A stretch of DNA of 48,746 bases from Allosalinactinospora lopnorensis (GTDB lineage: Bacteria; Actinomycetota; Actinomycetes; Streptosporangiales; Streptosporangiaceae). Location: contig NZ_LAJC01000042.1 in the NCBI RefSeq assembly GCF_000981225.1, positions 1-48,746 of the forward strand. The letters are read 5' to 3'. This document shows positions 1 to 48,746 of this stretch, one piece after another. Position numbers and translations under genes: made by a program. Within the stretch, counting starts at the first letter, position 1, and every line of letters starts with the position of its first letter. The notes under the pieces were generated by a model. That model worked only from the letters and a program-made list of their open reading frames with translations, did not search any database and had not been told where the DNA came from.

Positions 1-679
1 CCCGGCTGGCGAGCGCCGGGACCAGCCACGGCAGGCTCAGCGCGGCCAGCCCCATGGCGAGCAGCGCCGCGGAGTACACCGCCCGCCGCAGCCGCGGGCC
101 GGACTCCGCGTGCAGCAGCGTTGCGGGCGCCGCCACCAGAGCCGACAGCACCATCGAGGAGAACCCGCCGACCGCAGCGGGGACCAGCGCCACGATCACC
201 CGCGGCAGGTCGCGCACGCGGCGCAGCCGGACGGCCGCGGCCAGCACCCACGGCAGCCCCGCGTAGCCGAGCAGCACTGCCCATTGGCCCAGCAGCAGCC
301 GCTCGGCGACGAAGGGGTTCCAGACGTAGCAGAGCCCGGCGACCGTGCCCGGCACAGGGTGGAGTCCCGGCAGCAGCCGGGCCGCTCCGGCCGTCCCGAG
401 CACGAAGACCGCGAGCAGCAGCAGGGCCTGCACGGCGCCGGCCGGGAGGAGCAGCGCCAGCGCGCCCACCACGGCGTCGCTGGGCACCGCCCTCGGGAAA
501 CCGGTGCCCGCGCCGAGCGTCACCGCCGATAGCGGCGGATCGGGCACGAACACCATGTCGTAGCGGAGTACCAGCCCCGGCCCGAGTCCCGGCCCCAGCG
601 CGAGGACCCCCGCTGCGCCGCCGGCAAGCCAGGGCGCCAGCCGGCCAAGCACAACTCGTGACCGAGCCCAGCCGAACAT
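1..679 (-). CDS. Polytopic membrane protein, GT-C-like (C-terminus off window)
   Basis: The reading frame opens at ATG 679 and runs off the left edge with no stop, so about 226 N-terminal residues are seen. It starts MFGWARSRVVLGRLAPWLAG, with several hydrophobic spans separated by short polar loops. A conserved-looking stretch YDMVFVPDPPLS near residue 40 is followed by PRAVPSD and later CYVWNPFVAERLLLGQW. From memory this pattern (loop after TM1 with a D, then WNPFV.E) occurs in large actinobacterial membrane proteins of the GT-C glycosyltransferase type. That assignment is a recollection, not a match. A GGGGGA run lies about 9 bases before the ATG. The gene diverges from the membrane protein at 990. 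It could equally be an unclassified integral membrane protein. Confidence 0.7.
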   Translation of the reverse strand, partial: MFGWARSRVVLGRLAPWLAGGAAGVLALGPGLGPGLVLRYDMVFVPDPPLSAVTLGAGTGFPRAVPSDAVVGALALLLPAGAVQALLLLAVFVLGTAGAARLLPGLHPVPGTVAGLCYVWNPFVAERLLLGQWAVLLGYAGLPWVLAAAVRLRRVRDLPRVIVALVPAAVGGFSSMVLSALVAAPATLLHAESGPRLRRAVYSAALLAMGLAALSLPWLVPALASR

Positions 680-989
680 CCGACAGTCCCCCAGCGATCG
701 TCTACCCGCCGCTGATGACCGCCACCCCGGCGACCACCCCTTGAGCACGCGAATCTAGCGGAGCCGTCGCGGGCCCCGGTACACCGGCCGCACGTTCCAC
801 ACGCCGGGCGCCCAGGCCGCGACGCCGCCGATTCCCCGTGGCCGCGCACTCCCACCGCCTCAGGCGAGTGGCGGTTTCCACCGGAGACCGAACAGTATCG
901 CCGCCGGATCCGTGCAGTAGTTACAACGAAGCACACCATCACCGGACGGCCGCACCGGCATCGGCAACGGAGGAAGCGAGACAGGAATC
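680..989. other. Divergent intergenic region, 310 bp
   Basis: This lies between the start of the leftward membrane gene (679) and the rightward gene at 990. Reading frames crossing it look like shadows with Arg/Gly/Ser-rich composition. It should hold both promoters, but I could not identify a convincing -35/-10 pair. A GGAGGAAG sequence near 968 is a plausible though distant ribosome site for the gene at 990. Confidence 0.5.
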
Positions 990-1703
990 ATGAGCACCAA
1001 TAATCCCCGATCCGGGCCCGACAGCGCGCCCCGCCGCCCCCCGGCCCCTAAGCTCGACGAGAGGGACGCCTCCCTCGCCGCCTCGCGGGAAATGGGGCAA
1101 CCGCTTGCGAACTGGGATATCCGCGCGCGCCAGCAGGACGGCAGGAGAGCGCTGCTCTACACCGTGGGGGCCATCGCCACCCTGCTGATGATCGTCCCGG
1201 TGCACCGGGCGACCAACGACGCCCTCATCATCAGCCACCCGACCGCTTCCACCCTTGTCGGGATACGCGCCTTCTTCTGGATCGCGCTGGCGGCGTGCGT
1301 CGTCCTCGTGGTCCTCTCGGTCTTCCGCTTCCTCAGGAAGCGGACGGAGAACATGATCGTCTACCTCTTCGAGGGCGGTCTCCTCTACGGCCGGCAGCAC
1401 GGAGCCCTGCGCCCGGCGCCCTGGTCGCACGCCTCCCAGCTCACGCTGTACTCCGGGCCTCCGGGATCCTCGCTGGAGGAGAACCTGGTCGGCGCCTTCA
1501 TCACCATTCCCGGCGGAGTGAGGGACGCGCCCTCCATCACGGGAATCCCCGTGATGCCGGAGATCCTGCGGGAGACCCTGCAGAGGGACCAGGAGAAGCT
1601 CCGCCTGCTGGAGCACGTCGCCCGCCAGGCCGACCTGCCCGTCGTCAACGAAGTGCTGGAGACGGACGTCCCGGAACCGGAGGCCGACGCAGCGCCCCGA
1701 TGA
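990..1703 (+). CDS. Two-TM membrane protein of unknown function
   Basis: 237 aa. A Pro-rich, charged N-terminus (about 1-50) is followed by two hydrophobic segments at about 56-73 and 92-112, then a cytoplasmic-looking C-terminal domain of about 120 residues. That domain starts IVYLFEGGLLYGR and contains PWSHASQLTLYSG, a beta-rich pattern reminiscent of bacterial PH-like membrane proteins; this resemblance is only an impression. The tail ends in an acidic stretch EVLETDVPEPEAD. The start at ATG 990 is preceded by GGAGGAAG some 15 bases upstream, which is a long spacing. It has no same-strand neighbour within 1 kb, so it is probably monocistronic. I do not recognise the family. Confidence 0.75.
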   Translation: MSTNNPRSGPDSAPRRPPAPKLDERDASLAASREMGQPLANWDIRARQQDGRRALLYTVGAIATLLMIVPVHRATNDALIISHPTASTLVGIRAFFWIALAACVVLVVLSVFRFLRKRTENMIVYLFEGGLLYGRQHGALRPAPWSHASQLTLYSGPPGSSLEENLVGAFITIPGGVRDAPSITGIPVMPEILRETLQRDQEKLRLLEHVARQADLPVVNEVLETDVPEPEADAAPR

Positions 1704-1806
1704 GCGCCGGTACCCGAGCGGCGGGGCCGCCGTCCACGGCCCCGCCAGGCTCGTTCTATCCGGCCCGCCCACGCCACGCGCGGCGCCTGGGCCGCCTGTA
1801 GGGCTT

Positions 1807-1840
1807 CGCCAGCGCTTGCGGTATCGGGGGCGCGCTGGCG
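1807..1840. terminator. Inverted repeat between convergent genes
   Basis: A 9-bp perfect inverted repeat CGCCAGCGC ... GCGCTGGCG (1807-1815 and 1832-1840) with a 16-base loop lies in the 258-bp gap between the convergent genes ending at 1703 and 1962. There is no clear U-tract, so the terminator role is inferred from position. Nothing else is seen in this gap. Confidence 0.35.
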
Positions 1841-1961
1841 GGCAGCACGGCGGCGAACGGCCGGGGACGCGGAGTCGATCGCGGGCGGTGGAACCCGGGG
1901 CCACGGGAGGCGCCGAACACCGCCCGCACATAGGACGCGCAACCGGGCGCGGGTGCCCCGC

Positions 1962-2473
1962 TCATGCCGCATTCCCCCTTAGAGCGGCGGGCAGCTCGGC
2001 CCAGACCGAGGTCAGCCTGTCCTCCGGGGGCGCAGTCCAGCCATAGCGGCAGGACTGCAGGGCGACCAGCGCCAGGCCGCGCCCGTGCTCGGCGCCGAGA
2101 AGGTCGAGGGCGTCCAGGGCGGCCGGGGGCTCCTGCGGCGCGCTGGTCCGGTCCCCGCGCGGACCCATGTCGCAGACCCGCAGGCCGACACCGTGGTGCG
2201 GGAAGTGGAGCACGGCGACGAAGAACGCCCCCTCCTCCCCAGAGGCGGAGTGCGCAATGGCGTTCGAGGCGAGTTCGCTGGCGGTCAGCTTCAGTGATGC
2301 CGCCAGGTCGGGCAGGCGGCATAGGGGCGTCGGCAAGCGAGGAGGCGCCGCACCGCCCAGACGCGCAGCTCCGAAGGGGCGTCGGGCGTGCCGGGCAGTG
2401 CCAGGTGCTCGGCCGGCGGCCCCCATGCGGGCCCGGGCGACGCCAGCGTCGGACGCGGGATAAGTTGGGTCAC
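1962..2473 (-). pseudogene. Anti-sigma-factor-like ATPase (HATPase_c), frameshifted
   Basis: Two frames together give one RsbW-like kinase/anti-sigma protein of about 170 aa. The N-terminal part opens at GTG 2473 (VTQLIPRPTL) after AGGAGAG and carries LALPGTPDAPSELRVW and VRRLLA, the usual start of streptomycete ATP-binding regulators. The remainder, including the N-box LTASELASNAIAHS and the G-box region LLGAEHGRGLALV, lies one frame away. The span is 512 bases; one extra base would give 171 whole codons. The switch lies between about 2290 and 2340. A downstream ATG at 2426 in the second frame would give an N-terminus of unrelated low-complexity sequence, so a missing base is the better reading. 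Such ATPases commonly sit beside Scr1-HTH and DUF397 genes, as here. It may be a real pseudogene or a sequence error. Confidence 0.75.
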
Positions 2474-2512
2474 AGTTCTGCTCTCCTGGGTTGTTCAGGA
2501 CGAGTGGAATGA

Positions 2513-2556
2513 GGCCCCTGGCGGGTGGTACCAGCACCCACCAGGGGCCGTTTTTG
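2513..2556 (+). terminator. Strong hairpin with U-tract; also in the leader of the minus-strand ATPase gene
   Basis: GGCCCCTGG (2513-2521) pairs with CCAGGGGCC (2541-2549), and GGGTG (2523-2527) with CACCC (2535-2539). The loop is 7 bases and GTTTTTG follows, a textbook rho-independent terminator for plus-strand transcripts. On the minus strand the same hairpin falls about 40 bases upstream of the GTG of the ATPase gene. No plus-strand gene ends nearby, so it may insulate the HTH promoter from readthrough. Confidence 0.7.
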
Positions 2557-2615
2557 TGCGCGCAACCGGACCAGTTTCGGGAAATCCCTAACAGGGTGGG
2601 GCCGGGAGGGCACAG

Positions 2616-2645
2616 TTGTAGTATGCGCCACGCTAGCGCTAATAT
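2616..2645 (+). promoter_or_regulatory. Candidate promoter for the HTH-DUF397 pair
   Basis: TTGTAG (2616-2621) and TAATAT (2640-2645) are separated by 18 bases. The spacer contains the palindrome CGCTAGCG, which could be an operator. Predicted transcription start is about 65 bases before ATG 2718. The assignment is by inspection only. Confidence 0.4.
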
Positions 2646-2717
2646 GCAAGCTCCCATTTGAGAACTCTCGTATAGTGACGAGCCGTCTGTATCGACCACG
2701 GCGAGGTGACGCTGGAA

Positions 2718-3569
2718 ATGAGCGAACGACTGACGGTGGCGCGCTGGGAACTGGCGAAGCGACTCCGCTCGCTCAGAGGAGATCGTGGCTTCAACGCAGT
2801 GGCAAAGGCTGTCCGGGTGGCCCCATCGTCCCTCGCACGCTGGGAAAGTACGGGCGCGAACAGCAGCGTTCCTGGACTGTTGGCACTGGAGCGCCTTCTG
2901 GAGCACTACGAAGCGGACCAGGAGACGTTCAACAAGCTCATCGCACTGCGGAGCCATGCCAGGAAGGCCAACTGGTGGCAGGGCTACGAACTGAGGGAGT
3001 ACTACGGCACTTTCATCAGCCTGGAAGAGGCGGCAAGCAGCATCGCGACATACGAGAGCACCCTTGTTCCGGGGCTACTGCAGACCGAGGACTACTCCCG
3101 TGCGGTGACCAAAGCCATCCGGCTCGGCGAGCCCGCGAATGTCGTGGAGGATCTCGTCAAGGTCCGCTGCGAACGCCAAGAGAAGTGGTGGCGGAACTCT
3201 GACCGCCGGATCTGGGTGATCATCGGTGAAACCGCTGTCACTCAGCACACGGGTGGAGCGGAGATCATGCGGGCTCAAATAGACCACCTGCGCAGCATCT
3301 CCCACGATCCGCGCATCACTCTCCAGGTGCTGCCCTTCGACGCGGGCGCCCACGCCGCACTGGAGGTCGCCAGCTTCGTGATCCTGCACCTACCGGACGA
3401 TGCACTCTCGACCGTCTTCTTGGAAGGTGCGGGGAATAGTATTTTCCTTGACGAAACTACTGATCTTGACCGGTATGAGGCGATCTTCAACCGGCTACGG
3501 GCCGCGGCGTTGGACACAGAGCCAACCCGCGAGCTGCTGCAGCGGAAGTTGACCGAGTTAGGAGGCTGA
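2718..3569 (+). CDS. Scr1-family helix-turn-helix regulator (XRE HTH + DUF5753)
   Basis: 283 aa. The N-terminal XRE-type HTH covers about 1-70 (ELAKRLRSLRGDRGFNAVAK, then PSSLARWES). The C-terminal DUF5753-type domain covers about 95-275, with YESTLVPGLLQTEDYSRAV, then RCERQEKW and ITLQVLPFDAGAHAAL, all typical of the actinobacterial Scr1/WhiJ-like family. I chose ATG 2718 over the in-frame GTG 2706 because GAGGTGA sits at ideal spacing before it. A DUF397 gene follows 7 bases downstream and an anti-sigma-like ATPase lies just upstream on the other strand. This trio is widespread and multi-copy in actinomycetes, where some copies influence development and antibiotic production. The target of this copy is unknown. 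It probably acts as a DNA-binding regulator paired with the small DUF397 protein. Confidence 0.9.
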   Translation: MSERLTVARWELAKRLRSLRGDRGFNAVAKAVRVAPSSLARWESTGANSSVPGLLALERLLEHYEADQETFNKLIALRSHARKANWWQGYELREYYGTFISLEEAASSIATYESTLVPGLLQTEDYSRAVTKAIRLGEPANVVEDLVKVRCERQEKWWRNSDRRIWVIIGETAVTQHTGGAEIMRAQIDHLRSISHDPRITLQVLPFDAGAHAALEVASFVILHLPDDALSTVFLEGAGNSIFLDETTDLDRYEAIFNRLRAAALDTEPTRELLQRKLTELGG

Positions 3570-3576
3570 TCAGCCG

Positions 3577-3846
3577 ATGATCTCCAGAAATGAACTCTTT
3601 CAGCTGGCCGCTGCAGTCTGGCGGAAATCTTCCTACAGCGGCGGGAGCGCCAACTGCGTTGAAGTAGCCGACCTGTGGCGCACCAGCAGCTACAGCGGCG
3701 GGAGCGCCGACTGCGTCGAGGTCTCCGATCACCGCGCCGCTAGCCATGGGCTGCGGGATTCCAAGGCCCCGGACGGCGCCGCGCTCTTCGTCTCGTCCGC
3801 GGAGTGGTCGGCCTTCCTCAAGGCTGCCAGGGACGGCCACCTCTAG
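3577..3846 (+). CDS. DUF397 protein with a duplicated core motif
   Basis: 89 aa, starting at ATG 3577 with AGGAGG of the upstream gene's end as ribosome site. DUF397 proteins are small partners of Scr1-type HTH regulators and usually carry a W+KSSYSGG..NCVEVA core. Here the core appears twice in succession: WRKSSYSGGSANCVEV and WRTSSYSGGSADCVEV, exactly 19 residues apart. The standard C-terminal part follows (LRDSKAPDG, then LFVSSAEWSAFLKAAR). The gene is 7 bases downstream of the HTH gene and surely cotranscribed. Transcription should stop at the 50-bp palindrome 23 bases downstream. Confidence 0.9.
   Translation: MISRNELFQLAAAVWRKSSYSGGSANCVEVADLWRTSSYSGGSADCVEVSDHRAASHGLRDSKAPDGAALFVSSAEWSAFLKAARDGHL
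3619..3732 (+). repeat. Tandem 57-bp duplication inside the DUF397 gene
   Basis: Unit 1 (3619-3675) and unit 2 (3676-3732) start at equivalent TGG codons and share TACAGCGGCGGGAGCGCC exactly. The period is 57 bases or 19 codons, so the frame is kept. High nucleotide identity suggests a recent duplication or ongoing conversion. Confidence 0.8.
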
Positions 3847-3868
3847 CCGGACGACAGAACCCGCCGAT

Positions 3869-3918
3869 CTTGACAGAAGCGTTCCTTCGCCGCGCGGCGA
3901 AGGAACGCTTCTGTCAAG
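3869..3918. terminator. Perfect 50-bp palindrome, bidirectional terminator
   Basis: The arm 3869-3892 (CTTGACAGAAGCG... ) is exactly complementary to 3895-3918, and the central CG (3893-3894) is self-complementary, so the whole 50 bp is a perfect palindrome. It lies between the convergent DUF397 gene (ends 3846) and FkbM gene (ends 3920), one base from the latter's stop codon. There is no U-tract in either direction. A shared terminator or mRNA 3'-end stabiliser is the likely role. Confidence 0.75.
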
Positions 3919-3919
3919 G

Positions 3920-4903
3920 TCACTGTGATGTGGATGGTGGCAGCATGTCCGCGCGCACCATCACGCAGTCGAACTCCAGCACGCGGCCGGTGGTCTCCTC
4001 ACGCGTCACCGGGAACATGCCGGTGATCTCGAAGCCTTCGGCCTCGTAGGTCTCGATGGCCTCGCCCATCCGCGGCATCCCCTCGTAGATCCGCATCAGC
4101 GCGACCTCGGACTGCAGGCCGACGAACTCGCCGGTCCACTCACCGGCACCGGCGAAGGCTTCCAGGTCGTATCCCTGGGTGTCGAGTTTCAGGTAGGGGC
4201 GGGGATCGTCGATCCCCTTGAGCGCCTCGTCCGCCAGGCTGTCGAGCCGGCGCACGTGGATCTCCTCGGGCCGGGTGTTCCGGAACCGCTTGTAGCGCTC
4301 GTTGCCGAACGTGGTCGGGTCGAGCAGGGAGCTCATGGAGCCGTACACGACGTTCATGGTGTCCACGCGCTCCTCCCTGCCCAGGGCGTAGGGGTACACC
4401 CGCCATTCGGGGTCGTCCTCGGCCACGCGCCGCAGCTTCTCCGCGGTGGCGGCCACCGGCTCGAAGGAGACGATCCGCCCCTTGTAGCCGTACTTGCGCA
4501 ACTGCCTGCCGTACTGGCCGATGTTCGCCCCGACGTCGAAAACACAGTTGACCTGGTAGTGGTCGAGCAGGGAGGCCACGTTCCGGGCCGCCAGGTAGTT
4601 GTGGGCGGCCTTCTGCATCACCCACTCGTCCTCGGCGTCCTGGTTGGCGTCCACGAACAACCGGGCGCCGGGGCCGAAGGACACCGGCCTCCACCGCGCG
4701 GAGGCGGCCGCACCGGTGACCATCGAGGCGACGTGGTCGGCGAACTTGTTCTTGCCTCGGCTGACCAGCCAGGACCTCGATCCCATGGGGGTCACCCGGT
4801 AACCGCCCCGGCGTGACAGCAGGGCGGCTCCGGATTCGAGGTCCTTTACGTGTACGTTGAGTTTCGGGAGAAATTCAAGGAGTCGTCTACGTAGCGTAGG
4901 CAT
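3920..4903 (-). CDS. FkbM-family SAM-dependent methyltransferase
   Basis: 327 aa from ATG 4903; an upstream in-frame TTG (4912) is less likely. An N-terminal region of about 115 residues precedes the Rossmann fold. Motif I is VFDVGANIGQYG (about 121-132), followed by GRIVSFEPVAATAEKL and the FkbM signature YLKLDTQGYDLEAF, where the acidic residue binds the ribose or substrate. FkbM enzymes O-methylate sugars, polyketides or lipid-linked glycans. The substrate here is not evident. Neighbours on the same strand are the SGNH hydrolase (ends at 5003, 99 bp upstream) and an acyl-CoA dehydrogenase, so glycan or lipid modification is possible. The C-terminus abuts the palindrome. A TTATTC sequence about 25 bases before the ATG could be a -10. 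Confidence 0.88.
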   Translation of the reverse strand: MPTLRRRLLEFLPKLNVHVKDLESGAALLSRRGGYRVTPMGSRSWLVSRGKNKFADHVASMVTGAAASARWRPVSFGPGARLFVDANQDAEDEWVMQKAAHNYLAARNVASLLDHYQVNCVFDVGANIGQYGRQLRKYGYKGRIVSFEPVAATAEKLRRVAEDDPEWRVYPYALGREERVDTMNVVYGSMSSLLDPTTFGNERYKRFRNTRPEEIHVRRLDSLADEALKGIDDPRPYLKLDTQGYDLEAFAGAGEWTGEFVGLQSEVALMRIYEGMPRMGEAIETYEAEGFEITGMFPVTREETTGRVLEFDCVMVRADMLPPSTSQ

Positions 4904-5002
4904 AGGTCCCAACCTGGCAGCCAGTGAATAACGCTGAAATAAAGCGCCCTGGTCAGTGCATGCCTTCTCGCATATGCGCCAGGCGCGGGTGGATGCACCG
5001 TA

Positions 5003-6604
5003 CTATTCCCCGGCTTCGAGCACCACTGGATCGGAGTACTCGCCCTCCACGAAGTCGCGGTGCGAGCGGACGACGAGCTCGTAGCCCCCGCCGCCGTCCG
5101 CGGTGATCGCCCATTCGGTGTCGTCCTCGACGATTCCGCTGCTCGCCCAGCCCTCGCCGCCGTCCGGGCCGAGGTCGTCCTGCGGTTCGCATTCGGGGTC
5201 GCCGTTCCCGTGGGCCTCGCAGTCCAGCGGACGACGCCAGATCTCGTAGTGGCCGGCCTCGTCCACCTCGGACCATGCCAGCGTCTGGCCGCCGTCCTCG
5301 ATGCGCACCGATTCCGGCGCGTCGGGCGGTTCGTCGTCGACGGTGATCTCGACCGGTTCCGAACGGAGGCCGCCGTCGTCCCCCTTGTACGGTTGGATGA
5401 CGAATTCGTAGGTGGCGCCGCTGAGGAGGTTGTCGATGCCGGCCTCCTCCTGTGTCCCGTCGATGTCGGCGGGCAGCGGAACGAGCTCGTCCGGTAGGGG
5501 GCGCACCCGCTTCTGCAGTACCTGATAGCGGGTGGCTCCGGGGACCGGGTCCCAGGTCAGCACGACCTCGCCGTTGTCGTCCTCGGCGCTGATCCCGGTG
5601 CGTCCCCTCGGTCCGACCTCCACGTCCGGCAGTGGGCGCGGGTAGAGGTCGCCCAGGCTGAGGCGTTCGGAGAGCGCGTCGGCGAACGCGGCGGCGATCT
5701 TCTGCTCTCCGCGCGGGTTGGGATGCGTGGTGTCCCAGTTGTCCTCGGCCGGGGCGTAGTCCTCGGCGGAGTGGGCCACGACGACCGGAGAGCCGTCGCC
5801 GCTGAGCTGCTCGCCCAGGGCCGGCAGGCCCCGGTTGAACTCGGCGACCTGCTCGTTCAGCTCCTCGTCGCGGCCGGTCCCCCACACCGGGGTGATCTCG
5901 CCGAGGACGATCTGCAGTCCGCCGTGCGCGACCCTCGCCGTGACGACGGCCTCGACCAGGTTGTCCAGGGACTCCTGCGCCGACCGGCCCGCGGCCAGGT
6001 CGTTGATCCCGGCCATCAGCAGCAGGTAGTGCGGTTCGAACTCGGCGACCTGCTCCCCGATCCTCTCCGTGACGTCCCCGGTGGAGGCGCCCCACCGGCC
6101 GGCGTGCTCCCGGTCGAAATCGGGGTCGGCGTAGTCGTGGTTCCCCCCGGCACTGGTGTTGACGTCGAGCATGTCGTCGTAGGGGCCGACGAAGACGACG
6201 TCGGCGCCCGATCGCTCGTCCAGGTGCTTCCACAGCCGGTAGCGCCACGTATAGTCGCCGCTGCTGCCCTGGACGATGGAGTCGCCCGCCACCATGATCC
6301 GGGCGGTTCCCTCCGGAGGTGTCGCGACGGGATCCGGTGAGCGCTCCCGCTCCTCGGGGGCGGGGTCGTCACCGGCCCGGAAGGTTCCGGTGAACGTCTG
6401 GATCAGCAGCAGGGTGACGAACATGGCCGCCAGCATGACGCCGAACAGGCCGAGCGGCGTGGGTTGGAACCGGGGCTTCCTCCGCGCCTGCGACTCCCCG
6501 TCCGCGTCCCGTCCCTCGTCCGGGGCCGCCGTTCCGCCCCGCCGGGGAAGCCGCAGCCACCGGGGCAGCCGCCATCGCCGTTCGTTGGGATTCTCACTTG
6601 TCAC
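5003..6604 (-). CDS. Membrane-anchored SGNH/GDSL hydrolase with C-terminal fibronectin-like domains
   Basis: 533 aa. A basic cytoplasmic N-terminus (1-48) and one TM helix (about 51-70) make a signal-anchor, putting the rest outside. The SGNH domain covers about 100-320, with block I GDS (107-109, Ser109 nucleophile), block III MAGINDLAAG and block V DTTHPNPRG supplying Asp and His. Two beta-sandwich, fibronectin-III-like segments follow (about 330-425 with VVLTWDPVPGATRYQV, and about 428-530 with LAWSEVDEAGHYEIWRR). Such proteins deacylate surface glycans or lipids; the substrate is not known here. The start is GTG 6604, whose GTGA overlaps the stop of the upstream acyl-CoA dehydrogenase, so translation is coupled. 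A Cys pair (DCEAHGNGDPEC) lies in the last domain. Confidence 0.88.
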   Translation of the reverse strand: MTSENPNERRWRLPRWLRLPRRGGTAAPDEGRDADGESQARRKPRFQPTPLGLFGVMLAAMFVTLLLIQTFTGTFRAGDDPAPEERERSPDPVATPPEGTARIMVAGDSIVQGSSGDYTWRYRLWKHLDERSGADVVFVGPYDDMLDVNTSAGGNHDYADPDFDREHAGRWGASTGDVTERIGEQVAEFEPHYLLLMAGINDLAAGRSAQESLDNLVEAVVTARVAHGGLQIVLGEITPVWGTGRDEELNEQVAEFNRGLPALGEQLSGDGSPVVVAHSAEDYAPAEDNWDTTHPNPRGEQKIAAAFADALSERLSLGDLYPRPLPDVEVGPRGRTGISAEDDNGEVVLTWDPVPGATRYQVLQKRVRPLPDELVPLPADIDGTQEEAGIDNLLSGATYEFVIQPYKGDDGGLRSEPVEITVDDEPPDAPESVRIEDGGQTLAWSEVDEAGHYEIWRRPLDCEAHGNGDPECEPQDDLGPDGGEGWASSGIVEDDTEWAITADGGGGYELVVRSHRDFVEGEYSDPVVLEAGE

Positions 6605-8838
6605 GGTCGGGTCTGCGCCTCCGGGTCGCGCGGCAGTCCGAGCAGGCGTTCAGCGATGATGTTCAGCTGCACCTCGGTCGTGCCTCCGTAGATCGTCATG
6701 GACCGGCTGAACAGCATAAGCCGCGCCCAGGCTCCGCTGGCGGCCTTGGTGTCCTCGTACACGGCGGCGCCGCCCTGGCGTTCCCAGATATAGTCGGCCA
6801 CCCTCTGGTTGAACTCAACGCCGAGCAGTTTGCGCACGCTCGCCTCGGCGCCGGGCTCGGCGCCGAAGAGCTGTTTCAGCGCCACCCGCAGCCCGAGCAG
6901 CTCGATCGCCTGTCCTTGGGCGACGAGCCGACCGATCTCGGTCCGCACGCCGGGGTCGGCGGCGCGTTCGCTCGACTCCCCGAAGAAGGCGAGCAGCTCC
7001 GGGACGCCCGCGCCTATCCCGCTCCCGCTGGAGAGCGCCACACGCTCGTTGCTCAGGGTGTCGCGGGCGACCCGCCACCCCTGCCCGGGCTCGCCTATGA
7101 CGCAGTCGTCGGGAACGAAGACGTCGTCGAAGAACACCTCGTTGAACATGGTCTCGCCGGTGAGTTCCCGCAGCGGGCGCACCTCGATGCCGGGGGAGGA
7201 CATGTCCACGACGAAGTAGGTGATGCCGTCGTGCTTGCCCACCGCGGCCGGGTCGGTGCGGGCCAGGCAGATGCCCCACTGGGCGACGTGCGCGAGCGAG
7301 GTCCATATCTTCTGGCCGGTGAGCCGGTGGCCGCCCTGGACCCGTTCGGCGCGCATGGACAGCGAAGCCAGGTCGGAGCCGGCTCCCGGTTCGCTGAACA
7401 GTTGGCACCACACCAGGGCGCCGCGCAGTGTGGGGCGCAGGAACCGCTCTTGCTGCTCGGGGGTCCCGTATCCGGCGATGGACGGCACGACCCACGCTCC
7501 GATGGCCAGGCCCGGTCCCTGCACGCCGAGGCGCTGCAACTCCTGCTGGATGAGGAGCTGCTCCAGGGGCGGGGCGGCACGGCCCCAGGGACGCGGCAGG
7601 TGCGGCATCACCCAGCCGCCGTCGGCCATCGCGGCGAAGCGCTCCCCGTTCTCCGTGATGGCCGCGATCCCGGCGATCTCGGAACGGATGCGCTCGCGCA
7701 GGCCGCGGTCCTCGCCGTCGTCCAGCTCCACCTCCACGGGGCGCCGTTGTCCGGCCAGCGCGAGGTCGGCGGCGGTGGCGGCCCAGTCGGCGGAGAACCC
7801 GGCGAGGGCGCGCAGGGTCGAGGCGCGGCGCAGGTAGCGGTGCGCGTCGTGCTCCCAGGTGAACCCGATGCCGCCGTGCACCTGGACGCAGTCGCGGGTG
7901 CAGTGGAGTGCGCTGTCCGGAGCGACCAGCCCGGCCACGGCCGCGGCGAACCGGAACCGCTCGGCACCGTTCTCGCGGGCGCGCCGCCGGTCGGCGGCGC
8001 GCGCGGCGTCCCAGACGACCGCGCGGGCCTGCTCGACCGCGATCGCCATGCGGGCGCATTTGTGCTTGATCCCCTGGAACTGGCCGATGGGGCGGCCGAA
8101 CTGTTCGCGCACCCCGGCGTACTCCGCGGCGGCACGGGTACTCCACGCCGCGATTCCCGCGGCTTCGGCACCGAGGAGGACGGCGGCGATCCCGGCGACG
8201 TCCTCGCGGGTCAGGCCGGTGAGGACGGCTTCCTCGGGGACGGTGGCGCCGTCGGCGGCGACCCGTGCGACACCGCGGTCGACGTCGAGGCTGGGAAGCG
8301 GGACGACGTCCAGCTCCGCGGCCTCCAGCACGACCCATCCCTCCCCGCCGGGGCCGACCACCGGGACGACGACCACGTCGGCCAGCGCACCACCGAGAAC
8401 GGGCTGCGCTGTACCGCTGACCGACATCCGGGTCCTGCCGGCGGAGACGCCCTCCTCCTCGACCGCGGTCAGGGGCGCGCCGAGGGCGAGCGCGGCGGTC
8501 CTGGTGCCGTCGGCGAGCCCCGGCAGCAGCCCTGCCCGGGCCTTGTCGTTACCGCAGTGGTCGATGACCGCGCTGGCCAGGACCGTCGGCAGGTGCGGAC
8601 CGGGTGTGAGGGCGTATCCGAGCTCCTCAAGGGCGACGGCCAACTCCAGCAGCCCGGCTCCCTGTCCGCCGTACTCCTCGGGCAGGTGCAGGCCGAGCAC
8701 TCCCTGCTCGGCGAGCGCGTCCCAGAACGAGGGCCGGGCGGATTCGGCCGCGGCGCGGGCGGGCCGGACGTCGCGTTCGGCCCAGCCGCGCACTGCTGCC
8801 GCCAGCTCCTCGTGTTCGCCGGTGATCCCGATGGCCAT
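6601..8838 (-). CDS. Two-domain acyl-CoA dehydrogenase, FadE34-like
   Basis: 745 aa from ATG 8838. It contains two consecutive acyl-CoA dehydrogenase folds: residues 1-380 (HLPEEYGGQGAGLLE; REQFGRPIGQFQGIKHK; QVHGGIGFTWEHDAHRYLRR) and about 385-745 (FSEPGAGSDLASLSMRAER; LTGQKIWTSLAH; IYGGTTEVQLNIIAERLLG). A fused enzyme of about 710-750 aa matches mycobacterial FadE34/ChsE3, in which one chain replaces an alpha2-beta2 pair and oxidises CoA esters of steroid side chains; that comparison is from memory. FAD contacts look complete in the C-terminal half. The gene is coupled to the SGNH hydrolase by a 4-base overlap. A KstR-consensus site (8878-8891) lies 40 bp upstream. Bulky or sterol-like acyl-CoA is the inferred substrate. 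Confidence 0.88.
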   Translation of the reverse strand: MAIGITGEHEELAAAVRGWAERDVRPARAAAESARPSFWDALAEQGVLGLHLPEEYGGQGAGLLELAVALEELGYALTPGPHLPTVLASAVIDHCGNDKARAGLLPGLADGTRTAALALGAPLTAVEEEGVSAGRTRMSVSGTAQPVLGGALADVVVVPVVGPGGEGWVVLEAAELDVVPLPSLDVDRGVARVAADGATVPEEAVLTGLTREDVAGIAAVLLGAEAAGIAAWSTRAAAEYAGVREQFGRPIGQFQGIKHKCARMAIAVEQARAVVWDAARAADRRRARENGAERFRFAAAVAGLVAPDSALHCTRDCVQVHGGIGFTWEHDAHRYLRRASTLRALAGFSADWAATAADLALAGQRRPVEVELDDGEDRGLRERIRSEIAGIAAITENGERFAAMADGGWVMPHLPRPWGRAAPPLEQLLIQQELQRLGVQGPGLAIGAWVVPSIAGYGTPEQQERFLRPTLRGALVWCQLFSEPGAGSDLASLSMRAERVQGGHRLTGQKIWTSLAHVAQWGICLARTDPAAVGKHDGITYFVVDMSSPGIEVRPLRELTGETMFNEVFFDDVFVPDDCVIGEPGQGWRVARDTLSNERVALSSGSGIGAGVPELLAFFGESSERAADPGVRTEIGRLVAQGQAIELLGLRVALKQLFGAEPGAEASVRKLLGVEFNQRVADYIWERQGGAAVYEDTKAASGAWARLMLFSRSMTIYGGTTEVQLNIIAERLLGLPRDPEAQTRP

Positions 8839-8877
8839 CGTCGACCTCTCATTCCCGTAATCGCGACGCCACCAGAC

Positions 8878-8891
8878 TAGAACTCGTTATA
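8878..8891 (-). promoter_or_regulatory. KstR-like operator upstream of the FadE34-like gene
   Basis: TAGAACTCGTTATA fits the published mycobacterial KstR consensus TNNAACNNGTTNNA at every fixed position. On the minus strand it covers a possible -10 (TATAAC) downstream of TTGACC. The 233-bp gap (8839-9071) also serves the divergent DMT gene; nothing else was identified in it. Confidence 0.5.
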
Positions 8892-9071
8892 CACACCTGG
8901 TCAACTACGCTTGCGGTAAGCCCACCCGGAGCGGCTACGGCTCTGGGCACCTCATGTTCACAGGGGCGGTTATGCGCACACCTGGCGGTGCCGCGATGCC
9001 GTTCCCCACGACGGACCGGTTTCGCGAAACGGGTTCTACAAAACATCCGCTGCACGGAAAGGCGGCTTCAC

Positions 9072-10013
9072 GTGACGGGCCTGATCGCCGCGCTGCTGTC
9101 CGCTGCGACGTACGCCCTCGGGCTGACCATCGAGCAGCGCGCCCTGCACCGCGCCCCGGGAATCAGTGTGCACCGCCCGTTACACCTGGCGCGAGTGCTG
9201 CTCGGCAACGGGCGTTGGGTGGCGGGCTGCGCGCTGGCCGCTCTCGGCAGCGTCGGCCTGATCATCTCGCTCGGTCTGGCCCCGGTATCGGTCGTCCAGC
9301 CGGCGTTCGCCGGCGGTATCGCCATGGCGCTGCTGCTCGCGGCGATGATCCTCGGAGACCCGATCACGCGCGGGGAACGCGTCGCACTGGGGGCGATGCC
9401 GATCGCGCTGCTGCTGCTCAGCCTATCGCTGGGGCCCGGCGGCGGGGAGACCGGGACCGTGGCCGACGTCCCCCTTCTGCTGCTCGTAAGCATCGGCACG
9501 GTAGTGCTCTGCGTGGGTGCCGTGGCGCTGGCCGCGAGGGGCGGGCGCTACGTGTCGGCCGCGGCCATGGGCGCCGCCGCGGGCCTGTCCCAGGGGGTGG
9601 CCGGCCTCCAGGGCAAAGGGCTCGGCGGGCTGCTGGCCGACCGCGGCCTGGCGGACGCGATCCTCCCGGCCCTGACCTCGCCCTACCCCTACCTCTACGC
9701 GCTGGGCTGGGCGGTCGGCATCGTGCTGTTCCAGACCTCGCTGCAGCGTTCCCGGGCCTCGATCACCGCGCCGGTCTCCAACGTCGTGGGCAACGTCTTC
9801 ATGGTGGTCCTCGGAACGGTGATCTTCAGCGAACAGCTCCCCTCCGACCCGCTGATGCTCGCCCTGCGCATCCTCGGGTTCACGCTCACCCTGACCGTGG
9901 TCGTCCTGGTGCGCGGCAGTGTCGCCCAGGCCGAGGCCGACACCTCGCGGCAGCGCTCGCACAACGCCGGCGTCCGGCCGGACGCCGGCCCCGACGGGCC
10001 CTACCGGGCCTGA
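9072..10013 (+). CDS. DMT/EamA-superfamily transporter
   Basis: 313 aa with about nine to ten hydrophobic helices through most of its length and a short polar, His/Asp-rich tail. It begins VTGLIAALLSAATYALGLTI and contains VVQPAFAGGIAMALLLAAMI and the late repeat ASITAPVSNVVGNVFMVVLG, consistent with an inverted-repeat EamA-type drug/metabolite transporter. I chose GTG 9072, with GAAAGGCGG upstream, because the longer in-frame extension from 8988 is charged and precedes TM1. The substrate is unknown. It is divergent from the acyl-CoA dehydrogenase. Its last 13 bases overlap the 3' end of the convergent FMN reductase gene. Confidence 0.82.
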   Translation: MTGLIAALLSAATYALGLTIEQRALHRAPGISVHRPLHLARVLLGNGRWVAGCALAALGSVGLIISLGLAPVSVVQPAFAGGIAMALLLAAMILGDPITRGERVALGAMPIALLLLSLSLGPGGGETGTVADVPLLLLVSIGTVVLCVGAVALAARGGRYVSAAAMGAAAGLSQGVAGLQGKGLGGLLADRGLADAILPALTSPYPYLYALGWAVGIVLFQTSLQRSRASITAPVSNVVGNVFMVVLGTVIFSEQLPSDPLMLALRILGFTLTLTVVVLVRGSVAQAEADTSRQRSHNAGVRPDAGPDGPYRA

Positions 10014-10543
10014 GAGGCGGGCGGGTTGACGGCCAGTGCCTGGCGCAGCGACTGGGCGGCGACGTCGGCCCACGCCTCGATCACGTTGCGTGGTCCGGCG
10101 AGCTCGGCCTCGGAGAGCATCAGCCCGGGCTCGGCCACCCATGCGCCCAGGTCCGACAGCAGGACCCTCAGGTCGTCCTCGGTGTTGCGGCCGTTGCGCA
10201 GGTCCGCCACGACCGCCATCGGCACCGCCACCGCGTGCCCCAGCCCGAGTTCGGGAAGGCGGTCCACGAACACCTTGAGCAGCCCCGTGTAGCTGCCGTG
10301 TGCCTGCGGTGTGGCGACAAGCAGGACGTCGCTGTCGGCGACCCGCTCAAGGGCGTCGGCGACATCCCTGCCGGGCTGTGCGGCCAGCAGCGCGGGACCG
10401 AGTTCGGCGAGGTCGATGACGTGGGGAGCGGGGCGTGTGCTGCCGGCGGTGAGTTCCGCGATGGACTCCGCGGCCTGAAGGGCGGCGGAACGGACGGCGG
10501 AATGGGACTCGGGGGCGGAAACGAGCACGGTGAAGCGGTTCAT
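10001..10543 (-). CDS. NAD(P)H-dependent FMN reductase-like flavoprotein
   Basis: 180 aa from ATG 10543, with AGGAGA at good spacing. The flavodoxin-like fold starts NRFTVLVSAPESHSAVRSAA. The FMN-binding loop appears as VLLVATPQAHGSYTGLLKVF, the SsuE/ArsH-type PxxxxxxxGxLKN equivalent with Lys retained and Val in place of Asn. It probably supplies reduced FMN to a monooxygenase or acts as a quinone reductase; no partner is adjacent. It ends with TAG at 10001-10003 inside the 3' end of the DMT gene. A longer in-frame extension to 10750 lacks a ribosome site and looks like noise. Confidence 0.85.
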   Translation of the reverse strand: MNRFTVLVSAPESHSAVRSAALQAAESIAELTAGSTRPAPHVIDLAELGPALLAAQPGRDVADALERVADSDVLLVATPQAHGSYTGLLKVFVDRLPELGLGHAVAVPMAVVADLRNGRNTEDDLRVLLSDLGAWVAEPGLMLSEAELAGPRNVIEAWADVAAQSLRQALAVNPPASQAR

Positions 10544-11068
10544 GATGATCTCCTGGTGAGTGCGGCCGTCGCGGCCGCTGAGCGCAATCGGGTCGTCCGG
10601 GTTTCGTCGGCCGGTCGGAAACAGGCGTCTGCCGAACCGGGAAGCGGGTTCCCCGCTGGGCCGGAGCCTCGGCATCCGGACGGCGGCGCGCACGCACCGG
10701 CAACGGGGTGCCTGGACACTTCCGGGGTGACGGCGGTCGAGGGCTCTCACGCTCCCCGAGGGAGCGGGCCCTGCGGGTGCTAGCTACGACAGAGTGCGCT
10801 CGCCTGCTGTCGCAGATCGACGTGCAGGCGCTGGACGAGCAGCTCACCGGCGGTCATGTTCCCCATGATGAGCGGGGGGAACGTTATCGTCAATGCGTGA
10901 TGGGCGGATTTGTCGCTGCCCCGGGAGCCGCGACCGACCCCCGAAGCGACGCCGAAGCACGGGGGCGGCAACGCAACCTCCCAGCTCCTCGGGGCTTCCA
11001 GGGCCGCGCGCACCGCTCCGTCCCGCGGCACGGAATGCAATGTGGCATCGGGCACAGGAGGACCCCGG
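10544..11068. other. Intergenic region, 525 bp, divergent
   Basis: This lies between the FMN reductase (leftward) and nagA (rightward). A small hairpin GCTCCC-CGA-GGGAGC is near 10750, and GTTCCCC (10858-10864) pairs with GGGGAAC (10876-10882) over an 11-base loop. A minus-strand frame MTAGELLVQRLHVDLRQQAS near 10850 has no ribosome site and is not called. I looked for a DasR dre box (TGGTCTAGACCA-like) and saw none. Confidence 0.45.
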
Positions 11069-12247
11069 ATGGACCAGAGCGCGACCGCGATCACCCTTAC
11101 CAACGCACGGATGATCGTGCCCGGCGGCGTATGCGAGGGTTGGCTCCGCGCTGACCGAGGACGCATCGTCTCCCTCGACGCGGGGGAGGCTCCCCCGCAC
11201 GGGGGCGGGGAGGTCGTGAACGCCCGCGGCCGCTGGGTGGTGCCGGGCGCGGTCGACATGCACATCCACGGCGGCGCGGGGGCGGCCTTCACCGACGCCG
11301 ACCCGGAGCGCGCGATGCGTATCGTCGAGTTCAACCGGGCCCGAGGGGTCACCACGCTCCTCGGGGGGCTCGTCACCGCCACCCCTTCGGACACCCTGAA
11401 GCAGGTCGCGGCGCTCACCGAACTCTGCGACGCCGGGGAACTCGCCGGAATCTACCTTGAGGGTCCCTACATCGCGAAGTCCAAGTGCGGCGCACACGAT
11501 CCGGCGCTGCTGCGCGAGCCGGACCCGGCCGAGTTCGACCGGATACTGAAGGCCGGACGCGGACACGTGAGGATGGTCACCGTCGCCCCGGAGCTGCCCG
11601 GCGCGCTGGAGCTGATCCGCCTCGCGGTCGACTCGGGGGTCGTCGCGGCCATCGGCCACACCGAAGCCGACTACGACCAGGCGCGCGCCGCCTTCGACGC
11701 CGGCGCCACGGTGGCGACGCACCTGTACAACCAGATGCGTCCACTGCACCACCGCGACCCGGGACCGATCGCGGCGGCGCTCAACGACGAGCGGGTGACC
11801 GTCGAGTTGATCAACGACGGTGTGCATGTCCATCCAGGTGCGGCGGCCCTGGTCTTCGCTTCCGCCGGGAGCGACCGCGTCGCGCTCATCACCGACGCGA
11901 TGTCCGCGACCGGGCTGGAGGACGGCGAGTACACCCTGGGCAAGCTGCGCGTCGTCGTCGAGGGCGGCCGAGCCGTGGTGGCCGAGACGGGGACGATCGC
12001 CAGCAGCACCATTGTGCTGCCCGACGCCGTACGGCGAACGGTACACGACCTGCCGGGGGTCGGGATCGAGGCCGCCGTCCACTCCGCGGCGGCGACGCCC
12101 GCGCGCGCCCTCGGCCTGGACAGCGCCGGCCTTGACGCCGGTGTGGGATCCCTCAAGGTCGGCAACCGGGCCGATCTGGCCCTCCTGGGCCGGGATCTCG
12201 CGGTGGAGGCCGTACTGCACAACGGCGCGTGGGTGCACCGCTCCTGA
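11069..12247 (+). CDS. nagA: N-acetylglucosamine-6-phosphate deacetylase
   Basis: 392 aa from ATG 11069, with AGGAGG seven bases upstream; a longer in-frame extension to 10910 is rejected. It hydrolyses GlcNAc-6-P to GlcN-6-P and acetate in the cytoplasm. The metal-binding DMHIHGG (His65, His67) follows the N-terminal beta-sandwich. Next come LEGPYIAKSKCGAHDP with the metal-ligand Glu, IGHTEADYDQA, TVATHLYNQMRPLHHRDPG, and the catalytic Asp in ALITDAMSATG. Length is normal for the family. LEGPYIAKSKCG differs slightly from the common LEGPFLSPARRG. It stands alone here, while the PTS and SIS genes of the same pathway are at 34.6-43.4 kb. Product GlcN-6-P is the effector of DasR-type regulators. 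Confidence 0.93.
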   Translation: MDQSATAITLTNARMIVPGGVCEGWLRADRGRIVSLDAGEAPPHGGGEVVNARGRWVVPGAVDMHIHGGAGAAFTDADPERAMRIVEFNRARGVTTLLGGLVTATPSDTLKQVAALTELCDAGELAGIYLEGPYIAKSKCGAHDPALLREPDPAEFDRILKAGRGHVRMVTVAPELPGALELIRLAVDSGVVAAIGHTEADYDQARAAFDAGATVATHLYNQMRPLHHRDPGPIAAALNDERVTVELINDGVHVHPGAAALVFASAGSDRVALITDAMSATGLEDGEYTLGKLRVVVEGGRAVVAETGTIASSTIVLPDAVRRTVHDLPGVGIEAAVHSAAATPARALGLDSAGLDAGVGSLKVGNRADLALLGRDLAVEAVLHNGAWVHRS

Positions 12248-12547
12248 ACCCGGGCCGCTCCTCTCCGGCGTGTCGACGACCGGGACAAATACCCCTCCGT
12301 AATAATTCACTGACAAAGGGTAAACATCGGGGTGAGTGGGGAGCCCGCAACGACCGCACTCGACGGACGCGGCATACGCGGGGAGCAGCTCACCCGGCAC
12401 CACGGCTCTCACGGGCCCACCTGCCCGCCCAGCCGAGGGGAGCGCACCGCAATGCTGGACTCGTATGACACCACCTGCGCTACCCGCGCCGTACGGCCGT
12501 GCTCCGGCGCCCGGCTGGAAAACGCGGCGATCAAGGCGGTCTGAACC
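12248..12547 (+). promoter_or_regulatory. Intergenic region with AT-rich promoter-like stretch
   Basis: 300 bp between nagA and the surface-polymer genes. An unusually AT-rich stretch (about 12296-12327, containing TAATAATTC, CTGACA and GGTAAACAT) stands out and probably holds the promoter of the 12548-16269 pair. A 30-codon frame at 12452-12544 is listed separately. Confidence 0.4.
12452..12544 (+). CDS. Possible 30-residue small ORF
   Basis: ATG 12452 follows GAGGGGAG at about 9 bases, and the frame encodes MLDSYDTTCATRAVRP and onward, ending IKAV. The stop is three bases before the GTG of the next gene, so it could couple translation. It has two Cys, no signal peptide and no recognised family. 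It may be spurious. Confidence 0.3.
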   Translation: MLDSYDTTCATRAVRPCSGARLENAAIKAV

Positions 12548-13516
12548 GTGCCCGACTTCCGCAGGCCGCGTGCGGGCCGGTGGACGCCCTGGCGCACCGC
12601 CCCGCCGGCCCGTCTCATGCGGCATGCCACCGGGACGGTACTCGTGCGTGCCACACGCCTCCGGCTGCGCCCGGAGCACCTGTCCGTCCTGGACGGCCGC
12701 ACTCTGAACGTGGCGGCCGTGCTGTCCGAAGCACCGCCGGCCGGCCCCGCAGCGGTGGAGTTCGCGTCAGGGGACCGGAGAACGAGAGCCGCGGCCCGAA
12801 TGTCCCTCACAGCGGACGGTCGCGCCCGGATCGAGGCCACCGTCCGGCTGCGCGCCGGCGAGACGGAGAACCCCTCTGAACCCGCGGAGCGGCTGCCGGA
12901 GGTGGTGCTGGCTGCCGGGCGGTGGAGCATCCGTCTGCTGCTCAGCGGGGACGGCCGGACCCGGCGCCTGGCGCTGGCCGCCCCCACGGACTCCGCACGG
13001 TCGGGCCCGTACGACGGAGCGCGTTTCGCCGTGGTCCGCACGCTCTCGGGTGCGGCGGCCATCTCGGCGGCTCCGCCTCGGCCGGCGGCGAACGTGGGCT
13101 CCATTGTCCTTCGCCCCCACCGGGCGCAGGTGCGCGGCGAACTGCTCAACGCGGGCGCACCGGACACGATCGTCGCCGAGATGGCGCTGCGCGGCGGCCG
13201 GACGGTACACCCCATACGGCCGTTGCTCGCCCCCGGGCCCCACGGGAGCGGGTTCACCGTGGAACTCCCCCTCGCCGCGATGGCGGCCTCCTCGCCCTGC
13301 ATCGGTGCCGACCTCCACTGGGAACTGCGGTTCCGCACCGGAACCGGGAAGATCCTGCCCGTCCGCCGGGCGGACGTCGCCCCGCACGTCCTCCGCACCG
13401 CGCTCCCCGCCCAGACCGTACGGCCCGAGAACGGCCCCCCGGTCCTGCTGCGCCCGTACTACGCCGACGCCGCAACGCTGATCGTCGTCCTGACCGCACT
13501 TCCGCCCGGAGCCTGA
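12548..13516 (+). CDS. Unknown protein of a surface-polymer locus
   Basis: 322 aa from GTG 12548, with AAGGCGG upstream. There is no signal peptide or TM helix. The sequence is Arg/Ala/Pro-rich with short beta-type patterns in apparent repeats: RLRLRPEHLSVLDGRTLNVA, WSIRLLLSGDGRTRRLAL and SIVLRPHRAQVRGELLNAG. This suggests two or three beta-sandwich units. The end, PPVLLRPYYADAATLIVVL, resembles the tail of proteins found next to teichoic-acid-type glycosyltransferases in streptomycetes; that is a weak recollection. It is two bases upstream of the GT4-Stealth gene and certainly cotranscribed, so a role with that polymerase is likely. I do not recognise a named family. Confidence 0.75.
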   Translation: MPDFRRPRAGRWTPWRTAPPARLMRHATGTVLVRATRLRLRPEHLSVLDGRTLNVAAVLSEAPPAGPAAVEFASGDRRTRAAARMSLTADGRARIEATVRLRAGETENPSEPAERLPEVVLAAGRWSIRLLLSGDGRTRRLALAAPTDSARSGPYDGARFAVVRTLSGAAAISAAPPRPAANVGSIVLRPHRAQVRGELLNAGAPDTIVAEMALRGGRTVHPIRPLLAPGPHGSGFTVELPLAAMAASSPCIGADLHWELRFRTGTGKILPVRRADVAPHVLRTALPAQTVRPENGPPVLLRPYYADAATLIVVLTALPPGA

Positions 13517-13518
13517 CC

Positions 13519-16269
13519 ATGAGGATCACCTACCTGCTGACCGGAGGCGACGCCGTGGACGGCGCGGAGGCCGCCGTGCTCTCCCAGACCGCCCGCCTCG
13601 GCGAGCGCCACGAGGCCGAGATCATCACCGTCTTCCGGACCGTGCAGGACGGCGCTCCGGATCCCCGGGTACCGGTGCGGTACCTGGTGGACGCCCGCGC
13701 CCCGGTACAGCGGCCGACACGCGACTGCACGCTGGACGAGGAGACCTGCCGGACGCTGAGTGGCGAGCCCAGTGAGCTGCTTCCGGCGAGCCGGCGGAGC
13801 GGGTTCAGCCGGCTCACCGACATCGAGCTGCGTCACGCGCTGGCGCGTATCGGAACCGACGTGCTGGTGGGGACCACACCGGCGCTGACGTCGCTGATCG
13901 CCCGGTTGGCCCCCGCCGGTGCCGTCACGGTCGGCCAGGAGTACCGCGTCTCCGAGCTGCGCGGAGCCGGTACCGCCGCACTGCTGTCATACGCGCCGTG
14001 GCTGGACGCGCTGGTGGTGGTCAGCGAGCCCACCCGGTCGTGGTTGGCCGCGTCGCTGGGCGCGGCCGCGCCCCGGTTGGAGACCATCCCCCTGGCCGCG
14101 CCCTCAGGATTTCGGCCGCGCTCCGGCCTGCGGACCCGCAGGATCCTGGTCGCCCAGCCCCTGGTGCCCGAGAAACAGACCGATCACGCGATCCTGGCGT
14201 TCGCGAAGGTCGCCGCCGCTCACCCCGACTGGAGCCTCCGCATCCGCGGCAGCGGCCCGGACCTGCCCCGCCTCCGCGCCCTGGTCCACGCCCGCGAGCT
14301 GCACGACCGGGTCGAGTTCCTGGACGGGGACTGCACGGTCGCCGAGGAATGGGCCAAGGCCAGCATCTGCCTGCTGCTCTCCGGAACGGAGGCCTTCGGC
14401 CCGGCGCTGACCGAGGCGTTCGCGGCCGGGGTTCCCGCTGTCTGCTACGACTGCGCCAACGGCCCCGCCGAGGTGGTCCGGCACGGCACCGACGGTCTCC
14501 TCGTCCCGGCCGGCGACGTGGACGGGCTCGCCTCCGCGCTCGGCACACTCATGGCGGACGACGCCACACGGTTCGCTTGGGGCGCGGCCGCCCTCGACGG
14601 AGTGGACCGTTTCTCCCCCGAGCTCATCACCGCCCGCTGGGAGGCGCTCTACGCCGACCTTCTCACGATCGCGCCGCGCGATCGCGCCCGTGCCCGCGCC
14701 GACCGGGCCGCGCGGCACGCCGCCGCGACCGCGCGGCGCGGTGCGCTGTTCCAGGAGCTGCCATGGGAGCAGACGACGTCCCAGGTCCCGGACATGGCGG
14801 CCGAGGAGGAACGCGTCCACCGCCACCATCCGCACCTGATCCGCTCCGGCGGGCAACTCACCGGGATCCGCGACGACCTGCCGCCCCACGGCGCCCTCCG
14901 CGCCAACCTGGACCTGATCGTGAGGGCTCTGGACTACTTCGGGGTGCCGTACGCGCTGGTGCGGGACGACGGGCCGCGGCACCGGGTCATGGTCACCGAG
15001 GAGCGGAGCGCGGCGGCACTGGCGGCGCTGACCGCCGCCTACGACAACGAACCGGTCTACGCCAAGCCGCTGCGCCCGCGCGGCCGGCTCCCCCAGCCGG
15101 TGCTCGCCGGCATGGTCGGCGGTATGACCGGTATCTCCGGGGTCCGAGTGTTCCGGCCCGTCATCACCTCGGGAAGGACGCTGCGCTACGGCGCCGGCTA
15201 TGGCGCGGACCTGGAGTTCTGGTCCTGGGACGAGGACGGCGGCTGCTACGTCGCCCCGTGCCCGTCCGCCATCGGCGACCGGATTCCACCGGAGGCGATG
15301 ACGCCGGCGTCGCTGCGCGTGGCGGACCGGGACTACCCGAGCTACGAGCCTTTCGCCCGCCGCCTGCTGACCGACGTCGATTTCCCCGTCGACGCCGTCT
15401 ACACCTGGGACGGCGGTTCCGATCCGGCCGCGGGGGAACGGCCGGCGGACGCCGCCGGTGACCACCGGCCCGGCGACGCCGAGAAGCTCCGTTACTCGGT
15501 TCGCTCGGTCGCGATGTTCGCGCCGTGGATCAGGCGGATCTTCGTCGTGACCGAAAACGGGGCACCGGAGTGGCTGGAAACCGCCCACCCGGGCATCACC
15601 GTGCTCCCGCACCGGGAGCTGGCCGGCGCCGGCGGCACACTTCCCCTGTTCGCTCCGCTCCGCACCGGGCCCCGGCTGCACACCATCGACGGTCTCAGCG
15701 AGCACTTTCTCCATCTCCGCGCCGACGTCTTCATCGGGCGCCCTCTGGCGCCGGGGCACTTCTTCCATTCCAACGGGATGGCGAGGTTCTTCCGCTCCCC
15801 GGTCGCGGTTCCGCTCGGCAAACCCGCGCCGGACGATCCCGCGGACGTCGCCGCCGCGAAGCGGAACCGCGCGCTGATCGAGGACGCGTTCCAGCGCCGC
15901 ACCACCCACGGCTTCCGGTATGCGCCCTCCCCGCTACGCCGCTCGGTCCTCGCCGAGATCGAGGAGCGGTTTCCCTCCGAACTCGCGGCGACCGCGGACG
16001 CCTCCGCCTCGGCTTCGCTGCACCACCATTACGGCTACCTCACCGGCCGCTCCGTCCCGGGCGAACTCCGCTGCTCCCGGGTGGACGCGGGGGTCCCGGA
16101 ACAGCACCCTGAGCTCAACCGGCTGCTCCATGCCCGCGACCAGGACTCCTTCTGCGTCACCGAGTCCGCGTCGGAGCAAGTGCTCCCGGGCGAGCAGCGC
16201 CGGATGATCCACGCGTTCCTGCGGAGCTATTTCCCGATCGCCAGTCCCTACGAGCGGCCACCGCCGTGA
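13519..16269 (+). CDS. Glycosyltransferase family 4 fused to a Stealth (CR1-CR4) domain
   Basis: 916 aa from ATG 13519, two bases after the previous stop. Residues 1-385 form a GT4 domain: N-terminal MRITYLLTGG, donor-site ILVAQPLVPEKQTDHAI, and the EX7E motif EAFGPALTE (Glu291 and Glu299). An intermediate region (about 420-615) typical of actinobacterial Stealth proteins follows. Stealth signatures come next: CR1 DAVYTWDGGSDP (about 625), CR2 LRYSVRSVAMFAPWIRRIFV to LSEHFLHLRADVFIGRP (657-742), CR3 with SLHHHYGYLTGR, and CR4 DSFCVTESA (about 876-884). Stealth enzymes transfer sugar phosphates to build capsule or cell-wall polymers. Several positions usually Asn/Asp differ: CR1 WVDGSDP reads WDGGSDP, CR2 NDD reads RAD (734-736), CR4 ND reads TE (881-882). 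The Stealth half may therefore be catalytically altered while GT4 looks intact. Confidence 0.88.
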   Translation: MRITYLLTGGDAVDGAEAAVLSQTARLGERHEAEIITVFRTVQDGAPDPRVPVRYLVDARAPVQRPTRDCTLDEETCRTLSGEPSELLPASRRSGFSRLTDIELRHALARIGTDVLVGTTPALTSLIARLAPAGAVTVGQEYRVSELRGAGTAALLSYAPWLDALVVVSEPTRSWLAASLGAAAPRLETIPLAAPSGFRPRSGLRTRRILVAQPLVPEKQTDHAILAFAKVAAAHPDWSLRIRGSGPDLPRLRALVHARELHDRVEFLDGDCTVAEEWAKASICLLLSGTEAFGPALTEAFAAGVPAVCYDCANGPAEVVRHGTDGLLVPAGDVDGLASALGTLMADDATRFAWGAAALDGVDRFSPELITARWEALYADLLTIAPRDRARARADRAARHAAATARRGALFQELPWEQTTSQVPDMAAEEERVHRHHPHLIRSGGQLTGIRDDLPPHGALRANLDLIVRALDYFGVPYALVRDDGPRHRVMVTEERSAAALAALTAAYDNEPVYAKPLRPRGRLPQPVLAGMVGGMTGISGVRVFRPVITSGRTLRYGAGYGADLEFWSWDEDGGCYVAPCPSAIGDRIPPEAMTPASLRVADRDYPSYEPFARRLLTDVDFPVDAVYTWDGGSDPAAGERPADAAGDHRPGDAEKLRYSVRSVAMFAPWIRRIFVVTENGAPEWLETAHPGITVLPHRELAGAGGTLPLFAPLRTGPRLHTIDGLSEHFLHLRADVFIGRPLAPGHFFHSNGMARFFRSPVAVPLGKPAPDDPADVAAAKRNRALIEDAFQRRTTHGFRYAPSPLRRSVLAEIEERFPSELAATADASASASLHHHYGYLTGRSVPGELRCSRVDAGVPEQHPELNRLLHARDQDSFCVTESASEQVLPGEQRRMIHAFLRSYFPIASPYERPPP

Positions 16270-16370
16270 GCGGAGGCCGGGCGGCGTGTCACGCATACGC
16301 TACACGCCCACACGAACACTCAAAGTGACAATGGCGTATGGAAGCCGTCCCCGAGCACAGGAACGCTGCT

Positions 16371-16685
16371 ATGGCCGAGCCGAAACACGCCCGCCCACGC
16401 CAAGAACCGCCCATGATCTCCCCCTCCGCCGACCGCCGCCACCTGTCCGCGCTGGCCTCCGCTCTGGAGCGGTACGGGGTACGGTCCCGGATCGTCGAGG
16501 GGCGCGCACCGTTCCTGCGGGCGGGCAACCCCGAGTCCGACTACGCGGTCGAGGAGGTCAGATGCGAGTGCCGCGCCTACGAGTACGCCTTCGTGACCTC
16601 CTTCGGCGTGTGCCTTGGAAGCAGCGCCGACATCGGCCGCGCCGCCGAGAGGACCGCCCGGCTCCTCGGGGTGGCCGCGTCTTGA
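16371..16685 (+). CDS. Small soluble protein of unknown function
   Basis: 104 aa from ATG 16371, preceded by AGGAA at good spacing; an earlier in-frame ATG at 16338 has no ribosome site. After a polar start (MAEPKHARPRQEPP) the region 20-104 is a compact alpha/beta pattern: LSALASALERYGVRSRIVEG, then YAVEEVRCECRAYEYAFVT, FGVCLGSSADIGRAAERTAR and LLGVAAS. Three Cys are present, two as CEC. There is no TM. It is 101 bp downstream of the Stealth gene and may be separately transcribed. No family recognised. Confidence 0.65.
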   Translation: MAEPKHARPRQEPPMISPSADRRHLSALASALERYGVRSRIVEGRAPFLRAGNPESDYAVEEVRCECRAYEYAFVTSFGVCLGSSADIGRAAERTARLLGVAAS

Positions 16686-16743
16686 GGCCGGGCCCCGTCC
16701 CCTCAGCGGCGCCGGTGCGCCCCGGGTCCCGCACCGCACGGAA

Positions 16744-16784
16744 AAAGCCCCTGACCGGCGAATATTTCGCAGGTCAGAGGCTTT
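16744..16784 (-). terminator. Terminator downstream of ssrA
   Basis: AAAGCC-C-CTGACC (16744-16756) pairs with GGTCAG-A-GGCTTT (16772-16784), 12 pairs with one mismatch and a 15-base loop. Read on the minus strand the hairpin ends in GGGGCTTTTTCC, giving the U-tract about 100 bases after the mature tmRNA end. It could also stop plus-strand transcripts from 16685. Confidence 0.75.
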
Positions 16785-16877
16785 CTCCAGCGAGGGCCGG
16801 GGGTCGCCCCCCGAAGACACGAAGAGACGACCCCGCGAGCGCGGCCAACGCGCGAGCAGGGTCGTCTCAGAGTCGAG

Positions 16878-17248
16878 TGGAGGTGGCGGGAATCGAACCC
16901 GCGTCCTTCAGTGCCGCAACAGGGCTTCTCCGGGTGCAGTCTGTGCTGTCGTTCTGCTCGGCCCCAGCGCTCTCACAGACATGTCACTGACGGGCCCAGC
17001 CACGTAGATGTCCCGTTCAGGCCCCGTGGCCTGATCTGAACGGTAAGTCCTCTAACCGATGCCGGACACTGGGCCGAGGACGGGCCCAGGCCGACAGAGA
17101 CGCTATCGCTTAGGCAGCGAGAGCGAACTCAGTGCGCTTAGAGTTGGCACTTGATATTTAGCGCGAATGCAGGATTAACGAGGTCACACTCACAACCCTC
17201 GACCCGCTTCCCCTGGAACGATCACCAAAGTCGAAACCGATCACCCCC
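16878..17248 (-). ncRNA. ssrA: Transfer-messenger RNA (tmRNA)
   Basis: The 5' end (17248 leftwards) reads GGGGGTGATCGGTTTCGAC, the conserved tmRNA start. The 3' end has the T-arm GGACGCGGGTTCGATTCCCG and CCACCTCC. GGGGGUG and CACCUCC form a 7-bp acceptor stem that contains a G3-U pair, the alanyl-tRNA synthetase identity element. The discriminator A is at 16878 and CCA is not encoded (CTC follows). The resume frame 17148-17110 reads ANSKRTEFALAA then TAA, a degradation tag with the usual ALAA end; I recall the same tag from Thermobifida fusca. Mature length is about 371 nt. It works with SmpB (19757-20221, same strand) to rescue stalled ribosomes. Confidence 0.95.
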
Positions 17249-17731
17249 TGTGTAGTTGTCAACGGGCTCTGTGGCCCGCGTGCGGGAACCACCGTGGTGT
17301 TCCCCGATGTTCCAACGCTACCGGGATAACGGCGAAAGGACCAAGCTGATTCCCGCGTGGGGTGCCGCCGCGTGAAAGTGCCCGGGGGCGCTCGGTCGCC
17401 CCCGGGCAACGAGAATCCCTCGCGGGCGCGGACTCAGAACGATCGACGCTGCCCGCGAGGGCGGCCGGCAGGGTCGGGCCGGCCTCGAAGGCAGGGTCTC
17501 CCCCGAGACGAGATCCTGCCGCCATGACTGGTTCCCGCAACCCCCTTTACGGCATCCAGTCATTAAGGAAGACGCGACCTGTCTCCGGACAGGTTGCCCA
17601 TCGCAGGATTTTTCCGGGTGATTTTCCAGCTGAGGCCGCCGAGCCCGCGACGACCGACCCTGGGTGCCGCTGTCGCGGGGCCCGACCGAAATAAGGGGGC
17701 CGCGTCAGCGTGGATGATCGCGGCGGTTCGC
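17249..17731. other. Hairpin-rich intergenic region between the PBP-like gene and ssrA
   Basis: 483 bp with no convincing frame. It holds a perfect 12-bp stem TGCCCGGGGGCG/CGCCCCCGGGCA (17379-17408, 6-base loop) and an 11-bp stem CCCTCGCGGGC/GCCCGCGAGGG (17417-17427 and 17451-17461). A two-part hairpin is centred near 17500 (GTCTC-CCCC-GAGAC within GGCAGG/CCTGCC). A further stem near 17640-17684 is built on CCGCGAC/GTCGCGG. TTGACA occurs at 17262-17257 on the minus strand, only 8 bases before the mature tmRNA start, so it is unlikely to be that gene's -35. Confidence 0.6.
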
Positions 17732-19738
17732 TCACTCCGAGGCTTCGGGGGGTGCGCCGAGGTCGGTCGCAGGGTCCTCGGAGTCCGCCCCCTGTTCGGC
17801 TTCCTCTTCCTCCGCGTCCTCGGCCGTCTCAGGGATGTTCTCCACATAGCCGCTGGGCAGGCGCAGCAGGAACTCGCCGACCGTGTTCTCGGCGTACTGG
17901 TTGAACCGCAGTGCGGGGTCCACCTCGATCGCGACGGCGACGGCCACGTCCCCCTGATAGCCGACGAACCACTGCACGGCGGTCTCCTCGCCGTCGACCT
18001 GCTGCACGGCCGTGGCCACCTGGCCGTGCACGGGGATGTCCCCCACGTTCGCGCCCGATGCGCTGCCCTCCACCACGGCGTCGCGCAGCATGTCCTGCAG
18101 CGCTGACACGGTTCCGGTGTCCAGTTCGCGGGCCGGTACGTTCTCGCCCTCCTCCTCGTCCGAGACGGCGAGTCGCGGAGGGTTCCAGGAACCGCTGGCG
18201 ACCCCGCCGGCCGCCAGGGCCATGGTGAGCGGACTCACCGTGACGTTATCGGCGCCGACCATCGCGGCCGCCAAATCCTCCTCGGACCGCGGAACGGTGA
18301 ACTCTCCGCTGTGGGTCGGCACGGAGAGCCGCCAGTCGCCTCCCACACCGAAGTCGGCGGCGCTCGACGCCAGGGCGTCGGCGCCTACCTCCTCTCCGAG
18401 GCCAGCGAACGCGGTGGTGCAGGTGTAGGCGAAGTCGCGGGCCAGGTCCGGGCTACCCCACAACGCGGTGTTGTTGGGGTTGGTGAACCTGCGATCCCCG
18501 ACCTGGCGCTGCTGGTCGCACGGGACGGTCTGGTCGGGTGCGGCGGCGCCGGACTCCAGCGCGGCCGCGGTCGAGACGATGGTGAACACCTCGCCCGGCC
18601 GGTACTCCTTGGTGAACGCACCGTCGTCGTCGGTGCTGCCCGGCTGGCCGGCGGCGGCGAGGATGTGGCCGTTGCGCGCGTCCACGGCGACCAGGTAGCC
18701 GCTGTCCGGTAGTGCCTCCAGCACTCCTTCCGCGGCTTCCTGGGCATCGGCGTCGATCGTGGCGCTGAGCGACCCGCTCTGCTCCCCCGGCCAGGTCTCC
18801 AGCACATCGGTCTGCTCGCCGTCGCCGTCCAGCGTCACGACCTCGGTGTTGGCGGTGCCGGCGAGCCGCTGTTGGAAGGCGCTCTGCAGGCCGCTCAGCC
18901 CGACCGTGTCGCCGGCCTGGTACGGGCCCGCGACACGGGAGGAGACGTTGTGCCCGACGGTGCCGGCCACCTCGCCGACGGTGGCCTGCGCCTGCTCGGG
19001 GTACAGCGACATGGTGATCTGGCTGGTCTCGACACCGGAGATCCGCTTGGCTTTTCGGGTTACCGCACCCTCGACGTCCCGCTTGCGCACCAGGACGAGG
19101 GGCTGGAACTGCTCCGGAGGGGCCGAGCGGACCCGGTTGAGCAGCGGATCGGGGTCCTCGTCGAGGAGTTCGGCGAGGTCGTTGACGCCTTTCTCTGTGT
19201 CCTCCATGTCGGCGGGGACCACACCGAACGCGGTGACCTGCTGCTCCGCGACGAGCGGGCGCCCGTTCCGGTCGAAGATCTGCCCCCGGTCGGGGACGTC
19301 GTAGTTCACCGCGAGCCGCTCGCCCTCTTCGAGCTTGGGATGGATGACGTCGGGCGCCCAGGTGATCTGCCACCCCTCGGCGTTCTGCTCCAGCCCCATG
19401 GACCCGGTGTACTGCCACACGGGGTCGCCGATGCCGAGGTCGGCCTGGGCGTGGAACTCCGCCGTGCCGGTGTCGCCCTGCTGGTCGAGGCCGCCGAGTT
19501 CGAAACGCAGAGCCGCCAGGTCAAGCTGGTCGTGCACCTGTTCGAGGGCGCCCGCCACCTCCTCGACCTCACCCGTCGTGTGCCGTGCCGCGGCCTCGTA
19601 CTCACCGGCCTGCCAGTCGATCAGGAACGCGCGGACCGCGACCTCCGGACTGGGGTGCGGAGTGCACCCTGCGATGGCGGCCGCTAAGGCGACACTGGTA
19701 CCGACGACTACGGCTCGACGAAGATGGCGGGGGGGCAC
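17732..19738 (-). CDS. Penicillin-binding-protein-like lipoprotein lacking all catalytic motifs
   Basis: 668 aa from GTG 19738, with AAAGGA upstream. A lipoprotein signal with Cys25 (AAAIAGC) is followed by an NTF2-like MecR1-type domain (about 30-140), a PBP dimerisation region (about 150-310, with VPDRGQIFDRNGRPL) and a transpeptidase fold (about 330-640). The fold is recognisable, but each active-site motif is changed. PGSTFK reads PGEVFT (381-386; Ser to Glu, Lys to Thr), SCN reads TCT (439-441), and KTGT reads QVAT (573-576). The frame is intact and the surroundings are well conserved, so this is not a sequencing effect. An acidic tail follows. The gene starts 18 bp after smpB and follows ftsE-ftsX. 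It should be an extracytoplasmic membrane-tethered protein that cannot form the acyl-enzyme, perhaps a ligand-binding or regulatory partner in division. Confidence 0.88.
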   Translation of the reverse strand: MPPRHLRRAVVVGTSVALAAAIAGCTPHPSPEVAVRAFLIDWQAGEYEAAARHTTGEVEEVAGALEQVHDQLDLAALRFELGGLDQQGDTGTAEFHAQADLGIGDPVWQYTGSMGLEQNAEGWQITWAPDVIHPKLEEGERLAVNYDVPDRGQIFDRNGRPLVAEQQVTAFGVVPADMEDTEKGVNDLAELLDEDPDPLLNRVRSAPPEQFQPLVLVRKRDVEGAVTRKAKRISGVETSQITMSLYPEQAQATVGEVAGTVGHNVSSRVAGPYQAGDTVGLSGLQSAFQQRLAGTANTEVVTLDGDGEQTDVLETWPGEQSGSLSATIDADAQEAAEGVLEALPDSGYLVAVDARNGHILAAAGQPGSTDDDGAFTKEYRPGEVFTIVSTAAALESGAAAPDQTVPCDQQRQVGDRRFTNPNNTALWGSPDLARDFAYTCTTAFAGLGEEVGADALASSAADFGVGGDWRLSVPTHSGEFTVPRSEEDLAAAMVGADNVTVSPLTMALAAGGVASGSWNPPRLAVSDEEEGENVPARELDTGTVSALQDMLRDAVVEGSASGANVGDIPVHGQVATAVQQVDGEETAVQWFVGYQGDVAVAVAIEVDPALRFNQYAENTVGEFLLRLPSGYVENIPETAEDAEEEEAEQGADSEDPATDLGAPPEASE

Positions 19739-19756
19739 CCTGGTGATCCTTTCGGC

Positions 19757-20221
19757 TCAACGCCGACGGCGGAGTGCGCGCTCCATATCTCGCTGCGCCT
19801 CGCGTGCGGCGATGTCCTGGCGTTTGTCGTACTGGCGTTTACCGCGGGCCAAGGCCAGCTCCACCTTGGCCTTGCCCTCGCTGAAATACAGCGACAGCGG
19901 CACCAGCGTACGGCCCGTTTCGCGGGTCTTTGCCACCAACTTGGCGATCTCTTCGCGGTGCAGGAGTAGCTTACGCGGCCGCCGGGCGGCGTGGTTGGTC
20001 CATGTCCCGTGTGCGTACTCGGGGATATGGACGTTCTCCAACCACACCTCTCCCCGCTTGATGTGCGCGAATCCGTCCACGAGAGAGGCGCGCCCGGCCC
20101 GCAGCGACTTCACCTCGGTACCGGTGAGCACGATGCCCGCCTCGTAGGTGTCGTCGATGTGGTAGTCGTGCCGGGCCCGCCGGTTCTGGGCGATGAATTT
20201 ACGCCCTTTCTCCCGTGGCAC
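19757..20221 (-). CDS. smpB: SsrA-binding protein SmpB
   Basis: 154 aa, normal length. It binds tmRNA and delivers it to stalled ribosomes. Family hallmarks are [20 protein letters not shown] at the N-terminus, [19 protein letters not shown], and [20 protein letters not shown], ending in the basic tail [14 protein letters not shown] then RRRR that enters the decoding centre. The start is GTG 20221, with AAGGAAAG upstream. It lies 55 bp downstream of ftsX and 18 bp upstream of the PBP-like gene, all minus strand. Its RNA partner ssrA is 2.5 kb downstream in the same direction. Confidence 0.96.
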
Positions 20222-20276
20222 TGGAGCTTTCCTTCCTTCAACCGCCGAAGCTAAGAACGAGCAGGTGACCGTCGCG

Positions 20277-21185
20277 TCAGACCCGGAGGTAGCGCCGGAG
20301 TGTCAGGAACGCCGCAACGGTACAGAGGAGTATGCCCAGAATCAGCGAGACTCCGATGACGTACATCACCGCTCCGATGCCGAGGGTGATGTCGAACTGG
20401 AACCAGTCCTGGATCCGATCCAGCAGGAAGAACCTCGTCGCGACGATGAACCCTGAGGCGAAGATACCGCCGATCAAGCCCGCGACGGCGGCTTCCAGCA
20501 GGAAAGGCAGCTGGATATAGAAGTTGGACGCGCCGACCAGCCTCATGATGCCCGTCTCCCGGCGCCGGCTGTAGGCGGACAACCGGATGGTGTTGCCGAT
20601 GAGTAACGCCGCAGCGGCCAACTGGATGAAGGACACGACGAGCGCCGCCCATTTCAGGCCGTCGAGCAGGCTGAAGAACTGCTCGAGCACCTGCTGGTCG
20701 TCGGAGATCGAGTCGACCCCCGGACGGCCCTGTACCGCGTCCTGTACTTCCTGGTACTGGGTCGGATCCTGCAACTGCACACGGAAGTTGTCCGGAATGT
20801 CGCCCTCTTGGGCGGCCTCGACCAGCGCATCGTGGTTGGAGAAGCGCTCCTGGAAGTCCTGCCAGGCCTCGGACGCGGTCACGTACTCGACGTTCGCGAC
20901 CTGGGGCATTCCCTCCAAGTCGTCCTGGATCTCGGTCCGCTCCTCATCGGTGGCGGCTCCGCTCTCCTCACACGTCGGGGACAGCGACGTGTCCGTGCAC
21001 ATGTAGATGGTGAGCGAGATCCGCTCGTCCCAGTAGCGGCGCATCTCGGTCACCTGCTGGTTGATGAGCAGACCGCCACCGAACAGGGCGAGCGAGATGG
21101 CCACCGTGGTGATGACCGCGACGGTCATCGTGAGATTTCGGCGTAGGCCGATCCAGGTTTCAGAAAGTACGAATTGTGCGCGCAT
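20277..21185 (-). CDS. ftsX: Cell-division ABC transporter permease FtsX
   Basis: 302 aa from ATG 21185. A short cytoplasmic start ([15 protein letters not shown]) leads into TM1 (about 20-42). An extracellular domain of about 125 residues has a Cys63-Cys72 pair ([12 protein letters not shown]) that could form a disulfide. TM2-TM4 follow, with [20 protein letters not shown] between TM2 and TM3, the coupling-helix region that meets FtsE. FtsEX does not transport a known substrate; it activates peptidoglycan hydrolases during division. Here the extracytoplasmic partner is not obvious, but a PBP-like lipoprotein lies two genes downstream. No strong ribosome site is seen before the ATG. Confidence 0.94.
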
Positions 21186-21263
21186 GATGTGTTAAGGATC
21201 CGTCCTTAGGGGCTTCGCCGCGCCGTTGCGAGCAGCGCGAGGACGCACGGCCGGCCCGAGGGG

Positions 21264-21952
21264 TCAGTAGGCCTGGCCGTAGACGCCGCGCGTCTGGTCC
21301 CGGACGACCACACCCTCCTCGAGCTCGATGACGCGCTTGCGCATCGAGTCGACGATGGCGGCATCGTGCGTTGCCATGACGACGGTCGTACCGGTGCGAT
21401 TGATTCGGTCGAGCACCTTCATGATGCCGATCGACGTGGCGGGATCGATGTTCCCGGTGGCTCATCGGCCAGCAGGATCTGTGGCCGGTTCACGAAGGCC
21501 CGGGCGATCGCGACCCGCTGCTGCTCACCTCCCGAGAGCTCATCGGGCATGCGATCGGACTTGCCTTCCAGGCCGACCAGCTCGACGACCTCCGGAACCA
21601 CCTTCTTGATGAATCGCCGGGGCTTCCCGATCACTTCCAGGGCGAACGCGACGTTCTCGAAGACGTTCTTGTTCGGCAGGAGGCGGAAATCCTGGAACAC
21701 GCAGCCGATACGGCGCCGCAGGTGGGGCACCTTCCAGTTGGACAAGCGCGCGAGATCCTTACCCGCGACGTGCACCTTGCCCTTGTTGGGCTTCTCCTCC
21801 TTGAGGATCAGCCTGAGGAACGTTGACTTACCCGAGCCCGAGGGACCGACGAGGAAGACGAACTCTCCCTTCTCGACGTCGATGGAAACGTTCTCGAGGG
21901 CGGGGTGCTTCTGGGTCAGGTAGACCTTGGTGACGTTTTCAAAGTGAATCAC
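21264..21952 (-). pseudogene. ftsE: Cell-division ATP-binding protein FtsE, broken by one missing base
   Basis: GTG 21952 starts [12 protein letters not shown]. Walker [11 protein letters not shown]-loop [20 protein letters not shown], signature LSGGEQQRV and Walker B ILLADEP are all in frame. At 21459-21460 one base is missing. The coding strand reads GAG-CC-ACC-GGG where GAG-CCN-ACC-GGG is expected. After the shift the frame continues [17 protein letters not shown] and [12 protein letters not shown], ending at TGA 21264. The span is 689 bases; 690 would give 229 aa, the normal size. As read, the protein ends soon after Walker B and loses the H-loop. Because ftsE is normally needed for growth and the rest is perfectly conserved, sequence error is most likely. 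It is upstream of ftsX. Confidence 0.92.
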
Positions 21953-22174
21953 AGGAGCATCACAAGGTTCTCGAGGGTTGGGGGCACCCAGGCGGACGTA
22001 ATGTTTCCGCGCAGGGCAGGACTGGCCACGGGGCCAACCGACAGTGTAGAGGGGAACGCAACCCCGGATGTCCAGATCGAGGAGGTTCCTCACTTGCACC
22101 GCCACCGAGGGAAGACATGGGGGTAACACCCCTACGCTGCACCTCAGCCGCGGTTGTCCACGGCCGACCGTCAG

Positions 22175-22205
22175 ACAATAGATCTGAGCATATCGGAAGT
22201 GTCAA
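22175..22205 (-). promoter_or_regulatory. Candidate promoter of the ftsE-ftsX-smpB operon
   Basis: On the minus strand TTGACA (22205-22200) is followed after 19 bases by TATTGT (22180-22175). The 305-bp gap 21953-22257 between prfB and ftsE has locally AT-rich sequence here. The leader would be about 215 nt. Spacing is one to two bases longer than ideal. No clear terminator for prfB was found in the gap. Confidence 0.4.
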
Positions 22206-22257
22206 CCAACTATAACGTTCATGCATACGACCGTTTGGTGGAGTCCGATGCCGGTTC

Positions 22258-23369
22258 TCAGCCGGCGCTCGCACCGCTCCGAAGCCATCGGATCTCCGCG
22301 TCGATAAAGGAATCGATCTCACCGTCCAGCACCGCACCCGTGTTGCCGGTCTCAGCATTGGTGCGTACGTCCTTCACGCTCTGGTAGGGGTGCAGCACGT
22401 AGTTGCGCATCTGGGTTCCCCAGCTGCTGACCGATTCACCCCGGAGCTCGTCGATCTCGGCCTGCTCCTCCCTGCGCTTGCGCTCCAGCAGCCTTGCCTG
22501 CAACACGGACATCGCGCTCGCGCGGTTCTGGATCTGGCTCTTCTCGTTCTGGCACGAGACGACGATGCCGGTGGCAGATGGGTGATGCGCACGGCCGAGT
22601 CCGTGGTGTTGACGCTCTGGCCGCCCGGACCGCTGGAACGGAAGACGTCGATCCGCAGCTCGTTCTCCTCGATGTCGATGTGGTCGCTCTGCTCCACGAC
22701 CGGCACGACGTCGACGCCGGCGAACGAGGTCTGGCGCCGGTTCTGGTTGTCGAACGGCGAGATCCGCACCAACCGGTGCGTGCCGTGCTCGCCGCGGAGC
22801 GTGCCGTAGGCGAACTGCGCCTTGACGGCGAACGTCGTGGACTTGATCCCGGCTTCCTCCGCGTAGGAGGTGTCGTAGATCTCCGTCGGGTATCCGTGAC
22901 GCTCGGCCCAGCGGAGGTACATGCGCTGCAGCATCTGCGCCCAGTCGGCGGCGTCGATCCCCCCGGCCTGCGCGTTGATCGTCACCAGGGCCTCACGTTC
23001 GTCGTAAGGACCGTTGAGCAGGGTTCGAACCTCCAGCTCACCGATGTCCTTGCGCAGGGAGCGCAGTTCGGTGTCGGCCTCGGCCCGGGTGTCGGGGTCG
23101 TCCTCCGTCTCCGCGAGCTCGTAGAGCACGCTGAGGTCGTCGAGACGCTGCCGGATGTTCCCGACCTTGGTGACCACGGACTCCAGATGGGAGAGCCTGC
23201 GAGTGACCTTCTGCGCGTTCTCCTGATCGTTCCAGAGCTCAGGGTCGGCAGACTGCTCGCGCAACTGCGCGATCTCCGTGTGCTTGGCGTCGAGGTCCAG
23301 CACGGACTCCACGCTCGCCAGCGTGGACGAGAGTTCTTTGATCTGTTCTGCGGGGTCTTGGTCTGCCAC
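22258..23369 (-). pseudogene. prfB: Peptide chain release factor 2, broken by one missing base
   Basis: GTG 23369 starts [20 protein letters not shown]. The coiled-coil domain 1, the tRNA-mimic domain and the catalytic GGQ ([14 protein letters not shown]) are in frame. At 22573-22574 one base is missing: the coding strand reads CTG-CC-ACC-GGC where CTG-CCN-ACC-GGC is expected after VRITHLP. The correct frame resumes [16 protein letters not shown] and ends at 22258 ([12 protein letters not shown]). With one more base the gene is 371 codons, normal for RF2. The site is near codon 265 and unrelated to the E. coli-type autoregulatory +1 shift, which is near codon 26. The same flanking bases as in ftsE suggest a systematic sequence error. 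RF2 releases peptides at UGA and UAA and is essential. Confidence 0.92.
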
Positions 23370-23452
23370 GGCCCTAAGTCTAGGGTCTTCGGCGGCCGCT
23401 CCGCTCTGGGTGCGGAGCGGCCGTCCGGTCGCTGAACTGCTGCGCTATCGCC

Positions 23453-26400
23453 TCAGCTCAGCAGCGAGCGGATCGCGCGAAGCGCCACCGAGAGAGTGGC
23501 CAGGTCGAAGCGCTCGGTCTCCCAGATCTCGGACATGGTCTGGCCCGCGCGCTCCACGGCGACCCGGTTCTGCTCCGTCCAGTGGGCCCGCAGGTCGTCG
23601 GCTGGTTCGTCGGCGCCCCCGGACAGCAGCACGTTCTCGGTGAGGTCGGCGTGCGCGGCGTACAGATCGTCGCGTACGGCCGAACGGGCCATCGTGTTCC
23701 AGCGGTCGTCGCGCGGCAGCGCGATGATCCGCTCCCGGAGCCGGGCGATCTGCAGCTGCTCGGCCAGGTCGAAGTAGACCTCGGCGACCTTGCGCAGTGA
23801 GCGCCCGGTGCGGTGCGCGATCTCCACCAGGTCGAAGGTGGAGTAGGCCGGCACCATCGCGGCCACGAGCTCCGCGAGTTCCTTGGGCACGCCCTGCATG
23901 ACGAAGCGGTCGCGGCGGTCGCTGTACGCGGCCAGGTCGCGCCCCTGAAGCAGTTCGGGAAGCTGCGGCACGACCGCGGACACGCCTTCGGCGAAGAAGG
24001 TGATCTCCTCGCTGAGATCGAACGGCGACGTGCGGTTGCGCAGCAGCCAGCGCGCGGCGCGCTCCGACAGCTTGCGCGCCTCCAGCAGCAACGAGAGCTG
24101 GGTGTCGACCTCGATCCGGTGGTCCAGGTCCTCCACCGCCTGCCAGAACCGGCGCATCTGGAAGACGTCCTGTACTACGAGGTAGGCCCGCGCGATATCG
24201 GCGGCGTCGGCGCCCAGCTCCTCGTTGAGCCGGAACGCGAAGGTCATCCCCGACCGGTTCACCATGTCGTTCACCACCTGGTTGGTGATGATCTCGCCGG
24301 CCAGCGGGTGCTCCGGCATGGCGTCGGCGAAGCGCTCACGCAGCGGGGTCGGGAAGTACTCGGTGAGCGTGGTCCGCAGATAGGAGTCGGAGCTCAGGGT
24401 GGACGCCTGGATCTCCTCCTTGAGGGTGATCTTGGTGTAGGCGATCAGGACGGCGAACTCCGGACCGGTGAGCCCCTGTCCGCTGGAGCGCCGCGCCGCG
24501 ATCGCCTTGTCGTCGGGGAGGAACTCCAGCTTCCGCTTGAGTTGACCGGACCGTTCCAGCTTGCGCAGGTAGCGGGAGTGGACGTGCAGCATACTGCCGG
24601 CCTGCTTGCGCGCCGCCGCAAGGAGGACGTTCTGGGCGTAGTTGTTCTGCAGCACCAACTCGGCGACCTCGTCGGTCATGCTCATGAAGAGCTGGTCGCG
24701 CTCCTCCTTGGGTTCCCGTCCCCTGCGGACCTCCTTGTCCAGCATGATCTTGATGTTCACCTCGTGGTCGGAGGTGTCCACACCGGCCGAGTTGTCGATG
24801 AAGTCGGTGTTCACCCGGCCGCCCGCGAGAGCGAAATCGATACGGGCGAGCTGGGTCAGCCCCAGGTTCCCGCCTTCGCCGATGACCCTGCAGCGCAGGT
24901 CCTCGGCGTTCACCCGGATGACGTCGTTGGCCTTGTCGCCGACGTCGGAGTGGGATTCCGCGGACGCCTTGACGTAGGTGCCGATCCCGCCGTTCCACAG
25001 CAGGTCCACCGGGGCCGTGAGGATGTGCTGCATCATCTCGAAGGGGGTCAAGGAGGTGACATCCTCGGCGATACCGAGCGCCTCCCGGACCTGGGGGGTG
25101 ACGGGTATCGACTTCGCGGCGCGCGAGTACACCCCGCCGCCCTCGGAGATCAGGTTCTCGTCGTAGTCGGCCCACGAACTGCGCGACAGGTCGAACAGCC
25201 GCCGCCGCTCAGCGAAGCCGAGGTCGGGGGCGGGGGCGGGGTCGAGGAAGATGTGCCGGTGGTCGAAGGCCGCGACCAGCCGGATGTGCCGCGAGAGCAG
25301 CATGCCGTTGCCGAACACGTCGCCCGACATGTCGCCGATACCGACCACGGTGAAGTCCTCGTTCTGGACGTCCACCCCCATCTCGCGGAAGTGGTACTTG
25401 ACCGACTCCCACGCTCCGCGGGCGGTGATGCCCATGGCCTTGTGGTCGTAGCCGATCGAGCCGCCGGAGGCGAAGGCGTCGCCCAGCCAGAACCCGCGTT
25501 CGAGGGAGATCCCGTTGGCGATGTCGGAGAACGTTGCGGTGCCCTTGTCCGCGGCGACCACCAGGTAGGAGTCGGCGTCGTCGTAGCGGACGACGGCCTC
25601 GGGGTGCTCCACCACGCCGTCGACCAGGTTGTCCGTGACGTCCAGGAGCCCGCTGATGAACTGCCTGTAGCAGGCGATCACCTCGGCCTGGAGTGCGTCG
25701 CGGTCCCCGCCGGAGGGCAGCTGCTTGCAGATGAACCCGCCCTTCGCGCCGCTGGGCACGATGACGGCGTTCTTCACCATCTGCGCCTTGACCAGGCCCA
25801 GGATCTCGGTACGGAAGTCCTCCGGACGGTCCGACCAGCGCAGCCCGCCGCGCGCCACGGAGCCGAAGCGCAGGTGCACCCCCTCGACCCGCGGCGAGTA
25901 GACGTACTTCTCGTACTTGGGCCGCGGGGCCGGCAGGTCCGGGATGCGCTGCGGGTCCAACTTGTAGACCAGGTACGGCTTGGAGTCGCCGGTGGAGTCG
26001 GTCTGGAAGTAGTTGGTGCGCACCGTGGCCTGGATCGCCGAGAGGAACGAGCGCAGGATGCGGTCGTGGTCGAGGCTGGCGACGAGATCGAGCTCTCCCT
26101 GGAGCTCCTCGGCGATGGCCTCGGAGCGCTCTTGGCGGCCGGCGTCGAAACGCGGGTCGAACCTCGACTCGAACAGCCGGATCATCAGATTGGCGATGTG
26201 CACGTTGGCGACGAGCACATCGGCGATGTAGGCCGGGCTGAAGGTACTGCCGGCCTGCCGCAGGTACTTGGCGTAGGCGCGCAGGATGGTGAGCTGCTGC
26301 CAGGTGAGGCCGGCGCGCACCACGAGGGCGTTGAAGCGGTCCGACTCGCCCCGGCCGTGCCAGAGCGCGGTGAAGGCGTCCTCGAACAGGAACTTCAGCC

Positions 26401-28324
26401 GATTCCAGCCTCTCTCCTCGGAGTCGATCCGAGCCAGGCCGAAGTCGTAGATCCAGGCCCGCCCCGAACCCTCGCGGTCGGCGCCGGGGCCCGCGATCCC
26501 GTACGGGCGTTCGTCGGTGACCTCCACACCCATGTGCTCCAGCAGGGGCAGCACACGCGAGAGGGAGATGGGCGCCCCCGTGCGGTAGACCTTGAACCGC
26601 CATTCGCCCGGGTCGGCGGAGGTGGGCCGGTAGAGGTTGACCGCGAGATCGTGCTCCCCGCTGAGGGCGTCGACGCGGAGGATGTCGTCCACAGCGGTCT
26701 TGGCCGGGGTGTCGACCTTGTACCCCTCGGGCAGGGCGTCGCCGTAGGCGCGCAGCAGCTCCGATGCGCGGTCGGCCCCGAAGCGCGCGGTCAGCTCGGC
26801 GAGGAGGTCGTCGTCCCAGGAGCGCGTGGCCTGGACGATCTCGGCCTCCAGCGTCGCGTGGTCGACGTCGGGCAGCGCCCGGCCTCGTTCGGCGCGGACG
26901 ACCAGGTACAGTCGCGCCAGCGGCGACGAGCTCACCATGACGTTGTGGTCCACGGTCACGCCGCCGAACGCCTCGGCCAGGACCCTCTGGATCTCCAGCC
27001 GAACCTGCGTGTTGAAGTGGTCCCGCGGCATGTAGACCAGGCAGGAGATATAGCGGCCGTAGGGGTCGCGGCGGGTGAACAGCTTGGTGCCTCTGCGTTC
27101 GCGCAGCCGCAGCACGCCGCGGACGATCTCGTAGAGTTCTGGCACCGGTGTCTGGAGCAGCTCCTCCCGAGGGAAGCCCTCCAGGATCTCGATCAGGTCC
27201 TTGCCGTCGTAGCTCTCGGCGTCGAACCCGGCCAGGTCGAGGACTTCGGACAGCTTCCGCCTGAGAATGGGGATCTGCGAGATGCTGGTCGTGGCGGCCT
27301 CATGGGTGAACAGACCCAGGAAGCGCCGTTCGCCGATGATATTGCCCTGCTCGTCGAACTTCTTGACGCCGATGTAGTCGAGGTAGCGGGGACGGTGCAC
27401 AGTGGCGCGGGAGTTCGCCTTGGTGAGCACCAGCACGTGCGGCTCGCGCGCCTTCGCGCGCACCTCCGGCGGCAGAACGGTGAAGCTTCCCGAATCGGCG
27501 TGATCCATCCGGAGCAGGCCGAGTCCGCTCCCGGTCTGCGGGGCCAGGGCGTCGTTCCCGTCGTCGTCGGTGACGAGCGCGTACTCGCGGTAACCCATGA
27601 AGGTGAAGTGGCGGTCGGCGCTCCAGCGCAGGAATTCGACGGCCTCGGCGCTCTCGTATGCCGCCACACCGCCGGCGGCCTGGGAGTCACGGGTGGCGGC
27701 GACCTCGTCGGCGAGCATGATCGCCCGGCGGCGCATCTTCGCGCCGTCCTCGTGCACGTGCCGGACGTCGATGAGCACACGCTCGATACAGGTCGCGAGC
27801 TGCTCCAGCACGAACGGGTCGGTCTGCCGGTCGATCTCGATGTGCATCCACGACTCTGCGAGCGGCTCGGGACCGTCGCCCTCGTCCGGGCCGACCTCCT
27901 TCAGATTGCCGGCGATATCGCGTGCCACGCGCAGCTGCGGGTGGATGACCAGCTGGATTCCGACACCCCGCCGGTTGAGCTCCATAGTGACGGAGCTGAC
28001 CAGGAAAGGAGCGTCATCGGTCACGATCTCGACGACCGTGTGGCCGACGTCCCACCCTTCCTTCTCGCGCGTCGGGGTGTGGACACGCACCTTGGACCGC
28101 CCCTGCGGGCGGTACTCGGCCAGCTCGCGGTGGGCGATCGCCGGACCGCGGATCTCGGCGGCGGCGCGCTCCTTGAGCTCCTCGGGAGCGACGTGCCGGT
28201 AGTACTGCCGCAGGAACCGCTCCAGATGGTCGAGGTCGCTGGACACCCCGTCTGAGAAGCGTGAACACTGCGTAGCCGCATCGCGCAGCAATTGGTCCTG
28301 CACGGCGTCCATCTGCCCGGACAT
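23453..28324 (-). CDS. gdh: Large NAD-specific glutamate dehydrogenase (180-kDa class)
   Basis: 1623 aa from ATG 28324, with AAAGGAG upstream. It deaminates glutamate to 2-oxoglutarate with NAD. The class has a long N-terminal regulatory region (here about 1-700, with ACT-like segments such as APFLVSSVTMELNRRGVGIQ), then the catalytic core and a C-terminal helical region. Catalytic motifs are at about 815-860: RGGLRWSDRPEDFRTEILG, VKAQMVKNAVIVPSGAKGGF with the active Lys residues. The NAD domain near 1110-1160 includes NGGIGTYVKASAESHSDVGD and VIGEGGNLGLTQ. Size fits the family known from Streptomyces clavuligerus and mycobacteria. It stands alone on the minus strand, with 83 bp to prfB. Regulation in mycobacteria involves GarA and PknG; nothing here shows that. 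Confidence 0.94.
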   Translation of the reverse strand: MSGQMDAVQDQLLRDAATQCSRFSDGVSSDLDHLERFLRQYYRHVAPEELKERAAAEIRGPAIAHRELAEYRPQGRSKVRVHTPTREKEGWDVGHTVVEIVTDDAPFLVSSVTMELNRRGVGIQLVIHPQLRVARDIAGNLKEVGPDEGDGPEPLAESWMHIEIDRQTDPFVLEQLATCIERVLIDVRHVHEDGAKMRRRAIMLADEVAATRDSQAAGGVAAYESAEAVEFLRWSADRHFTFMGYREYALVTDDDGNDALAPQTGSGLGLLRMDHADSGSFTVLPPEVRAKAREPHVLVLTKANSRATVHRPRYLDYIGVKKFDEQGNIIGERRFLGLFTHEAATTSISQIPILRRKLSEVLDLAGFDAESYDGKDLIEILEGFPREELLQTPVPELYEIVRGVLRLRERRGTKLFTRRDPYGRYISCLVYMPRDHFNTQVRLEIQRVLAEAFGGVTVDHNVMVSSSPLARLYLVVRAERGRALPDVDHATLEAEIVQATRSWDDDLLAELTARFGADRASELLRAYGDALPEGYKVDTPAKTAVDDILRVDALSGEHDLAVNLYRPTSADPGEWRFKVYRTGAPISLSRVLPLLEHMGVEVTDERPYGIAGPGADREGSGRAWIYDFGLARIDSEERGWNRLKFLFEDAFTALWHGRGESDRFNALVVRAGLTWQQLTILRAYAKYLRQAGSTFSPAYIADVLVANVHIANLMIRLFESRFDPRFDAGRQERSEAIAEELQGELDLVASLDHDRILRSFLSAIQATVRTNYFQTDSTGDSKPYLVYKLDPQRIPDLPAPRPKYEKYVYSPRVEGVHLRFGSVARGGLRWSDRPEDFRTEILGLVKAQMVKNAVIVPSGAKGGFICKQLPSGGDRDALQAEVIACYRQFISGLLDVTDNLVDGVVEHPEAVVRYDDADSYLVVAADKGTATFSDIANGISLERGFWLGDAFASGGSIGYDHKAMGITARGAWESVKYHFREMGVDVQNEDFTVVGIGDMSGDVFGNGMLLSRHIRLVAAFDHRHIFLDPAPAPDLGFAERRRLFDLSRSSWADYDENLISEGGGVYSRAAKSIPVTPQVREALGIAEDVTSLTPFEMMQHILTAPVDLLWNGGIGTYVKASAESHSDVGDKANDVIRVNAEDLRCRVIGEGGNLGLTQLARIDFALAGGRVNTDFIDNSAGVDTSDHEVNIKIMLDKEVRRGREPKEERDQLFMSMTDEVAELVLQNNYAQNVLLAAARKQAGSMLHVHSRYLRKLERSGQLKRKLEFLPDDKAIAARRSSGQGLTGPEFAVLIAYTKITLKEEIQASTLSSDSYLRTTLTEYFPTPLRERFADAMPEHPLAGEIITNQVVNDMVNRSGMTFAFRLNEELGADAADIARAYLVVQDVFQMRRFWQAVEDLDHRIEVDTQLSLLLEARKLSERAARWLLRNRTSPFDLSEEITFFAEGVSAVVPQLPELLQGRDLAAYSDRRDRFVMQGVPKELAELVAAMVPAYSTFDLVEIAHRTGRSLRKVAEVYFDLAEQLQIARLRERIIALPRDDRWNTMARSAVRDDLYAAHADLTENVLLSGGADEPADDLRAHWTEQNRVAVERAGQTMSEIWETERFDLATLSVALRAIRSLLS

Positions 28325-28778
28325 GGTTCGATCTCACTCCTTTGTGAGCCCGTTGGGGTACCCGGATCCAGCCCGGAGTGACCCCAGAACATCGGATGAT
28401 GTGACTAGTTGTGATCGTTACTCGACCCCTTTGGTTCGCCGCTCCCGGCACGGGCCCTGCGGACCGGAAGTGGCACCTGTGCGCACAGGCCATGGCGTAT
28501 CGGGCCGGACTTCGTTGTTCGGCGCTCGCCTGCGCCCAGGCTACTGCTTCCCATTCGGTGGAACAGCGATCAACGCTGTAAACAGTGCGTTTCAGCTGTT
28601 AGGAGCGGATTGCGGTAGCGACCGCACCACTCGCGGCGGTAAACGGACACCACGTCTCGCCCCCGTTCTGCTGAACGCCGCCACGCGCGGCCGGCATGGG
28701 GATCCGCTATCCCGCACACCGCCTGGTATACCTCCGCCGCCTTCCCTGCCGAGACGCGGAGGCCGTGCCCCGGCACGG
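28325..28778. other. Upstream region of gdh, 454 bp
   Basis: No convincing coding frame. The stretch 28560-28600 has lower GC and short inverted repeats (CAGCG-ATCAA-CGCTG; AACGC near 28572 facing GCGTT near 28587) that could be an operator. The gdh leader has TGTGACTAGTTGTGATCG near 28400. No firm -35/-10 pair was identified. Confidence 0.4.
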
Positions 28779-28779
28779 C
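28762..28779 (-). terminator. Hairpin abutting the stop of the HAD gene
   Basis: GCCGTGCC (28762-28769) and GGCACGGC (28772-28779) are perfectly complementary with a two-base centre, immediately after the HAD stop codon on the minus strand. There is no U-tract, so it is a likely but not certain terminator. Confidence 0.4.
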
Positions 28780-29489
28780 TACGCGGCGCTGGTGGCCTGG
28801 AGGACGGCGTCGACGAGAGCCCGGGACGCCGTCAGGTCGTCGAGGACGTACTTCGCGCCGGCCGCACGCAGCTGCGACTCGCTGGAGGAGCCGCTGACGA
28901 CGGCGATGGGCGTGGCGTGGCCGATGACCGCCGCCTCGACGTCCCGCACGGAGTCGGTGATGTACACCGTGCCCGATTCCGGAAACGGGACCCCGTGGGC
29001 CTCGGCGGCCCGCATCCGGGTGAACTGGATGAGGCTGGCCTTGGGATAGTGCTCGGATCCGAAACCGCCGATGCTCAGGTCCAGGTAACCGTCGAGCCCG
29101 AAGGCCGAGAGCTTGGCGACCGCGTTGGCCATGATCGTCCCGGTGACCACCGACTGCACGGTGTCCTCCAAGCCGGCGACCGCGGCGAGCGCCGTCTGCG
29201 CGCCGGGCATGGCCCTGCCCTTGGCCGAGAGCTGATCGCGGCGCCGCGCGAACGCCTCGCCGAGCGCCTCGATGAAGTCCGGGAGGGGCTCCTCTCCGGC
29301 CCCCAGTTCCACCTGGTTGCGGGCCAGGAACTCGAAGAAGATCTCGGAGTCGGTCCGCCCGGACATCGATGCCAGGTAGACCAAGGGCTCACCCGTCACC
29401 CGCTCGAACGCCTCAGCGTAGGCGGCGCGCGTTACCTGGGCGACGTCGACGAGGGTGAGGTCGATATTCCACAACACCAGCCGGCTAAT
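28779..29489 (-). CDS. HAD-superfamily protein with Asn at the nucleophile position; probable ATT start
   Basis: 236 aa if initiated at ATT 29489. HAD motif I normally reads DxDxT; here it is LVLWNIDLTLVDV, so the first Asp, the phosphorylated nucleophile, is Asn. Motif II is VVTGTIM, motif III lies near GFGSEHYPKASLI, and motif IV is VYITDSVRDVEAA, giving a beta-phosphoglucomutase/phosphoglycolate-phosphatase-like fold with an alpha-helical cap. No ATG fits. AGGAG (29500-29496) is six bases before ATT-AGC-CGG, giving MSRLVLWNID. The next in-frame GTG (29477) is 18 bases from it. I recall related actinobacterial proteins with the same WNID, so the substitution may be family-wide. It lies downstream of pruA. 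Function unknown; normal phosphatase chemistry is doubtful. Confidence 0.75.
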   Translation of the reverse strand: MSRLVLWNIDLTLVDVAQVTRAAYAEAFERVTGEPLVYLASMSGRTDSEIFFEFLARNQVELGAGEEPLPDFIEALGEAFARRRDQLSAKGRAMPGAQTALAAVAGLEDTVQSVVTGTIMANAVAKLSAFGLDGYLDLSIGGFGSEHYPKASLIQFTRMRAAEAHGVPFPESGTVYITDSVRDVEAAVIGHATPIAVVSGSSSESQLRAAGAKYVLDDLTASRALVDAVLQATSAA

Positions 29490-29576
29490 TGGAGGCTCCT
29501 TGAGGGAAGGGTCGGTGTTTCTCGCCTCTCCTATCTTGCCGCACGCCCCGACTGGAGCCATCCCCGCGGACCCCGC

Positions 29577-29597
29577 GGGGCCGGCCTCGCCGGCCCC
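29577..29597 (-). terminator. GC-rich hairpin between pruA and the HAD gene
   Basis: GGGGCCGG (29577-29584) pairs with CCGGCCCC (29590-29597) around a 5-base loop, 18 bases after the pruA stop on the minus strand. No U-tract follows. It may attenuate or end pruA transcription before the HAD gene. Confidence 0.4.
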
Positions 29598-29614
29598 GGA
29601 ACACGCGGCGGTGC

Positions 29615-31242
<1,628 letters not shown>

Positions 31243-31371
31243 GGAACGCCTCCCGTATGAGGTCTGCTCCGGAGGCATACCCGGCCCCGCCGGGACGGTA
31301 ATCGTCGTTGCGGCTCCCGACCGGAAGATCTCGGCGGGCACTCGACCTCCGTGGCGCGGGACGCCGCGGCC

Positions 31372-31830
31372 TCAATCGAACAGGTACTTCAGCTCCTGGG
31401 TGGCGTACCACATGAGCTCGTGCTCGTACTCGTGGCCAGTGCCGGGCTCGGCGATGGCGGCCTCGATGGCGGGTGCGGTCGCCTCGTCGTCGACGTGGGC
31501 GGAGGCGATGCGCTTGAGAGGGACCTCCCCTGCCACCGCGACAGCGGACGGTTCCGCTTCGCCGGCCGCCGGCTCGACGATCCTGTCGGGTACGTCGGCC
31601 GCGAGCACGACACGCCGCCGAGGAGCATCGGGGTCGGCGGCCAGCAGTTGCAGCGAGGCGTCGGCCGCGCTGAGCATGGCCTCGTACTCCAACTCCTCCT
31701 CCCCGGCGACCGGCTGGGCGTTGCTGAGCTCCCGGGTCACCGCGAAGGCCGTGATGGGAGCGCCGCGTACCGAGCCGTCCGCGAGGACGCCTGCGAGAGC
31801 GGGGAGGGTACTCGGTAGGAAGATGCGCAT
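31372..31830 (-). CDS. DUF6912-like small protein
   Basis: 152 aa from ATG 31830. It begins MRIFLPSTLPALAGVLADG and has ITAFAVTRELSNAQP, YEAMLSAADASLQLLAADPD and RRRVVLAADVPDRIVEP. It ends EHELMWYATQELKYLFD. This pattern matches a conserved actinobacterial family I recall as DUF6912, of unknown function. It has no TM or signal sequence. It is 129 bp upstream of pruA on the same strand and 88 bp downstream of a HAD gene. No strong ribosome site is seen before the ATG. Confidence 0.75.
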   Translation of the reverse strand: MRIFLPSTLPALAGVLADGSVRGAPITAFAVTRELSNAQPVAGEEELEYEAMLSAADASLQLLAADPDAPRRRVVLAADVPDRIVEPAAGEAEPSAVAVAGEVPLKRIASAHVDDEATAPAIEAAIAEPGTGHEYEHELMWYATQELKYLFD

Positions 31831-31918
31831 CGTGGGACTCGATCGTTCGGGTGGCGAGGATCTGCGGACACACCAGAGTGTGCCAAGGATCCGCTCCTCA
31901 CGGTGCGCCGACCCGGCA

Positions 31919-32584
31919 CTACGACGGCGCCGGGTGGAACCGCACCTCGAAGGCTTCGGCGAGCTGGGCCCGCGTCTGCTCGGGGTCGCGGTGCAGGACC
32001 CCGGTCATGCCCAGCTCGACCGCGGCGTCCACGTTGTGCCGGATGTCGTCGATGAACACGCACTCCTCGGGCGCGAGTCCGGTGAGTTCGAGCGCGTGCC
32101 GGAAGATCGAGGCTTCGGGCTTGCGCATCCCGACCTCGCCGGAGATGACGACGGCGTCGAACGTGGCGGCGAACCGGTCACGGGGGTAGCCGTTGCCCCA
32201 GGAGTTCGACAGCAGACAGGTGCGGACCCCCTGGCCGCGTGCCTGCCGCAGGAGTGTGTACATCTCGTCGACCGGGTGGAAGCCGGAGAACATCCGCGTG
32301 ATCAGTCCTTCGGCGGGTACCGGACCGCCGTCGACCAGTCTCAGCTCGGCGGCGAGCAGGCGCTCGAACTCGTCCGTCGGCACCTCGCCGCGCTCCAGCG
32401 CGTGGATCGGATTCCCCGCCGCTCCGCCGCCCCCGTAGGCGCGGTCCACCCAGGAGCGCATGACGGTGCGGTAGAGCTCGTCGTCGATGCGGTCGGCGGC
32501 CAGCCACGCGTTGATCGTCTCCTTCAGCGGCGAGGTCAGCACACCGCCCCAGTCGGTGATGATGCCGCGGCACATGGTGGACAT
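31919..32584 (-). CDS. HAD-like hydrolase, subfamily IA
   Basis: 221 aa from ATG 32584, with AGGAGG seven bases upstream. Motif I is IITDWGGVLTSP: the nucleophile Asp is present, and the second Asp is replaced by Gly as is usual in the epoxide-hydrolase-like DxGGV subgroup. The cap region includes NPIHALERGEVPTDEFERL. Motif II is CLLSNSWG, the motif III Lys is in GMRKPEASIF, and motif IV is CVFIDDIRHNVDAAVELG. The protein probably hydrolyses a small phosphate or acyl substrate in the cytoplasm. Its gene is divergent from the acyl-CoA dehydrogenase at 32773, which may share its regulation. Confidence 0.88.
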   Translation of the reverse strand: MSTMCRGIITDWGGVLTSPLKETINAWLAADRIDDELYRTVMRSWVDRAYGGGGAAGNPIHALERGEVPTDEFERLLAAELRLVDGGPVPAEGLITRMFSGFHPVDEMYTLLRQARGQGVRTCLLSNSWGNGYPRDRFAATFDAVVISGEVGMRKPEASIFRHALELTGLAPEECVFIDDIRHNVDAAVELGMTGVLHRDPEQTRAQLAEAFEVRFHPAPS

Positions 32585-32739
32585 CCCATCGCCTCCTCTT
32601 GGTTCGTGCCCAATCCTGCCGGTGGAAGTCCGGCTTCTTCCCGGGCCCGCGGCGAGCAGCAGGCAGGGGCGGAGTTTTTTCCCCGCGGCCACTGCCTCCA
32701 ACCTTCGGATCCAGGGAAAATACTTATCACCACAAGGGT

Positions 32740-32772
32740 ACCGACCAGTCGGTCGGATGGCATAATCGTCTC
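32740..32772 (+). promoter_or_regulatory. Promoter with TetR-type operator; leaderless start of the acyl-CoA dehydrogenase
   Basis: ACCGAC-CA-GTCGGT (32740-32753) is a perfect 6+2+6 inverted repeat of the kind bound by TetR regulators. CATAAT (32761-32766) is a good -10, followed by six bases and then the ATG at 32773. Transcription would start at or within a base of the start codon, and no ribosome site is present, so the mRNA should be leaderless. The operator would sit under RNA polymerase. Confidence 0.6.
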
Positions 32773-33987
32773 ATGGACTTCGAAATCAGCTCCACAGCAC
32801 GCGAGTACCTGGCCAACCTGAACGAGTTCATGGACGGCCACGTCTACCCCGCGGAACCCGTCTACGACCAGCAGCGAGCCGACGCCGGCCGGGACGACCA
32901 CACGTTGCCGCCGGTCATGGAGGAGCTCAAGGCCGAGGCGCGCCGCCGCGGCCTGTGGAACCTCTTCCTGCCCGACGTCGGCGGCCTGAGCGTGACCGAC
33001 TACGCCACGCTCGCCGAGGTCACCGGCCGCTCCCCCCACATCGCTCCGCAGGCGCTGAACTGTTCGGCGCCGGACACGGGCAACATGGAGGTGCTGCACA
33101 TGTTCGGCTCGGCCGAACAGCGAAAGCAGTGGCTCGAACCGCTGCTTGAGGGCCGGATCCGGTCCGCCTTCGCCATGACCGAGCCCGACGTCGCCTCCTC
33201 CGACGCGACCAACATCGCCACCTCGATCGTCCGCGACGGCGACGACTACGTCATCAACGGCCGCAAGTGGTGGATCAGCGGAGCGGCCGATCCCCGCTGC
33301 AAGGTCTTCATCGTCATGGGCAAGACCGATCCGGACGGCCCCGCCCACCGCCAGCAGTCGATGATCCTGGTACCGAACGGGACTCCCGGCCTGGAGATCG
33401 TGCGCTCCCTGCCGGTGTTCGGCTACGAGGACCAGGAGGGCCATTGCGAACTGCGGTTCACTGACGTGCGCGTGCCGGCCGAGAACCTCATCTCCGAGGA
33501 AGGCGACGGGTTCATGATCGCCCAGGCCCGGCTCGGCCCCGGCCGCGTCCACCACTGCATGCGCGCGCTCGGCATGGCCGAGCGGGCGCTGGAGCTGATG
33601 GCCCGCCGGGCCAACGAGCGGATGGCGTTCGGCAAGCCGCTGGCCCGGCAGGGCGTGGTGCGGGAGCAGATCGCCGAATCGCGGATGGCGATCGAGCAGG
33701 CCCGCCTGCTGGTGCTGAAGACCGCGTGGCTGATCGACAAGCACGGTACAAAGGGCGCGCAAACCGAGATCGCCGCGATCAAGGTGGCCGCGCCGCGCGC
33801 GGCGGCGGAGACCATCGACCGCGCGATCCAGGTGCACGGCGGAGGCGGGGTCAGCGAAGACTTCCCGCTCGCCCGGATGTACACGATCGCCCGCACCATG
33901 CGGATCTTCGACGGCCCGGACGAGGTGCACCTGCGCTCCATCGCCCGCCGGGAGATAAAGAACCTCACTCCTTCGGACGGGGAGTGA
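32773..33987 (+). CDS. Acyl-CoA dehydrogenase
   Basis: 404 aa from ATG 32773. A single complete acyl-CoA dehydrogenase: helical N-terminus with MEELKAEARRRGLWNLFLPD, flavin-contact AFAMTEPDVASSDATNI, WWISGA, the middle beta-domain with GHCELRFTDVRVPAENLI, and the C-terminal helices with GRVHHCMRALGMAERALELM, RMAFGKPLARQG and IQVHGGGGVSEDFPLARMY, ending FDGPDEVHLRSIARREI. The FGKPL and VHGGGG motifs agree with FadE/ACAD10-11-like long-chain or branched enzymes. Substrate unknown. No electron-transfer or hydratase gene is adjacent. The TetR-type operator immediately upstream suggests acyl-CoA-responsive control by a regulator outside the window. Confidence 0.92.
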   Translation: MDFEISSTAREYLANLNEFMDGHVYPAEPVYDQQRADAGRDDHTLPPVMEELKAEARRRGLWNLFLPDVGGLSVTDYATLAEVTGRSPHIAPQALNCSAPDTGNMEVLHMFGSAEQRKQWLEPLLEGRIRSAFAMTEPDVASSDATNIATSIVRDGDDYVINGRKWWISGAADPRCKVFIVMGKTDPDGPAHRQQSMILVPNGTPGLEIVRSLPVFGYEDQEGHCELRFTDVRVPAENLISEEGDGFMIAQARLGPGRVHHCMRALGMAERALELMARRANERMAFGKPLARQGVVREQIAESRMAIEQARLLVLKTAWLIDKHGTKGAQTEIAAIKVAAPRAAAETIDRAIQVHGGGGVSEDFPLARMYTIARTMRIFDGPDEVHLRSIARREIKNLTPSDGE

Positions 33988-34059
33988 GGCACCCTGGGAT
34001 CCCGGCTTCTCCAGGTTCTTCCGAAGCCGTTGCAGAGTGTCTCACGTTGGGAGCCAGCA

Positions 34060-34521
34060 ATGAGTCCGTCCATGGCGACGAACACACGCGTGACAGCCGA
34101 TGAGCTGCTGGAGTTCCTCCGGCCGCGGCACCGGGCGATCCTGCTGACGCGCCGTTCGGACGGCTCCCCTCAGGCCTCCCCGGTGACCTGCGGTGTCGAC
34201 GGGCGGGGGAGGATCGTCGTGTCGACCTACCCGGAGCGGGCCAAAACCCGCAACGCGGCACGCGACCCCCGGGTGAGCGTCCTCATGCTCTCCGATGAAT
34301 TCGACGGCCCGTGGGTGCAGGTCGACGGGTCCGCGGAGGTCATCGAAGGCGAGGAAGCCGTCGAACCGCTGGTCGAGTATTTCCGCGTGATCTCCGGTGA
34401 GCACCCGGACTGGGACGAGTACCGTTCCGCTATGCGCAAGCAGGGAAAAGCCCTGGTGCGCATCACCCCGGAGCACTGGGGACCGGTGGCCACCGGAGGC
34501 TTCCCGCCCCGATCGAGCTGA
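34060..34521 (+). CDS. PPOX-class, probably F420-dependent, oxidoreductase
   Basis: 153 aa from ATG 34060, with GGGAG six bases upstream; ATG 34072 is an alternative. It has the split-barrel flavin/F420-binding pattern: LLEFLRPRHRAILLTRRSDG, PQASPVTCGVDGRGRIVVST, ERAKTRNAARDPRVSVLM and GPWVQVDGSAEVIEG. RAKTRN is the basic motif that grips the F420 phosphate in FDOR-B proteins, so F420 rather than FMN is likely. Actinomycetes make F420. The natural substrate is unknown. It is 72 bp downstream of the acyl-CoA dehydrogenase on the same strand and may be cotranscribed. Confidence 0.85.
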   Translation: MSPSMATNTRVTADELLEFLRPRHRAILLTRRSDGSPQASPVTCGVDGRGRIVVSTYPERAKTRNAARDPRVSVLMLSDEFDGPWVQVDGSAEVIEGEEAVEPLVEYFRVISGEHPDWDEYRSAMRKQGKALVRITPEHWGPVATGGFPPRSS

Positions 34522-34663
34522 GCGCGTCCGGCCGGACATACGGTTCCGCTGGATCCGGGACTCCGGGTTCAGCGGGCCTTCCGGGCCCACGGCACGGCGG
34601 GACTCCTCGGTTCCCGGGGACCACGGGATCCGCGAACAGCCCGCACCGCCGCCGGGCGCCCGG

Positions 34664-36313
34664 TCAGTACTCCAGCCCGTCGCCGTACTCCAGGTCGGTG
34701 CCGGGGATGTCCACCGGCAGCCTCCCGGAAGGCTGCACCTCACCGGCCAGGGCGCGGGCGGCGGCGGTGCGGGAGACGTCCACCGACGAGTAGGTGGCCA
34801 GGTAGCCGCTGACATCCGGCAACTCGCCGATGTCGTAGGGGGTGCCCTGTGCGACCACCACCACGGGCGTGCCCGCCGCCCCCGCGGCGTCGACCCGGTC
34901 GAGCTGCTCGGAGTCGGCGCGCGCGTCCTCGGTGCCGACCACCGCGACATCCGCGGCCGCGGCCGAGTCCGTCACCTGGTACCCCAGCTCGCGCAGTTCC
35001 GCGCCGATCTCCTCGGCGCCGGCGCCGGCGAGGAACACCGCGGCGCCCTCCGCCAAGGGGAGCACGCCGCCTTCGTTGCGCAGCAGGGTCATCGACGCGT
35101 CGGCCACCTCCTGAGCGGCGGCCAGGTGCTCATCGCCGCCCACGGTCTCCTGCGCTGCCGCGGCGTCCGCCGGCTCGCCCCCCAGCACCCCGCGCTTCGC
35201 CTTCAGCTCAAGGATCCGGCGCACCGACGCGTCCAGCCGGTCCTCGCTGATCCGCCCCTCGTCCACGGCCTCGCGCACAGCGCCGACCGTCTCGGCGGCG
35301 TCCGGCGGCATCAGCAGTTGGTCCGCCCCGGCCTCGATCGCCCGGACGGCGATCTCGGCGTCGTCGTGGGTCTGCCGGACCCCCTCCATGTTGAGTGCGT
35401 CAGTGGTGACCACTCCCTCGTAGCCGAGCTCGTCCCGCAGCACCCCCTCGATGACGTTCTTCGACAGCGTGGACGGCTCGCCGGAATCGTCCAGCTCGGA
35501 CAGGAACACGTGCGCGGTCATGATGGCGTCCGCGTCCGCCTCGACGGCGCTCTCGAACGGCGGCAGGTCCACCTGCTCCCACTCGCTGCGGGGTGTCTCC
35601 ATCCTGGGCAGCCCCGTGTGGCTGTCGACATCGGTGTCGCCGTGCCCCGGGAAGTGCTTCACGACGGGGACGACCCCGCCCTCCTCGAACGCCTCGACCT
35701 CGGCCATCGCCATCTCCGTGACCAGGTCCGGGTCGGAGCCGAAGGACCGGATGCCGATCACGGGGTTGTCGGCGTTGACGTTGACATCGGCGACCGGCGC
35801 GTAGTCGAGGTTGATCCCCATGGCGGCGAGTTCGGCGGCCGTGACACCGGCCAGGCTTTCCGCCATCCCGGTGTCGCGGGTGGCCCCGACCGCCATGGCG
35901 TCCGGGAAACGCGTGCCCACCGGCAGCCGGGAGACCATGCCCTGCTCCTGGTCGATGCCGAGGAACAGCGGAACGCCGGCCCCAGTGCCGGCGGCCTGCT
36001 CCTGCAGCCCGTTGGACATCCCGGTGATCTGCTCGACGTCCTCGAGGTTCTCCGGGAAGTAGATGAACCCGCCCGGCTGGTACTCCTCGATGATGCCGGC
36101 GTTCTCCTCGGCGGTGGTCCCCTGCGGGACGACCACGAGCAGCTGGCCGATCTTCTCTTCGAGGTCCATATCCGCGAGCAGCTCCTCGGCGGCGCCCGCC
36201 GGGTCGTCCGCGTCGGGGGCGGCGCCGCTGTCGCCGGCGCTTTCCCAGTTGCACGCGGACGACAGCAGGAGAAGCCCGGCGCCGAGCGACGCGAGCAGGC
36301 GGCGATAAGGCAT
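34664..36313 (-). CDS. GH3 beta-N-acetylhexosaminidase lipoprotein, NagZ-like
   Basis: 549 aa from ATG 36313. A signal peptide with lipobox LLSSAC (Cys21) places it on the outer face of the membrane. GH3 features are FLGIDQEQGMVSRLP, the NagZ-type loop KHFPGHGDTDVDSHTGLP whose Asp-x-His pair serves as general acid/base, and VVTTDALNM with the nucleophile Asp. A C-terminal GH3_C-like domain (about 390-549) is present, which short NagZ proteins lack. KHFPGHG...DSH marks exo-beta-N-acetylglucosaminidases rather than beta-glucosidases. The gene is the last of the minus-strand series that starts with the SIS gene, 156 bp after ptsI. It would release GlcNAc from chitin or muropeptide fragments for the adjacent PTS. 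An in-frame start at 36370 would precede the signal peptide with 19 extra residues. Confidence 0.88.
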   Translation of the reverse strand: MPYRRLLASLGAGLLLLSSACNWESAGDSGAAPDADDPAGAAEELLADMDLEEKIGQLLVVVPQGTTAEENAGIIEEYQPGGFIYFPENLEDVEQITGMSNGLQEQAAGTGAGVPLFLGIDQEQGMVSRLPVGTRFPDAMAVGATRDTGMAESLAGVTAAELAAMGINLDYAPVADVNVNADNPVIGIRSFGSDPDLVTEMAMAEVEAFEEGGVVPVVKHFPGHGDTDVDSHTGLPRMETPRSEWEQVDLPPFESAVEADADAIMTAHVFLSELDDSGEPSTLSKNVIEGVLRDELGYEGVVTTDALNMEGVRQTHDDAEIAVRAIEAGADQLLMPPDAAETVGAVREAVDEGRISEDRLDASVRRILELKAKRGVLGGEPADAAAAQETVGGDEHLAAAQEVADASMTLLRNEGGVLPLAEGAAVFLAGAGAEEIGAELRELGYQVTDSAAAADVAVVGTEDARADSEQLDRVDAAGAAGTPVVVVAQGTPYDIGELPDVSGYLATYSSVDVSRTAAARALAGEVQPSGRLPVDIPGTDLEYGDGLEY

Positions 36314-36469
36314 GGGGATCTTCCGGACGATGACGGATGGTTCCGCGGCCGATTGGGACATAGCCGGCACCGCCCCACGATAGCCACCGGGGGAGGGTTC
36401 GCACGCTCGGGTTCTCGATATCCGTCCGGAAGTCCTCCCGCGCGGTACCCTCGGACGCCGGGGCGGGGC

Positions 36470-38152
36470 TCAGAGTTCGAGGGCGGCGGTCCCCGGAAGG
36501 CGGTTCCGCGCGGCCTGTTTGGCCTCGGCCGCGTTCCGCGCGGCCAGCGCCGCCTCCGCCGCCTCCCGACACTGCGCGAGAGTGCTGCGGGCGAGCGCGG
36601 CGCGCACCAAGGGCAGGGCGGTGGCGCCCATCGACAACGTGGTGATCCCGAGTCCGACCAGTACGCAGCCCAGAATCGGGTCGGCGGCGGCCTCGCCGCA
36701 GACGCCGCAGGGGCGCCCGGCCTCCGCGGCCGCGGTCGCGGCCGCCGCGACCAGTTCCAGCACCCCCGGCTGCCAGGAATCCTGGAACCTGCTCAGCCCG
36801 CCGATCTCGCGGTCGGCCGCGCACGCGTACTGGGTGAGGTCGTTGGTGCCGATACTGAAGAAGCCCACGGCCCCGGCCAGGTGCCGGGCGCGCAGTGCGG
36901 CCACCGGAACCTCGATCATGATGCCCGCGTCGGGGATGCCGGCGTCGGCCGAGGCGGCCGCGAACCATTCGGCGTCGTCCAGGTCGGTCACCATCGGCGC
37001 CATGACCCGCAGGTCCGCTTTGGTATCGCGTCTGGCCTCTGCCAGCGCCGCCAACTGCGACGCCAGCGTGTCGGGGAACCGGCGCATCATCCGCAGGCCG
37101 CGCTCGCCGAGGGCCGGGTTGGGCTCGGGAGCCGGGGGCGGCAGGAAGGCCAGCGGCTTGTCGGCGCCGGCGTCCAGGGTCCGCACGATCACCTTGCCCC
37201 CGGGGAACGCGTCCAGCACGGCCCGGTAGGCGGCGACCTGCTCCTCGTGGTCGGGCACGTCAGGGCGGTCCAGGAACAGGAACTCCGTGCGGTACAGGCC
37301 GATCCCCTCGGCACCGTTCTCCAGGGCCGCCGGCAGCTCCTTGGGGCCGCCGATGTTGGCGAGCAGCGGGACCTCGTGCCCGTCGCTCGTGCGCCCGGGC
37401 CCGGTGCTCTCAGCGGCCGCCGCGGCGCGCGCGGCCGCCTTCGCCTCGACCTCCTCGACCAACGCGGGGGCGGGGTCGGGCACCACCTCGCCGGTCATCC
37501 CGTCGACCAGCAGCCGTGTACCCTCTCTGACCTCGGTGCAGCCGGGGCAGGCGACCACGGCCGGCAGTCCGAGGGAGCGGGCGAGGATCGCGGTGTGACT
37601 GGTGGGACCGCCTTCCTCGGTGACGAACGCGAGGACAAGTTCGGGGTCGAGCAGTGCCGTGTCCGCCGGGGCGAGGTCGTTCGCGACCAGCACGAAAGGG
37701 GTGCTGGACTCGGGGATTCCCGGCACCGTGACACCGAGCAGCCGGGCCACGACACGGTCGCGGACATCATCGAGGTCGGCCACGCGGGCGGCCAGGTAGT
37801 CGCCGGCGTTGACCAGCATCTCGCGGTAGACGTCCATGGCTTCGAACACCGCGCGCGTCGCGGAGGCGCCCTCGCCCACACGGCGCCTGACATCGTCGGT
37901 CAGCGCGGGATCGCGGGCCATGAGGGCCTGGGCGTTCAGCACCTCCTGGGCATGGCCTCCCGCGCGCTCGCCCCGCGCGGTGAGATCCCGCGCGGTCTCC
38001 TCCATGGCGGAGACGGCTCGCCGGGTCTCGGTGTCGATGTCACCACCGTGCTGTTCACCCTCGGAGGGTTCCGGAACCGAGCGGGTCAACCGGACCACCG
38101 GGCCGTATCCGACCCCGGCACTCACCCCGATGCCGATCAGCATGTCAGCCAC
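36470..38152 (-). CDS. ptsI: PTS enzyme I (phosphoenolpyruvate-protein phosphotransferase)
   Basis: 560 aa from GTG 38152 (VADMLIGIGVSAG), chosen because AGGGGAAAG sits just upstream; the internal ATG 38143 is possible. It takes phosphate from PEP and passes it to HPr. The phospho-His domain has GGPTSHTAILARSLGLPAVV with His186. The PEP-binding barrel has GIGLYRTEFLFLDR, TLDAGADKPLAFL, GTNDLTQY and the catalytic Cys in CGVCGEAAADP. Length is normal. It starts 10 bp after the ptsH stop, so both are in one operon with the upstream HAD, EIIA and EIIB genes. Confidence 0.96.
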   Translation of the reverse strand: MADMLIGIGVSAGVGYGPVVRLTRSVPEPSEGEQHGGDIDTETRRAVSAMEETARDLTARGERAGGHAQEVLNAQALMARDPALTDDVRRRVGEGASATRAVFEAMDVYREMLVNAGDYLAARVADLDDVRDRVVARLLGVTVPGIPESSTPFVLVANDLAPADTALLDPELVLAFVTEEGGPTSHTAILARSLGLPAVVACPGCTEVREGTRLLVDGMTGEVVPDPAPALVEEVEAKAAARAAAAAESTGPGRTSDGHEVPLLANIGGPKELPAALENGAEGIGLYRTEFLFLDRPDVPDHEEQVAAYRAVLDAFPGGKVIVRTLDAGADKPLAFLPPPAPEPNPALGERGLRMMRRFPDTLASQLAALAEARRDTKADLRVMAPMVTDLDDAEWFAAASADAGIPDAGIMIEVPVAALRARHLAGAVGFFSIGTNDLTQYACAADREIGGLSRFQDSWQPGVLELVAAAATAAAEAGRPCGVCGEAAADPILGCVLVGLGITTLSMGATALPLVRAALARSTLAQCREAAEAALAARNAAEAKQAARNRLPGTAALEL

Positions 38153-38162
38153 GCTCTTTCCC

Positions 38163-38420
38163 CTAGTCCGCGTTCGCGATCTCGACGAGTCTGTCCAGCA
38201 CCGCTTCGGGATCGTCACCGCCGACGTTGATGACGATCTCGTCGCCGTGGCGCACGTCCAGCCCCATCACAGCCAGGACGCTCTTCGCCGATACCGGTGG
38301 AGAGTCGCCCTTGGCGACCGTGACCTCCCCCTCGACCTCGGCCGCGGTTTGGACGAACAGCGCGGCCGGACGGGCGTGCAGCCCCACTTTGCCCCCGACC
38401 TTGACGCGGCGTTCTGCCAC
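38163..38420 (-). CDS. ptsH: PTS phosphocarrier protein HPr
   Basis: 85 aa from GTG 38420, with AGAGAGGTG upstream. His15 in VGLHARPAALFVQTA receives phosphate from enzyme I and gives it to EIIA. The region AKSVLAVMGLDVRHGDEIVI contains a Ser at the place of regulatory Ser46, although actinobacteria generally lack an active HPr kinase. It is 15 bp downstream of the HAD gene and 10 bp upstream of ptsI. Confidence 0.96.
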   Translation of the reverse strand: MAERRVKVGGKVGLHARPAALFVQTAAEVEGEVTVAKGDSPPVSAKSVLAVMGLDVRHGDEIVINVGGDDPEAVLDRLVEIANAD

Positions 38421-38435
38421 GGTTGCACCTCTCTC

Positions 38436-39116
38436 TCAGTCTCCCCGCTCGGACAGTGTGAGCCGAGGCCAGTCCACCTCGGTCAGATGGTCGACGACGA
38501 GGTCCGCCCGCTCCAGCGCCGCGTGGCCGTGGGTGTTGGTGATCCCGACGACTCGCATTCCGGCACGCGACCCGGCTTCGACCCCCGCCGGGGTGTCCTC
38601 GAACACAGCGATGTGCTCGGGGTCGTGGCCGAGGATCTCAGCTCCGATCAGGTAGCCCTGCGGGCCGGGCTTGCCACGGGCGACATCTCCAGCCGTTACC
38701 AGGCCCTTGAACATTTCGAACACCTCTAGGTCGGCCAGCGCGCCCTCGGCCCATTGCCGCCCCGCGGATGTGACCAGGTCGAAGGGGACGCCTTCGGCGT
38801 AGAGCCGGCGCAGGAAGGCCAGTGATTCGGGCAGCCGGCGCACCGGGGGCAGTCCCGGGGCCTGCGCGATCATCCTCAGCTCGCCCAGCAGGACGTCCCA
38901 GGTCACATTCGGGAAGAGTCCCGGATCCTCCGCGAGGACATCAGGACCGCGGCGTCCCATGAACCGGTGAAGGGTCGACTCATCATAGGGAACATTATGC
39001 GCGTCGAGCAGTTTCGCCCAGATCGTGAGCGACCGCGGCTCGCTGTTGATCAACGTTCCGTCGAGGTCGAACAGCGCCGCGCGGAGCCCGCTGCCGTCGT
39101 TCGGGTTCACGCCCAT
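38436..39116 (-). CDS. HAD-family sugar-phosphatase-like protein
   Basis: 226 aa from ATG 39116, overlapping the EIIA stop by 10 bases (39107-39116), so translation is coupled. Complete HAD motifs: I ALFDLDGTLINSEP (Asp17, Asp19), II LVTSAGR, III Lys in ARGKPGPQGYL and IV IAVFEDTPAGVEAGSRAG. The helical cap lies between I and II. It resembles YniC/beta-phosphoglucomutase-like phosphatases. In the middle of a PTS operon its likely task is to relieve sugar-phosphate excess or to act on an amino-sugar phosphate; this is inference from context. Ser/Ala in TSAGR is normal for motif II. Confidence 0.88.
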   Translation of the reverse strand: MGVNPNDGSGLRAALFDLDGTLINSEPRSLTIWAKLLDAHNVPYDESTLHRFMGRRGPDVLAEDPGLFPNVTWDVLLGELRMIAQAPGLPPVRRLPESLAFLRRLYAEGVPFDLVTSAGRQWAEGALADLEVFEMFKGLVTAGDVARGKPGPQGYLIGAEILGHDPEHIAVFEDTPAGVEAGSRAGMRVVGITNTHGHAALERADLVVDHLTEVDWPRLTLSERGD

Positions 39117-39553
39117 TGGAACAGCTGCTCCCCCTTGGCCACCTCCCCGGTGACCGCGCGCGAGATGACGTCGCCATCGGCGTCCAGCGCGACCACCGGC
39201 ACGATCGGCGAGTACCCCTCCTCCTGGACATCCGCCGGGTTCCAGCGGATCAACGGGGCACCGGCAGCGACCTGCTCCCCCTCCTCGGCAAGCTTTTCGA
39301 AGCCTTTGCCGTCGAGCCGCACCGTGTCGATCCCGAGATGGACCAGCACTCCCCGCCCCTGCTCGTCGGCTATGACGAACGCATGCGCGTGCAACTTGAC
39401 GACCGTCCCGCTGATCGGCGCGATCGCCTCGTGCGGTTCGCGCGCGGGTTCGATGGCGGCCCCGGGTCCGACCATGCCCTGCCCGAACACGGGGTCACTG
39501 ACCTCGGAGAGTCCTACCGCTGTACCGGGGACGGGCGCGTGAACGGAGAGCAC
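39107..39553 (-). CDS. crr: PTS EIIA component, glucose family (Crr-like)
   Basis: 148 aa from GTG 39553, preceded by the very strong ribosome site AAAGGAGGTGG. The single-domain EIIA of the Glc superfamily has the phosphorylated His in GVLVHLGIDTVRL (His72) and the assisting His in KLHAHAFVI (His57). The C-terminal beta region is AAGAPLIRWNPADVQEEGYS. It accepts phosphate from HPr and passes it to EIIB. It is 55 bp after EIIB and overlaps the HAD gene. In Streptomyces the equivalent Crr serves several EIIBC transporters; here the neighbouring EIIB and EIIC are obvious partners. Confidence 0.94.
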   Translation of the reverse strand: MLSVHAPVPGTAVGLSEVSDPVFGQGMVGPGAAIEPAREPHEAIAPISGTVVKLHAHAFVIADEQGRGVLVHLGIDTVRLDGKGFEKLAEEGEQVAAGAPLIRWNPADVQEEGYSPIVPVVALDADGDVISRAVTGEVAKGEQLFQWA

Positions 39554-39608
39554 GAACCACCTCCTTTCCTCAGGACGCGGCCGTGGGCCGCGTCCGCGAT
39601 CCGGCGGA

Positions 39609-39845
39609 TCAGTCGAGCAGTTCGTTGATGTCGTCGGTCAGCGCATCGGCTTCCGGGCCCACCACGACCTGGACCACGTTGCCGGAGATGAGTACGCCGT
39701 GCGCGCCTGCTGCCCGCAACGCCGGCTCGTCGACCTTGCCGGCGTCGGCGACCTCGGTGCGCAGACGCGTGATGCACGCCTCGATCTCCTCGATGTTGCC
39801 GGCGCCACCGAGCCCGGCGACGATCGCGGCTGCCTTGTCGGCCAT
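39609..39845 (-). CDS. PTS EIIB component, glucose/N-acetylglucosamine family
   Basis: 78 aa from ATG 39845, with GAGAGG upstream. A free-standing EIIB with the phosphorylated Cys24 in IEEIEACITRLR, followed by VDEPALRAAGAHGVLISGN and VQVVVGPEADALTDDINEL. Free EIIB and EIIC for GlcNAc are the Streptomyces pattern (NagF and NagE2). The matching EIIC is encoded 2.2 kb away on the other strand. The EIIB gene heads the run EIIB-EIIA-HAD-HPr-EI and lies 130 bp after the SIS gene. Confidence 0.94.
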   Translation of the reverse strand: MADKAAAIVAGLGGAGNIEEIEACITRLRTEVADAGKVDEPALRAAGAHGVLISGNVVQVVVGPEADALTDDINELLD

Positions 39846-39893
39846 GTGTACCTCTCAGGGGGTCGAACGACGGGAGGACCCGTTCCGGCCGGG

Positions 39894-39907
39894 CGATCCG
39901 CGGATCG
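39894..39907. promoter_or_regulatory. Palindrome upstream of the EIIB gene
   Basis: CGATCCGCGGATCG is a perfect 14-bp palindrome, 49 bases before the EIIB start in the 130-bp gap after the SIS gene. It could be an operator or part of a weak terminator. It does not resemble a dre box. Confidence 0.35.
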
Positions 39908-39975
39908 CGGATCCGGTCGGTGGGCGGCGGGCACGGTGGTTGGTAAGCGAGCCTAAGCACACGCGCGAGCGGAGC

Positions 39976-41019
39976 CTATGACGTCTGGGTGACTTTGCCC
40001 AGGCCACGCGGGGCGTCGGGGTTGTATCCCAGTCGCCGGGCGAGTTTCTCGGTGATGAGCTGGGCGGGGATGATCAGGCTGACCGGAGCCAGCCACTCGG
40101 ACAGATCCGGTGCGGGGACCGACAGGTCGCATGCCGCTCCCAACGCGGAGCCGCCGCCGATGCCGTAGGCCGGGGCGCCGACCGATGCGACGCGTTCGGC
40201 CAGTGCCGCGATTCCCGGAAGGGTGGGGCCGGAGTTCGCGGCCACCAGAACGGCCGGGGTGTCCCTGTCGACCACGGCGATCGGGCCGTGCAGCAGATCG
40301 GCGTAGGAGAGCCCCATGGCGTGCAGGTAGCACGCCTCCTTGAGCTTAAGGGCGGTCTCCAGCGCGGTCGAGAAGGCCAGGCCCCGCCCTGAGACGACCG
40401 CGCCGTGCACGCCGACGAGCCGTTGGGCGATCTCCTCACAGCGCTCGTCCGACTGGTCCAGGGCCGATTCGATGACGTCGGGAACACCGGTGAGCCGGCC
40501 GGGATCGAGGTCGGCCCCGAGCCCCAGAGCGAGGACCGCGAGCGCTGCGAGCTGGGTGGTGTAGGTCTTGGTGGCCGGAACGGCGATCTCGTTCCCCGCA
40601 CGGGTGACCAGGGAGACATCCGCGGCCTGTGTCAGCGGGGAGTCGGCGCCGTTGGTGACGGCGACTGTACGCGCGCCGCAGTCCGCGGCCCACCGCATCG
40701 TGTCGACGATCTCCTGAGTACGGCCGGACTGGGAGATGGCGACCGCGAGCACGCCGGAGAGGTCGACCTTGGCGCCGTAGATGGTCGCGACGGAGGGGGA
40801 GGCCAGCGATGTGAGCCGTCCGCTCTGCGTCTGGAGCAGGTAGGAACCGTACACCGCGGCGTTGTCGGAGGAGCCGCGGGCGATGAACAGCACGTTGCGG
40901 GTCTGCCCGGCCAGCGCCGATATCTCGGATCGCATCGGCAGCACCGCATCCAGCGTCCTGCGCAGCGCCTCGGGCTGCTCCGTGATCTCCGAACGCATAA
41001 TGCTCGTTGTGGTCGTCAT
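39976..41019 (-). CDS. SIS-domain amino-sugar-phosphate isomerase/deaminase (NagB-II-like)
   Basis: 347 aa from ATG 41019, with GGAAGAAG upstream. It has two SIS domains as in the isomerase half of GlmS: domain 1 with FIARGSSDNAAVYGSYLL and AVAISQSGRTQEIVDTM, domain 2 with VVSGRGLAFSTALETALKLK and LLHGPIAVV. The glutaminase half of GlmS is absent, so it fits NagB-II/AgaS-type enzymes that convert GlcN-6-P to Fru-6-P plus ammonia. In this locus it would be the step after NagA. It starts 174 bp from dasR in the opposite direction, and the two share the intergenic control region. Other SIS functions, such as regulation or a different amino sugar, cannot be excluded. Confidence 0.88.
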   Translation of the reverse strand: MTTTTSIMRSEITEQPEALRRTLDAVLPMRSEISALAGQTRNVLFIARGSSDNAAVYGSYLLQTQSGRLTSLASPSVATIYGAKVDLSGVLAVAISQSGRTQEIVDTMRWAADCGARTVAVTNGADSPLTQAADVSLVTRAGNEIAVPATKTYTTQLAALAVLALGLGADLDPGRLTGVPDVIESALDQSDERCEEIAQRLVGVHGAVVSGRGLAFSTALETALKLKEACYLHAMGLSYADLLHGPIAVVDRDTPAVLVAANSGPTLPGIAALAERVASVGAPAYGIGGGSALGAACDLSVPAPDLSEWLAPVSLIIPAQLITEKLARRLGYNPDAPRGLGKVTQTS

Positions 41020-41124
41020 CGAGCTTCTTCCCATCGGTCGCGAACGCCGGTGTCAGGGTGCGCCCCGGGCGGCGGCAGGGAGGTCGTGGTCAGGCGGTGG
41101 TCGGGGGCTGATTGACACGCCACA

Positions 41125-41164
41125 CTGAACTGTGGTCTAGTCCGGCCTATACCAGTAATACCAG
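41125..41164 (+). promoter_or_regulatory. dasR promoter with dre-like operator
   Basis: CTGAAC (41125-41130) and TATACC (41148-41153) are 17 bases apart. Between them, 41131-41146 reads TGTGGTCTAGTCCGGC, matching about 12 of 16 positions of the DasR dre consensus ACTGGTCTAGACCAGT with the core TGGTCTAG intact. Next to it lies a direct repeat of ATACCAG (41149-41155 and 41158-41164). Autoregulation and control of the divergent SIS gene are inferred. Confidence 0.6.
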
Positions 41165-41193
41165 AATGTCCGCCGACCGAACAGGCGCCCGCC

Positions 41194-41928
41194 ATGACAA
41201 TCGACCCCGCGAGTCCCGTGCCGAAGTACTCACAACTGCGTGAGCTGCTCATCGACTGGATCGTGGACAGCGGTCTCGCGGTGGACGACATCATCCCGTC
41301 CGAACGCGAGCTCGGCACGAAGTACGGACTTTCGCGTATGACGGTGCGCCAGACCATCGACCTGCTGGTCTCCGAGGGCAAGCTGTACCGGGTACCGGGC
41401 AAGGGAACCTTCGTCGCACGCCCCAAGATCGAGATGTCGCTCGTCCTCGCCTCCTTCACCGAGGACATGCGCGCCCGCGGCTACGAGCCCGGATCCCGTG
41501 ACATCGCCCGGCGAATCACCCCGGCCAGTGGCCACACCGCACGCCTACTGGGCATCCCGCCCGGTTCGGACGTGCACCACATCGAACGACTCCGTACGGC
41601 CGACGGCGAGCCGATGGCCGTCGAACGCACCAACATCCCCACCTCACTCGCCCCCGGCCTCGGTTCCCACCGGCTCTCGGGGCGCTCGCTCTACCAGGTC
41701 CTCGAGGAGGAGTTCGGAATCATCCTCGACTCCGGTGAGCAGACCATCGAGGCCGGAATCTGTGACCCCGCCGATGCCAAGCTCCTCGGGCTGTCCCCGG
41801 GAAGCCCGGTCCTCTCCATGCAGCGGCGCAGTTTCACCAACGGCGCGTGTGTCGAACTCGCGCTCTCCACCTACCGGGCCGACCGCTACCAGCTCCACTC
41901 CCGGCTCGACCGGCACCCGGGCGGCTGA
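41194..41928 (+). CDS. dasR: GntR/HutC-family regulator, DasR-like
   Basis: 244 aa from ATG 41194. The N-terminal winged HTH (about 8-75) has YSQLRELLIDWIVDSGLAVD, PSERELGTKYGLSRMTVRQT and YRVPGKGTFVARP. The C-terminal UTRA/HutC effector domain (about 90-240) has SFTEDMRARGYEPGSR, HHIERLRTADGEPMAVERT and LSGRSLYQVLEEEFGI, as in DasR/NagR, whose ligand is GlcN-6-P. In Streptomyces DasR represses GlcNAc and chitin genes and links them to development. Its place between the SIS gene and EIIC, plus a dre-like promoter site, supports the same role. EIIC follows 74 bp downstream. Confidence 0.9.
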   Translation: MTIDPASPVPKYSQLRELLIDWIVDSGLAVDDIIPSERELGTKYGLSRMTVRQTIDLLVSEGKLYRVPGKGTFVARPKIEMSLVLASFTEDMRARGYEPGSRDIARRITPASGHTARLLGIPPGSDVHHIERLRTADGEPMAVERTNIPTSLAPGLGSHRLSGRSLYQVLEEEFGIILDSGEQTIEAGICDPADAKLLGLSPGSPVLSMQRRSFTNGACVELALSTYRADRYQLHSRLDRHPGG

Positions 41929-42002
41929 CCCCGCCCGCATCCCGCAACGCATCCCCATTCGTCACGCGTTATCCCTCACTTACGCAGCTGGGAGGACTTC
42001 CC

Positions 42003-43424
42003 GTGAGTTCTTCGTCGACCGCGGATGGCGGTCTCCCCACCACGCCGAAACCATCCTCGAAGGCGCTCGCCGTCCTGCAGCGCATCGGCCGCAGTCTGAT
42101 GATGCCGATCGCCGTGCTACCCGCGGCCGCGATCCTGCTCCGGCTGGGACAGGACGACATGCTCGGCAGCAACGGCGGCGAGCCCGGCGGTCTGGCCGAT
42201 GTGGCCGGCATGGGCTGGATGCAGGACGTGGCCGGTATCGTCGGCACGGCCGGCGACGCCCTCTTCCAGGCCCTCCCCCTGCTCTTCGCCGTAGGCGTCG
42301 CCATCGGCTTCGCCAGACGCGCGGACGGCTCCACCGCACTCGCCGCGGTCGTGGGCTACCTGGTCTTCGATCGGGTGACCAAGTATGTCTTCTTCGACCG
42401 AGGCGGTGAGATCGGCGACGCCGTCACGGCCGAGATCGACGGCGAGGTGGTGATCAACTGGGGGGTGAAGAACCCCACCGACGTGCTCGGCGGCATCGTG
42501 ATCGGTGTCGTGACCGCTTTGCTGTGGCAGCGCTTCTACCGGATCAAACTCCCCGCGTGGCTGGCCTTCTTCGGCGGCCGCCGCTTCGTGCCCATCATCA
42601 CTGCCCTCGCAGCGCTGGGCCTCGCTGTCGTGTTCGGTTTCGTCTGGCCCACCGTGGGCGGCTGGATCAACGATCTGGGCAACTGGATCGTCGGCTCCGG
42701 TGCGATCGGCGCGGGTGTCTACGGCATGGTCAACCGGCTGCTGCTCCCGTTCGGTCTGCACCACATCGTCAACTCGGTCGTCTGGTTCGTGTTCGGCGAG
42801 TACACCGGCAAAGGCGGTGTCGTCTCCACCGGTGAGATCGACCGCTACATGGCGGGCGACCCGACAGCGGGCGGCTTCCTGGCCGGCTTCTTCCCGGTCC
42901 TGATGTTCGGCCTGCCGGCGGCCGCCCTGGCGATCTGGCGTGCCGCGCACCCGAGCCAGCGGGCCGCGGTCGGCGGAATCATGATCTCGGCGGCGCTGAC
43001 AGCATTCGTCACCGGTATCACCGAGCCGATCGAGTACGCGTTCATCTTCATCGCGCCGCTGCTGTTCGTCGTGCACGTGGTGCTGACCGGTATCTCGATG
43101 GCGGTGCTGAACGCGCTCGACGCCCAACTCGGTTTCGGGTTCTCCGCAGGCGGCATCGACATGCTGCTGAACGCCTTCAAGGCGAACACCCAGGGAATGC
43201 CGCTGATCCTGGGTATGGGAGTGCTGTACTTCGTGCTCTACTTCCTGGTCTTCCACTTCCTGATCACGAAGCTGAACCTGCCCACGCCGGGGCGCGAGCC
43301 GGTCGAGGAGTCCCCGTCGGTCGCCGCCAACCCGGACACCGCGTCCACCGCGACGGAGCAGGCGAAGGGCTCGGAGGACACCTCCACCGGCGGGCGTTCG
43401 GACGAACCGCCGGCCTCCTCCTGA
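42003..43424 (+). CDS. nagE: PTS EIIC permease, N-acetylglucosamine type
   Basis: 473 aa from GTG 42003, with GGGAGGA upstream. About ten hydrophobic segments from residue 30 to 435 form a Glc-superfamily EIIC. Key features are LQRIGRSLMMPIAVLPAAA at the start, LLPFGLHHIVNSVVWF, and ITEPIEYAFIFIAPLLFVVH carrying the sugar-binding Glu and the conserved PIEY. FGLHHI is typical of GlcNAc transporters. A 40-residue acidic/Thr-rich tail follows the last helix, with no fused EIIB, so it must work with the separate EIIB at 39609. It is downstream of dasR on the same strand. A terminator follows 17 bp after the stop. Confidence 0.92.
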   Translation: MSSSSTADGGLPTTPKPSSKALAVLQRIGRSLMMPIAVLPAAAILLRLGQDDMLGSNGGEPGGLADVAGMGWMQDVAGIVGTAGDALFQALPLLFAVGVAIGFARRADGSTALAAVVGYLVFDRVTKYVFFDRGGEIGDAVTAEIDGEVVINWGVKNPTDVLGGIVIGVVTALLWQRFYRIKLPAWLAFFGGRRFVPIITALAALGLAVVFGFVWPTVGGWINDLGNWIVGSGAIGAGVYGMVNRLLLPFGLHHIVNSVVWFVFGEYTGKGGVVSTGEIDRYMAGDPTAGGFLAGFFPVLMFGLPAAALAIWRAAHPSQRAAVGGIMISAALTAFVTGITEPIEYAFIFIAPLLFVVHVVLTGISMAVLNALDAQLGFGFSAGGIDMLLNAFKANTQGMPLILGMGVLYFVLYFLVFHFLITKLNLPTPGREPVEESPSVAANPDTASTATEQAKGSEDTSTGGRSDEPPASS

Positions 43425-43440
43425 GGCGGCCGCAGCAGAC

Positions 43441-43464
43441 AGGGCCCCGCGTTCGCGGGGCTCT
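43441..43464. terminator. Terminator between EIIC and secA
   Basis: GCCCCGC (43444-43450) and GCGGGGC (43455-43461) form a stem with a GTTC loop, extended to ten pairs by flanking bases with one G-U. It lies between convergent genes ending at 43424 and 43494. The downstream plus-strand tail is CTGTCTCG, with few T. Confidence 0.65.
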
Positions 43465-43493
43465 GTCTCGTATCGGCATGGCCGCGGGAGGGC

Positions 43494-46399
<2,906 letters not shown>

Positions 46400-46619
46400 T
46401 TCCTATGCGCTCCTCGCAGCTCGTGGCCCGCGTGCGGAGGCGGACGGATCCTTGGCCCCCAGCATCCCATCGTAGGCGACCATATTGCCTTGACGATCCC
46501 GCTCGGCCTCATGACGCTCCGTGGTCGCGGAGGCCGCTGGGTTTAACCGCACAGGGGCGAGGTTAGGTCGAAACCAAGCCCTCGGAAAAACCCACTGCAT
46601 AAAAGGGGGAGTTCCGCCC

Positions 46620-46955
46620 ATGGCCGACAACCGCTCCGAGTCTCACATCCGCGGCTACCAGCAAGAAGGCGGGGCGTGGGCACCGACCAGCGGTCATCGG
46701 GGCCGGTTCGGTTCGTGGGTGGCCGTCGCCTTCCTCGCCGTCGGGTTCGCCCTGGGCGGCCTTTCCCTCGTGTTGGGGCCGGCATGGTGGCTTATGGGGA
46801 TCGGTGTGCTGCTGATGCTCGTGGGCGGGGTGCTGTGCTTCGTCACCGATATCTTCACCGACGTGGTCCTGGACGCCCCCCATGTCGGGACCGAGGAGGC
46901 ACACAGCACGCCCTTGCACAAGATCAAGCGGCAGGAGTCCGGCGACGACCGGTGA
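46620..46955 (+). CDS. Small two-TM membrane protein, HGxxPAAW-like
   Basis: 111 aa from ATG 46620, with AAAGGGGGAG upstream. A polar N-terminus ends in GHRGRFGSW, a degenerate form of the HGxxPAAW motif that marks a small actinobacterial membrane family. Two TM helices follow (about 38-58 and 62-85: WVAVAFLAVGFALGGLSLV; GIGVLLMLVGGVLCFVTDIF), then a charged tail. Function unknown. The 220-bp gap to secA (divergent) holds both promoters; I did not identify them. The family assignment is tentative because PAAW itself is not conserved. Confidence 0.72.
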   Translation: MADNRSESHIRGYQQEGGAWAPTSGHRGRFGSWVAVAFLAVGFALGGLSLVLGPAWWLMGIGVLLMLVGGVLCFVTDIFTDVVLDAPHVGTEEAHSTPLHKIKRQESGDDR

Positions 46956-47042
46956 GCACAGGCCGCACCGCACGGCGCGGCGCGTGGCCGTTCGCACCGC
47001 GCCGTGGGGTCCTCGGGGAGGAAACCGCGTCACGCGGCCCGC

Positions 47043-47720
47043 TCAGTCCATCAGCCGGATGACTCCGTAGTTGAACGCTTTTCTGCGGTAGACCACGCTC
47101 GGGGCGTCGCGGTCCTCGTCGTGGAAGAGATAGAAATCGTGACCGACAAGCTCCATCTCCATCAGAGCCTGGTCGATGGTCATGGGTTTCGCGTAGTGGA
47201 TCTTCTCCCGGACGACGACGGGGGCGCCGCCCTGGGTGTCCAGTTCCAGGAGTTCGTCGGAGAACTGGTGGTCCAAGGCGATGCCGTCGACGTCCTCGGG
47301 TTCTCCGGCCTGCTGGGAGGGTAGGGGAACGGTTACGGAGCCCAGTCCGGCCTCAGGGCCGTCACTGGCGAGCTCCGCGGTGGCGGCCGCCACCGAGACG
47401 GGGGCGCGGTTGCCCTTGTGCACCTTCCGCCGGTCGGCGGTCTTGCGCAGTCGGGCCTCGATACGGTCGATTGACAGGTCGAGAGCGGTGTAGCGGTCAT
47501 CGGCGGACGCCTCGCTGCGAATCACCGGGCCGCTCGAGTGGATGGTCAGCTCAACCCGCTCGCGGTGCTCCGCCAGCTTCGGGTTGCGCTCCTTGGACAC
47601 CTCCACATCGACGCTCATCCCCTTTTTCTCCCACTTGGAGAGCTTGCTCAGCTTGTTCTCGACATGCTGCCGGAACTTGTCGCTGACACCGGTGCGCCGA
47701 CCTTTGACGATGATGTCCAC
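47043..47720 (-). CDS. hpf: Long-form ribosome hibernation promoting factor
   Basis: 225 aa from GTG 47720, with AGGGGG upstream. The N-terminal S30AE domain (about 1-105: MDIIVKGRRTGVSDKFRQHV, VDVEVSKERNPKLAEHRERV, ALDLSIDRIEARLRK) sits in the mRNA channel of the 30S subunit. A linker of about 60 residues leads to the C-terminal dimerisation domain (about 165-225: VVREKIHYAKPMTIDQALME, LVGHDFYLFHDED, VVYRRKAFNYGVIRL), which pairs two 70S ribosomes into 100S particles. Length and order match the long HPF of actinobacteria. It lies between comF and secA, the usual actinobacterial order, and follows a 731-bp gap in which a GGGTAT sequence may be a stress-sigma -10. Confidence 0.95.
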   Translation of the reverse strand: MDIIVKGRRTGVSDKFRQHVENKLSKLSKWEKKGMSVDVEVSKERNPKLAEHRERVELTIHSSGPVIRSEASADDRYTALDLSIDRIEARLRKTADRRKVHKGNRAPVSVAAATAELASDGPEAGLGSVTVPLPSQQAGEPEDVDGIALDHQFSDELLELDTQGGAPVVVREKIHYAKPMTIDQALMEMELVGHDFYLFHDEDRDAPSVVYRRKAFNYGVIRLMD

Positions 47721-48451
47721 AAGACCCCCTATTGTCGCGGGGCCATCGCCGTACGATGACCCGGCTCTCTAGCTATTGCCCCACACGCTGCGCGGGTGGG
47801 CGAACGCTCCCGTTCCTCCTCTCTGTCACCGCGGGTTCACTCCTCAGGTGTGGAATCCCGTATACCCGCAGTACCGGTAGTATTCACCCCGCTGAAGCCG
47901 AGTAGCCACCCTGATCAGCCGTTAGTCGCCGCCATCGGCTCCTGGGAGGACATCGGGGGCGGCCGGCTCGAGACGGCGGGGGCCGGAAACGAATGTGCAC
48001 CCGTCCGGCCGACCTGGTCTTCGTCCCCACATCCGCCTGCTGAGGGGTTTGCCGCGCTTGAGTGCGACTACTGCCCTTCTCCCGGTTCGGGAGGACATCG
48101 GGTCCCCCCGCGAGGCAGGTCTTACCTCTAAGCCGCACCGTGATCGGTCGACGAAAAGTCGCCTTACGTGGGCCGTTTCGCCTGCGGCTGGCATCGGCTT
48201 GCCGGACAGGCGCCCCCACGGGGACGCGATGTCCAGCGCAACCACGGACCCGGACGGGTGCCATGCCCTGAACGCTAACCCGAGAATCCGCAGATGTCAG
48301 GTACTACGTGTCCACTACCTCCAGCCGAAACGCCCGGCTTCTCCCAGAGAACACCGAATCCGGGAGAAAAACGGAAAGAGATGGCGGTGAGGTAAAAGGT
48401 TCTTGGCGCTCCGCCGCGAACCGTTTGACACCGGCCCCGCGCACTCAGGGG
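47721..48451. other. 731-bp gap between comF and hpf
   Basis: No frame here is convincing, and GC is visibly lower than in the genes. It contains a 14-base direct repeat GGGAGGACATCGGG (47944-47957 and 48089-48102), a hairpin CTCCCG-GTT-CGGGAG (48079-48093), and on the minus strand GGGTAT (47867-47862), about 140 bases before hpf, which resembles a SigB-type -10. A long regulated hpf leader or a small RNA is possible; neither is shown. Confidence 0.5.
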
Positions 48452-48746
48452 TCACCCGCGCTCGGTGAGCACAGCGGCACCCGCGACCGTTGCCCCGGCA
48501 TTACGCAGCACTCGGGTCGCCTCGGCGAGTGTCGCTCCCGTTGTCACCACGTCGTCGATGACGACGATGCTCTCCCCGTGAAGGGCCGGGCCCACCCGCG
48601 AACGTAGCGCCAGCGCCCCCGCCAGATTCGCGCGGCGCCGCTCGCGGTCCAGCCCGGCCTGGTCGGCGACATGGCGGCGATGGCAGAGGGCCGGGAGGAC
48701 CCGCCCCGGACGGGTGGCGCCGCCGTGCTCCGGGCGGCGGCGAGGG
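48452..48746 (-). CDS. comF: ComF-family phosphoribosyltransferase-like protein (N-terminus off window)
   Basis: The frame enters from the right edge and stops at TGA 48452-48454, giving 97 C-terminal residues. It has ALCHRRHVADQAGLDRERRR, typical of ComF, and the PRPP-binding loop SIVVIDDVVTTGATLAEATR with the two Asp residues. It ends LRNAGATVAGAAVLTERG. ComF proteins belong to the type-I PRTase fold and are linked to DNA uptake in some bacteria; in actinobacteria the gene sits between lpqB and hpf and its role is unclear. The start and the N-terminal zinc-finger region are outside the window. Confidence 0.9.
   Translation of the reverse strand, partial: PRRRPEHGGATRPGRVLPALCHRRHVADQAGLDRERRRANLAGALALRSRVGPALHGESIVVIDDVVTTGATLAEATRVLRNAGATVAGAAVLTERG

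Follow-up and report, generated by a model that had tools for sequence, protein, structure and literature searches.

The minus-strand gene at 17732..19738 of the window (the whole stretch of DNA analysed, 48,746 nucleotides of Allosalinactinospora lopnorensis) codes for a protein that is, by homology, a class B penicillin-binding protein (PBP) of the MecA_N type and, by its motifs, not an active PBP. Judged from the alignments, it is a retained pseudoenzyme, with its catalytic residues lost throughout a clade that remains under purifying selection. Its role is probably regulatory, or that of a docking protein, rather than enzymatic. We put the probability at roughly 0.55 that this non-catalytic class B PBP has been kept as a membrane-tethered protein acting through its NTF2-like and pedestal half.

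Domain architecture and genomic setting

The first-pass annotation had read the frame as intact, and it is indeed open on the minus strand from a GTG start (19738 to 17732), specifying 668 aa. The hydrophobic N-terminus and a lipobox-like I22-A-G-C25 (19664..19675, minus strand; read from the translation) mark the product as a predicted lipoprotein with Cys25 as the putative site of lipidation; of the 81 aligned rows, 79 have a residue at position 25, and in 78 it is a cysteine. All three domains of a MecA_N-type class B PBP are detected by Pfam above the cut-off, each on the minus strand: the MecA_N (NTF2-like) domain (residues 31-139; 19322..19648), within which D100-L101-G102 (19433..19441) is conserved across the degenerate group; the PBP_dimer domain or pedestal (residues 148-311; 18806..19297); and the Transpeptidase domain (residues 347-607; 17918..18700), whose fold is predicted to be kept with its catalytic residues gone. 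The earlier recognition of MecR1-NTF2, dimerisation and transpeptidase folds also agrees with an AlphaFold model (mean pLDDT 88.5), with which Foldseek matched 7bn9, PBP5 and PBP2a over its length. By sequence, B. subtilis PBP3 (7bn9) and E. faecium PBP5 are the best relatives of solved structure, with PBP2a a weaker match. The VIA-align matches, which mostly span residues 140-634 and barely cover the NTF2-like domain, include the Atopobium parvulum transpeptidase 4r1g_B (Z 40.9, rmsd 3.0, 369 residues aligned) and M. tuberculosis PbpA 3upp_A (Z 38.7, rmsd 3.1, 375 aligned). The protein ends in an acidic tail of low model confidence (residues 627-668; 17735-17860), which differs in its letters within the Nocardiopsis-like group and is short or absent in others.

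SxxK, SxN and KTG, the marks of an active class B PBP, are all absent. Translation and alignment place PGEVFT (381-386; 18581..18598, minus strand) at the former SxxK site, TCT (439-441; 18416..18424, minus strand) at the former SxN site and QVAT (573-576; 18011..18022, minus strand) at the former KTG(T) site, and the first-pass numbering of these replacements is exact. Contig C43 of the same genome still encodes an active MecA_N paralogue with GSSFK, SCN and KTG, which may have freed the window copy. In the active MecA_N paralogues (L004, L188-L196) the pedestal-aligned stretch is much shorter, at 81-91 residues versus 164.

Directly upstream on the minus strand lies smpB (19757..20221), which ends 18 bp before the GTG start, a gap that suggests a single transcript. 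It is preceded by ftsX with its extracellular domain (20277..21185, minus strand; 55 bp before smpB), ftsE (21267..22129, minus strand) and prfB (22261..23369, minus strand), and the ssrA gene for tmRNA (16875..17248, minus strand) occupies the downstream flank. The first-pass placement of the gene after ftsE-ftsX-smpB is thus right in its order, but the ftsE frame is broken near its 3' end (~21440-21461, seen against L104 and L113), as is that of prfB (~22572-22590, seen against L104, L113, L122 and L128). Since prfB is normally essential, both breaks look like indels of a draft assembly. Elsewhere in the window are a raiA RNA (48000-48258, minus strand; RF03072, 145.4 bits) and a single ORF of 1115 aa (12922-16269, plus strand) combining a Glycosyltransferase group 1 domain with Stealth CR2, CR3 and CR4.

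The locus, whose conservation had been left as a question, is stable among the best 80 of at least 394 relatives, a set spanning Nocardiopsis, Streptomonospora and Thermobifida to Actinomadura, Nonomuraea, Microbispora and Planotetraspora, genera that we take to correspond to the Nocardiopsaceae, Streptosporangiaceae and Thermomonosporaceae under NCBI names. Of these 80 loci, 79 have smpB directly upstream, the exception (L152) beginning at the edge of its contig; 75 (all except L152, L154, L173, L175 and L183) have the full set of prfB, ftsE, ftsX and smpB upstream and co-oriented; and 74 have a tmRNA gene in the stretch, ~4 kb away in the case of L147. The first-pass remark that no S41 peptidase gene separates ftsX from smpB holds for the window but not for the order as a whole, as Actinomadura craniellae (L154), in which prfB is on the opposite strand, has an S41 peptidase with a PDZ domain at this place. 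Including this locus, 9 of the same 80 have an ftsX-smpB gap of 1.2-1.35 kb, so the presence of the S41 gene may vary within the order.

Extent and origin of the motif loss

Of the 150 family genomes, that of the window among them, 148 have a match with an E-value of 1.1e-76 or better; the exceptions are G055, whose contig ends 195 bp after smpB, and G104, whose best match reaches 6.1e-45. Five of the listed best matches (G015, G019, G053, G061, G081) run over one stop codon, which, with frames of 701-867 codons, is probably at the variable C-terminus. Across 59 distinct loci of this family, neither K386, nor K573, nor the SxN pair occurs even once, and a serine stands at 383 in three. This set comprises L012-L062 and L064-L072 (60 rows, L068 repeating L053), an earlier motif alignment having covered 49 family loci (L012-L060, with L044 partial). 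The best 80 of at least 394 relatives, which overlap with it (L160/L184, L151/L043, L147/L042), give the same picture: the SxxK lysine is found in 0/80, its serine in 4/80, SxN in 5/80 and the KTG lysine in none of the 78 readable proteins, two being cut off before KTG. Residue 573 is a glutamine in the Nocardiopsis group and mostly a valine or isoleucine elsewhere. Within the order, the motifs are absent from every aligned protein except those of one sister family. Hence, as far as these alignments reach, the loss is fixed in the loci examined, in answer to a question that the first-pass annotation had posed.

Orthologues with intact motifs, which that annotation had named as evidence against its reading, do exist at the locus (G377-G379, G155, G231), but only outside the window's family; they accordingly date the loss and leave the pseudo-transpeptidase unrefuted. 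In family f46 of the same order, all three genomes have an intact PBP (PGSTFK or PGSTFKI, SCN and KTG) after ftsE-ftsX-smpB, with prfB seen in two of them, and intact PBPs follow the same three genes in G155 and G231, which belong to two families of other orders. Family f45 carries a half-lost form in this position, with the serine kept, the lysine replaced by glutamine, SCT at the second motif and no KTG, from which we infer a stepwise loss. In a tree of 67 rows calculated with the motif columns removed, the 27 degenerate proteins, that of f45 included, fall on one side of a branch with support of 100/100; L057 forms a long branch, and 12 of the 13 rows labelled as paralogues group apart, L199 lying among the relatives. 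As the degenerate rows form one group, these sequences are most simply explained by an active PBP having stood at the locus first and by a single loss of catalysis on the stem of f1, the window's family, together with f45.

A second, separate degenerate MecA_N PBP occurs in family f13, in all three genomes looked at (L091 in G161, L217 in G183 and L218 in G215). Here the SxxK serine and the KTG lysine are each replaced by threonine and SCN is kept, and every one of these genomes also has an intact copy (L087, L086 and L088). In yet another arrangement (L100, in G365), an intact PBP lies downstream of smpB with the tmRNA gene in between; the other listed genomes of its genus, g85, gave weaker best matches.

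Selection and the shift of conservation

Over the three domains, dN/dS in 19 disjoint pairs of close relatives ranges from 0.03 to 0.61 and is always below 1. The transpeptidase value exceeds that of the NTF2-like domain in just 9 of the 19 pairs, with one tie; thus, recent dN/dS fails to separate the domains, and the shift between them is visible only in deeper comparisons. For these we set 22 degenerate rows (with L057, L044, nearest copies and others left out) against 25 relatives (with L087 and L201 left out). Mean pairwise identity in the degenerate proteins is 0.51 for the NTF2-like domain, 0.43 for the pedestal and 0.43 for the transpeptidase domain, whereas in the relatives the corresponding values are 0.33, 0.40 and 0.51. 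The NTF2-like domain is more conserved than the transpeptidase domain in 225 of 231 degenerate pairs versus 1 of 300 pairs of relatives; the partly degenerate L091 is among the 25 relatives, here as in the analysis of lost positions, and without it the latter count becomes 1/276. The same contrast is seen in disjoint pairs (9/11 degenerate versus 0/12 relatives), and the difference persists in each of the four pedestal-identity bins. In a lineage control, ten active paralogues from the order itself, one of which (L194) has KSG instead of KTG, show the NTF2-like domain ahead in 0 of 45 pairs.

Individual positions follow the same trend. Fifteen that are conserved in at least 90% of the 25 relatives fall below 30% in the degenerate group (217, 254, 321, 383, 386, 441, 497, 573-577, 588, 589 and 607), and eight of them sit in or directly after the motifs; position 439 does not qualify, since a serine is retained in 28 of 81 rows. 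Conversely, six NTF2 residues (V35, R36, F38, Q43, D73, D100) and four located within the pedestal or immediately ahead of it (R141, S205, P207, L214) are near-invariant in the degenerate group and not in the relatives. D100 and L101 are present in 80 of 81 rows, with one gap, and G102 in 78, D100 not being conserved in the 25 relatives. In the 22 degenerate rows, the seven former motif positions are about as variable as average transpeptidase positions (entropy percentiles 0.32-0.77). G382, F385, C440, S502 and P503 are still present, and a comparison of conserved positions between the degenerate group and the 25 relatives uncovered no newly conserved set of polar residues in the cleft region. 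On the evidence of these alignments, selection now guards the front end of the protein more than its old active site.

Candidate functions and comparison with known systems

We propose that a MecA_N-type class B PBP lost its catalysis, most simply once, and was retained. A lipid would anchor it outside the membrane, and its NTF2-like domain and pedestal would bind cell-wall or divisome partners; candidates for these are an active class B PBP or SEDS polymerase, a hydrolase system, or peptidoglycan. The dead transpeptidase domain would then serve as a body or spacer. We place the function in the front half since a ligand bound in the old cleft would be expected to hold its positions constant, and they are not fixed. 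Counting against such a role, class B PBPs usually contact SEDS proteins by a transmembrane helix, which a lipoprotein would be without. The protein could act like the catalytically dead PBP 2B (S309A) of B. subtilis, described as still supporting division when another PBP supplies catalysis (PMC5656894), or SpoVD (S311A) of C. difficile, for which partial support under the same condition is described (PMC12713402); it is the ability of class B PBPs with catalysis mutated away to support division that makes a binding role plausible. PBP-lipo of M. abscessus, which is described as needing its catalytic serine (PMC9170245), speaks against a non-catalytic role. A more specific version of the proposal, which we advance only tentatively, is that the NTF2-like domain with D100-L101-G102 provides the working surface by which the lipoprotein docks to FtsEX or to an active septal PBP/SEDS complex, timing the synthesis or splitting of the septum, with co-expression with FtsEX serving division or sporulation septation. 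In that case, a large clade would have turned a transpeptidase into a purely regulatory, non-enzymatic protein.

The protein could instead be a non-enzymatic sensor or anchor of peptidoglycan, contacting it through the NTF2-like domain or through an NTF2-pedestal site such as that of PBP2a. That the NTF2-like domain is the most conserved part fits this idea, as do the fold matches to the PBP2a entries 3zfz and 3zg5, which by their titles have muramic acid or a peptidoglycan analogue at an allosteric site, and the NTF2 domain of Campylobacter Pgp2, which is described as binding peptidoglycan (PMC8038945). Pfam detects no signalling output domain in the protein, and we regard this possibility as unlikely.

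The first-pass annotation had also pictured an activator or partner of FtsEX. In such a scheme the NTF2-like domain would meet the extracellular domain of FtsX and regulate a septal hydrolase, somewhat as EnvC does. The gene order behind the proposal is real: the four upstream genes are in place at 75 of the best 80 of at least 394 relatives, and the product is a predicted outward-facing lipoprotein encoded 18 bp from smpB. Its distances correlate with those of FtsX after control for SmpB and FtsE (0.35-0.76 over 75 rows, the five loci L146, L148, L152, L153 and L173 being omitted). However, the same order is found where the PBP is intact (L083, L090, L185-L187), so that it is ancestral and older than the loss; smpB adjoins more closely than ftsX, tying the gene at least as much to smpB; and the correlation is not specific to the extracellular part of FtsX, with the NTF2-like domain and pedestal correlating more with its membrane part. 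Further points against it are the FtsEX of M. tuberculosis, described as binding the hydrolase RipC directly (PMC10694151), and eight NlpC/P60 matches elsewhere in the genome, two of them perhaps pieces of one gene. We consider a partnership of this kind unlikely.

Non-covalent sensing of β-lactams or stem peptides in the old active site, another of the first-pass suggestions, could appeal to the predicted retention of the transpeptidase fold and to the five residues that remain. Yet the seven former motif positions vary like the average and hold different residues in different subgroups, and the cleft region has gained no conserved polar set; this variability disfavours a cleft-based sensor, which we judge very improbable. 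The lack of a conserved polar set also speaks against a new catalytic activity in the cleft. Least credible is a decaying relic: catalysis is gone and, at matched pedestal identity, the transpeptidase domain shows less conservation than that of active relatives, but the gene recurs at high similarity in 148 of 150 family genomes, its NTF2-like domain is more conserved than in those relatives, and dN/dS below 1 together with recurrence in independent genomes rules out a relic or an assembly artefact, despite the two broken frames nearby.

Among the matches listed in a search of titles and abstract openings, mostly outside subscription journals, there is no description of a natural, clade-wide inactive class B PBP, and the main text of a review of Streptomyces PBPs names neither Nocardiopsis nor Thermobifida (PMC6273383). 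Laboratory-made dead class B PBPs already show that these proteins have structural roles besides catalysis. Here, the two appear to have been separated by nature across a large actinobacterial clade with complex development; this offers a clean system for studying the role and partner of the non-enzymatic part. The reversal of conservation suggests that the NTF2-like domain in PBP2a-type proteins has a function of its own.

The window protein has the same order of NTF2-like, pedestal and transpeptidase domains as B. subtilis PBP 3 (7bn9), E. faecium PBP5 and S. aureus PBP2a, which rank at or near the top of its sequence and Foldseek matches and are active PBPs with SxxK, SxN and KTG; it differs from them in being without the motifs, and its domain conservation is reversed relative to active actinobacterial relatives. 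MecR1 and BlaR1 have a PBP-like extracellular domain that keeps the acylated serine, and they carry a membrane protease. In contrast, the window protein has no acylatable SxxK and, by Pfam, no membrane metalloprotease domain. The EnvC-type adaptors of FtsEX are cases of a degenerate cell-wall enzyme that has become a regulator; their fold differs, and the likeness lies in the degenerate cell-wall enzyme and in the location of the gene near ftsEX. Mycobacterial PBP-lipo (Rv2864c, MAB_3167c), which we liken to the window protein by description, is likewise a class B PBP from actinobacteria with a septal role and is called a lipoprotein, but its S364 is reported to be needed in M. abscessus and a transmembrane helix is predicted (PMC9170245). 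Finally, PBP 2B S309A and SpoVD S311A are laboratory mutants, whereas the window protein represents a natural state fixed in a clade.
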